Shown here piece after piece: positions 1 through 33,302 of a stretch of 33,302 bases of DNA. The DNA is from an uncultured Erysipelotrichaceae bacterium (GTDB taxonomy: Bacteria > Bacillota_I > Bacilli_A > Erysipelotrichales > Erysipelotrichaceae), in contig CAMNFS010000017.1 of assembly GCA_946537255.1 (NCBI GenBank), positions 1 to 33,302 of the forward strand. The letters are read 5' to 3'. A model generated the notes under the pieces. That model saw only the letters and a program-made list of their open reading frames with translations. It ran no database searches and was not told the origin of the DNA. The translations under genes and the position numbers were made by a program. Position 1 is the first letter of the stretch. Each line of letters starts with the position of its first letter.

Positions 1-124
1 CAGCGCACAGAGAAAAAATGGTGAAATGTGAAAAACATCTGAATTCTTGTCCATGCGGATGGCGCTTGGATCAGAAAAGAATCATAATGAATGCTGAACA
101 GATTCTGTTCAGGAGGCAGAGAAT

Positions 125-1438
125 ATGGCAATTGATCCGGGTTTTTTCATTCATGAATCCGATAAGGCGGCATTGGACACATTAAAAGGGATTCCGGGCT
201 TTACTCCGTTTATCCGGGCATTCATGAAGGTCTGGAATGAAAAACAGTTCCGCATTCTGAATCTCTCTTCGCGGCTGAAGGTATCAGAGAAACAGCTGCC
301 AGGGTATTACAGCCGGCTGAAGCCGATCTGTGAAAAACTGGGAATAGAAAAGATTCCGGAGCTTTTCATTGAACAGAATCCGCTCCCCAATGCCTATACC
401 TACGGCGATAATGATCCGTTTATTGTACTGACCTCGGGGATGATTGAGACGCTGCCGGATGAACTGATCTCTTCGGTTCTGGCACATGAGTGCGGGCATA
501 TTGCCTGCCATCATACGCTCTATACCACGATGGGTGGTCTGATTCTCAGCGGAGCTTCCTTTATTCCCGGACTTGGAAGTCTGATAACCATGCCGCTGCA
601 GCTGGCATTTGCCTACTGGATGCGCTGCAGTGAATTCTCGGCAGACCGGGCGGCTGTACTGTGTACCGGGAAGGACGCAATGGTGGAAACCTGCATGTAT
701 CTCGCGGGATACAACCGCTGTATTCATGAAACCGCAAGCAGAGAACAGTTCATTGCCCAGGCTTTGGAATACCGGGAATTCATTGAGCAGGATTCCTGGA
801 ACAAGACGCTGGAATCCATGATTCTTGCCGGACAGCGTCATCCTCTGACAGCGATCCGGGCTTATGAAGCGGACCGCTGGGGAGACTCCGAAGAATTTGA
901 ACGGATCCGGGTCTATCTGGAGGAAGAAGAAAATCAGAAGAACCACACCTATATTCCAACCCTGTTCAGTGATGATCAGCTGGTCGGAAGAGACGCGGAT
1001 GCGGTGAAGGGAGTACTGGAAGAATTCGGCTTCACCAATATCCAGATGGAAGCGGTTCAGACTCCCGGCAAGAGAATCGGTCAGGTGACCGGCATCACGG
1101 TAAATGATGAACCGGGAATCCAGAAATATACCTGGATCAAGGCGGACAGTCAGATCGGCGTCAACTACTGCCAGAACTTCGGCTCCGTCCGCAGGGATAC
1201 CGGAGAACTGCAGATTCAGGAATCCTCTGCCTATTATCAGGGAAAGGATGTCGGTGATGCCTATCGGGATTTCAGTGAACACGGATTTACGGATGTGATT
1301 GTCGTGAAGGAAGAAAGAAACCGTCCTCTTTTCCCAAGAGACGGTCAGGTGATCCGGGTTACGATCAACGGATCTGATCACTTTGAAAAGGGAGACTGGG
1401 TTTCAAAAGACAGTCAGATTGAAATCTGGTACTACTGA
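125..1438 (+). CDS. M48-family zinc metalloprotease with C-terminal PASTA-like repeats
   Basis: A 437-residue protein. HECGH at residues 121-125 is the zinc-binding HExxH motif, and SEFSAD around 169-174 supplies the third ligand, as in M48 (HtpX/Ste24-like) peptidases. A hydrophobic stretch at about 134-165 lies between them, so the catalytic domain is probably membrane-associated. Beyond residue 300 there are two related repeats, each with a GxDxxDAxxxFxxxGFT core and a beta-rich end. They resemble PASTA-type modules, which is unusual for M48 enzymes. I see no signal peptide, so the protein probably faces the cytoplasm. The start is supported by AGGAGG at 110-115 with good spacing to ATG. 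It is convergent with the DUF4139 gene and followed by a hairpin. The family assignment is strong. The substrate is unknown. Confidence 0.88.
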   Translation: MAIDPGFFIHESDKAALDTLKGIPGFTPFIRAFMKVWNEKQFRILNLSSRLKVSEKQLPGYYSRLKPICEKLGIEKIPELFIEQNPLPNAYTYGDNDPFIVLTSGMIETLPDELISSVLAHECGHIACHHTLYTTMGGLILSGASFIPGLGSLITMPLQLAFAYWMRCSEFSADRAAVLCTGKDAMVETCMYLAGYNRCIHETASREQFIAQALEYREFIEQDSWNKTLESMILAGQRHPLTAIRAYEADRWGDSEEFERIRVYLEEEENQKNHTYIPTLFSDDQLVGRDADAVKGVLEEFGFTNIQMEAVQTPGKRIGQVTGITVNDEPGIQKYTWIKADSQIGVNYCQNFGSVRRDTGELQIQESSAYYQGKDVGDAYRDFSEHGFTDVIVVKEERNRPLFPRDGQVIRVTINGSDHFEKGDWVSKDSQIEIWYY

Positions 1439-1497
1439 GACGGACATTCCAGACAATGGATTCAATCCGGATCCTTTCAAAGCTCAGGAATATACAC

Positions 1498-1540
1498 AAA
1501 AAGAGGTCAGACAGCACCTGGCAGTCAGGACCTCTTTCAT
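1498..1540 (+). terminator. Hairpin terminator after the M48 protease gene
   Basis: A stem AAGAGGTC (1501-1508) pairs perfectly with GACCTCTT (1529-1536) across a 20-base loop and is followed by a T-rich tail. It lies 60 bases after the protease stop and before the convergent DUF4139 gene. The loop is long, so it may be a modest terminator. Confidence 0.55.
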
Positions 1541-1683
1541 TTCTGGATTTTCTGATGGCAAAGATCATCAGTCACAAGGCGCAGCAGCTCTTCGCCATGA
1601 GGATCTCATAGATTCAGAAACAGTGTCTGGATCAGAATGAATGTGAAAAAGACCGGGAATCCTCCGGATAAAGACAGAGGGAA

Positions 1684-3258
1684 TCAGGGAATCCGGTATC
1701 CGCAGGAAGAACATGTCCTGCTGTTCAGAACGGCTCCGCATTCCGGACAGTATTTCGGATGGGAGGCGGCTTCGCTTTCCCGGATTTTCCTGTCCTTTGG
1801 ATAGAAAACCTTGTAGGAAAGCTTCCATACTCCGCTTTCCTTCGGTGAAAGACGCATTTCCTTTGTAAGAATGCCGGTATTCTCTTCTTTTTCTGCGCCG
1901 TCGGCAGATACCATTTCTACTGTAATGGCCTTGTCTCTTGAAACAGGAATCCGATCCTTAAGCATGAGACAGACCTCCTGGCTGGAGGAGTTCGTAACCG
2001 TTGTCGTGTATTCGTATTCCGTGACCTTCTGTCCTTTCAGCAGGACATTGGAGGTCTTTTTCTTTGTTTCATGAAAGCTGACATGAATCCGCTCCTCTTT
2101 GCCAAGGGAGAGAGTAACGGTATCTTCACTGAAGTCGGGATCGAGGTCGGTATCTCCGGTATAGATATCCTTGAGATAGACTCTGGCATTTGAAATGGAC
2201 CGGGGCGGAAGATCACTGGTATGCAGAATGGCGGTAAGGTAAGCGGACGGATCCTTTCTTGCGCAGGAAGCAGACCGGTATTCGGCAGGGATCGTGAAGT
2301 GCTCAAGATCCGCCAGGATCCCCTGAGGATCAGAAGGGATCTGCTGCTTCTGCGGAAGCGTGTATTCACTCATGGTTTCTTCTTCACTGACCTGCGCTTC
2401 CGGAGTGGCTGCCCGCATCATCGGTGCTGCCCCTGCCATGGCAGAATCCATCATCATGGCATTGCCCATGGCTTTGGCCATGAAAGGCATGTTTTTTGCG
2501 TGAGGAGCCGCAGGCTCGACAAGATCAAGATAGACGGAGGGCATCTCCGGCAGCTGTCCGTCAAGGGAAGGGCTGCCGGTATAAAGAGAGACACTGACAT
2601 CCTGCCAGTCTTCACCGGTGGTCTGCCGGATCTCTGCCCGCATGCGCAGCTCAAGCGCTTCCTTTGCGTCGGTATGGATTTCATAGAAAGGGCGCCATCC
2701 GGCATTCGGTTCGATATAGCGCAGCTGTATTCCGCACGTGCCGCCGCTTTCCGAACACAGTTCGGCATAAAGAAGCGGGCTGGATTCCTGGGTGTCGGTG
2801 ATTTTCTTTTTCTTCTCCAGCTCCCGGATCTCTTTTTCCGCTTCCCGGTTTTTCTGAAGCAGAGCCAGAATTTTTTCCGGAAGCGATTCAATATAGGAAA
2901 GCATCTGAGCGCTGTCGGATTCCTTCCGGCCGGTGAAGTCACCGTTTGTCTTCAGCAGCTCGATCTGAGTATTCCGGATAGAGATTTCTTCTTTCAGCAG
3001 GTCGATCTGATCCTGAAGGGTCTGGGAGTCTTTTCTCATATCCTCTGCTTCCCGGTCTGAAAGAAAACGGAAGCGGGTACATACAAAGGATTCCGAAGTG
3101 AAAAGCCGTACCGAATTCAGATCCGCGCCTGAGCTGACGCCGTTTAGTACGACCGGAACCGTTCCGCCTGGCAGATCCTGTACGGATACGGTACGGATAA
3201 CTTCTGCCGAAGACCGGTAAATACGTACCGCCTCCGGTACTGTTGATAGATGTTTCAT
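1684..3258 (-). CDS. DUF4139 / mucoidy-inhibitor-A-like protein with C-terminal zinc ribbon
   Basis: A 524-residue protein. The N-terminal beta region (about 1-70) fits DUF4140. A long charged helix/coiled coil follows (about 70-160), then the DUF4139 region (about 170-490), interrupted by a Met/Ala-rich low-complexity insert near 255-300 and a Gln/Pro linker. The last 20 residues contain CPECG and CSSCG, a four-cysteine zinc ribbon. Proteins of this architecture are called MuiA-like, but the molecular function is not known. There is no signal peptide, so it is probably cytosolic. GGAG lies 8-9 bases before ATG at 3258. It appears monocistronic, with a -10-like TATATA at 3302-3307 in front. 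The zinc ribbon suggests protein binding (inference). Confidence 0.8.
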   Translation of the reverse strand: MKHLSTVPEAVRIYRSSAEVIRTVSVQDLPGGTVPVVLNGVSSGADLNSVRLFTSESFVCTRFRFLSDREAEDMRKDSQTLQDQIDLLKEEISIRNTQIELLKTNGDFTGRKESDSAQMLSYIESLPEKILALLQKNREAEKEIRELEKKKKITDTQESSPLLYAELCSESGGTCGIQLRYIEPNAGWRPFYEIHTDAKEALELRMRAEIRQTTGEDWQDVSVSLYTGSPSLDGQLPEMPSVYLDLVEPAAPHAKNMPFMAKAMGNAMMMDSAMAGAAPMMRAATPEAQVSEEETMSEYTLPQKQQIPSDPQGILADLEHFTIPAEYRSASCARKDPSAYLTAILHTSDLPPRSISNARVYLKDIYTGDTDLDPDFSEDTVTLSLGKEERIHVSFHETKKKTSNVLLKGQKVTEYEYTTTVTNSSSQEVCLMLKDRIPVSRDKAITVEMVSADGAEKEENTGILTKEMRLSPKESGVWKLSYKVFYPKDRKIRESEAASHPKYCPECGAVLNSRTCSSCGYRIP

Positions 3259-3582
3259 AGACTGTCTCCATTCTTCCGCAGAAAACCGCGGTATTCCTGC
3301 TTATATAGTAACGCATGTCCTGCCTTTCGGAAAATGGCAGGACGGTGAAAGAAACCATTTGTATCGCCGGAAAAACGGAACTCCCATCCGAAATGCGACT
3401 GGTTCTGATCGAATGATTGTTTCTGAAAGATGCGGCGGATTATCATACATGCATGGATCCGGGTGATGGAAGCGGAAATCTTTCTGATCGTATATCGTAT
3501 ATGAATGAATGGAAACCGCTTTATGTTTTGTTTACAATAATCAGTATATAACCATGGAATACCGGGTGGTGGAGAAGTGAGT
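3259..3582. other. Divergent intergenic region with inverted repeat
   Basis: This 324-base gap separates the divergent DUF4139 and permease-GGDEF-EAL genes. On the minus strand a TATATA box (3302-3307) could serve the DUF4139 gene. A perfect 8-base inverted repeat, GTCCTGCC (3317-3324) and GGCAGGAC (3336-3343), covers where its -35 would fall and has no U-tract, so it looks more like an operator than a terminator. On the plus side the DNA from about 3520 to 3552 is AT-rich and may hold the promoter of the large signalling gene. I see no convincing gene here. Confidence 0.4.
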
Positions 3583-6500
3583 ATGTCAACTGAAAAACAG
3601 AATCAGAAATATCTTTCACAGCTGGGAGCCTGGGCATTTGCGATCGGAACCAGCGTAGGCTGGGGATCCCTGGTCGTAACCAGCAGCTCCTATCTTGCTC
3701 AGGCAGGTCCGCTCGGCAGTGTGCTCGGACTGGCTGTCGGAACAGTCATCATGTTTATCATGGGCAGGAACTATGCCTATATGATGAAATGCTATCCGGA
3801 AAACGGCGGCATCTATGTCTATGCCCGCGAGGTCTTCGGGTATGATCAGGGCTTTCTTGGCAGCTGGTTTGCGATCATGACCTATCTTGCCATCCTGTGG
3901 GCCAATGTGACTTCTCTGCCGCTGTTTGGAAGAATCTTTCTGGGTTCTTTGTTCAGCTTCGGCAAGCTGTATACGATTTTCGGATATGATGTCTATTTCG
4001 GGGAAGTACTGCTTTCCATCTGCGCTTTGGTATTGTTCAGCTATATCTGCACCCGAAGGAAGAAAGTCCTTGGCAGAATCATGATTGCCTTTGCCGTGAT
4101 CTTCTTCGCATCGGTCAGCATTGTGTTTATCGGATCGCTGTTTCATCAGGGAACCTCCATTGAACCGGTCTTTCTTCCGGATGTATCCGCTTTGAAGCAG
4201 ATCATGTCGATCGCGGTCATCACCCCATGGGCATTCATCGGGTTTGAGAGTATTTCCCATCAGACGGAGGAAATGAACTTCGGCGCGGGGAAATACCGGA
4301 AGCTTCTGACAGTCTCAGTTGTGACGACGGCTCTGCTTTATATCATGATCATTCTTCTTTCCGTCAAGGTGTTTCCGCCTCAGTACAGCTCCTGGCTTGC
4401 GTATATTCAGGATCTGGATCATCTGTCCGGGATTGAAGCCCTGCCGACTTTCTATTCCGCGTACCGGATGTTCGGGAACGCGGGAGTCTTCATGTTCATG
4501 ATGGCGCTTCTTGCCCTGGTCATGAGCAGTGTCATCGGCAATATCACCGCCCTGAGCCGCCTGGTTGCCTCGCTTGGAAAGGATCAGGTCATTCCTTCGA
4601 AATATGCGTTCACGAATCAGGAAAATGTACCGGCAAACGCCATCTGGTTCATCTGCGGCGTTTCCTGTCTGGTTCCGTTTGTCGGCCGTACGGCCATCGG
4701 CTGGATCGTGGATGTCACAACCATCGGAGCGGTACTGATCTATGGGTTTGTGTCGGCCTGCACGATGACCCTGGCAAAGGATATGGGAGAGAAAAAGGAG
4801 ATGTGGTTTGGACGCATCGGCCTTCTGCTCTGTGTGATTCTTGGAGGATGGTATCTGCTTCCGAATCTTATCAGTAAGGGAACCATCGCGAGGGAAACCT
4901 ACTTTCTGTTTATTGTCTGGAGCGCAATTGGGTTTGTTGCCTTTCGGATCATCCTTCAGCGGGACAGAAAGAAGCGGTTCGGCCAGTCCTTTTCCGTCTG
5001 GATTGCGATGCTTACGCTGGTGCTTATGATATCGCTGATCTGGATGCGTCAGTCCATGATCACTTCCTTTGACGCGACGATTGACAGCATCAATACCTAT
5101 TTCCTGAGTCCTTCTTCCGGACTTGACCGGCTGAATGACGCGGCGGCGGTTATCCGGATTATGGAAGGCCTTGAAAATGAAAATGTGAGAACGATGATGA
5201 TTACGATTGCCATGTTCGGCTTTGCGCTGGTCATCATGCTTACGAATCACTCCTATATGAACCGCAGACAGCAGGAGAGCGAAACTGCCGCCAACCGGGA
5301 TCCGATGACCGGTGTCATGAGCAAGCACGCTTATCTTGTGCGGGAGAAGGAAATGGATGCCGAGCTGCAGAGCGGCGGCGTGCGGGATTTTGCGGTTGTG
5401 GTATGTGATGTCAACGGCCTCAAGAAAATCAATGACACGCTGGGTCATAAGGCCGGTGATGAATATATCCGCAAGGCCTGTACCATGATCTGTGATATCT
5501 TCCAGCACAGTCCCGTATTCCGGGTCGGCGGCGATGAATTTGTCGCGATTCTGACGGGAAGGGACTACGTGATCCGGACAGATCTCATGGCCGAACTTCA
5601 TGAGCGTTCCTGCCGGAATATTGAGGCAAAGGGAGCGGTCGTCTCCGGCGGTCTTTCAGAGTATGATGCCTCAAAAGACACCAGTATACATGAGATCTTT
5701 GAGCGCGCGGACGCGGCGATGTATGAAGAGAAAATGCGTCTCAAGGGACTTGGCGCGTCCGTCCGGGAAGATGAGAAGGAAACAGCGCCGCAGCCGCTTC
5801 CGGAACTTGAAGAAGAGATTCCCATTGTCAATGTGCGCAAGCATATTGTCATCGCGGAGGATGAACTCATCAATCAGGAAATTCTCGGCAATGTACTGGA
5901 AAATGACTATGATATTCTCTACGCGTCAAACGGTGAGGAGACCCTGAAGATTCTGCGGGAACATAAGGATGAGATCGCTCTTCTGCTTCTGGATCTGCAG
6001 ATGCCGGTAATGGATGGCATGGAGGTTCTGTCGACCATGAAGAGCGACAGCGAGATCTCCTCCATACCGGTCATTGTCATGACCTCGGATCAGACAGCGG
6101 AGCTTGAGTGTCTGAAGCTTGGCGCGATGGACTTCATTCCCAAACCGTATCCGATGTGGGAGATCGTCAAGGCAAGAGTCAGTAAGGCCGTTGAGCTTTC
6201 TGAAAACCGGGATCTCATTCAGCATACCCAGAGAGACAGTCTGACGGATCTCTTCAATGTGGATTATTTCTTCCGCTATGTCAGCCGCTTTGATCAGACC
6301 TACTGGGATATGCCGATGGATGCGATTGTCCTGGATGTGAATCACTTCCATATGATCAATGAGCGCTATGGCCGCCACTATGGCGATACCGTACTCAGAA
6401 GAATCGGTGAAAGCGTGCGGAAGCTTGCCCGCAAGATCGGCGGAATCGGATGCCGCAGGAGCGGAGATACCTTCCTGATCTACTGCCCGCACCGGGAGGA

Positions 6501-7902
6501 CTACCAGGAGATGCTGGACCGGATTTCCGCGGACATCGTTACGGATGAGGCAAGCGCGAACCGGGTAAGACTGCGCTTTGGTGTCTATTCGGATGTGGAC
6601 AAGAAGATTGATGTGGACCGCCGCTTTGACCGGGCCAAGATCGCTTCCGACAATGTCAGAAACAACTACGCGGTCAATGTCGGCATCTATGATGACGAGA
6701 TGGGCGAAAAGGCCATGTTCCGGGAAAAACTGCTGGAGGATTTCCCTTCTTCGATCGAAAACAACCGCTTCCGGGTGTTCTTCCAGCCCAAGTTCAATAT
6801 CCGGCCAAACACACCGGTGTTGGAAAGCGCGGAAGCACTGGTGCGCTGGGACCATCCGGAGCTTGGCATGATCAGCCCCGCGGTTTTCATCCCGCTGCTG
6901 GAAGAAAACGGCATGATTCTCGAACTCGACAAGTTTGTCTGGAACGAAACCGCTTCGCAGATCCGCAGATGGAAGGATACCTTCGGCTATTCCGTTCCGG
7001 TATCCGTCAATGTCTCACGCGTTGACATGCTGAATCCGAATCTCAAGAGCATCTTCATGGATATCGTGAAGAAAAACGGAATTACAAGCAATGACATCAT
7101 TCTTGAAATAACCGAGTCCGCCTATACCGGCGACAGTGAACAGGTGATTTCCACCGCAAGAGAACTGCGCGGAATGGGCATGGGCTTTCGGATTGAGATG
7201 GATGATTTCGGCACCGGCTATTCTTCGCTGGGAATGCTGACACATCTTCCGATTGATGCCCTGAAGCTGGACATGACGTTCGTGCGCAGCGCCTTTGGAG
7301 AAACAAGGGATGTACGGATGATAGAACTGATCATCGACATCGCCGATTACCTGCATGTTCCGGTTGTGGCAGAAGGAGTCGAGACGGAAGAACAGTATCT
7401 GGTGCTCAAGGCCATGGGATGCGATCTCGTACAGGGGTATTACTTCTCAAAGCCGGTACCTGCTGAGGAATTTGAGAAGTTCCTGAAGGAAAGAAAAGAG
7501 ATCCATACGGAAGTGACACCGGAGGTCCGCAAGACTTTCATGAGCATTTCCAAAGCCCTGAACAGTGACTTTGAACGGATCTATTACGTCGATATGATCA
7601 CCGATCATTATCTTGGCTTCCGTTTCTCACAGGACCGTGGTCTTGAAATCATGCCGGGCGGACCGGACTTCTATACGGAGTTTGAGAAGTCCGTGATTGA
7701 AACCGCTGCGGAAGCGGACCGGGAACGGATGAAAAAAGATGTTTCCAGAGAGGGACTGCAGAAGTGGATGCACGAGGAAGAACTCACGATTCCCTATCAT
7801 AAGATGGATGGAACAGAGATGGTACTGCAGTCCATCCGCAGAAGAAGTACGGATGATCATCATATCGTGATCGGCATCCGGCCGAAAGAAACAGAAGCGT
7901 AA
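3583..7902 (+). CDS. Amino-acid-permease/GGDEF/receiver/GGDEF/EAL fusion signalling protein
   Basis: About 1439 residues. Residues ~10-465 read as a 12-helix APC-type amino acid permease. Two further helices near 485-500 and 545-560 flank an outside loop. Next come a GGDEF domain (~570-725) with intact GGDEF near 651 but no RxxD inhibitory site, and a receiver domain (~755-880) with the phosphoacceptor Asp in LLLDLQMPVMDG near 805. A second GGDEF domain follows (~885-1040), degenerate as RSGDTF. The EAL domain (~1050-1300) keeps EALVR, NVS, EITE, DDFGTG, LKLD, AEGVE and QGYYFSKP. The last ~130 residues are an unassigned PAS-like segment. It could both make and break cyclic-di-GMP under control of a transported or sensed amino acid; that coupling is inference. 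An in-frame GTG at 3577 exists, but GGAG at 3571-3574 is better spaced to ATG 3583. Confidence 0.9.
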   Translation: MSTEKQNQKYLSQLGAWAFAIGTSVGWGSLVVTSSSYLAQAGPLGSVLGLAVGTVIMFIMGRNYAYMMKCYPENGGIYVYAREVFGYDQGFLGSWFAIMTYLAILWANVTSLPLFGRIFLGSLFSFGKLYTIFGYDVYFGEVLLSICALVLFSYICTRRKKVLGRIMIAFAVIFFASVSIVFIGSLFHQGTSIEPVFLPDVSALKQIMSIAVITPWAFIGFESISHQTEEMNFGAGKYRKLLTVSVVTTALLYIMIILLSVKVFPPQYSSWLAYIQDLDHLSGIEALPTFYSAYRMFGNAGVFMFMMALLALVMSSVIGNITALSRLVASLGKDQVIPSKYAFTNQENVPANAIWFICGVSCLVPFVGRTAIGWIVDVTTIGAVLIYGFVSACTMTLAKDMGEKKEMWFGRIGLLLCVILGGWYLLPNLISKGTIARETYFLFIVWSAIGFVAFRIILQRDRKKRFGQSFSVWIAMLTLVLMISLIWMRQSMITSFDATIDSINTYFLSPSSGLDRLNDAAAVIRIMEGLENENVRTMMITIAMFGFALVIMLTNHSYMNRRQQESETAANRDPMTGVMSKHAYLVREKEMDAELQSGGVRDFAVVVCDVNGLKKINDTLGHKAGDEYIRKACTMICDIFQHSPVFRVGGDEFVAILTGRDYVIRTDLMAELHERSCRNIEAKGAVVSGGLSEYDASKDTSIHEIFERADAAMYEEKMRLKGLGASVREDEKETAPQPLPELEEEIPIVNVRKHIVIAEDELINQEILGNVLENDYDILYASNGEETLKILREHKDEIALLLLDLQMPVMDGMEVLSTMKSDSEISSIPVIVMTSDQTAELECLKLGAMDFIPKPYPMWEIVKARVSKAVELSENRDLIQHTQRDSLTDLFNVDYFFRYVSRFDQTYWDMPMDAIVLDVNHFHMINERYGRHYGDTVLRRIGESVRKLARKIGGIGCRRSGDTFLIYCPHREDYQEMLDRISADIVTDEASANRVRLRFGVYSDVDKKIDVDRRFDRAKIASDNVRNNYAVNVGIYDDEMGEKAMFREKLLEDFPSSIENNRFRVFFQPKFNIRPNTPVLESAEALVRWDHPELGMISPAVFIPLLEENGMILELDKFVWNETASQIRRWKDTFGYSVPVSVNVSRVDMLNPNLKSIFMDIVKKNGITSNDIILEITESAYTGDSEQVISTARELRGMGMGFRIEMDDFGTGYSSLGMLTHLPIDALKLDMTFVRSAFGETRDVRMIELIIDIADYLHVPVVAEGVETEEQYLVLKAMGCDLVQGYYFSKPVPAEEFEKFLKERKEIHTEVTPEVRKTFMSISKALNSDFERIYYVDMITDHYLGFRFSQDRGLEIMPGGPDFYTEFEKSVIETAAEADRERMKKDVSREGLQKWMHEEELTIPYHKMDGTEMVLQSIRRRSTDDHHIVIGIRPKETEA

Positions 7903-8008
7903 TGGCGAAGAACTGACAGGAATAAAAGGATATCCGCAGATGATTAATTCTATCGGAATGATGAGATGAAGAAGGTACGGGTATTCTTTTGAGTGCTTTC
8001 TCTGTTTC

Positions 8009-8335
8009 TCAGTTCAGCGGTCCGTTTCTTTCTTCCGTTTCCCGATGTTCAAAACGGATCGGCAGTGCCCAGAAATAATCATCCGAAAGCTTTTCAAGCA
8101 GCTGGCTGCGGTATTCCTCCGCCTGTAAGGGCATTCCTTTATCCAGAAAGGTGTTGTATACGGCAGAAATGACTGCGGCGCTCAGGGTGGAAAGATCTTC
8201 TATGGTGGTTTCTGATCCGTTTCTGAGAATCAGAGCTTCCTGTCCATGAGCGGCGTGAAAGAGAATTTCAATGAAGTGATCCCGGTTCAGAATTTCCATG
8301 ATGGATAAGGGGCTTGAATGATGGTGCCTGTGCAT
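8009..8335 (-). CDS. Small protein of unknown function, divergent from MerR regulator
   Basis: A 108-residue acidic protein beginning MHRHHHSS, with a helical middle and no membrane segment. I do not recognise a family. The start at 8335 is chosen because AGGAGG lies 8 bases upstream on the minus strand. The reading frame stays open far beyond this, but the extension overlaps the MerR gene and reads like non-coding sequence. It is transcribed divergently from the MerR gene across a short gap holding a TATATA box on this strand near 8372, so MerR control is plausible (inference). The cluster of four early histidines could bind a metal, but that is only suggestive. Confidence 0.65.
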   Translation of the reverse strand: MHRHHHSSPLSIMEILNRDHFIEILFHAAHGQEALILRNGSETTIEDLSTLSAAVISAVYNTFLDKGMPLQAEEYRSQLLEKLSDDYFWALPIRFEHRETEERNGPLN

Positions 8336-8422
8336 ATCTGATCCTCCTGTCTTTCTTTCCTTACCCTCATATATAGTCCGAAGATTTCCGTTTCTCCGTT
8401 TTTTCATGCCGGAAAGATGGGC

Positions 8423-8845
8423 ATGGAAACCGTTCCGCGGGGAAATTACGCTGAACACGTGAAAACGAATGCGGAAACAGAGCGGATCTATACAGTTGCG
8501 GATCTCTGCGCCCTGACCGGGGTGAGCAGAAAAACCCTGTTTTTCTATGATCAGAGAAAGCTGCTTCTCCCGCTTCTGCGCCAGGGTCCCCAGCAGGCCA
8601 AGCGATACGGAAAGAAGGAGCTGAACCGGCTGTATGAAATACAGAAATACCGCAGTGCCGGTCTTTTGCTCAAAGAGATCCGGATCCTGCTGGATGAACC
8701 GGAAAAAACGGAAGAGATCCTGCTTGCGGCATATGAAAGAAGTGAAAGAGAGTGCTTCAGAAAACAGCAGGAAATGGAAGAACTGCAAAAACTGCTTGCG
8801 GCCTGGCAGGAAAAACAGCCGGAGTGTACGCATGGGGCACAATGA
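8423..8845 (+). CDS. MerR-family transcriptional regulator
   Basis: About 140 residues. The segment YTVADLCALTGVSRKTLFFYD is the MerR winged helix-turn-helix, with the conserved aromatic-Asp end of the first helix pair. It is followed by the wing (KRYGKKELNRL) and a helix with LLLKEIRILL, then a coiled-coil dimerisation helix rich in Glu, Lys and Gln. It is short and has no cysteine effector domain, so it is not a classical metal sensor. The start is uncertain: ATG at 8417, ATG at 8423 and GTG at 8459 are all in frame. GGAAAG about 6 bases before 8423 favours that one. It probably regulates itself and the divergent small gene. A following reading frame overlaps its stop by ATGA. Confidence 0.82.
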   Translation: METVPRGNYAEHVKTNAETERIYTVADLCALTGVSRKTLFFYDQRKLLLPLLRQGPQQAKRYGKKELNRLYEIQKYRSAGLLLKEIRILLDEPEKTEEILLAAYERSERECFRKQQEMEELQKLLAAWQEKQPECTHGAQ

Positions 8846-8999
8846 AAAAGACAATGAATCTCAAAGATCCGCCGCTTCTGCATCAGGCACAGGAACTGAA
8901 AGAATTCTCTTCCACAGAAGATCCGGGTTTACGGGCAGGGATGGAGCTGTATCTTGTATTCAGGGGAAAGTCAGAGGTTTTGGAAGCACAGATTCATAA
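8842..8999 (+). CDS. Possible small ORF coupled to the MerR gene (end uncertain)
   Basis: ATG at 8842 overlaps the MerR stop as ATGA, a layout typical of translational coupling. The first ~45 residues (including DPGLRAGMELYLVFRGKS) read like protein. However, this frame has no stop until 9141, which would carry it through the strong bidirectional hairpin at about 9004-9037 and into the 3' end of the opposite gene. A TAA at 8997-8999, just before the hairpin, is in another frame. Either the gene carries a frameshift or the frame is not translated. I place the end at the hairpin-adjacent stop for that reason. I recognise no family. Confidence 0.3.
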
Positions 9000-9046
9000 A
9001 AAAACCGGGCTGTTCCTTCGGCAGGAGGAAGCCCGGTATGTTTTTG
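8996..9046. terminator. Bidirectional terminator between convergent genes
   Basis: ACCGGGCT (9004-9011) pairs with AGCCCGGT (9030-9037), with additional TTCC/GGA pairing inside. There is an A-run on the left (7 A) and TTTTTG on the right, so either strand gives a stem followed by U residues. It serves the MerR side and the minus-strand gene ending at 9106. Confidence 0.8.
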
Positions 9047-9105
9047 TTGAAAGGAACTCTGTGGTTTTTGAGGAATGCGCTGCTTTACAGTACCTTTTTT
9101 TTCGA

Positions 9106-9951
9106 TTACAGCCGCCAGGGCGTCAGATCCAGAGATTCTGAGATTCTGTTGAACCAGACATCCCTTGGACTGGTGTGTTCACTGTCTCTTTGAAACACAC
9201 CGGCAAAGCGGTACAGTTCACCCGGAACTCTTGTGAAAACAAAGAGCGGTTCATCGGCAGTGGAATGGTAGCTCAGGGAAAGCGAACGGGTATACATCCG
9301 GATCACAGATGGATCCTTCCTTTCATATGCCCAGGTTTCTGCCGAGGTATCGGAGGAAAGAGGCCCCGGAAGCCGTACGAACCAGACGGCTTTTGTTCTG
9401 GCTTCATCAAAGTAATAGAACTCCCGGTTCCAGGCTTCCTCGTCGATATGGAATACCTGCTTCAGGATGTCGCCTGCCGAAGCGAAAGTCCAGGGATCGC
9501 TGACCGTAATTTCAAGAGCCTGCTCAAGTCCTTCCGTAAAGGAAGCGGGGGAAGGAGAAGAAGTCACGGCAGATGGTTTCTTCGCGGCTCCGGCTGTTTT
9601 TCTGCGTGAAGAGGATCTGCGTTTCGGCTTTTCCCCCATGGTCGCAAGCTTTGCCTGACGGCTTGTCATCGTCACCTTCTGCATGGCGAGCACTTCGTTT
9701 CTGAGCTGCTCCTTCTCCGCGTCGAGCCGTTTCTGTTCCTCCATTCTTGCCTGATCTACAAGGGAACTGGCGGATTCTTTCAGTTCACTGTCATCGAGAT
9801 GAATGAATTTTTCAAAACACTGCGGAAAGGGGAACTTCTTGATCTCCTCTTTCAGTGAATCAAATCTGATAAATACATGGGTATCATTGACTTCTGTTAT
9901 CGTACCCTCTCCGTATTTTGCGTGAGTGACCTTTGCACCCTGATAATCCAT
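9106..9951 (-). CDS. Uncharacterised protein with N-terminal KYGEGTI barrel, coiled coil and Lys/Ser linker
   Basis: A 281-residue cytosolic protein. The first ~50 residues (VTHAKYGEGTITEV) resemble the small beta-barrel found at the C-terminus of UvrD/PcrA helicases and in other nucleic-acid or RNA-polymerase partners. This is followed by a Glu/Gln-rich coiled coil (~60-95), a basic Ser/Arg/Lys/Pro linker (~105-135) and a C-terminal globular domain (~140-281) rich in Trp, Phe and Tyr that I do not recognise. Binding to nucleic acid or RNA polymerase is inference from the N-terminal motif and basic linker. AGGAGGG lies just before ATG 9951. An extended -10-like TGCGATAAT on the minus strand near 10016-10024 could be its promoter. 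Confidence 0.65.
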   Translation of the reverse strand: MDYQGAKVTHAKYGEGTITEVNDTHVFIRFDSLKEEIKKFPFPQCFEKFIHLDDSELKESASSLVDQARMEEQKRLDAEKEQLRNEVLAMQKVTMTSRQAKLATMGEKPKRRSSSRRKTAGAAKKPSAVTSSPSPASFTEGLEQALEITVSDPWTFASAGDILKQVFHIDEEAWNREFYYFDEARTKAVWFVRLPGPLSSDTSAETWAYERKDPSVIRMYTRSLSLSYHSTADEPLFVFTRVPGELYRFAGVFQRDSEHTSPRDVWFNRISESLDLTPWRL

Positions 9952-10243
9952 GAAACCCTCCTTTCGGATTCAAATAAAGAGATGATAAAAACATGTGGTA
10001 GTAATTGGTAATTTCATTATCGCATATTTTTTTCTGTCAGTACCCTTAAAATAACAGGAAAAAGTATTTTTCAGAATGTATGAATCCCTGCGCCGCGGAA
10101 GGATCTGTCCGGACCGGGATACGAACGGATTGTGATAGCTGATGGAATGGATCTGCGGAATACGGCATGTCATAAAATATCGTTATTTTGATGAAAGCAG
10201 GTCCTTGTTTGGCTTTATAATTGTACTGTAATGAAGGAAGGAT
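9952..10243. promoter_or_regulatory. Divergent promoter region
   Basis: A 292-base AT-rich gap between divergent genes. On the minus strand TGC-GATAAT (10016-10024) reads as an extended -10 for the 9106-9951 gene, leaving a leader of roughly 60 bases. On the plus strand TATAAT (10216-10221) sits 22 bases before the RsbW-like start, with GGAAGG close to the ATG. No clear -35 is visible for either, and I see no coding sequence. Confidence 0.5.
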
Positions 10244-10660
10244 ATGAAAAAGAAGATCCTGGACGCGGTTGTATCCAATATTGATGAGCTTGCGGAATTC
10301 ATTGATTCACAGCTTTCCCAGCTGATGGTAACGGAATCTGAAAAAATGAAGCTTCAGATTGCGGCGGAAGAGCTGTTTGTCAATGTGGCGAGTTATGCCT
10401 ATGCGCCTGGCAAAGGAAAAATTCTGATACTCGCCGAAGTTGATCCGAAAGACAATAAAATTGAACTGACCTTCACAGACTGGGGAGTTCCCTTTAATCC
10501 GCTTGACAGGGAAGACCCGGATATTACACTTCCCGCTGAAAAACGGAGAATCGGCGGGCTCGGTATCTTCATGGTGAAGAAGGAAGCGGACGAGCTTGAC
10601 TACTGGCGGAAGGATCAGACAAACAATGTCCGGCTGGAAAAGAAATTCAAAGGGCGCTGA
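10244..10660 (+). CDS. RsbW/SpoIIAB-like ATP-binding protein (HATPase_c_2)
   Basis: A 138-residue GHKL ATPase domain with little else. The N-box is AAEELFVNVASYAY, the G1 box DWGVPFNP and the G2 box RRIGGLGIFMVKKEAD. This matches the anti-sigma-factor/serine kinase group (RsbW, SpoIIAB) rather than two-component histidine kinases: there is no phospho-histidine helix and the whole protein is the catalytic core. It is cytosolic. In known systems such proteins bind a sigma factor or phosphorylate an STAS-domain antagonist. No STAS or sigma gene is adjacent here, so its partner is unknown. GAAGGAAGGAT precedes the ATG, a -10-like TATAAT is at 10216-10221, and a terminator overlaps the stop codon. 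Confidence 0.85.
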   Translation: MKKKILDAVVSNIDELAEFIDSQLSQLMVTESEKMKLQIAAEELFVNVASYAYAPGKGKILILAEVDPKDNKIELTFTDWGVPFNPLDREDPDITLPAEKRRIGGLGIFMVKKEADELDYWRKDQTNNVRLEKKFKGR

Positions 10661-10682
10661 AGCATAAATGAGCGCTTTTTTT
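10654..10682 (+). terminator. Rho-independent terminator of the RsbW-like gene
   Basis: GCGCT (10654-10658, reaching into the stop codon) pairs with AGCGC (10671-10675) and is followed by seven T residues (10676-10682). The gene therefore appears to be monocistronic. Confidence 0.75.
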
Positions 10683-10838
10683 CCGGGACTGTCGCTTATC
10701 ATCCCGGAGTGAAAACCGATCTTTCCCGGTGTGAGATTACCTCTTCTCATTCAGTCTGTTCGTTGGGTCGGGACAGTGAAAAGAGAAAAGACAGTTTAAA
10801 TGCAGTTTTGAATACAGAAAAGCGAAAGGAGCGATGAA

Positions 10839-11423
10839 ATGAAAAAGACGGTTTTGAATCACCTTGCCGCATCAGGCATTGCGCTTTCTATTCTGTTTTC
10901 AGGATGCAGTACAGCAGATCCCGGCGCACAGAGTGAAAAAGAACCGGCGGCTTTCGAAGAGAATCATTCAGAACCTTCCATGATACCGGAAGGGGAAGGG
11001 AACCAGCAGCTGAATCACCAAAAAGCGGAAAGTGAGGAAAATGATACGATGCTCAGGATGAAGATCAATGATACGGCTGTGGCCGTGAACTGGGAAGAGA
11101 ATGAATCCGTGGAAGCGCTGAAGGAACAGTGCCGGAATGCGCCGCTGACGATACAGATGTCCATGTACGGCGGCTTTGAACAGGTCGGTCCCATCGGACA
11201 GAGTCTTCCCCAGAATGACAGCCGGACAACGACGCGTTCCGGTGATATTGTTCTCTATTCAGGCAATCAGATTGTTGTTTTCTACGGTTCAAATACCTGG
11301 TCCTATACCAGGCTTGGACATATCATTGATCAATCCGAAGAGGAACTGACGGAGCTGCTTGGTAATGGAGATGTGACGATGACATTCGAAATGGGAAAGG
11401 AAACCGGTAATAACCGGAAATAA
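10839..11423 (+). CDS. Cyclophilin-like-fold lipoprotein
   Basis: A 194-residue exported lipoprotein. The N-terminus has a basic start, a hydrophobic core and a lipobox ILFSGC with the lipidated Cys at 23. A Glu/Ser/Gln-rich spacer follows (~24-70). The domain at ~75-190 has the pattern of the cyclophilin-like family (Cyclophil_like2-type): MKINDTAVAVNW near its start, PLTIQMSMYGGFEQVGP with GQSLPQND, then GDIVLYSGNQIVVFYG and YTRLGHI. In this family no prolyl-isomerase activity has been shown that I know of. The function here is unassigned, though redox- or flavin-related neighbours are common elsewhere. AAAGGAG precedes the start. It stands alone, with a terminator upstream and a non-coding stretch downstream. 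Confidence 0.85.
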   Translation: MKKTVLNHLAASGIALSILFSGCSTADPGAQSEKEPAAFEENHSEPSMIPEGEGNQQLNHQKAESEENDTMLRMKINDTAVAVNWEENESVEALKEQCRNAPLTIQMSMYGGFEQVGPIGQSLPQNDSRTTTRSGDIVLYSGNQIVVFYGSNTWSYTRLGHIIDQSEEELTELLGNGDVTMTFEMGKETGNNRK

Positions 11424-11749
11424 AACAGCTCTCAGATCATAACGCGAAAACGGATTTCACGGAGTTCTTTTCAAAAGGGCTGAGAAGATAGTGGTTTCCA
11501 CCATGAGAAAGCATGCGTCCGGTTTGGTACAGACCATCGGTATTCCGGAATGTTTTCTCTTTTGTTCTGCAGTTTCTGCGGAACCTTTTTTTCGTGGAAT
11601 TCCAGATCGCGGGACAAAGAAACATGGAGGCACACTCTGGCTGAGTCTTCATTTCTGTTTTGAGTGAATGAAAAAGTTCAGGAAAAGTTCACAGAATGAT
11701 CAGAATAATTTTTCCTGTCCTGCATACCCTTTGTTCGGGAGGTGCGTGC
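11424..11749. other. Intergenic stretch without a convincing gene
   Basis: This 326-base region holds a 71-codon minus-strand reading frame (11437-11652) that looks non-coding, with no ribosome site and low-complexity composition. An inverted repeat, CAGGAAAA (11679-11686) and TTTTCCTG (11710-11717), lies just before the downstream gene and could be a regulatory hairpin in its leader. I see no clear terminator for the lipoprotein gene. Confidence 0.35.
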
Positions 11750-12736
11750 ATGAAACAAACAATCGCTCTGATTCCATCCCGTTCCCCTGAAGCCAGCCTG
11801 TTTCTTCTGGCGGATCAGCTGAAGGATGCAGGAATGACACCGGTCATCGTGAACGATGGCTCAGCGGACACGTATACCTCGGTGTACGCGGCTGCGGCTG
11901 CTTCGGCGGTAATGATCAGCCATGATGAGCCGATGGGAATGGGAACCGCAGTCAAAACCGGACTGCTATATGTCAAAGAAAGAATTCCTGACGGAATTGT
12001 GCTGATTCTTGATGAAAGGAAATCCTGTCAGATAAAAGATCTGCTGTATCTGCAGAAGCAGGCGGAAGACCATCCGGATGCCATTATTCTCGCAAAGCAG
12101 AAGGGCATAAACTCCCTTTCCTCAAAGATCGCGGAAGGGGTGCTGAAGGTATTTACCGGAAAAGATCTGCCCAATCCATGTCAGTGTGTCAAAGCGTTTC
12201 ATACGGACCGGATCCCGATGCTTTTAAACGTGGAAGGAAGCCGGGAGAGCTATGAGGTCAATGCCCTTGTCACAGCCCTGAAACACTCTGTTCCGGTTAT
12301 TACAGAAGAACTGTCAGAAACCTGTTCTGAAAGAGAAGACAGATCTTTTCCGGTTCTGGAGTGGGCAGGCATGTCTCTGCTTTCTGCGTGTGCGGGAAGT
12401 ATTCTGGAAACAGTGCTGTTCATGATATTTTCCGGCTTCTTTTCAGGAAAGCTGCGGTATGTGCTTGCCAGTCTTTTTGCCTGGGTTTTTTCCGGCGCTC
12501 TGCAGTATGAGGCTGAGGGTTCCGCGAAAAAAGAAGACGGCCTGTTTCTCAGTCTTCTGCGGGTGTGCTGGAAGCCGTCAGTTTCACTGGCAGTACTTCT
12601 TTTTCTGATCGGGGCAGGCATGAAGCCGCTGGCCGCGAAAGTACTGACAGAGGGAATCTGTCTTCTGATTCAGGCGGTGAGAAAACCGTATCCTTCCAGC
12701 CGTACACCGATTTCCCGGAACGGCATGCGTGCGTGA
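11750..12736 (+). CDS. GT2/GtrA-like membrane protein with degenerate glycosyltransferase site
   Basis: A 328-residue protein. Residues 1-~200 follow the GT-A (family 2, dolichyl/polyprenyl-phosphate sugar transferase) plan: IALIPSR at the first strand, VIVNDGSADTY for the UDP-sugar loop, and MGMGTAVKTGL for the usual GxGxAxxxG helix. Where the family has D-A-D-G the sequence reads ILDERKS, so the metal-binding DxD is not evident. Residues ~200-310 hold about four hydrophobic helices, as in the GtrA domain of fused GT2-GtrA proteins. It could be a lipid-linked sugar transfer or flipping protein, or a non-catalytic derivative. GGGAGGTG before ATG 11750 decides the start over an upstream in-frame codon. 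It is convergent with the MATE gene, 11 bases apart. Confidence 0.72.
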   Translation: MKQTIALIPSRSPEASLFLLADQLKDAGMTPVIVNDGSADTYTSVYAAAAASAVMISHDEPMGMGTAVKTGLLYVKERIPDGIVLILDERKSCQIKDLLYLQKQAEDHPDAIILAKQKGINSLSSKIAEGVLKVFTGKDLPNPCQCVKAFHTDRIPMLLNVEGSRESYEVNALVTALKHSVPVITEELSETCSEREDRSFPVLEWAGMSLLSACAGSILETVLFMIFSGFFSGKLRYVLASLFAWVFSGALQYEAEGSAKKEDGLFLSLLRVCWKPSVSLAVLLFLIGAGMKPLAAKVLTEGICLLIQAVRKPYPSSRTPISRNGMRA

Positions 12737-12747
12737 CGCCGGCGGAA

Positions 12748-14091
12748 TCAGAAGGATTCCCGGGTCAGATTGCGGTTCCATACACCGCTTCTGTAATGAT
12801 GCATGGCGAAGGGAAATTTGACGATTTCATCAATACAGAGAATGGTATATACCGCAAGAGGCGGCAGTTTCAAAACAAAGGCGGCCAGAAGACCGAGCGG
12901 TACGGTTACTGCCCACATGGACACAAGATCCAGCATGACACCGTAACGGGTATCGCCGCCGCAGCGGAAGACCGATGCGATCAGAAGGGTATTCACAACC
13001 TGCAGAATCTGATAGAAGCAGCTTATGGAAAGCATGTACATCAGATAATTCCCGGCGGTATCGGAAAGAATGACCGCGTTCCGGATGAAGGGTCTTGAAA
13101 GCCACAGAAGGATTCCCTGCAGGATGCCTGCCGCGAAGGTGACCAGAAGAATGGCGTCAGCGTCCTGCTGCGCAAGCCGGCTGTTTCCTTCTCCGATCTC
13201 CTTGCCAAGCAGAATCGCGGCGGCTGAGGAGATCCCGAATCCGGTGACGGCAACGAGTTCTCTTGCGACACCGACTACCGAGCTTGCGGCGACCATATCC
13301 GAGCCGAGATGCCCCATGATTACCGAGTTCATGTTGTAGGCAAGCACCCACAGGACATCATTCCATAAAGCGGGGGCACAGTATCTGCGGAAATCCGAAA
13401 CAAGCGCGGAAGGAATCCGGAACCATGAGAGCGGATTTCTGTTCAGGATGGTCTGGGTGCTGAAGTCAGCCAGAATGATCAGTACCTCCGCAAGTCTTGA
13501 AAAAACAGTCGCATACGCAGCGCCCCGGATGCCAAGATGCATCCGGAAGATCAGAAAATAATTCAGTACGACATTGACGAAAAGAGCTGCCAGCGAGGTG
13601 CAGGTGGAAAGCCGGACCCGTTCGCAGCTTTTCATAATGGAAAGATACGGCTGGGAGATCCCCAGCAGAAGGTAGGAAAATCCGACAATCCGCAGATACA
13701 CGCTGCCCTCCTGAATCAGCTCCGGCACATTGGTCCAGATGCATAGGACTGCCCTGGGAAAAAGAATGGTAATGGCTGAAAGAGGAATGGCGGCCATCGC
13801 GGAAATGGTCAGCCCGATTCCGAATATCCGCCCGATGGTTTCCGTATCCCGTTTTCCCCAGTACTGGCTGGCCAGAATGGTAAGCGCGGACGCAAGTCCG
13901 AAATAGACCATGTGCAGAATAAAACCGGACTGAGAGGCGAGGGAGCTTGCGGAAAGGGCAGTCTGTGACAGCCTTCCCAGCATGACGGTATCCGCGAGCT
14001 GAACGGAGCTGGTAATCAGATTCTGTAAGGCAATCGGAAAAACAAGCACAAAGAGCTCCGATACGAAATGTTTTCGAAATAACGGTTTCAC
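12748..14091 (-). CDS. MATE-family multidrug/sodium antiporter
   Basis: A 447-residue polytopic membrane protein with about 12 hydrophobic segments in two related halves. LADTVMLGRLS in the first helices and ASQYWGKRDTETIGR near residues 75-90 are the typical MATE signatures, as is LGKEIGEGN in the second half. Such transporters export cationic drugs or metabolites in exchange for sodium or protons; the substrate here cannot be read. The start is GTG at 14091, with AGGA only four bases upstream and a TATGAT box (14100-14105) so close that the leader would be very short. The gene is divergent from the ADP-ribosylglycohydrolase gene. Confidence 0.9.
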   Translation of the reverse strand: MKPLFRKHFVSELFVLVFPIALQNLITSSVQLADTVMLGRLSQTALSASSLASQSGFILHMVYFGLASALTILASQYWGKRDTETIGRIFGIGLTISAMAAIPLSAITILFPRAVLCIWTNVPELIQEGSVYLRIVGFSYLLLGISQPYLSIMKSCERVRLSTCTSLAALFVNVVLNYFLIFRMHLGIRGAAYATVFSRLAEVLIILADFSTQTILNRNPLSWFRIPSALVSDFRRYCAPALWNDVLWVLAYNMNSVIMGHLGSDMVAASSVVGVARELVAVTGFGISSAAAILLGKEIGEGNSRLAQQDADAILLVTFAAGILQGILLWLSRPFIRNAVILSDTAGNYLMYMLSISCFYQILQVVNTLLIASVFRCGGDTRYGVMLDLVSMWAVTVPLGLLAAFVLKLPPLAVYTILCIDEIVKFPFAMHHYRSGVWNRNLTRESF

Positions 14092-14201
14092 AGATTCCTA
14101 TCATACACAAAAATCAGGGAAATCAGAAATGTCGCCTGAAAGACGACCTGAAGGAACAGCGGATTCCGTATGATGAAGGCAGAAAGAAAGAGGTGATGAA
14201 G

Positions 14202-14996
14202 ATGCTGGGAGCGATGATTGGAGATATGATCGGGGCACCGTATGAATTTGACAGAAGCCCGAAGGTAAAGGAGTTTCCGCTGTTTCAAAGAGGAACAGCG
14301 TTTACGGATGATTCCGTCATGACCTGCGCGGTAGGGGATGCGCTTCTGTCTTTGCCGAAAGACGCGGATGATGAGACGGTAAGAAGAGAACTGGTCAGAA
14401 AGATGAAGAAATGGGGAAGGACCTATCCGGACGCGGGGTATGGCAGTTCCTTTTACACCTGGCTCTTTACGGACCGCACGGATCCGTATGGAAGCTATGG
14501 AAACGGCAGTGCCATGCGGGTATCCTCGGCAGGATGGCTGTATGATTCCCTGAGTGAAACAGAAAAAATGGCTGGCCTGAGTGCGGAGGTAACCCATAAT
14601 CATCCAGAGGGAATCAAGGGCGCACAGGCAGTCGCGGCCTGTATCTATCTGGCAAGGAACGGATCGACAAAACAGGAAATCCGGAACTATGTAACCGAAC
14701 GGTTCGGATATGATCTTTCCCGGACCTGTGATGAGATCCGGCCGGAGTACCGTCATGTGGAGTCCTGTCAGAAAACGGTTCCGGAGGCGATTACAGCCTT
14801 TCTGGAAGGAGACAGCTTTGAGGATGTGATCCGTACGGCGGTGTCTCTTGGAGGGGATTGCGATACTCTGACCTGTATTGCCAGTGCGATTGCCGAGGCG
14901 TTTTACGGAATTCCGGGGGAAATCAGAAGCGAAGCCCTGAAGCGGCTTACGGAAGAAATGAAGGAAGTACTGGACCGCTTTGAAAAAAGAATCTGA
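14202..14996 (+). CDS. ADP-ribosylglycohydrolase-family protein (DraG/ARH-like)
   Basis: About 264 residues, the usual length. MLGAMIGDMIGAPYEF starts the domain. FTDDSVMT supplies the first metal-binding Asp pair, GNGSAMR the glycine-rich loop, THNHPEGIKGAQA the conserved His/Glu segment, and GGDCDTLTCI the second metal site (family consensus GGDTDT). All expected binuclear-Mg ligands appear present, so it is probably an active hydrolase removing ADP-ribose from proteins, DNA or small molecules; the substrate is unknown. It is cytosolic. GTG 14193 and ATG 14196 are in frame, but the AAAGAGGTG ribosome site is best spaced for ATG 14202, which is also where the domain begins. Confidence 0.88.
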   Translation: MLGAMIGDMIGAPYEFDRSPKVKEFPLFQRGTAFTDDSVMTCAVGDALLSLPKDADDETVRRELVRKMKKWGRTYPDAGYGSSFYTWLFTDRTDPYGSYGNGSAMRVSSAGWLYDSLSETEKMAGLSAEVTHNHPEGIKGAQAVAACIYLARNGSTKQEIRNYVTERFGYDLSRTCDEIRPEYRHVESCQKTVPEAITAFLEGDSFEDVIRTAVSLGGDCDTLTCIASAIAEAFYGIPGEIRSEALKRLTEEMKEVLDRFEKRI

Positions 14997-15147
14997 TGGA
15001 CAGGCCATGCATGCAACGGGTGTGAAAAACGCGTTCCGTCTTTGATATTTTCTCCTTCCGCAGCGGACGCATCGCACTGAGTGGGGTCCAGGACGTTTTT
15101 GGATCTCAACCCGGATTGCAGGAACATCTGCCTGATCGTGCGTGACA

Positions 15148-15180
15148 GAAAACAGCTGTGAAATGACACAGCTGTTTTCA
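15148..15180. terminator. Perfect 13-bp inverted repeat, probable terminator
   Basis: GAAAACAGCTGTG (15148-15160) and CACAGCTGTTTTC (15167-15179) pair completely over a 6-base loop, with A-rich and T-rich ends. It can act for the plus-strand ADP-ribosylglycohydrolase gene and for the minus-strand sseB remnant, whose stop is at 15210-15212. Confidence 0.7.
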
Positions 15181-15209
15181 ATGACCTGGAACATTCTCCG
15201 CGTTTTCTC

Positions 15210-15685
15210 TCACAGGAACAGAAATCGTTTTTTCCTGCGGTAGAATGGTTCACCTGAGGCGAAGTTTCTTCCCGTCGGGCTGTCATATTCCAGCATGTCC
15301 AGATACATGCCGTTATGGATATGAGGTACCGCCGCGTCCGCGATGCCTTTCAGGAGTCCGTCCGGATTGCCTTCGTGATCCACAATCAGAAGATAACTCT
15401 GCTCATTGTCTTTATCATGAGCTTCAGCCAGATTGCTTTAGTGGCTTTTGAATTCCGCGCACAGGTCTTTACCGCATCCACCATTTCATGGGGATACACC
15501 TTTGGTTCGCCGATCTGTACGACCGTATCTTTCTTGATGACGTGTCTGTAAACTCCGTTTTCAGCGATCTCTTTCTGCTGTTTCATTCCGGCAAGATTTT
15601 CCGGTGTGATGATGAAGTGATCCGTAAACGGATTGACAGCTGCGCCTGCCTTTCCATCTGTCAAAGCATAAAGATCCTCAAAGCC
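15210..15685 (-). pseudogene. Broken sseB-like gene (C-terminal part, frameshifted)
   Basis: On the minus strand, from about 15685 down to 15416, the frame reads GFEDLYALTDG, then VNPFTDHFIITPENL, VYRHVIKKD, IGEPKVYPHEMVD and IWLKLMIK. This resembles the SseB family (enhanced serine sensitivity protein B). At about 15411-15415 the match jumps by one base: the continuation DNEQSYLLIVDHEGNPDGLL to GEPFYRRKK is in another frame and ends with TGA at 15210-15212. One base is missing next to an A-run, so this is a frameshift, or a sequencing error. No ATG start is in frame, and a TGA lies upstream in this frame at about 15767-15769, so the N-terminal SseB domain is missing too. An inverted-repeat terminator follows. 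Confidence 0.65.
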
Positions 15686-15801
15686 GATGGGATCTTTCCG
15701 GGGGAGACGATAATCCAGGAAAGATGTCCCGCAGGGACTGGACCGGACCCGGTATAATGGTGCTTTTCAGTCATTTTCCGCAAAACCGTCCGCAATTTTC
15801 T

Positions 15802-15807
15802 TATAAT
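15802..15807 (+). promoter_or_regulatory. -10 box of the nitroreductase gene
   Basis: A perfect TATAAT lies 26 bases before the nitroreductase ATG, with AAGGAG between them. No good -35 is visible 16-18 bases upstream. A second TATAAT sits at 15753-15758. Confidence 0.45.
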
Positions 15808-15833
15808 GAATTCAAAGGAAGAAGGAGATCATA

Positions 15834-16355
15834 ATGGAAGTTCTTGAAGCCATCAGAACCCGGCGCAGTGTCCGGAAATTTACATCACAGATGCCGGATC
15901 AAAAGGACCTGGAAACCGTCATTGAAGCGGGTCTTTACGCGGCAAACGGCATGGGCCGTCAGGATCCTGTCATTCTTGCCATCACCTCACAGCCGCTGCG
16001 GAACCGGATCAGCGAGATGAACTGCGCGATCGGCGGATGGCCGAAGGGCTTCGATCCCTTTTATGGCGCGCCCGTCATTCTGATGGTTCTGGGGCATCGG
16101 TCCTGTGTGACCCGTATATATGATGGGAGCCTGGTGCTTGGCAATATGATGCTGGCGGCGCATTCTCTGGGTCTGTCCAGTATCTGGATTCACCGGGCGA
16201 AGGAAGAGGCGGAAACCGAAGAGTTCCGTCAGCTTCTGCAGTCACTCGGGATTTCGGAAGAGATGGAAGGAATCGGACATCTTGCGCTTGGATACGCGGC
16301 GCAGGAGCCCGGAGAGCCTTCTGCCCGGAATGCCGACAGAGTCTTTTATCTTTGA
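15834..16355 (+). CDS. Nitroreductase-family FMN-dependent oxidoreductase
   Basis: 173 residues, typical of the short nitroreductases. The N-terminus has AIRTRRSVRKF, the FMN-phosphate-binding Arg/Ser segment. AANGMGRQDP follows at the position of the usual APSGxNxQPW motif, here with QDP in place of QPW. LGNMMLAAHSLGLSSIWIH is the conserved dimer/FMN helix, and the C-terminus has LALGYA. It reduces nitro compounds, quinones or flavins with NAD(P)H; the natural substrate is unknown. AAGGAG lies 6 bases before the ATG. It leads a likely three-gene run with the 89-residue protein and the aldo/keto reductase, with small gaps, suggesting a redox-related operon. Confidence 0.88.
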   Translation: MEVLEAIRTRRSVRKFTSQMPDQKDLETVIEAGLYAANGMGRQDPVILAITSQPLRNRISEMNCAIGGWPKGFDPFYGAPVILMVLGHRSCVTRIYDGSLVLGNMMLAAHSLGLSSIWIHRAKEEAETEEFRQLLQSLGISEEMEGIGHLALGYAAQEPGEPSARNADRVFYL

Positions 16356-16378
16356 TTATTTGAAACGGAGGAACTGTC

Positions 16379-16648
16379 ATGAAAAAGAAGCCTGGAAACA
16401 TCCGGGTTATGCAGACGGACGACGGCCGGCAGATGATTGAAATCACCCTGACGCCGCAGGATATCGTACAGATGATGGAACAGTTTGCCCTGCATATGCT
16501 GGCTGAGGGAAATATGGAAGCGGATGAAGTGAAGGAAACGCTGACCAGAATGACCGGATCGAGGGAAGAACTCAGCAGTCTCATCGATCAGGCGGTACAG
16601 AACGCCGAAAAGATCGCGGAAAAACCGATCAGCGGCAGTCTCAGCTGA
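16379..16648 (+). CDS. Small conserved-looking protein of unknown function
   Basis: An 89-residue soluble, acidic protein. The first part has beta character (IRVMQTDDGRQMIEITLT), and the rest is amphipathic helix with many Met, Glu and Gln residues. No cysteine cluster or membrane segment is seen, and I do not recognise a family. GGAGG lies shortly before ATG. It sits 23 bases after the nitroreductase stop and 15 bases before the aldo/keto reductase, so it is very likely co-transcribed with both. A partner or regulator role in that redox group is inference. Confidence 0.75.
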   Translation: MKKKPGNIRVMQTDDGRQMIEITLTPQDIVQMMEQFALHMLAEGNMEADEVKETLTRMTGSREELSSLIDQAVQNAEKIAEKPISGSLS

Positions 16649-16663
16649 AAGAAGGAGAAAACA

Positions 16664-17758
16664 ATGGAGAACAGGAAACTTGGCTTCGGACTGATGCGGC
16701 TGCCGAAAAAAGGGCTGTTTATCGACATCGCGCAGACGAAGGAAATGGTCGATCTGTTTCTGGAGAACGGATTCACCTATTTTGATACCGCGTATATTTA
16801 TCTTGGCTCAGAGGAGGCCGCGAAAAAGGCGCTGACGTCCCGGCATCCAAGAGAATCCTATACGCTCGCTACCAAGCTGAATGTCGGCGTGGCACTCAGT
16901 GAAGGAATGGCGAAAAAACAGTTTGAAACAAGTCTGGAACGCACCGGCGCGGGATATTTCGACTATTATCTTCTGCACGCGATCGATGCCAACAATCTGA
17001 GAAAGTTTGACCGCTACGGCATCTGGGACTATGTAAAGGAACTGAAAAACAGCGGCAGAATCCGCCATTACGGGTTTTCCTTTCATGATTCGCCGGAAGT
17101 ACTCGACCAGGTGCTTCAGGAACATCCGGATGTGGATTTTGTTCAGCTTCAGATCAACTATCTCGACTGGGAGAATCCTTCCGTACAGTCGCGGGCCAAT
17201 TACGAAGTGGCCAGAAAACACGGCAAACAGATTGTGATCATGGAACCGGTCAAGGGCGGTGTGCTTGCCAACCCGCCGAAAGAAGTGCAGGATCTGTTCA
17301 AAGCGTATCATCCGGATCTTTCGTGCGCGTCCTGGGCAATCCGCTTCGCGGCCGGGCTGGATGGGGTTCTGGCAGTGCTGTCCGGCATGTCCACGATAGA
17401 ACAGATGAAGGACAACATCTCCTATATGAAGGACTTCGCGCCGCTGAATGATGAGGAACAGAAGATCATTCAGAAGGCACAGGCACTGCTTGGAAAGTCC
17501 AGCGCGGTTGCCTGTACCGCCTGTCAGTACTGTGTTTCCGGATGTCCGAAACAGATTCCGATTCCCGATATCTTCGCGGCCATGAACAAACAGCTGGCCA
17601 ACGGGCAGAGAAAGGAAGCCGAGCTTGCCTATGCGGCCGCGGTGGAAGGAAAGGGAAAGGCATCCGACTGTATTGTCTGCCGGAAGTGTGAAACCACCTG
17701 TCCCCAGCATCTTCTGATCACGGATCATCTGAAAAAAGCAGCGGAGCTGTTTGAATAG
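16664..17758 (+). CDS. Aldo/keto reductase with C-terminal [4Fe-4S] ferredoxin motifs
   Basis: 364 residues. Residues 1-~265 form the TIM-barrel aldo/keto reductase: GFGLMRLP at the start, FDTAYIYLGSEEAAKKAL with the catalytic Asp/Tyr, ATKLN with the Lys, LLHAID with the His, and IVIMEPVKGGVLANPP near the NADPH site. From residue 284 the sequence has C-x2-C-x2-C-x3-CP, and from 336 a second C-x2-C-x2-C-x3-CP, enough for two iron-sulfur clusters. This architecture is common in anaerobes and suggests electron transfer between NAD(P)H or substrate and ferredoxin-like carriers. AGAAGGAG precedes the start, and a terminator follows the stop closely. Confidence 0.92.
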   Translation: MENRKLGFGLMRLPKKGLFIDIAQTKEMVDLFLENGFTYFDTAYIYLGSEEAAKKALTSRHPRESYTLATKLNVGVALSEGMAKKQFETSLERTGAGYFDYYLLHAIDANNLRKFDRYGIWDYVKELKNSGRIRHYGFSFHDSPEVLDQVLQEHPDVDFVQLQINYLDWENPSVQSRANYEVARKHGKQIVIMEPVKGGVLANPPKEVQDLFKAYHPDLSCASWAIRFAAGLDGVLAVLSGMSTIEQMKDNISYMKDFAPLNDEEQKIIQKAQALLGKSSAVACTACQYCVSGCPKQIPIPDIFAAMNKQLANGQRKEAELAYAAAVEGKGKASDCIVCRKCETTCPQHLLITDHLKKAAELFE

Positions 17759-17775
17759 TATTTGAAATAATCTCT

Positions 17776-17807
17776 GAGCTGGATTAAGAGATCATCCGGC
17801 TCTTTTT
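17776..17807 (+). terminator. Terminator of the nitroreductase/aldo-keto reductase operon
   Basis: GAGCTGGAT (17776-17784) pairs with ATCCGGCTC (17794-17802) with one G-U pair, followed by five T residues and a further T-rich stretch. It lies 17 bases after the aldo/keto reductase stop. Confidence 0.75.
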
Positions 17808-17819
17808 CTTTTCGGGGGC

Positions 17820-17863
17820 CTTTTTTCCCGCTGCGCGGGCAGAAAAAAAGCCAGAAGACTGGC
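17820..17863 (-). terminator. Minus-strand double hairpin terminator after the 39-residue ORF
   Basis: Read on the minus strand, GCCAG-TCTT-CTGGC is followed by seven T residues (17843-17863). A second stem CCCGC/GCGGG (17827-17839) is followed by another T run. They lie about 13 bases beyond the stop of the small ORF. Confidence 0.75.
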
Positions 17864-17875
17864 CATTTCCTATGA

Positions 17876-17995
17876 TCAGAAGCGGATCTCAGCGGTAACC
17901 TCCGCAATTTCTTCGCTGCTGAGCGGTGTTCCGGAATAAGTCCATTCGAATTCCTCGCTCTCTGCAGACTGCGTATTCTTGCTTTCTTCGATCAT
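17876..17995 (-). CDS. Very small acidic protein (39 residues)
   Basis: A short frame starting MIEESKNTQSAESEEF and ending SSEEIAEVTAEIRF. It is strongly acidic, with a Trp/Tyr in the middle (WTYSGTPL). It has three independent marks of a real gene: an AAGGGG ribosome site before the ATG, a strong terminator just after the stop, and a free 126-base upstream region with a possible promoter (TTGTTT, 17-base gap, TAGGAT on the minus strand). It lies downstream of the SDR gene in the same direction and may be its own unit. There is no signal peptide or cysteine. I know no family; a regulatory peptide, a modified-peptide precursor or a small partner protein are all possible. Confidence 0.6.
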   Translation of the reverse strand: MIEESKNTQSAESEEFEWTYSGTPLSSEEIAEVTAEIRF

Positions 17996-18121
17996 ATCTT
18001 TTCCCCTTCTTTCCGCCTTCCGTGGAACATCCTAGTTCAGAAAGAAAAGCAAAACAATTCTTGAATTCTGAGAAGAATCGTGCTTGGTACACCTGTACGC
18101 GGTATGGGAAATGAAAACGGA

Positions 18122-18811
18122 TTATTTCCTTTTCAGCCGGTGCAGCTGGGGGCGCAGGGCCATCTCCGTCACAACCGTACCTTCCGGCTGATGGAGAATG
18201 AAGCGGACCGTTTCCGCGATCGTTTCACTGAGCAGGGCGGCTCCGTCCTCATCAGACACAGTGAAATCCGCGTGGCGGTACAGGCCGGTATCCGTCATGT
18301 CCGGAAGCAGAGCGGTGATCTTCATGCCGAATTTCCGGTTCTCCTCAAAGAGCGTACGGGTAAAGTGCAGAAGACCTGCCTTGGCGGCTCCATAGGCAGC
18401 CCCGTGCGGACTGGGCGAAAGGGCGGTGATGCTGGAAATGTTGATGATCGTGCCATGGGTTTCTCTCAGTCTGCGCAGAAAGGAAGCGGTTATGACCATC
18501 GGCACCTCGAGATCCGTCCGGCACATTGCCTGAATCTCGTTTGCACGGATGGTTTCATGAGGGCCATACCAGGCAACCCCGGCATTGTTGATGAGAAGAG
18601 AAAGACGCGAGGCGTCAAAGGTTTTCAGAAAGTTCTGAAGACTGCGATCATCGAGCAGATCAAGAACGATCGGATGAAAATCCGGGCTGTGGGATTCCCC
18701 GTAAAAGCTGCGGCCGATGCCATGGACTTCCCATCCTTCTTCAAGAAGGACGTCCGTGATGCTTTTTCCGATACCGGAGGAAGCTCCGGTCACAAGTGCC
18801 TTCCGTTTCAT
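18122..18811 (-). CDS. Short-chain dehydrogenase/reductase (SDR)
   Basis: 229 residues. ALVTGASSGIGKSI at the N-terminus is the TGxxxGxG NAD(P)-binding motif. LLINNAGVAWYGP is the NNAG motif. The catalytic triad is visible as Ser in NISSITA and Tyr/Lys in AAYGAAKAGL (YxxxK). It therefore looks like an active classical SDR acting on an alcohol or ketone, substrate unknown. Its start overlaps the stop of the SPL-like gene by four bases, so it is translationally coupled and probably the last of the four overlapping genes HAD, nucleosidase-like, SPL-like, SDR. Confidence 0.9.
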   Translation of the reverse strand: MKRKALVTGASSGIGKSITDVLLEEGWEVHGIGRSFYGESHSPDFHPIVLDLLDDRSLQNFLKTFDASRLSLLINNAGVAWYGPHETIRANEIQAMCRTDLEVPMVITASFLRRLRETHGTIINISSITALSPSPHGAAYGAAKAGLLHFTRTLFEENRKFGMKITALLPDMTDTGLYRHADFTVSDEDGAALLSETIAETVRFILHQPEGTVVTEMALRPQLHRLKRK

Positions 18812-19809
18812 TCACAATCCTCCAGAGAGAATATCTTCTCTTTTTCCATATACCGCTCCAGCAGCCCTCTCATCCACTGGTCGATTTCCCTGTGATCTGA
18901 ATAGACGCAGTACCCGTCTTCCGTTTCATATGGATACTGTATGACAGCGGAATATGGGAAGCGTTTCCGCATCCGCCGCTGATACGGTTCACTCTGCCGG
19001 TAGGAACCGATGGATACATCTTTGATCCGGGAAAGATCGATCTCCTGATCAAGGGTGTCAGTCAGCGCTTCATACTCCTTCCGCCATCCGTTCACCTTGA
19101 TCAAAGGATCCAGGCATAACCGCACCGTACAGCCCTCCGCAAGGGCTTTTCTTACTGCCTGAATGCGTTTGGAAAGGGATGGGGTATGGTGCTCAAAGGC
19201 GGTAATCACCGACTGAGGCGAAAGGGTATAGGCGACTATGACGTTGGGACAGTTCTCAAAACAGCGGAAAAGATCCGTGCGGCTGCTTTTGGTACGGATC
19301 TCCAGAACAAGATCCGGGTGTTCCCTGGCAAAAGAAGCCCATGCGTGAATGTGTCCGGTCAGTTCCTCGACCGCAAACAGATCCGTTTCATAGGACAGAG
19401 AGAGAAACAGGCTTCCATCTTTCAGAAGCTCTTCCAGCTCCCTGAAATAATCTTCCTGATTGATGAAAATCATGAGACTGGCCGAGGCATAGATCCCCTT
19501 GAGCCAGCAGTATTCACAGTCAAAAAGACAGCCGACGGCAGTGGTGGTGTAGAAAAACCTGCTCGCATGGAAACTGTGACAGACCGGGGCACCGTGATAA
19601 AACAGGGTTCCGTGCTTGCGGGCAAGAATCAGACTGCGGGATTTCTTCTGCGCCGAAAAGCTCTGACGGGGCCGGTTGAACACATCCGATCCCCGCTGTA
19701 CCAGGATGACATGGGAGTCCGGAAACCGGGCCAGTATTCCTTCAGTCCGCGGGTCAGACCGGATTTCGGATTCCACATAGATATGAGAAAAATTAGCCGA
19801 TGAGTTCAT
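18808..19809 (-). CDS. SPL-like radical SAM protein (spore photoproduct lyase family)
   Basis: 333 residues. AVGCLFDCEYCWLKG gives the radical SAM cysteines at 94, 98 and 101 with CxxxCxxC spacing. The overall pattern follows spore photoproduct lyase: FHASRFFYTTTAVGC before the cluster, LEIRTKSS and VAYTLSPQSVITAFEHHTPSLSKRIQAV after it, then LCLDPL. In Bacillus subtilis SplB, Cys141 donates hydrogen to the repaired thymine. By recalled alignment, the matching spot here is Tyr140 (SLSYETDLFAVEEL), and the Tyr just after the cluster is Trp102. So radical SAM chemistry is very likely, while canonical spore-photoproduct repair is doubtful. It overlaps the upstream nucleosidase-like gene by 17 bases and the SDR gene by four. 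Confidence 0.85.
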   Translation of the reverse strand: MNSSANFSHIYVESEIRSDPRTEGILARFPDSHVILVQRGSDVFNRPRQSFSAQKKSRSLILARKHGTLFYHGAPVCHSFHASRFFYTTTAVGCLFDCEYCWLKGIYASASLMIFINQEDYFRELEELLKDGSLFLSLSYETDLFAVEELTGHIHAWASFAREHPDLVLEIRTKSSRTDLFRCFENCPNVIVAYTLSPQSVITAFEHHTPSLSKRIQAVRKALAEGCTVRLCLDPLIKVNGWRKEYEALTDTLDQEIDLSRIKDVSIGSYRQSEPYQRRMRKRFPYSAVIQYPYETEDGYCVYSDHREIDQWMRGLLERYMEKEKIFSLEDCE

Positions 19810-20605
19810 GGCGGATTTCCTCCAGTCGCTTTTTGCCTTCGCTGCGGTTTTCTGCCGGCAGAAGCCCTTGCTTTATTTTCTGCTGAATCACAGCCTTCCA
19901 GTCAGTTCCGGCAAGCGTGCAGTACAGAAGAAGCTGATGAATCTGCCGGCGCATGGTAAGACTTGCCTGAAACAGATCCGCGGTTTCCTCTTCGTTTTCG
20001 ATGAGCACTTCTTCTTCCTTTGCACACTGACGGCGCATCGCTTCGATTTCCGCTTCAAGACTGGGAATCAGTTCTTTCATAAGGCCGGATACCTCCTGGG
20101 GTGTAACGAGTGTATCGCCCGTGTCACTGACCGTTTTCAGAAAGCGCATCTGATGGGGAGAAAGAAAGAGTGAGCCGGCCTCAAAAAGAGCGGCGCCTTC
20201 CATGTCATAAAGTCCATGGTCAGCCACAGAGCTTTCCCTGTTCCATACCCGGCTGCCGGTAAAAAGCGTTTCCTCCCTTTTCAGAGATGTAAAAATGATA
20301 TCCGGATAGAAGGCTCTGCCGCTGTTTTGATCAATGAGCTGATGAATCAGAACGATCGATCCCTTCTTCTGATGCGAAAGGCCCGCACAGATCCCGGCCG
20401 AAATCAGAAAGTCATCCGCATGCCGCGGGTTTTTTCCAAGCACCGCTCCGCCCACCGATGCGGCCGCGATCGGTCCGGTGCCGGTGACCGTGAGCGTGAT
20501 TTCCCCGTTTTCAAACTGCTGGATCGGCCCCTCCTTCCTCTTCAGATGCCAGTGTTCAATCAGCGGCTTTGCCTCGGCATACAGGGCGGTAAACAGAAAG
20601 ATCAT
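19793..20605 (-). CDS. Nucleoside phosphorylase/nucleosidase-superfamily protein
   Basis: 270 residues. IFLFTALYAEAKPLIEHW at the N-terminus, TVTGTGPIAAA, SAGICAGL, YDMEGAALFEAG and VSDTGD are the hallmarks of the PNP_UDP_1 fold, seen in MTA/SAH nucleosidase and purine phosphorylases. The Glu of DMEGA and the Asp of SDTGD match the ribose- and base-binding catalytic residues. About 90 extra helical residues follow the usual end of the domain. It probably cleaves a nucleoside or modified nucleoside. Its coupling to an SPL-like radical SAM gene suggests a nucleic-acid or SAM by-product as the substrate (inference; 5'-deoxyadenosine is one candidate). It overlaps the HAD gene by four bases. Confidence 0.8.
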   Translation of the reverse strand: MIFLFTALYAEAKPLIEHWHLKRKEGPIQQFENGEITLTVTGTGPIAAASVGGAVLGKNPRHADDFLISAGICAGLSHQKKGSIVLIHQLIDQNSGRAFYPDIIFTSLKREETLFTGSRVWNRESSVADHGLYDMEGAALFEAGSLFLSPHQMRFLKTVSDTGDTLVTPQEVSGLMKELIPSLEAEIEAMRRQCAKEEEVLIENEEETADLFQASLTMRRQIHQLLLYCTLAGTDWKAVIQQKIKQGLLPAENRSEGKKRLEEIRHELIG

Positions 20606-21315
20606 CGGAACCCGTCCGGAAGCAGATTCAGAATGCCTCCGGGGCTCTTGATGCAGGGGTAGCGGTCATCCCTGACATCCGGATGTTCCGCGATGGAGCG
20701 CACGCCATGAATACCATAGGCACCCGCGGCGTCAAGACTCATGGTGAGATCATCCACATAGACAATTTCCTGAGGAGAAAGGGCCATCTTTGCGATCGCG
20801 TCTTCATACATCTTCGGATCCGGCTTCATGACGCCAAGTTCAAAGCTCAGGGTCATGCAGTCATAGAAGGGGGTGTTTCCAACCAGCTTCTGCTGGGGAA
20901 CCGTGCTTGGCCAGGTGTCGGACAGCACCCCGATCCGATATCCCTGTTCCTTCAGTGTTTTCAGAGTGGAAAGGGTGTCGGGAAACTGAATGTAGTTGTC
21001 AAAGTTCCAGGTATGGTCCCGCGCGATTTCCGCAATGGCTTCCCCGGACAGTCCAAGGTTCAGATCGCTGTTCAGGGTTGTGTAGTACCCGATGAACTTT
21101 TCATTTTCTTCTTCCAGCGTACGCGTGTAATGGTGCGCGGAAAGGGGAGCGTGGGCGTGTGCCATGGCGGCCTGGCGTTTTTCCTTTTCAATGGAAAGAA
21201 ACGCTTCTTTTCCGACAAAGTCATAAAAACGGTTGGTGATGGTCCAGTCTCCGCTGGCAGGGTATTCCAGCGTCCATCCAAGATCAAACAGGATTCCTTT
21301 TATCTTCTTTTCCAT
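20602..21315 (-). CDS. HAD-family hydrolase
   Basis: 237 residues. Motif I reads ILFDLGWTLEYP: the nucleophile Asp is present, but the second Asp of the usual DxD is Gly, a variant seen in some HAD subfamilies. Motif II is VLSDTW, motif III Lys in GVMKPDP, and motif IV VYVDDL. A helical cap is inserted after motif I. It is a probable phosphatase of a small phosphorylated metabolite. It is the first of four overlapping minus-strand genes. No ribosome site precedes ATG 21315. Instead, an extended -10 (TGA-TACACT on the minus strand, 21325-21333) lies nine bases upstream, so the transcript may be leaderless. Confidence 0.85.
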   Translation of the reverse strand: MEKKIKGILFDLGWTLEYPASGDWTITNRFYDFVGKEAFLSIEKEKRQAAMAHAHAPLSAHHYTRTLEEENEKFIGYYTTLNSDLNLGLSGEAIAEIARDHTWNFDNYIQFPDTLSTLKTLKEQGYRIGVLSDTWPSTVPQQKLVGNTPFYDCMTLSFELGVMKPDPKMYEDAIAKMALSPQEIVYVDDLTMSLDAAGAYGIHGVRSIAEHPDVRDDRYPCIKSPGGILNLLPDGFR

Positions 21316-21353
21316 AGTGAGTTCAGTGTATCATCGTCTGCTATAATCTTTCC
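21316..21353. promoter_or_regulatory. Compact divergent promoter pair, HAD operon and GH25 gene
   Basis: The whole gap is 38 bases. Plus strand: TGC-TATAAT (21339-21347), an extended -10, six bases before the GH25 ATG. Minus strand: TGA-TACACT (21325-21333), nine bases before the HAD ATG. Neither gene has a Shine-Dalgarno sequence, and no -35 matches are clear. Both transcripts would start at or within a few bases of the start codon. Confidence 0.6.
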
Positions 21354-22217
21354 ATGGCAAAACGAAAAGGGAACCCGAAACGAAAGATGAATACCGGCCG
21401 GATGATTGTTCTGATGAGTCTTGGCCTGGTCGCGATGATGATAGTGATTCTGGGGTTCCTTTTTATTGTACAGTCCATTGTTTCTCCGTCCGCCCCGCAG
21501 GAAACGCCGATCGCGGAAACCCCGACGCCGGATCCGGTCTATCCAAATGACTATGACTGGCAGTATCTGAAGAAGGAAAACGACCGCTTTGTCTATGAGG
21601 ACAGCAAATATACCTCACGTACCGGGATTGATGTCTCCTACAGCCAGGGGGATATTGACTGGGACAGAGTCAGAGCCGACGGCATTGACTTCGCGATCAT
21701 ACGGGCCGGCTACCGGGGCTATGAAACCGGCGAGCTCCATGAGGACGCCTATTTCAGATACAATATTGAAAACGCCGTCCGGGTCGGGATGGATGTCGGT
21801 GTCTATTTCTTTTCCCAGGCGATTTCCGCTGAGGAAGCGAAGGAAGAAGCGGAGTTTGTGCTCGATCTCATCAAGGGCTATCCGGTGCTTTCCGTTGCCT
21901 TTGATCTTGAGGAGGCAGACAAGGAAGGCCGGATTGCGGACAACAGCCGGGAGCTCAATACCGCCGGCGCCATATCCTTTTCCAAAACCATAAAGGCCGC
22001 CGGCTATACGCCGCTTGTCTATGGAAGCGCGAGCTGGATGACCTACGATATCAGAATGTGGGAGCTGCAGGACATGGTGGAGTTCTGGATGGCCGCCTAT
22101 GGCTGGGAGTACCCGAAGTTTCCGTATGTCTTCTCCATCTGGCAGTATTCCAGCACCGGCCATGTGGATGGAATCAGTACGATTGTCGACATGAATCTTC
22201 AGATCATGGAGAAATAG
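21354..22217 (+). CDS. GH25-family muramidase (lysozyme), membrane-anchored
   Basis: 287 residues. A basic N-terminus (KRKGNPKRK) and one membrane helix (~17-43) anchor the protein with its C-terminus outside. A Pro/Thr-rich linker follows (~45-65). The GH25 domain runs from ~88 to the end: GIDVSYSQGDIDW (Asp93), FAIIRAGYRGY, GVYFFSQA, AFDLEE with Asp184/Glu186 as the DxE catalytic pair, PLVYGS, and SIWQYSSTG near the end. It should cut muramic acid linkages in peptidoglycan during wall remodelling. ATG 21354 follows TATAAT by only six bases with no ribosome site. It is convergent with the YigZ-like gene, with two bases between the stops. Confidence 0.93.
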   Translation: MAKRKGNPKRKMNTGRMIVLMSLGLVAMMIVILGFLFIVQSIVSPSAPQETPIAETPTPDPVYPNDYDWQYLKKENDRFVYEDSKYTSRTGIDVSYSQGDIDWDRVRADGIDFAIIRAGYRGYETGELHEDAYFRYNIENAVRVGMDVGVYFFSQAISAEEAKEEAEFVLDLIKGYPVLSVAFDLEEADKEGRIADNSRELNTAGAISFSKTIKAAGYTPLVYGSASWMTYDIRMWELQDMVEFWMAAYGWEYPKFPYVFSIWQYSSTGHVDGISTIVDMNLQIMEK

Positions 22218-22219
22218 GA

Positions 22220-22825
22220 TCAGACGGTTACCTGCATGTATTCCCGGCGGAGAAATTCCGCTTCACACGCGCCCCGCGAAAGATCCCGGATCCGGTCCGG
22301 AGCGTTTTCTTCCCGGGTGCGGAAAAAACAGGTGACCTTTTCATCGTACTGGATGTCGATGATTTCCGCGCTTTTGCGCAGATAGCCTTCGATCGTTCCG
22401 GAAAGCTCATACGGATAGCTGACGGCATACACCGAGCAGGGGATTTCCTCCACCTTGGGGGCTTCCTTCAGGGCCTCACTGACAATCCCGCCATAGGCCC
22501 GTACCAGACCTCCGGTACCGAGCTTGACACCGCCGAAATAGCGGACGACCGCGGCGGCGGTTTTTTCACAGCCGGAATGGCGGATCGCCTCCAGCATCGG
22601 CATTCCGGCGGTGCCGGATGGCTCGCCATTGTCACTGGATCTCTGCAGTTCGCTGTTGTCTCCGGTCACAAAGGCCGTACAGACGTGGGTGCTGTCGGGA
22701 AATTCCTTTCGGATTCCGGCAAAGAACGCCCGTGCTTCTTCCTCATTCTCGGCCGGAGAAAGACACGCGATAAAGCGGGATTTACTGATGGTGACTTCCT
22801 TTCGGTATGGATATTTCAGTCTCAT
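22220..22825 (-). CDS. yigZ: YigZ/IMPACT-family protein (UPF0029)
   Basis: 201 residues from the ATG at 22825. SKSRFIACLSPA, STHVCTAFV, SSDNGEPSGTAGMPML and VVRYFGGVKLGTGGLVRAYGG are the signature segments of the IMPACT/YigZ family. A ferredoxin-like C-terminal domain follows (~125-200). The family is implicated in translation-related regulation in eukaryotes; its bacterial role is not settled. A longer GTG start at 22843 is in frame, but TACAAT (22832-22837 on the minus strand) lies six bases before ATG 22825. That would make the longer form untranslated and the transcript leaderless. No Shine-Dalgarno sequence is present. Confidence 0.9.
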   Translation of the reverse strand: MRLKYPYRKEVTISKSRFIACLSPAENEEEARAFFAGIRKEFPDSTHVCTAFVTGDNSELQRSSDNGEPSGTAGMPMLEAIRHSGCEKTAAAVVRYFGGVKLGTGGLVRAYGGIVSEALKEAPKVEEIPCSVYAVSYPYELSGTIEGYLRKSAEIIDIQYDEKVTCFFRTREENAPDRIRDLSRGACEAEFLRREYMQVTV

Positions 22826-22925
22826 ACAGAGATTGTACCGCACCTGGAGTGGGAAACGGCCTGTCTGAAGTCATTCTTTTGCGGAACACCTCCAATTTTT
22901 TGAGGGCGTGCAAGCGTTTTCAAAT

Positions 22926-22931
22926 TATAAT
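22926..22931 (+). promoter_or_regulatory. -10 box directly before the first GGDEF/EAL gene
   Basis: TATAAT ends nine bases before ATG 22941. A start site about seven bases after it would leave a leader of only about two bases. No Shine-Dalgarno sequence is visible. Confidence 0.5.
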
Positions 22932-22940
22932 AGTCCATGT

Positions 22941-24872
22941 ATGAAGTACAACGTTTACTTCGATCTTTCGGCACTGCTTGTGACAGCGGTGATACTGATT
23001 TCCTCATGGGTGTCCGAATGGATTCCGACCAATAAGAACCGGTTCTACAAATATCTGGTCGGATGTGTTTTTCTTACTGCCGGCATGGATATCATTTCCT
23101 GCCTGATGGAAATGTATCCGCAGCCGTTTGGCTGGTGGGTCCCGCTGCGGAAGGTGATTACCTCCATGTATTTCTGTTTTCATACTGCCACCGGGATGTG
23201 TTATTTCCTCTTTACCCTGGCGCTGGCCAATGTTTCTCCATACAATCTGCGCAGCCGGATGGTTGTGACCCTGCCGCTGAACCTGTGTTTTATCATGACC
23301 GTTCTGAATCTGTTCTTCCCGCTTTATTTCTACTATGACAATGCGGGCGTCTATCATCGCGGTCCTCTGATGCCCCTGCAGTATGCCATCGGTTTCTACT
23401 ATGCTCTGATGGTTTTCTACAGTCTGTACCGCTACCGCCGCTCCATTCCATCTCATCATCGCAGAATCATCTACGGGTTTCTTGTGCTGGTCCTTGTCGG
23501 CATTCTGATTCCGACCTTTCTGCCGGCGTTTCTGGTCGGTGAGTTTCTGAATTCGGTGGCTCTGATTCTGATCTATGTTCTGATAGAGACAGCGGATGAA
23601 ATCAAGGATCAGCGGTTCGGCATTCTCACCCGACAGGCCTATCTGCGCCAGGCGGATCTCAATATTTCCAGCGAAGTCGGCTTCCGCTCGATCTTCGTGC
23701 ATGTGTCAGACATGCATGAAGTGATGAACGGCGACGGGGATCAGATCCAGGCAGAACTCATGGAGAAGATCATTGAATATCTGATGCGCTTTAAAAACGA
23801 GGCATGGATCTGCCTCTGGTCCAATGACTGTCTGGTTCTGGATCTGCGCGGGGTAAGCGAAGCCCGTACCGAGGAAATCATGAATACGATTGTGGAACGC
23901 TTCCGTGATCCCTGGACGAGCCGTGATTTCATTCAGACCATCGGGGTATGTACCTGGCTGGTACGATGCCCGGAGGATGTGAAAACGACCGGTGAACTGG
24001 CGATGAAGATCGCTCTGCTCAAAACCATCGGCATTTCCAGATACCGCGGGATTCTGAAACTCGAGGATGTGGATTTTGAAGAACTCGGCTATGAGAACCG
24101 GATGCTGAGGGAACTGCATACCGCTCTTGAGAAGCAGACCGCGGAAGTGCGGTATGAGCCGGTGAAGGAAATCCGTACCGGCAGGATCATATCCGCCCGC
24201 GCCGGGATTTTCACCCCGGATGGAAACGGCCGCATGATCAGTGTCACGTCCTTTCTGAATCCGTCTGATACAAGGCCGCTGTACTCCAAACTGGATGGCT
24301 ATGTTCTGGATGATGCCGCAAGGAATCTCAGGCTTCTGACAAAGGATACCGGCCTCAACAGCGTCTCGGTGCGGCTTTCCTTCAGTGAGATCACCAAGCT
24401 TCGCTTTGAGTCAGGACTGATGCGGCGCTGTGACCGGTACAACGCCGATTTCCATAAGATCATGCTGAGAGTGTCCGGCGGCACCTACGCCCGGGTTTCC
24501 GAAGACCGCATGAAGGCAATCAGCCGTCTCAGGGATGATGGATGGCAGATTGCGGTCGATGATTTCGGCTATGGGCAGGCATTTCTGAGCCGGATTGCCG
24601 ACTCGGATATTTCCCGGGTGATCGTACACCAGGATGTATGCCGCTCGATTCTGCGGGAGACATCCGGCCAGAAGCTCGGCAAGGGACTGATTGATGCGAT
24701 GCATGCCGTCGGAAAGACCGTTTCCCTGACCGGTATCATCACCCAGGAGGACGCCAACGCGGCCGAAGAGCTCGGAGCGGACTTTATCCTGGGTCCGTTT
24801 GTGGGGGAACCGATGAAAGCGGAGAGGTTTGCGGAATGGGTGAAAGAGAGGGATGAGTATGCAGTACAGTGA
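22941..24872 (+). CDS. Membrane protein with degenerate GGDEF and degenerate EAL domains
   Basis: 643 residues. The first ~220 residues hold about seven hydrophobic segments, like 7TM/histidine-kinase-type sensor regions. A GGDEF-like domain follows (~225-385), but the signature site reads WSNDC. The EAL-like domain (~390-640) has lost nearly all catalytic residues: SARAG for EAL, RVSGG for EITE, DDFGYG for DDFGTG, LTGIIT for AEGVET, LGPFVG for QGYYFS. It is therefore probably a non-enzymatic sensor or c-di-GMP/protein-binding partner. The next gene, with an intact EAL site, overlaps its end. ATG 22941 is preferred over in-frame GTG 22908, since a TATAAT box sits between them. Confidence 0.87.
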   Translation: MKYNVYFDLSALLVTAVILISSWVSEWIPTNKNRFYKYLVGCVFLTAGMDIISCLMEMYPQPFGWWVPLRKVITSMYFCFHTATGMCYFLFTLALANVSPYNLRSRMVVTLPLNLCFIMTVLNLFFPLYFYYDNAGVYHRGPLMPLQYAIGFYYALMVFYSLYRYRRSIPSHHRRIIYGFLVLVLVGILIPTFLPAFLVGEFLNSVALILIYVLIETADEIKDQRFGILTRQAYLRQADLNISSEVGFRSIFVHVSDMHEVMNGDGDQIQAELMEKIIEYLMRFKNEAWICLWSNDCLVLDLRGVSEARTEEIMNTIVERFRDPWTSRDFIQTIGVCTWLVRCPEDVKTTGELAMKIALLKTIGISRYRGILKLEDVDFEELGYENRMLRELHTALEKQTAEVRYEPVKEIRTGRIISARAGIFTPDGNGRMISVTSFLNPSDTRPLYSKLDGYVLDDAARNLRLLTKDTGLNSVSVRLSFSEITKLRFESGLMRRCDRYNADFHKIMLRVSGGTYARVSEDRMKAISRLRDDGWQIAVDDFGYGQAFLSRIADSDISRVIVHQDVCRSILRETSGQKLGKGLIDAMHAVGKTVSLTGIITQEDANAAEELGADFILGPFVGEPMKAERFAEWVKERDEYAVQ

Positions 24873-26772
24873 TCTCTGGCTCTCCATTACCGGTATGGTT
24901 TTCAATCTTCTGCCGTTCTGGATTTTTCTGTATCAGGGCACCGCGAACTTCCGTCAGGTCCGGCGGTTTCTGAGTCTGAACGCTTCGGTGCTGCTGATCA
25001 ATCTGATCGCTGTGATCTATTCCCGGATCATTCCGATCACGGAACAAAATGCCTGGGCTGCGCTGCTTGTTTCTACCGCCTCTTCCCTTGCGGTCACGGC
25101 GGTTCCGTATTTTGTCTATGCCTATATCTACAGTCTTTTCTACTATGATGACAGCGGCCATACCTATTCCATAAAGGCGGTTGTCGGCCTTGCTGTTTCA
25201 CTGGCCGCGGTTATTCTGTTCGGGCCGGAAATCGTTCTGGAACATCGGTCCCTGGTGCTGAATGGAATGAAGGGAACCCTGCTTCTGATCATTCCGGCGC
25301 TGTATTTTCTTTCGATCAGCGTCGCGGAGGGAATCCGCCATGAAAGTTCTCTGAACCGAAGTCACATCCGGGCTTTGCGGATCATGCTGTTTCTGTGCGT
25401 GGTTTCGGTTGTGGTATTCAAAATACTGCGGAAGGTTTCCGTCTATGGATTTCTGCTCACGCTGGTTCCGATCCTTGCCCAGTATACGATGCAGGGAAAG
25501 GGCACGCTCATTGATCCGGTAACCGGTCTGCGCTCCCGCAACGCGTGGCATATCAGTATGACAACCCGCATGCAGGGAAAGAAGGCTTTCCGGGTCATTC
25601 TGATTCATATACCGGATCTTTCCGCGATTGCCGCCTCGCTTGATGAGACCAATGCCAGATCCCTGATGGGACGGGTGGCGGAAATCCTGACCGGCATTGC
25701 CAAAAACTGTCCGGTGTTCCGGATCGGGGATGACTGCTTCGCGATTCTGGAAAATGAAGTCGATGAGCGGGCAGCCAATGAGATGGAGATTGATCTTGCC
25801 TCGCGCTTCCGCTCGCCGCTTTACGCAGGCGGAGAACAGAAGCGGATTCATGTTCTCGCCAGTACGATCAGCTATCCGGACGATGTCAGGAATATGGAGG
25901 ATCTGGATATCCTGACCGAGATGCTCGATGACCATGCGAGTAAGGTCCGCGAGAGTGAAGAAGTGATGATCCATCTGGATCTTGAAAAGGAAAAAGAGAT
26001 GCGCTCAGCGGTTCACGCGGTCAGCTCCGCGCTTCTCAGCGGGCGGCTTGAGGTGTTCTATCAGCCGATCATCAATCTGAACAACGGCAGATTTGAGTCC
26101 GCGGAGGCTCTGATCCGGATGAAGGATGAAAAGGGCAGCTATGTCAGCCCTGGCAGCTTCATACCGGCAGCCGAGCGCAGCGGCATTATTGTCCGGATCG
26201 GCAGGTTTGTTCTCGATGAGGTATGCCGGCTGATGGAGGAAGAACATCTCAGAGATCTGGGTGTTCATTATGTTGAAGTCAATCTGTCCGTGGAGGAATC
26301 CATTCAGGAAAACATCACGGATGTGATGCGCCGGATCATGGAAACGCATCATACCGATCCGTCCGCCCTGAATATCGAGGTGACGGAAACCGCCAATGAA
26401 ACAGCGAGTGAGCTGATGTTCCGGAATATTGAAATGATTCACAATGATCTGGGTCTGGAGCTTTCTCTGGATGATTTCGGTACCGGCTATTCGAATCTGT
26501 CCCGGATGCTTTCCATGCCCGTCAGTATCATCAAGTTTGACCGTTCCCTGCTTCTCAAGGCGTTTGAGACAGAAAAGGGCCGCATCATGTTCGAGCGGCT
26601 CGCCGGGATGGTTCACGCCGTGGGCAGAAGAATAGTGTGTGAGGGCGTGGAAACCGCAGAACAGGCGGAGTTTGTAAAGGCCAACCGGATTGAATACATA
26701 CAGGGGTTCTATTATGCCCGGCCGATGCCCGCGGCTTCCTATGTGGAATTTCTCAAGGAACATGCCGCGTGA
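24859..26772 (+). CDS. Membrane GGDEF-EAL protein, probable c-di-GMP phosphodiesterase
   Basis: 637 residues. About seven membrane segments occupy residues 1-~210. A GGDEF domain (~215-380) is degenerate (RIGDDCF) and probably not a cyclase, but may still bind GTP. The EAL domain (~385-635) is intact: YQPI, AEALIRM, VNLSVEE, EVTETA, LDDFGTGYSNL, IKFDRS, CEGVETAEQ and IQGFYYARPM. It should hydrolyse cyclic-di-GMP. An in-frame ATG lies at 24853, but GAGAGGG ends at 24852, so ATG 24859 has better spacing. Its start overlaps the preceding gene by 14 bases, indicating translational coupling of the apparently dead sensor and the active enzyme. Confidence 0.9.
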   Translation: MQYSDLWLSITGMVFNLLPFWIFLYQGTANFRQVRRFLSLNASVLLINLIAVIYSRIIPITEQNAWAALLVSTASSLAVTAVPYFVYAYIYSLFYYDDSGHTYSIKAVVGLAVSLAAVILFGPEIVLEHRSLVLNGMKGTLLLIIPALYFLSISVAEGIRHESSLNRSHIRALRIMLFLCVVSVVVFKILRKVSVYGFLLTLVPILAQYTMQGKGTLIDPVTGLRSRNAWHISMTTRMQGKKAFRVILIHIPDLSAIAASLDETNARSLMGRVAEILTGIAKNCPVFRIGDDCFAILENEVDERAANEMEIDLASRFRSPLYAGGEQKRIHVLASTISYPDDVRNMEDLDILTEMLDDHASKVRESEEVMIHLDLEKEKEMRSAVHAVSSALLSGRLEVFYQPIINLNNGRFESAEALIRMKDEKGSYVSPGSFIPAAERSGIIVRIGRFVLDEVCRLMEEEHLRDLGVHYVEVNLSVEESIQENITDVMRRIMETHHTDPSALNIEVTETANETASELMFRNIEMIHNDLGLELSLDDFGTGYSNLSRMLSMPVSIIKFDRSLLLKAFETEKGRIMFERLAGMVHAVGRRIVCEGVETAEQAEFVKANRIEYIQGFYYARPMPAASYVEFLKEHAA

Positions 26773-26796
26773 GCTGGAAGAGATAAGGGATGGAAG

Positions 26797-26805
26797 TGGT
26801 ATACT
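26797..26805 (+). promoter_or_regulatory. Extended -10 promoter of NAD kinase
   Basis: TGG-TATACT is an extended -10 element ending seven bases before the ATG at 26813, within the 40-base gap after the EAL gene. Transcription would begin at or next to the start codon, and no Shine-Dalgarno sequence is present. Confidence 0.6.
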
Positions 26806-26812
26806 AATCCAT

Positions 26813-27586
26813 ATGTCAGAGATTGCAATCGTGGCGAGACCGGACGATACATCGCGTTCCCTAAAACAGCAGACGGAACTGATTCTGAAACGGAACGGTT
26901 TTACTGTGAATGAAACAAAGCCGGACTATGTCCTGGTCATCGGCGGAGACGGCACTTTTATCTATGCCGTTCATAAGTATATTGATCAGCTCAGCACTGC
27001 CCGCTTTTTCGGTATTCATACCGGGACACTGGGGTTCTATACCGATTACCGGGATGTGGACTACGATGAATTTCTGAGGACCTTTCTGAGCGGAGAGTGC
27101 ACGGAGTTTTCCTATCCGATTCTGGAAGGAATCACCGAAGACAGCGTCTATTACGGCATCAATGAAATCCGGGTGGAGAATGCCGCGAGGACGCAGAACA
27201 TGAATGTATATATCAACGGCAGGCTGTTTGAAACCTACCGCGGCACCGGCATGTGCGTCAGCACCCAGCTTGGCTCGACCGCCTATAACCGTTCGCTGGG
27301 CGGGGCGGTGATTGAAGAGGGGCTGCCGCTGATTGAAATGTGTGAGATGGCCGGCATCCATCACAACCGTTACCGGTCCCTGAAGGCGCCGTTTGTCATG
27401 AATGACCGCAACCGGATTGTATTTGAATCGGAGAGCTTTGCGGGGGCATTGCTTGGAGCGGACAGCGATGTCTATCCGATGGAGTCGGTGCACCGTCTTG
27501 AAATCGGCATCTCTGAGGAAAAAAAGGTGCGGATGCTGAAAGGAAGAACGCTCAGTTATTTTGAGCGTCTGAAGAGTCTGTTTTAA
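26813..27586 (+). CDS. nadK: NAD kinase
   Basis: 257 residues, a normal length. VLVIGGDGTFIYAV has the GGDG catalytic loop, GIHTGTLGFYTDY the second conserved segment, GINEIRVEN the NE-type motif, and GTGMCVSTQLGSTAYNRSLGGAVI the glycine-rich substrate loop. It phosphorylates NAD to NADP in the cytosol. The frame extends upstream to 26690 inside the previous gene, but that part overlaps coding sequence and lacks homology. ATG 26813 is the domain start and lies directly behind an extended -10 box. It is followed 15 bases later by the PTS-like gene, so the two may be co-transcribed. Confidence 0.93.
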   Translation: MSEIAIVARPDDTSRSLKQQTELILKRNGFTVNETKPDYVLVIGGDGTFIYAVHKYIDQLSTARFFGIHTGTLGFYTDYRDVDYDEFLRTFLSGECTEFSYPILEGITEDSVYYGINEIRVENAARTQNMNVYINGRLFETYRGTGMCVSTQLGSTAYNRSLGGAVIEEGLPLIEMCEMAGIHHNRYRSLKAPFVMNDRNRIVFESESFAGALLGADSDVYPMESVHRLEIGISEEKKVRMLKGRTLSYFERLKSLF

Positions 27587-27600
27587 GGAAAGAGGAGATC

Positions 27601-29151
27601 ATGAGAAACTGGCATTCCCTGTATGAAATACTGGTATTTCCCATCAACGTGCTGTACTTTGCGACATTCATGCTGGGGCTGGGAAATCTCATTACAAATG
27701 AAGCCTTTTCGGCGTTCATATCCATTGACAGTGACTTTGTGATCCTGCTTGCCGACTGCCTTCTGCGCACCGGCACGTTTCTGATCGCGCAGTTTCCGTT
27801 TCTGTTTCTGATCCGTCTTGTGGCGAGAAAATCCGGCAGCGCGACCACGATGCTGTCGGCGGTATGCGGCTATATTACCTATCTTGTCGTCACGATGTAT
27901 TTCTGCCGCCAGGATCTTCCTTCCACGGCGTACTCCTCGATTCTGGGCCTGTCCATGACGACTGCCTCTTCGGCTGTGATGCGGGGCGGTGTGCACTATC
28001 CGCTTCAGACCGGAATCATCGCGACTGCGATTGTCGCTCTGATTACCCTCGGCAGTCATAACAGCTCCCGTTCGCTCAGTGAGTACCGGTTCTTCGGGTT
28101 TATTTCAAGAGATACCTGGTGCGTCATCCGCACGGTTCTGCTTTGCGCTCTTGCGGCCTTTGCGGTTACCTATGCCTGGCCCTATGTGCTGCGTATGATT
28201 ACCGCCGCGATTGACTATATCGCAAGAGATACCACCAACCCGGTGAATCTCATGCTGTATGGAATCATGGAACGGATTCTTGGCATACTGAATCTTGGCA
28301 CTTTGATCCGTTCGCCCTTCTGGTACAGTGCCAGCGGCGGTTCCTGGATTTCCATGGCCGGTACGAATATCGCCGGCGACGTGAATATCTGGACTTCCCA
28401 GTATGAGGCTTCCTCGCTTGCCGGCATGAGCGGACGCTTCATCACACCGTATTACGTGATCAACCTGTTTGCGGTGCCGGGGCTTCTCTGGGCGATGTAC
28501 AGCCTGCAGACGGATGTCCTGGAGCGCAGAAGGCGGCGCATGTTCTATGTGATCGTTTCGCTGATGTCCATTTTCTCCGGCAGTCTTCTGCCGCTGGAGC
28601 TGTCGCTCTTTCTGCTGTGTCCGCTTCTGTTTTTCTTCCATGTTGGATTCATGGGCATTCTCTATGGTGTCTTTCAGTCCATGCATATCTATCTCGGCTT
28701 CTTCTACCACGGAACTTCAACCATGACCGCAATGCCCGGAACCCTGCTGGAGTTTCTGAGCTACATTCAGAATACCGGCCTTCAGAACGCTCTGATCCGG
28801 ATTGCCGTGACAGGCGTCATCAGCTTCTTCATCTATTTCCTGATGACCCGGTTCTATTTCCGGTATCTGGCCCTGGATCTTTTCCATACCGGTGTCAAGG
28901 ATGAAGTGATCAGGGGAACGATCGATGCGGTCGGCGGGGTGGAAAACATCAAGCTGATTCATTCCGGTACCGAGCGGCTGGTGATCAGCCTCTATGACAG
29001 TCAGAGTCTCAACGTCGACAAGCTGAAGGAGTATGGGGCGATCCGGGTGACCGAAACCAAAGCGGGATATGCGATCGGATACGGCGCAAGATCCACCATG
29101 ATCCGGATCGGCATTACAAAATACATGCGGGATAATATCCGCGGCGCGTGA
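27601..29151 (+). CDS. PTS IIC-IIB-like membrane protein lacking the phospho-cysteine
   Basis: 516 residues. Residues 1-~430 contain around ten hydrophobic segments with the glucose-type EIIC pattern, notably LMLYGIMERILGILNLGTL and IRSPFWYSASGG. The C-terminal ~75 residues align without gaps to EIIB: GGVENIKLIHSGTERLVISL, where active enzymes read DACITRLRV. The cysteine that carries the phosphate is Gly456, with His-Ser before it. The sequence therefore resembles a sugar permease that cannot be phosphorylated on IIB. It may depend on another IIB, sense sugar, or transport without phosphorylation (inference). AGAGGAG lies before the ATG. A terminator follows. Confidence 0.82.
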   Translation: MRNWHSLYEILVFPINVLYFATFMLGLGNLITNEAFSAFISIDSDFVILLADCLLRTGTFLIAQFPFLFLIRLVARKSGSATTMLSAVCGYITYLVVTMYFCRQDLPSTAYSSILGLSMTTASSAVMRGGVHYPLQTGIIATAIVALITLGSHNSSRSLSEYRFFGFISRDTWCVIRTVLLCALAAFAVTYAWPYVLRMITAAIDYIARDTTNPVNLMLYGIMERILGILNLGTLIRSPFWYSASGGSWISMAGTNIAGDVNIWTSQYEASSLAGMSGRFITPYYVINLFAVPGLLWAMYSLQTDVLERRRRRMFYVIVSLMSIFSGSLLPLELSLFLLCPLLFFFHVGFMGILYGVFQSMHIYLGFFYHGTSTMTAMPGTLLEFLSYIQNTGLQNALIRIAVTGVISFFIYFLMTRFYFRYLALDLFHTGVKDEVIRGTIDAVGGVENIKLIHSGTERLVISLYDSQSLNVDKLKEYGAIRVTETKAGYAIGYGARSTMIRIGITKYMRDNIRGA

Positions 29152-29162
29152 AGCAAATGAGG

Positions 29163-29189
29163 AGGCAGGCTGTCAAAACCTGCCTTTTT
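29163..29189 (+). terminator. Terminator after the PTS-like gene
   Basis: AGGCAGG (29163-29169) and CCTGCCT (29179-29185) form a 7-bp stem with a 9-base loop, followed by five T residues. It ends the nadK/PTS-like unit. Confidence 0.8.
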
Positions 29190-29203
29190 ATCACCGGCGG
29201 TCG

Positions 29204-29231
29204 TTGATTCTCGGCTCCGGCGGGGTAAAAT
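29204..29231 (+). promoter_or_regulatory. Sigma-A-type promoter of the membrane regulator
   Basis: TTGATT (29204-29209), a 16-base spacer and TAAAAT (29226-29231) form a good -35/-10 pair just after the upstream terminator. The predicted start near 29238 supports the ATG at 29256 with AGAGG, rather than the earlier in-frame ATG at 29232. Confidence 0.6.
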
Positions 29232-29255
29232 ATGAATGTAACAGAGGTTTTATGT

Positions 29256-31592
29256 ATGACTAACCGACTTCCTGAAAAACTGACCGCATTGAGAAAACAC
29301 TTCGGGTATTCTCAGGGGGATATTGCCGGAAAACTGCAGATTCCTGTGGCGGAATATATGAACTGGGAAAACGGAAGCGCGATCTGCCGGATTGAACAGC
29401 TCCGTTATCTTTCCTCTCTGTACCGGGTTCCGATTGAGGATCTCGCCAGCAACGTGCGTACGGTGACTCTGCCGCGTCTTGATGAGGATGATGACAGTAT
29501 TGAGATTGCCTTCGGATCCAAAGATTCGATTCCTTCCATGAAGGATACCATGCCGCTGTCTTCTGAAATTGACCTGGCGGATAACCTGATTTCTCCGGGC
29601 GCTCCCCAGCCAAAACCCTATCAGCCATCTGCTCCTGCCTCAACAACGCAGGATACGCTGGAATTTGAGGACACGGTCGTCAATGAAATCAGAGACGAAC
29701 CGCAGGAAAGGCCTTACGCACCCCGCCGAAAGCCTGCTTCGCCAAGATATGAAGAACCGGAGGAGGAAGAAGAGAAAGCGCGTCCGGACCGCAGCCGCAT
29801 GTATCTCTATGGCGGATTTGCGGCCGCGGCGGTTGCCCTGGTGCTTGCCATTGTGTTCCTTCTGGGCGGAAAGAAAAGCACCACGAAGGTGGATATTTCC
29901 AATGCCAACCGGCTTGCCCTTGGCGGTACTTTTTCCATGTATCTGCCTTCCGAGGGAAAACTGATTACCGCCGGTCAGAATATTCCGGAGATTGAGTCAA
30001 AGGATCTGGTTCAGATTTCCGCCGGCACATCCTATGCGATGGGTCTGAAGAAAGACGGAACGGTGGTATGCAGCGGAGCCGGCAATGCCTGCAAGGTGGA
30101 TGACTGGAAGGATATCGTCATGATTGCGGCCGGTGAGAATCATTCGGTCGGTCTGAAAAAGGACGGCACCCTGGAATGCAACGGAAGTTCCGGCGCGTGC
30201 TCTGTTTCCGACTGGACGGATGTCGCGGCCGTCTACGCAGGCAATGAAATCACCATCGGTATTACCGATAAGGGAGAGGTCCTTGTTTCCGGAAACTTCA
30301 GTTCCGCCAGTCAGATCAAATCCCTGAAGAATGTGAGAACGATCGATATCGGCTCCAGTCAGATTGCCGTAACAAACTCTGACGGCAGTGTGACCTGCTA
30401 TGCGATCGGAAATAGCGCTCCGATCAACACCGCGTCCTGGTCCGGAATGAGTACCGCCGCAGTCGGAGGAAGTTTTGCGGCAGGGCTTTCCAATGGAAAG
30501 GTCACGGCAGCCACTACCGATGATGAAATGGTGAAGACTGTCAGTGAATGGCAGGGGATTCAGTATATCGCCGCGAGAAACAATACCCTGATCGCGGTCA
30601 ATGCCAAGGGGAAGGTCATCGGGGCCGGTGACAATACCATGAAGGTATACGGAGAAAATGATGACACCGCTCCAGAGGAAACGACGGAGGCGGAAGAAAA
30701 GCTCAAACAGCCCGGCAACCTCAGATTCAATGTGACCTCCGCGAATCTTCAGCTCAGCTGGGACGCGGTAAGCGGCGCGGATTATTATACGGTCACCGTC
30801 AACACTTCGCCGGAAACCTCTCTGAAGACAGAGAAGACCAGCGCGTCGATTTCCACGGACAAGCTCAGAAGCGGAACCGGTTATGTGATTGCCATTACCG
30901 CCTGCGCCAAGGACAATACCCGGATGAAGAACTCCGAGCCTCTGGTTCAGCAGTATCAGTATGAGGCCAACCTGACCAAGCTTGCCAAACCTTCCGGCAT
31001 AACCTGCTCACAGGATGGAAACAACGTCAGGATTTCCTGGAATCCGGTTGCCGGCGCGGATCACTATGAAGTGACCATTCAGGAAATGTCAACAAATGTC
31101 AGGGAAACCTCGATTACCGTAGATATGACCGGCTGGGCAGACGGAGAATTCCAGGTCAATATCACTGCCTATCCTTCCCCGACGGATACCCGCTATACCT
31201 TCAGTGATACGGCCGTCGGAACCGGCAGCTTCAAGGTTGACAAGAAGGAGCTCAGTCTGGCAAGAATCGTGAGTGCGGTTCCGGGAGAGGAAAACACATG
31301 GACCCTCACCTGGAACAAGGTGGACCACGCGGCGAATTATACGGTTTCGGTAAACGGAACCTCTCAGACGGTGTCGGAAACCTCGGTGACGCTGTCCGGA
31401 CTTGCGGATGGGGAATACGCGATTCAGATCACCGCCAATCCGGATGATCTTTCGAAATATACTCCTTCGGTTTCCAATGACAAATGGACCTATAAGGCCA
31501 TGCATGAAGAGACCCCCGAGCCGGAGACCCCGGAGCCCACGGAAGAGCCTTCTCCCGAGCCGGAACCTTCGGAAGATGAGAAGACGGAGTAA
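29256..31592 (+). CDS. Membrane-anchored XRE regulator with RCC1-like and FN3 outer domains
   Basis: 778 residues. The N-terminus (~7-60) is an XRE-type helix-turn-helix: LRKHFGYSQGDIAGKLQIPVAEYMNWENG. A long acidic, Pro-rich linker follows, then one membrane helix near 181-203 with a basic side inside. Outside come RCC1-type repeats (~225-460) with the core VQISAGTSYAMGLKKDGTVVCSG and its relatives. Three FN3-like domains follow (~480-755) with LSWDAVSGADYYTV, ISWNPVAGADHYEV and LTWNKVDHAANYTV, and an acidic Pro/Glu tail. It probably senses something outside and acts on DNA or a cytoplasmic partner (inference). ATG 29256 is favoured by AGAGG at 8-base spacing; ATG 29232 would overlap the predicted start site. 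Confidence 0.88.
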   Translation: MTNRLPEKLTALRKHFGYSQGDIAGKLQIPVAEYMNWENGSAICRIEQLRYLSSLYRVPIEDLASNVRTVTLPRLDEDDDSIEIAFGSKDSIPSMKDTMPLSSEIDLADNLISPGAPQPKPYQPSAPASTTQDTLEFEDTVVNEIRDEPQERPYAPRRKPASPRYEEPEEEEEKARPDRSRMYLYGGFAAAAVALVLAIVFLLGGKKSTTKVDISNANRLALGGTFSMYLPSEGKLITAGQNIPEIESKDLVQISAGTSYAMGLKKDGTVVCSGAGNACKVDDWKDIVMIAAGENHSVGLKKDGTLECNGSSGACSVSDWTDVAAVYAGNEITIGITDKGEVLVSGNFSSASQIKSLKNVRTIDIGSSQIAVTNSDGSVTCYAIGNSAPINTASWSGMSTAAVGGSFAAGLSNGKVTAATTDDEMVKTVSEWQGIQYIAARNNTLIAVNAKGKVIGAGDNTMKVYGENDDTAPEETTEAEEKLKQPGNLRFNVTSANLQLSWDAVSGADYYTVTVNTSPETSLKTEKTSASISTDKLRSGTGYVIAITACAKDNTRMKNSEPLVQQYQYEANLTKLAKPSGITCSQDGNNVRISWNPVAGADHYEVTIQEMSTNVRETSITVDMTGWADGEFQVNITAYPSPTDTRYTFSDTAVGTGSFKVDKKELSLARIVSAVPGEENTWTLTWNKVDHAANYTVSVNGTSQTVSETSVTLSGLADGEYAIQITANPDDLSKYTPSVSNDKWTYKAMHEETPEPETPEPTEEPSPEPEPSEDEKTE

Positions 31593-31603
31593 CAGGAGGA
31601 GCC

Positions 31604-31822
31604 ATGTCGGAAAACAGTACAGAAGAAAAAGTCTGGTATTACGCGAAACCGGACGGCTCCAAATACGGGCCGTATACGGAGGATGAACTGATCCGTCTTC
31701 TGAAAAACGGAATCCTTACGGAGAATGACTATATCTGGATGATGGATTTTGAAAACTGGATGAAGATCGGGGAATCCATCTACAGTTTCTATCTGGGCAA
31801 TGAACCGCTGCCCACTGCCTGA
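31604..31822 (+). CDS. Small GYF_2/DUF4339-like protein
   Basis: 72 residues. VWYYAKPDGSKYGPYTEDELIRLLKNG followed by YIWMMDFENWMKI is the pattern of the GYF_2 (DUF4339) domain, which usually binds Pro-rich peptides and commonly sits at the N-terminus of membrane proteins. Here it stands alone. It begins 12 bases after the XRE/RCC1 gene, whose tail is Pro/Glu-rich. A direct interaction is possible but only inferred. AGGAGG lies five bases before the ATG. Confidence 0.82.
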   Translation: MSENSTEEKVWYYAKPDGSKYGPYTEDELIRLLKNGILTENDYIWMMDFENWMKIGESIYSFYLGNEPLPTA

Positions 31823-31954
31823 TTTCCATATCGACGCATGGTCAAATGGCCGTGCCATGAATGATGGAAGCTCGTTTTCTGCCGCTGAATCCGTTCTATG
31901 GGTTGGGCGGCAGTTCTTTCTGATATGCATCAGAATCACTCGACAGGAGGAAGT

Positions 31955-32932
31955 ATGAGAGACAGACTGAATCTTTATACACATGATGGTCAGTTCCACG
32001 CGGATGAGGTCTTCGCGACCGCGATGTTTTCTCTGATCGCAAAGGATATTCACGTGGAGCGCGGGCCGGATACGGAAGTGCCGGAGGGATCGGACTGGAT
32101 TGTATACGATATCGGCGGCGGGCCATTGGATCATCACACCCCGGAGAATAAAGAAAATAACGGGTTTCATCCCGGAACGGAAATACCCTACGCGGCATGC
32201 GGACTCGTATGGAAAGCGTATGCGGGTGAGATTCTTGCGGAGCTTGACTGCCCGGAACGGTATGTGGACCGGGTGTTTTCCCGGGTAGAGAATTCTCTGA
32301 TTCTGGGCATTGACGCCGAGGATAATGAAGTAAGTCCGGTCCGGACAGTTCTTGAGCGCATGCCGTCAGTCAGCGGCGATCAGAAACAGGAGATTCTGCG
32401 CAGCTCACGGACCTCTCTGACGATTACGCAGATCATCAAGGATTTCAATCCGACCTGGAATTCCGATCTGGATCCGTACGAATGCTTCATGGACGCGGTC
32501 AGCTTCGCAAAAGACATTCTTCTGAACCGGATCTACAGCGCCATTTCGAGCCTTGACGCAAGAGATTTTGTGCTGCGCGCCATTGACTACAGTGCAAATC
32601 ATATCCTGATCATGGATCAGTTTGCGCCATGGGAGGGTGTGCTCTACAGCCAGCGTTCCAATCCGAAGGCGCAGGATATCTGGTATGCGGTATATCCGGC
32701 TCTGCGCGGGGGATGGAACATCCAGTGCGCAAGAGCGGAGGGAGAAGACCGCAATGTCTATCGTCATCCGTTTCCCAAAGAGTGGTATGGGCAAAGAGGC
32801 GATGATCTTCAGAAGGCAAGCGGCGTGAAAACGGCGGTGTTCTGTCATGTGTCAGGCTTTCTCGCCTGTGCGGAGACGGAAGCGGATGCCCTGGAAATGG
32901 CATCGATTGCCTGCCGTCATACATCTGAATGA
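31955..32932 (+). CDS. MYG1-family (UPF0160) DHH-like phosphoesterase/exonuclease
   Basis: 325 residues. THDGQFHADEVFATAM holds the N-terminal His/Asp ligands, VYDIGGG the next Asp, LDHHTPENK the DHH motif, and PYAACGLVWKAYA the following conserved segment. This matches the MYG1 family, related to DHH phosphoesterases. The eukaryotic member is a 3'-5' RNA exonuclease; the bacterial role is not defined. The frame is open upstream to 31898, but ATG 31955 has AGGAGG five to six bases ahead and starts the domain. A strong terminator follows. The gap from the GYF_2 gene (132 bases) allows a separate promoter. Confidence 0.9.
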   Translation: MRDRLNLYTHDGQFHADEVFATAMFSLIAKDIHVERGPDTEVPEGSDWIVYDIGGGPLDHHTPENKENNGFHPGTEIPYAACGLVWKAYAGEILAELDCPERYVDRVFSRVENSLILGIDAEDNEVSPVRTVLERMPSVSGDQKQEILRSSRTSLTITQIIKDFNPTWNSDLDPYECFMDAVSFAKDILLNRIYSAISSLDARDFVLRAIDYSANHILIMDQFAPWEGVLYSQRSNPKAQDIWYAVYPALRGGWNIQCARAEGEDRNVYRHPFPKEWYGQRGDDLQKASGVKTAVFCHVSGFLACAETEADALEMASIACRHTSE

Positions 32933-32934
32933 AG

Positions 32935-32958
32935 AAGCGGGCTGCCGCTTTTTTTTTC
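32935..32958 (+). terminator. Rho-independent terminator after the MYG1-like gene
   Basis: AAGCGG (32935-32940) and CCGCTT (32945-32950) form a 6-bp stem with loop GCTG, followed by a run of T residues reaching 32957. Confidence 0.88.
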
Positions 32959-32980
32959 AGACAATCCATCCTCTGTTCCT

Positions 32981-33238
32981 GTGCACGCTTCTCATAGTGC
33001 CGCATCAATCTGCAATGCGGCACTTGGCGAGTGTCTGAAGCGCTGTCGCAGGCTCATCCGTGATAAGAGATACCAGGAACTTCAGGAAGCCTGCAGGAAT
33101 GCGTCGGAAAACAGGAAGGAATTACATTTCCGATACAAGCAGCTGTTTCAAAGTATCGGTTATACCGAATACGCACTGCAGGATTGCGCAGAAATCATTA
33201 TCCTGGCTTTGGCTCAGCCAAGACACAGCTTATCCTGA
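32981..33238 (+). pseudogene. TnpB-like transposase fragment (N-terminal part)
   Basis: The frame reads HSAASICNAALGECLKRCRRL, then RYQELQEACRNASENRKELHFRYKQLF and SIGYTEYALQ. This follows the N-terminal pattern of IS200/IS605-type TnpB proteins (NxxLGExLKRxRRL ... YGFTEYALH). It lacks the first part of the family, has no ribosome site, begins right after the terminator of the previous gene, and loses the match after YTEYALQ. A stop is reached at 33236-33238, and the following ~60 bases are in no clear frame. It is most likely a decayed insertion remnant that may continue past the window. The match is from memory and weak. Confidence 0.4.
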
Positions 33239-33302
33239 CTGGCAGATAACAGCGCTTTAAGATGATGACAGCGGGGCGCTCGGTATTTCTTAAGAGCCAG
33301 TT

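Follow-up and report, generated by a model that had tools for sequence, protein, structure and literature searches.

Gene organization

The window analysed here (33,302 nucleotides) contains a single uninterrupted reading frame of 1439 codons at 3583-7902 on the forward strand, with an ATG start codon at 3583 and a stop codon at 7900-7902. The features of this gene are as follows.

3571..3574, + strand: Shine-Dalgarno-like GGAG, 5' of the ATG at 3583 (direct sequence reading)
3583..7902, + strand: whole gene, 1439 aa (APC permease, TM13/TM14 stalk, GGDEF1, REC, degenerate GGDEF2, EAL, C-terminal domain)
3598..4992, + strand: APC permease domain, residues 6-470, 12 TM LeuT-type fold (Pfam AA_permease_2; AlphaFold2 model, pLDDT 88.9; AdiC match)
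4993..5106, + strand: helix 471-508, extra TM13 extending outside the membrane (AlphaFold2 model; missing in free-standing relatives of 435-523 aa)
5128..5295, + strand: helix 516-571, TM14 extending into the cytoplasm as a stalk up to GGDEF1 (AlphaFold2 model; N555-D573 spacing)
5290..5736, + strand: GGDEF1, intact diguanylate cyclase domain, GGDEF motif at 5527-5541 (Pfam, motif reading, alignment)
5845..6174, + strand: receiver domain, phospho-acceptor D804 at 5992-5994 (Pfam; D804 and K854 invariant in 27/27)
6229..6645, + strand: GGDEF2, catalytically degenerate, SGDTF at 6460-6474 (D918, N926 and D962 retained in 27/27)
6739..7455, + strand: EAL phosphodiesterase domain, all catalytic residues present (Pfam, alignment)
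7483..7899, + strand: C-terminal domain, approximately 140 residues (about 1300-1439), found in a subset of relatives

Pfam matches above the curated cut-offs are AA_permease_2 (residues 11-419, E-value: 1.2e-27), two GGDEF stretches (best 570-718), Response_reg (755-864) and EAL (1053-1291). The first-pass annotation had described a permease, an intact GGDEF, a receiver with its aspartate, a degenerate GGDEF (RSGDTF) and a conserved EAL in one protein, and both Pfam and motif reading bear this out. Two further parts lie beyond that description: the TM13/TM14 helices with their stalk (471-571) and the C-terminal domain. An arrangement in which the permease is a mere neighbour in a two-component arrangement is ruled out by the single frame. 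The upstream promoter scan gave one weak match (3510-3538) that is indistinguishable from chance, and an Rfam scan of the window gave no match.

Permease domain

The permease region had been expected to match the APC family, and does so clearly. The AA_permease_2 score is 97.4 bits (cut-off: 27), and the model of residues 6-470 superimposes on AdiC with a Z-score of 41.9 (3.1 Å rmsd, 421 residues aligned). The nearest folds of the membrane part are APC/CCC. In Pfam, only AA_permease families match this part and the SLC5 (SSF) domain is absent; none of the named NCBIfam transporter subfamilies comes near its cut-off (best TIGR00909, 52.6 bits versus 556.8).

Among 74 homologues, mean entropy is lowest in TM1, TM3, TM6 and TM10 (0.68-0.93 bits, compared to 1.6-2.05 in TM4, 5, 9 and 11), and W27, W106, N108, W216, E222, W374 and D377 are practically invariant. 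The most conserved part of the permease is the set of predicted ligand helices. TM1 has an unusual tryptophan (GWG) within the unwound segment of the substrate site. GWG was rejected as a marker of the fused group, being present also in most free-standing relatives. The TM5 lysine of proton-coupled relatives, which GkApcT uses for proton coupling, is missing in 74/74 homologues, and the TM5 core is without any charged residue. Such an uncharged core speaks against proton-coupled uptake of the lysine type and would be compatible with an exchanger or a pure receptor. Because the lysine is lost in free-standing relatives too, its loss alone is no evidence of conversion to a receptor.

Stalk and GGDEF1

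In the AlphaFold2 model, the transporter is followed by a TM hairpin and a continuous helix; this region has no STAC match in Pfam. The spacing between N555 and D573 is either 18 (28 sequences) or 25 (46 sequences) in all 74 aligned homologues, values that are one heptad apart. The extracellular loop of the same proteins is variable in length (58 to 70) while the stalk is restricted. Of 11 more direct fusions in a second set, 10 fit the 18/25 rule and the exception, L193, has a spacing of 21. The basis for the heptad step consists of two events, the only stalk-length changes on the tree, and a long constancy. A strict rule by which full fusions have the 18-residue stalk and short forms that of 25 was ruled out, as 8 of the 74 are the opposite. 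Kinase-fused members have the same TM13/TM14, and in nearly all of them the stalk then runs without gaps to the DHp histidine.

Heptad-quantised stalks are a published hallmark of coiled-coil GGDEF control, with the switchable contact placed at position -3 from the DxMT motif (PMC8041772). This position is A570 in the window protein and alanine in 68 of 74 homologues. Alternatively, the fixed stalk could merely hold the dimer.

GGDEF1 has the motif VFRVGGDEF (GGDEF = 649-653), and D609 (metal Asp) and GGDEF 649-653 are invariant in the 27 full-length relatives aligned. By these motifs and the quantised coiled-coil linker before DxLT/DxMT, GGDEF1 can be classified as a putative diguanylate cyclase. 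The absence of an upstream RxxD, pointed out in the first-pass annotation, is a family-wide trait: there is none in the window or in the 72 homologues with a readable motif. As it lacks this I-site, GGDEF1 would not be limited by that route of product inhibition.

Receiver, GGDEF2, EAL and C-terminal domain

All of the expected receiver residues are present (acidic pair E759/D760, phospho-acceptor D804, T834 and K854). No histidine kinase gene adjoins the gene in the window, which leaves this receiver without an obvious partner. GGDEF2 has the motif CRRSGDTF (SGDTF = 960-964). The EAL domain has a complete catalytic and metal-binding set (E1084, N1143, E1175, D1207, D1208, K1228, E1264, E1267 and Q1284), invariant in 27/27 relatives. 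The nearest fold of the GGDEF2-EAL half is the RmcA GGDEF-EAL with GTP bound (best match 5m3c). A domain distantly similar to the C-terminal domain recurs in neighbouring kinases.

Distribution and genome context

The fused order was sought across genomes, and the same five domains recur in this order in 27 of 80 independent related loci (28 with the one in the window). At least 14 permease-GGDEF loci instead have REC-GGDEF2-EAL as an adjacent gene on the same strand, which indicates that the phosphodiesterase half can work detached. Hybrid kinases are often neighbours of permease-GGDEF genes.

In the tree, all 82 fused permeases group together in a single clade, separate from the free-standing relatives (SH-aLRT 99, one change). 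They span five phyla, mostly in ruminant-gut genomes, and one scan gave hundreds of candidates. The fused output domain is swappable, being either GGDEF or a histidine kinase. Taken together, these proteins make up a large family of ruminant-gut bacteria with a single origin, one that resembles transporters turned sensors. The genome that contains the window yielded three AA_permease_2 proteins, each of them fused to signalling domains. No PilZ receptor was found in this genome; searches for c-di-GMP-I and -II riboswitches gave no match there, or in the control genomes either.

Proposed model and alternatives

From the domain make-up, the conserved catalytic residues, the single fused clade with swappable outputs and the restricted stalk length, we infer ligand binding, a conformational relay and register switching. 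The protein is probably (at roughly 60%) an APC-permease transceptor or receptor that switches GGDEF1 via the stalk, with a phosphodiesterase half that answers mainly to the receiver. The ligand would be a small extracellular or cytosolic solute, most likely an amino acid or a related compound, bound in the TM1/TM3/TM6/TM10 pocket. The TM13-TM14 hairpin would then relay the outward or inward conformation to a parallel, dimeric coiled coil, whose change of register would decide whether the two GGDEF1 domains meet and make c-di-GMP. REC-GGDEF2-EAL would be a separate input/output unit, in which phosphorylation of D804 by a histidine kinase, perhaps together with GTP on the dead GGDEF2, would set the EAL phosphodiesterase. 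The fused halves would thus form one bifunctional enzyme, with its synthesis arm under the permease and its hydrolysis arm mainly under a phosphorelay. More tentatively, a single conversion may have turned an APC-fold permease into a dedicated membrane receptor module, perhaps without transport, that consists of the 12 TM helices and the TM13/TM14 coiled-coil stalk. Such a module would combine with either diguanylate cyclases or histidine kinases and would have spread over five phyla of ruminant-gut bacteria, the version in the window being further fused to its own phosphodiesterase branch.

The protein could instead be a working transporter regulated by its fused enzymes, with transport gated by local c-di-GMP or the receiver. 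The APC fold and ligand helices are intact, and the fused SLC5 domain of CbrA transports histidine (PMC7096432, PMC13022988) with no measured effect of histidine on its kinase activities (PMC7096432). However, the same permease-stalk is joined to both histidine kinases and cyclases, which better fits an input with multiple outputs than a regulated carrier; stalks of this kind drive GGDEF dimers, and the TM5 lysine is missing throughout. A regulated transporter is considered unlikely.

To a similar degree, it is improbable that the permease is mainly a membrane anchor or dimerisation platform, with signals entering via the receiver, C-terminal domain or GGDEF2. The receiver and degenerate GGDEF are ready inputs, and CbrA still signals after loss of its SLC5 domain, which is dispensable for signalling (PMC7096432). 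Nevertheless, twelve helices with a near-invariant predicted ligand pocket across five phyla would be a costly anchor, and many permease-GGDEF proteins (730-790 aa) have the permease as the only input domain seen.

The first-pass annotation had suggested that the permease reports to both enzymes, such that a conformational change runs down the chain to GGDEF1 and then to EAL. Coupling to GGDEF1 is probable, judging by the length-restricted stalk. Amino acid flux as the signal, likewise put forward there, would be speculative in view of the unusual TM1 tryptophan, the missing TM5 lysine and CbrA, the analogue studied best, whose kinase activities were unchanged by the substrate (PMC7096432). 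Its extension to EAL is very unlikely: although the two halves share one chain in the 28 loci, the EAL half is a separate gene in the relatives described above, with its own input (the receiver), and the GGDEF1-REC joint (about 726-750) has pLDDT <50, unlike the rigid stalk. Finally, that an assembly or sequencing error fused neighbouring genes is scarcely credible: although the two-gene arrangement does occur in relatives, the one-gene order recurs in 27 further loci assembled independently, one of them in the genome of the isolate Lachnospiraceae bacterium AC2029, with 55-66% identity along the GGDEF1-to-end half, so that, together with the adjacent-gene form, a false join is ruled out.

Comparison to known systems

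To our knowledge, very few bacterial proteins have a transporter fold wired directly to a signalling output, and most c-di-GMP enzymes have no known input. The main text of a review census of c-di-GMP stimuli and receptors is without a permease or symporter input (PMC8846402), and a search of the open-licence PMC literature yielded no report of an APC permease in fusion with GGDEF or a histidine kinase. This family is widespread and deeply conserved, with one input on two kinds of output, a tunable stalk length and naturally occurring split and fused forms. With it, the long-standing question of how the cell reads the conformational cycle of a transporter becomes directly testable, and it suggests a route by which attachment or motility of gut bacteria could be linked to small nutrients.

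CbrA and the other SLC5-STAC histidine kinases (CrbS, RpuS) likewise have a LeuT-fold transporter and signalling domains in one chain and are nutrient-linked. They differ in having SLC5 rather than APC, a cytoplasmic STAC rather than a TM13/TM14 hairpin leading straight into a coiled coil, and a kinase output rather than c-di-GMP enzymes. The ammonium sensor kinase Ks-Amt5 is likewise a transporter fold turned receptor with a fused output, for which both loss of transport and ligand control of the kinase have been demonstrated (PMC5764959); it has the Amt trimer fold and a kinase output, without c-di-GMP.

On the output side, the GGDEF-EAL phosphodiesterases RmcA (PA0575), MorA and DosP have the same fold as the GGDEF2-EAL half. 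RmcA connects L-arginine with c-di-GMP, and the phosphodiesterase activity of its GGDEF-EAL depends on GTP (PMC9028604), but arginine is sensed by a periplasmic Venus-flytrap domain, not a permease, and a separate active GGDEF borne on a permease stalk is absent. Rec-GGDEF cyclases such as DgcR and WspR likewise have a coiled-coil linker in steps of seven before the DxLT motif (PMC8041772), driven by a receiver rather than by an APC permease via a transmembrane helix.

On the input side, AdiC, GkApcT and the SLC7 transporters share the fold of the membrane domain at approximately 15-17% identity; the window protein differs from them in its missing TM5 lysine, TM1 GWG, two extra TM helices and signalling domains. 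In yeast Gap1 and other eukaryotic amino acid transceptors, an amino-acid-permease fold likewise acts as a nutrient receptor (PMC11109136), although these are eukaryotic and without a fused output domain. According to that study, strictly defined transceptors had been reported only from eukaryotes before it (PMC11109136). The window protein, with a transporter fold and a signalling output predicted in one chain, has the layout of a candidate bacterial transceptor, and is a variant of the transceptor idea represented by CbrA and Ks-Amt5.

Domain organization of the fused permease

The following features of the window are discussed.

3583-7902: single open frame encoding 1439 residues (permease, stalk, intact first GGDEF [GGDEF1], receiver, degenerate second GGDEF [GGDEF2], EAL and C-terminal domain)
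7483-7899: the C-terminal domain, about 140 residues, without a Pfam name
22908-26772, + strand: second c-di-GMP locus, two overlapping tandem genes, each with EAL; products of 654 aa (weak EAL at the end) and 639 aa (weak GGDEF and EAL)

The 1439-residue protein matches AA_permease_2, GGDEF (twice), Response_reg and EAL above the Pfam cut-offs, and all of the motifs named in the first-pass annotation were found in the order claimed. Two parts had been overlooked: residues 471-571 and the C-terminal domain, which starts at about residue 1300. AlphaFold2 (pLDDT 88.9) models the former as two helices joined by a turn: a long one at 471-508 and one of 56 residues (516-571) that runs directly into GGDEF1. 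The cytoplasmic continuation of TM14 in the second helix is the stalk. The C-terminal domain has distant relatives within neighbouring hybrid kinases and GGDEF-EAL proteins (loci L086, L088, L095, L100, L107 and L117).

To collect relatives, 14 fused permeases were aligned and the alignment was used to scan the genomes of bacteria and archaea, which gave at least 588 candidates, of which the best 80 were kept. Among these best 80 of at least 588, the permease ORF has the order permease-stalk-GGDEF in 46 (the linker match is doubled in two others) and permease-stalk-GGDEF-REC-GGDEF2-EAL in 27, where the C-terminal domain may be present or absent; in a few, the output end is a histidine kinase and receiver. 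A sequencing error joining two genes, one of the refutations that had been foreseen, is excluded, as the same full domain order recurs in 27 of the kept 80. A same-strand REC-GGDEF2-EAL gene directly adjoins permease-GGDEF in at least 14 loci of this set (counted by eye), so the window's protein is the single-gene form of a two-gene module. Hybrid histidine kinases are frequent neighbours of the relatives' permease-GGDEF loci.

Three further arrangements were seen. L137 (1559-11691) carries three consecutive permease-fused signalling genes: permease-kinase-REC-REC, a full c-di-GMP fusion and permease-GGDEF. In L106 (5261-8917), a stop or a change of frame apparently breaks the full fusion into a permease ORF and a stalk-GGDEF-REC-GGDEF-EAL ORF, which may be a genuine split or an artefact of assembly. 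In L178 and L196, unlike the direct fusions, about 450 residues of other sequence separate the membrane part from the GGDEF.

Permease domain and predicted pocket

Residues 6-470 of the model superpose on AdiC (Z 41.9, rmsd 3.1 A, 421 aligned) which, with the above-cut-off AA_permease_2 match, bears out the APC-family assignment. Among 74 fused homologues, mean entropy (helix borders placed by hand) is lowest in TM3 (0.68), TM10 (0.72), TM1 (0.75) and TM6 (0.93), the ligand-site helices of the fold, and is 1.6-2.05 in TM4, TM5, TM9 and TM11. The TM6 motif PWAFIGFE is kept in practically all 74. The spacing from W216 to E222 equals that from W202 to E208 in AdiC. TM1 has G-W-G in the fused permease versus G-T-G in GkApcT. 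At the position of the GkApcT TM5 lysine (K191, counted along the alignment), every one of the 74 fused homologues has a residue that is either small or hydrophobic, and none has a charged residue at 169-183. GWG is common to most free-standing relatives (permeases without signalling domains), and the TM5 lysine is missing from all of those shown. The fused group differs from them in TM3 (LWANATS versus VPLNAT), TM6 (GFESISH versus GFDTIPQ) and TM10, and the general transporter model TIGR00909 gives the fused permease only 52.6 bits versus 137.7 for a free-standing relative. The entropy minimum and these differences point to a predicted pocket that is strongly constrained yet assignable to no named transporter.

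The stalk

The distance from N555 (end of TM14) to D573 (DPMTG motif) is exactly 18 residues in 28 of the 74 homologues and 25 in the other 46; the extracellular stretch from W487 to N555 is variable (58 to 70). Eleven later direct fusions have stalks of 25 (nine), 18 (one) and 21 (one) residues. The last, at L193, is the sole departure from the 18/25 rule in 85 direct permease-GGDEF fusions. Stalk length (18 versus 25) requires two changes on the permease tree. In 25 further kinase-fused proteins and in most of those collected earlier, no gap interrupts the alignment between TM14 and the DHp histidine. In Rec-GGDEF cyclases, coiled-coil linkers before DxLT vary in steps of seven and a register change is the switch, a mechanism that the authors also suggested for cyclases with transmembrane inputs (PMC8041772). 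A570 occupies position -3 from the motif, a site singled out in that study (PMC8041772), and is Ala in 68 of 74 homologues. Given the restricted stalk length and the published linker rule, permease and GGDEF1 may be read as mechanically coupled; the stalk is taken as the best evidence for this and is no proof of a signal.

Enzyme domains and proposed mechanism

GGDEF1 has all catalytic residues and, as had been claimed, lacks RxxD (HSP in that region in 61 of 72 homologues). Because its motif varies in some homologues (AGDEL or AGEEL in four, EGDEL-type in one), cyclase activity may differ among members. The GGDEF2 motif is degenerate in 27 of 27 full-length relatives, with D918, N926 and D962 kept, and this residue pattern is as expected of a putative nucleotide-binding regulatory domain. 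In contrast to the stalk, the segment joining GGDEF1 to the receiver has a pLDDT of about 30-45 and is modelled as disordered, which gives no sign of a tight mechanical link between permease and EAL. The earlier proposal that the permease reports to both enzymes is half supported: the stalk suggests a link to GGDEF1, and the disordered linker speaks against a tight one to the EAL.

We propose that the ligand state of the permease would set the stalk register and, through it, GGDEF1 dimer activity. Phosphorylation of D804 (the receiver phospho-acceptor) and GTP on GGDEF2 would set the EAL, and the full fusion would join both arms in one bifunctional protein. In several relatives, hybrid kinases are encoded next door.

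Origin and distribution

A quick maximum-likelihood tree of 105 permease domains (82 fused, 23 free-standing) was rooted on the free-standing rows, some of which have long branches. Fused and free-standing permeases separate with SH-aLRT 99 and one change of state suffices; the fused permeases appear to have one origin. Kinase-fused members lie both at the base and within the cyclase-fused group (at least three changes), so cyclase and kinase outputs have been swapped. The full fusion requires four changes, in line with putative repeated fusion or splitting between one-gene and two-gene forms.

The record titles of the kept 80 mostly name goat, sheep, roe deer, red deer, yak or water buffalo gut or rumen, or carry rumen-genome codes; none of the 80 names a human source. 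This link to the ruminant gut is suggestive only, because the loci were chosen by similarity to a ruminant-gut sequence. Named organisms belong to Bacillota, Actinomycetota, Chloroflexota, Spirochaetota and Thermodesulfobacteriota (the last from a single small MAG contig, possibly misbinned). Lachnospiraceae AC2029 and AD3010 are among the isolates. The distribution is patchy: at strict E-values, matches were found in 29 of 397 genomes of AC2029's family, 24 of 400 of a Ruminococcaceae MAG's family and 12 of 394 of a Treponema MAG's order, counts that include a few matches of free-standing length.

The c-di-GMP network of the genome

In the window's own genome (2.44 Mb, 129 contigs), GGDEF is matched 38 times, EAL 20 times and PilZ not at all. 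The genome appears to hold a dense c-di-GMP network. Only three AA_permease_2 proteins were found in it, each joined to signalling domains: that of the window, one of 741 aa (permease-GGDEF) and one of 1144 aa (permease-kinase-receiver). At locus L068 of this genome (contig C1, 2861-11063), a permease-kinase-receiver gene is followed by REC-GGDEF-EAL, a receiver-bearing ORF and a GGDEF gene; this row is probably a complete phosphorelay to c-di-GMP.

Comparison with known systems

Transporter folds with signalling outputs are already known from CbrA (SLC5-STAC-kinase; PMC7096432, PMC13022988) and Ks-Amt5 (PMC5764959). CbrA transports histidine, its kinase activities are unchanged by histidine and its signalling persists without the SLC5 domain (PMC7096432); by analogy, it is a warning against reading a fused transporter as a signal input. 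No description of an APC-GGDEF or APC-kinase fusion was found in the open-licence papers searched. Known cases of amino-acid sensing in c-di-GMP signalling use Venus-flytrap and dCACHE domains, whereas the window's protein has an APC permease.

Follow-up and report, generated by a model that had tools for sequence, protein, structure and literature searches.

The genes for an MTAN-superfamily nucleosidase (NUC), an SPL-superfamily radical SAM protein (SPL), and a short-chain dehydrogenase/reductase (SDR) form a conserved unit of three genes, and the HAD-family hydrolase gene (HAD) that adjoins them in the genome studied lies outside this unit. Judged by its sequence, SPL is a subfamily of its own, distinct from SplB, and both the subfamily and the operon appear to be new. 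The explanation that we favor, and to which we give about an even chance of being right, is that SPL works with a docked NUC that would clear 5'-deoxyadenosine and with SDR that would reduce the SPL product. No paper on the NUC-SPL-SDR gene set was found in the open-access literature, which was the scope of the search.

Gene organization of the locus

The window, i.e., the whole stretch of 33,302 nucleotides that was analyzed, corresponds to contig C17 in an assembly of 2.44 Mb. Among named relatives, the nearest are Solobacterium-like MAGs from rumen and gut. The features of interest are:

18122–18811, minus strand: SDR, short-chain dehydrogenase/reductase, 229 aa (PF00106, 114 bits)
18808–19809, minus strand: SPL, SPL-superfamily radical SAM protein, 333 aa (PF20903, 60.2 bits vs. 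a cut-off of 27)
19793–20605, minus strand: NUC, MTAN-superfamily nucleosidase, 270 aa (nucleosidase ~1–168, helical C-terminal domain ~197–270)
20602–21315, minus strand: HAD-family hydrolase, 237 aa (PF00702 in Pfam), neighbor of the conserved module and not in it
21354–22217, plus strand: GH25 lysozyme-like protein, divergent to HAD and 38 bp away from it, the ancestral context of HAD

The four minus-strand ORFs are present as given in a preliminary description of this DNA, with overlaps of 4, 17, and 4 bases. That description regarded the four genes as very probably expressed together and set the co-occurrence of their families in other genomes as a test. NUC, SPL, and SDR were found to co-occur, with gene fusions as extra support, but HAD did not join them. 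Likewise, the overlap between NUC and SPL recurs in relatives, whereas that between HAD and NUC was seen in this genome alone.

A search for riboswitches, with the gathering threshold as the limit, found none in the window and none close to the operon at ten related loci. Further along the window (22908–26772), GH25 and UPF0029 are followed by two overlapping membrane-anchored genes, which are GGDEF/EAL-like by eye and are kept in several relatives.

Distribution and limits of the conserved unit

Within the genus, the SPL gene was found in 13 of 36 genomes, and NUC, SPL, and SDR follow in the same order in all 13, nearly always with overlaps; the one between NUC and SPL is present in every case. 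NUC was found in the same 13 genomes and in one more, where it lies 48 bases from the contig end. When 84,980 species genomes were scanned, 274 SPL relatives were found, the best 80 of which were taken as wider loci and belong to Lachnospiraceae, other Clostridia, and Erysipelotrichales. Among these best 80 of 274, NUC adjoins SPL in 78, SDR lies nearby on the same strand in ~74, and NUC and SPL overlap in most, usually by 26 or 29 bp. Because this overlap recurs in the genus and in the wider loci, the coupling is not a matter of chance. Among the sampled members of the GTDB phylum to which the window belongs, this SPL type was found in the genus alone.

The Lachnospiraceae were sampled with 299 genomes. 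SPL of the module type (E below 1e-100) was present in 48 of these, and NUC accompanied it in 44 of the 48, adjacent every time. The one match to the NUC profile in an SPL-free Lachnospiraceae genome (G766, E 3e-9) resembles a generic nucleosidase. A weaker SPL match (E ~1e-20), which is probably SplB, was detected in 20 Lachnospiraceae genomes. Four genomes (G512, G615, G632, and G753) hold both types. The module had no match in IMG/VR that would indicate a viral home. Two unannotated contigs from human feces that were deposited as phage (L158 and L159) contain the module; their DNA may be of bacterial origin.

HAD is part of a HAD/GH25/UPF0029 block that is found also in genomes without the module. 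At 11 loci of the genus, HAD has GH25 as a neighbor but no NUC or SPL within reach, and 7 of those genomes are without any SPL. Where HAD does not overlap NUC in the genus, it lies 34–61 bp or 0.6–1.1 kb off or is absent, and no HAD adjoining NUC was found in the wider loci outside the genus. HAD stays beside GH25 without the module and is therefore a neighbor, not a partner. The role in the pathway that the preliminary description had assigned to HAD was rejected because of this association with GH25 and UPF0029 in module-free genomes. Among the immediate neighbors of 56 representative loci, no further recurring partner family was found (maximum 4/91). Two gene families near the operon (13 and 15 loci, in one clostridial group) were dismissed as lineage synteny, with MetRS nearby.

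SPL differs from SplB in clade and active site

The predicted SPL model was closest to GtSPL of G. thermodenitrificans (TM 0.83, E ~1e-22), far ahead of other structures. The motif CxxxCxxC (C94, C98, and C101) is invariant in 106/106 SPL sequences, and this cluster, together with K174, E206, and R271, is common to SPL and SplB. However, SPL scored only 68.1 bits against the TIGR04070 SplB equivalog and did not reach the cut-off of 400. In the tree, 26 of 26 SPL representatives were set apart from SplB and from TIGR03886 proteins by a 100/99 branch. Moreover, the position of the H-donor Cys of SplB (C141 in B. subtilis, C140 in G. thermodenitrificans) is Tyr or Phe in 106/106 SPL sequences (Y140 in the window). 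On the score, the separate clade, and the missing Cys, we reject an identity of SPL with SplB. They agree with the earlier view of the radical SAM protein as something other than an ordinary spore photoproduct lyase, and the phylogeny against true SplB, a check asked for at that stage, places SPL on its own side of the branch. The window genome contains no SplB and no other PF20903 match. Six genomes of the genus that have the module were searched for Spo0A_C and SASP, and neither was found.

In addition to the cluster, Cys77, E170, R172, K174, R230, D234, and R271 are invariant in 106/106 SPL sequences. At the positions of E170, R172, R230, and D234, the SplB set has Arg, Val/Ile, Gly, and Ala. 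The alternation along the strands suggests that these four residues face inward, so the barrel interior of SPL appears to be recharged. The equivalent of B. subtilis Y99 is lost in 38/106 sequences (replaced by F or, as in the window, by W), and a short segment near the C-terminus that is conserved in SplB is absent from SPL. Cys77 lies 17 residues before the cluster, whereas the Cys of the SplB set lies 14 before it; Cys77 is therefore not at the C74-type position, although it could serve similarly.

NUC, its degeneration, and gene fusions

NUC misses every Pfam cut-off and is matched only weakly by models of futalosine hydrolase and of MTA/SAH nucleosidase. The score against TIGR03664 (futalosine hydrolase) was 33.8 bits, with a cut-off of 124.7. 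Futalosine hydrolase was the best curated model for 56 of 62 members, and one member weakly matches HpnG. The MTA/SAH nucleosidase model gave no match to the window NUC at E 0.01 and weak matches to other members. The AlphaFold model of NUC has a pLDDT of 93.8, and its top 50 PDB neighbors are all MTAN or futalosine hydrolase. The catalytic Glu/Glu/Asp set, E11, E136, and D161, which we take to be E12, E174, and D197 of E. coli MTAN, is intact in 87/91 NUC sequences.

Catalytic residues are lost or replaced in L063, L098, L100, and L158, which keep the YPD segment, the C-terminal domain, and the operon. Mainly the C-terminal domain is left in four Lachnospiraceae (G492, G668, G505, and G604, the last with an 84-aa ORF), and a 201-aa remnant with the YPD motif, judged by eye, is left in G556. 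Altogether, the nucleosidase part is degenerate or missing in ~eleven loci, and the YPD segment and the C-terminal domain are mostly kept, beside SPL or fused with it. Mapped on the SPL tree, degeneration requires ~7 changes (6–7 in bootstraps), just 2 of which are forced by well-supported branches. The dN/dS between L098 and L100 is ~0.29, which indicates that their degenerate NUC is still under purifying selection. Because the C-terminal domain outlasts the nucleosidase, it is probably this domain that SPL physically requires, and the hydrolase would be replaceable. This would be expected of 5'-deoxyadenosine removal, since a housekeeping nucleosidase could take over; the window genome has five other PF01048 genes. 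In L102 (5004–5990), the variable loop of NUC carries a Cys-rich pentapeptide repeat insertion (CGMND/CKKND). A RiPP link (model NF038108) was triggered by this insertion in a single NUC and was rejected.

NUC and SPL are one in-frame ORF in eight Lachnospiraceae genomes (502–742 aa) and in Fusobacterium vincentii, where the 624-aa ORF is followed by SDR. SPL and SDR are one ORF in L037. In L101 and, as judged by eye, also in G737, SPL is joined to no more of NUC than its C-terminal domain. The NUC-SPL and SPL-SDR fusions imply a physical unit. The fusion in L101 (3290–12838) lies amid apparent hydrogenase maturation genes (HypF, HypE, and HypD by eye). The F. vincentii record (L157, NZ_CP084075.1) is labeled "plasmid" and has one annotated feature, but at 2.1 Mb it is chromosome-sized.

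SDR contains TGxxxGIG and Ser127-Tyr140-Lys144, as in classical SDRs, and the catalytic residues are invariant in 50 orthologues. Arg34 fits the pattern of an NADPH enzyme.

Proposed function and alternatives

From co-occurrence, fusions, and residue patterns, we infer the following chemistry, complex, and roles for NUC and SDR. SPL would cleave SAM, and the resulting 5'-deoxyadenosyl radical would act on a substrate other than the thymine photoproduct. SAM would probably be consumed, with one 5'-deoxyadenosine formed per SPL turnover, because SPL is without the Cys through which SplB returns the radical and so regenerates SAM. In B. subtilis SPL, the replacements C141A and Y99F stopped SAM regeneration, and one SAM was used per turnover (PMC3742179). 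With the C141 equivalent absent throughout SPL and that of Y99 absent in over a third of the sequences, stoichiometric formation of 5'-deoxyadenosine is a reasonable expectation. This product is an inhibitor of radical SAM enzymes, and MTAN disposes of it (PMC8102628, PMC10986504). NUC would dock on SPL via its C-terminal domain and hydrolyze 5'-deoxyadenosine to adenine and 5-deoxyribose on site, relieving product inhibition. SDR would probably reduce the SPL product with NADPH. Clean-up of 5'-deoxyadenosine by the nucleosidase, already suggested in the preliminary description, is thus the best-fitting explanation.

Several points speak against clean-up. The closest curated model for NUC is that of futalosine hydrolase, an enzyme that acts on a radical SAM adduct. 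Removal of 5'-deoxyadenosine alone leaves SDR unexplained. The invariant Cys77 might be a substitute H donor, in which case SAM would be recycled and little 5'-deoxyadenosine would form. Finally, since a housekeeping nucleosidase suffices for most radical SAM enzymes, there would have to be some special reason for a dedicated one. We also entertain, more tentatively, a radical SAM–nucleosidase complex in which NUC would be a fixed subunit, in several lineages a dead docking domain, and SPL would carry out a new reaction with Cys77 as a radical relay.

In one alternative, an unsaturated substrate would receive the 5'-deoxyadenosyl radical from SPL, the resulting adduct would lose its adenine through NUC, and SDR would reduce the opened ribose to a polyol tail. 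Such an adduct pathway accounts for all three enzymes in order, including SDR, which it explains better than clean-up does, and a radical SAM adenosyl transferase is paired with a PF01048-type enzyme in two known pathways. The futalosine pathway pairs MqnE with MqnB, and the SPL model has MqnE as one of its structural neighbors outside the SPL proteins; the best curated models of NUC and the weak HpnG match point in the same direction. The hopanoid pathway pairs HpnH with HpnG (PMC12583986). However, the ~eleven lineages described above keep SPL but have a degenerate nucleosidase or none, with SDR mostly still adjacent. A middle step that the pathway requires should not be open to loss, which counts against an adduct pathway unless another nucleosidase substitutes. 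NUC also falls far below the futalosine hydrolase cut-off. MqnA and MqnD were not found in the genomes checked, G000 among them, and on these genomes we reject the futalosine/menaquinone pathway as such. We consider an adduct pathway unlikely, although it is the main rival of clean-up.

Repair of a DNA or RNA lesion by an SPL variant with Cys77 as the H donor and with NUC and SDR as helpers is, in our judgment, distinctly improbable. It would agree with the SPL fold, with the residues and the cluster common to SplB, and with the use of an upstream Cys as H donor by some SplB enzymes, e.g., C74 of C. acetobutylicum SPL (PMC5368176). Against it stand the different spacing of Cys77, the replacement of pocket residues by invariant charges, the missing segment near the C-terminus, and a genome without Spo0A and SASP. 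Moreover, four Lachnospiraceae hold this SPL alongside an SplB-like match, and the reductase would have no clear role. The nucleoside-modifying or salvage pathway including HAD that was put forward in the preliminary description draws on the overlap of four genes in this genome. With HAD outside the conserved unit and nothing else linking the module to nucleosides, no positive evidence for a modified-nucleoside pathway was obtained, and we regard it as scarcely credible.

Comparison with known systems

Cells are thought to depend on a general nucleosidase against inhibition by the radical SAM by-product. If clean-up by the docked NUC is true, removal of this by-product can be built into a radical SAM enzyme via a linked, often fused nucleosidase. 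The SPL subfamily is widespread in gut and oral anaerobes, and database models class it with SPL despite its different active site. The natural NUC-SPL fusions make the question of the substrate testable.

SPL resembles SplB (TIGR04070, PF20903) in its predicted fold, radical SAM motif, and several barrel residues. It differs in the absence of the H-donor Cys at the SplB position, its own invariant Cys77, the apparently recharged pocket, the missing C-terminal segment, the separate clade, the non-sporulating host, and the nearly constant company of NUC. The TIGR03886 SPL family (Proteobacteria, Deinococcus, and Acidobacteria) belongs to the same superfamily, with ~22–27% identity to SPL, but in the tree it lies on the same side as SplB, and no NUC or SDR is annotated in the four neighborhoods examined. 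A Roseomonas plasmid (L163, 2183–4304) carries two overlapping tandem TIGR03886-type genes from different tree branches.

NUC shares the fold and the catalytic Glu/Glu/Asp with the MTA/SAH nucleosidase (Pfs/MtnN). In contrast to the latter, it is below all curated cut-offs, has a changed YPD loop and an extra C-terminal domain, and is linked to a single radical SAM gene; besides it, the window genome has separate PF01048 genes. The pairs MqnE/MqnB and HpnH/HpnG likewise combine a radical SAM enzyme with a PF01048-type enzyme. SPL/NUC differs from them in that SPL is of another radical SAM subfamily, the nucleosidase is dispensable, and the genomes checked have no MqnA/D.
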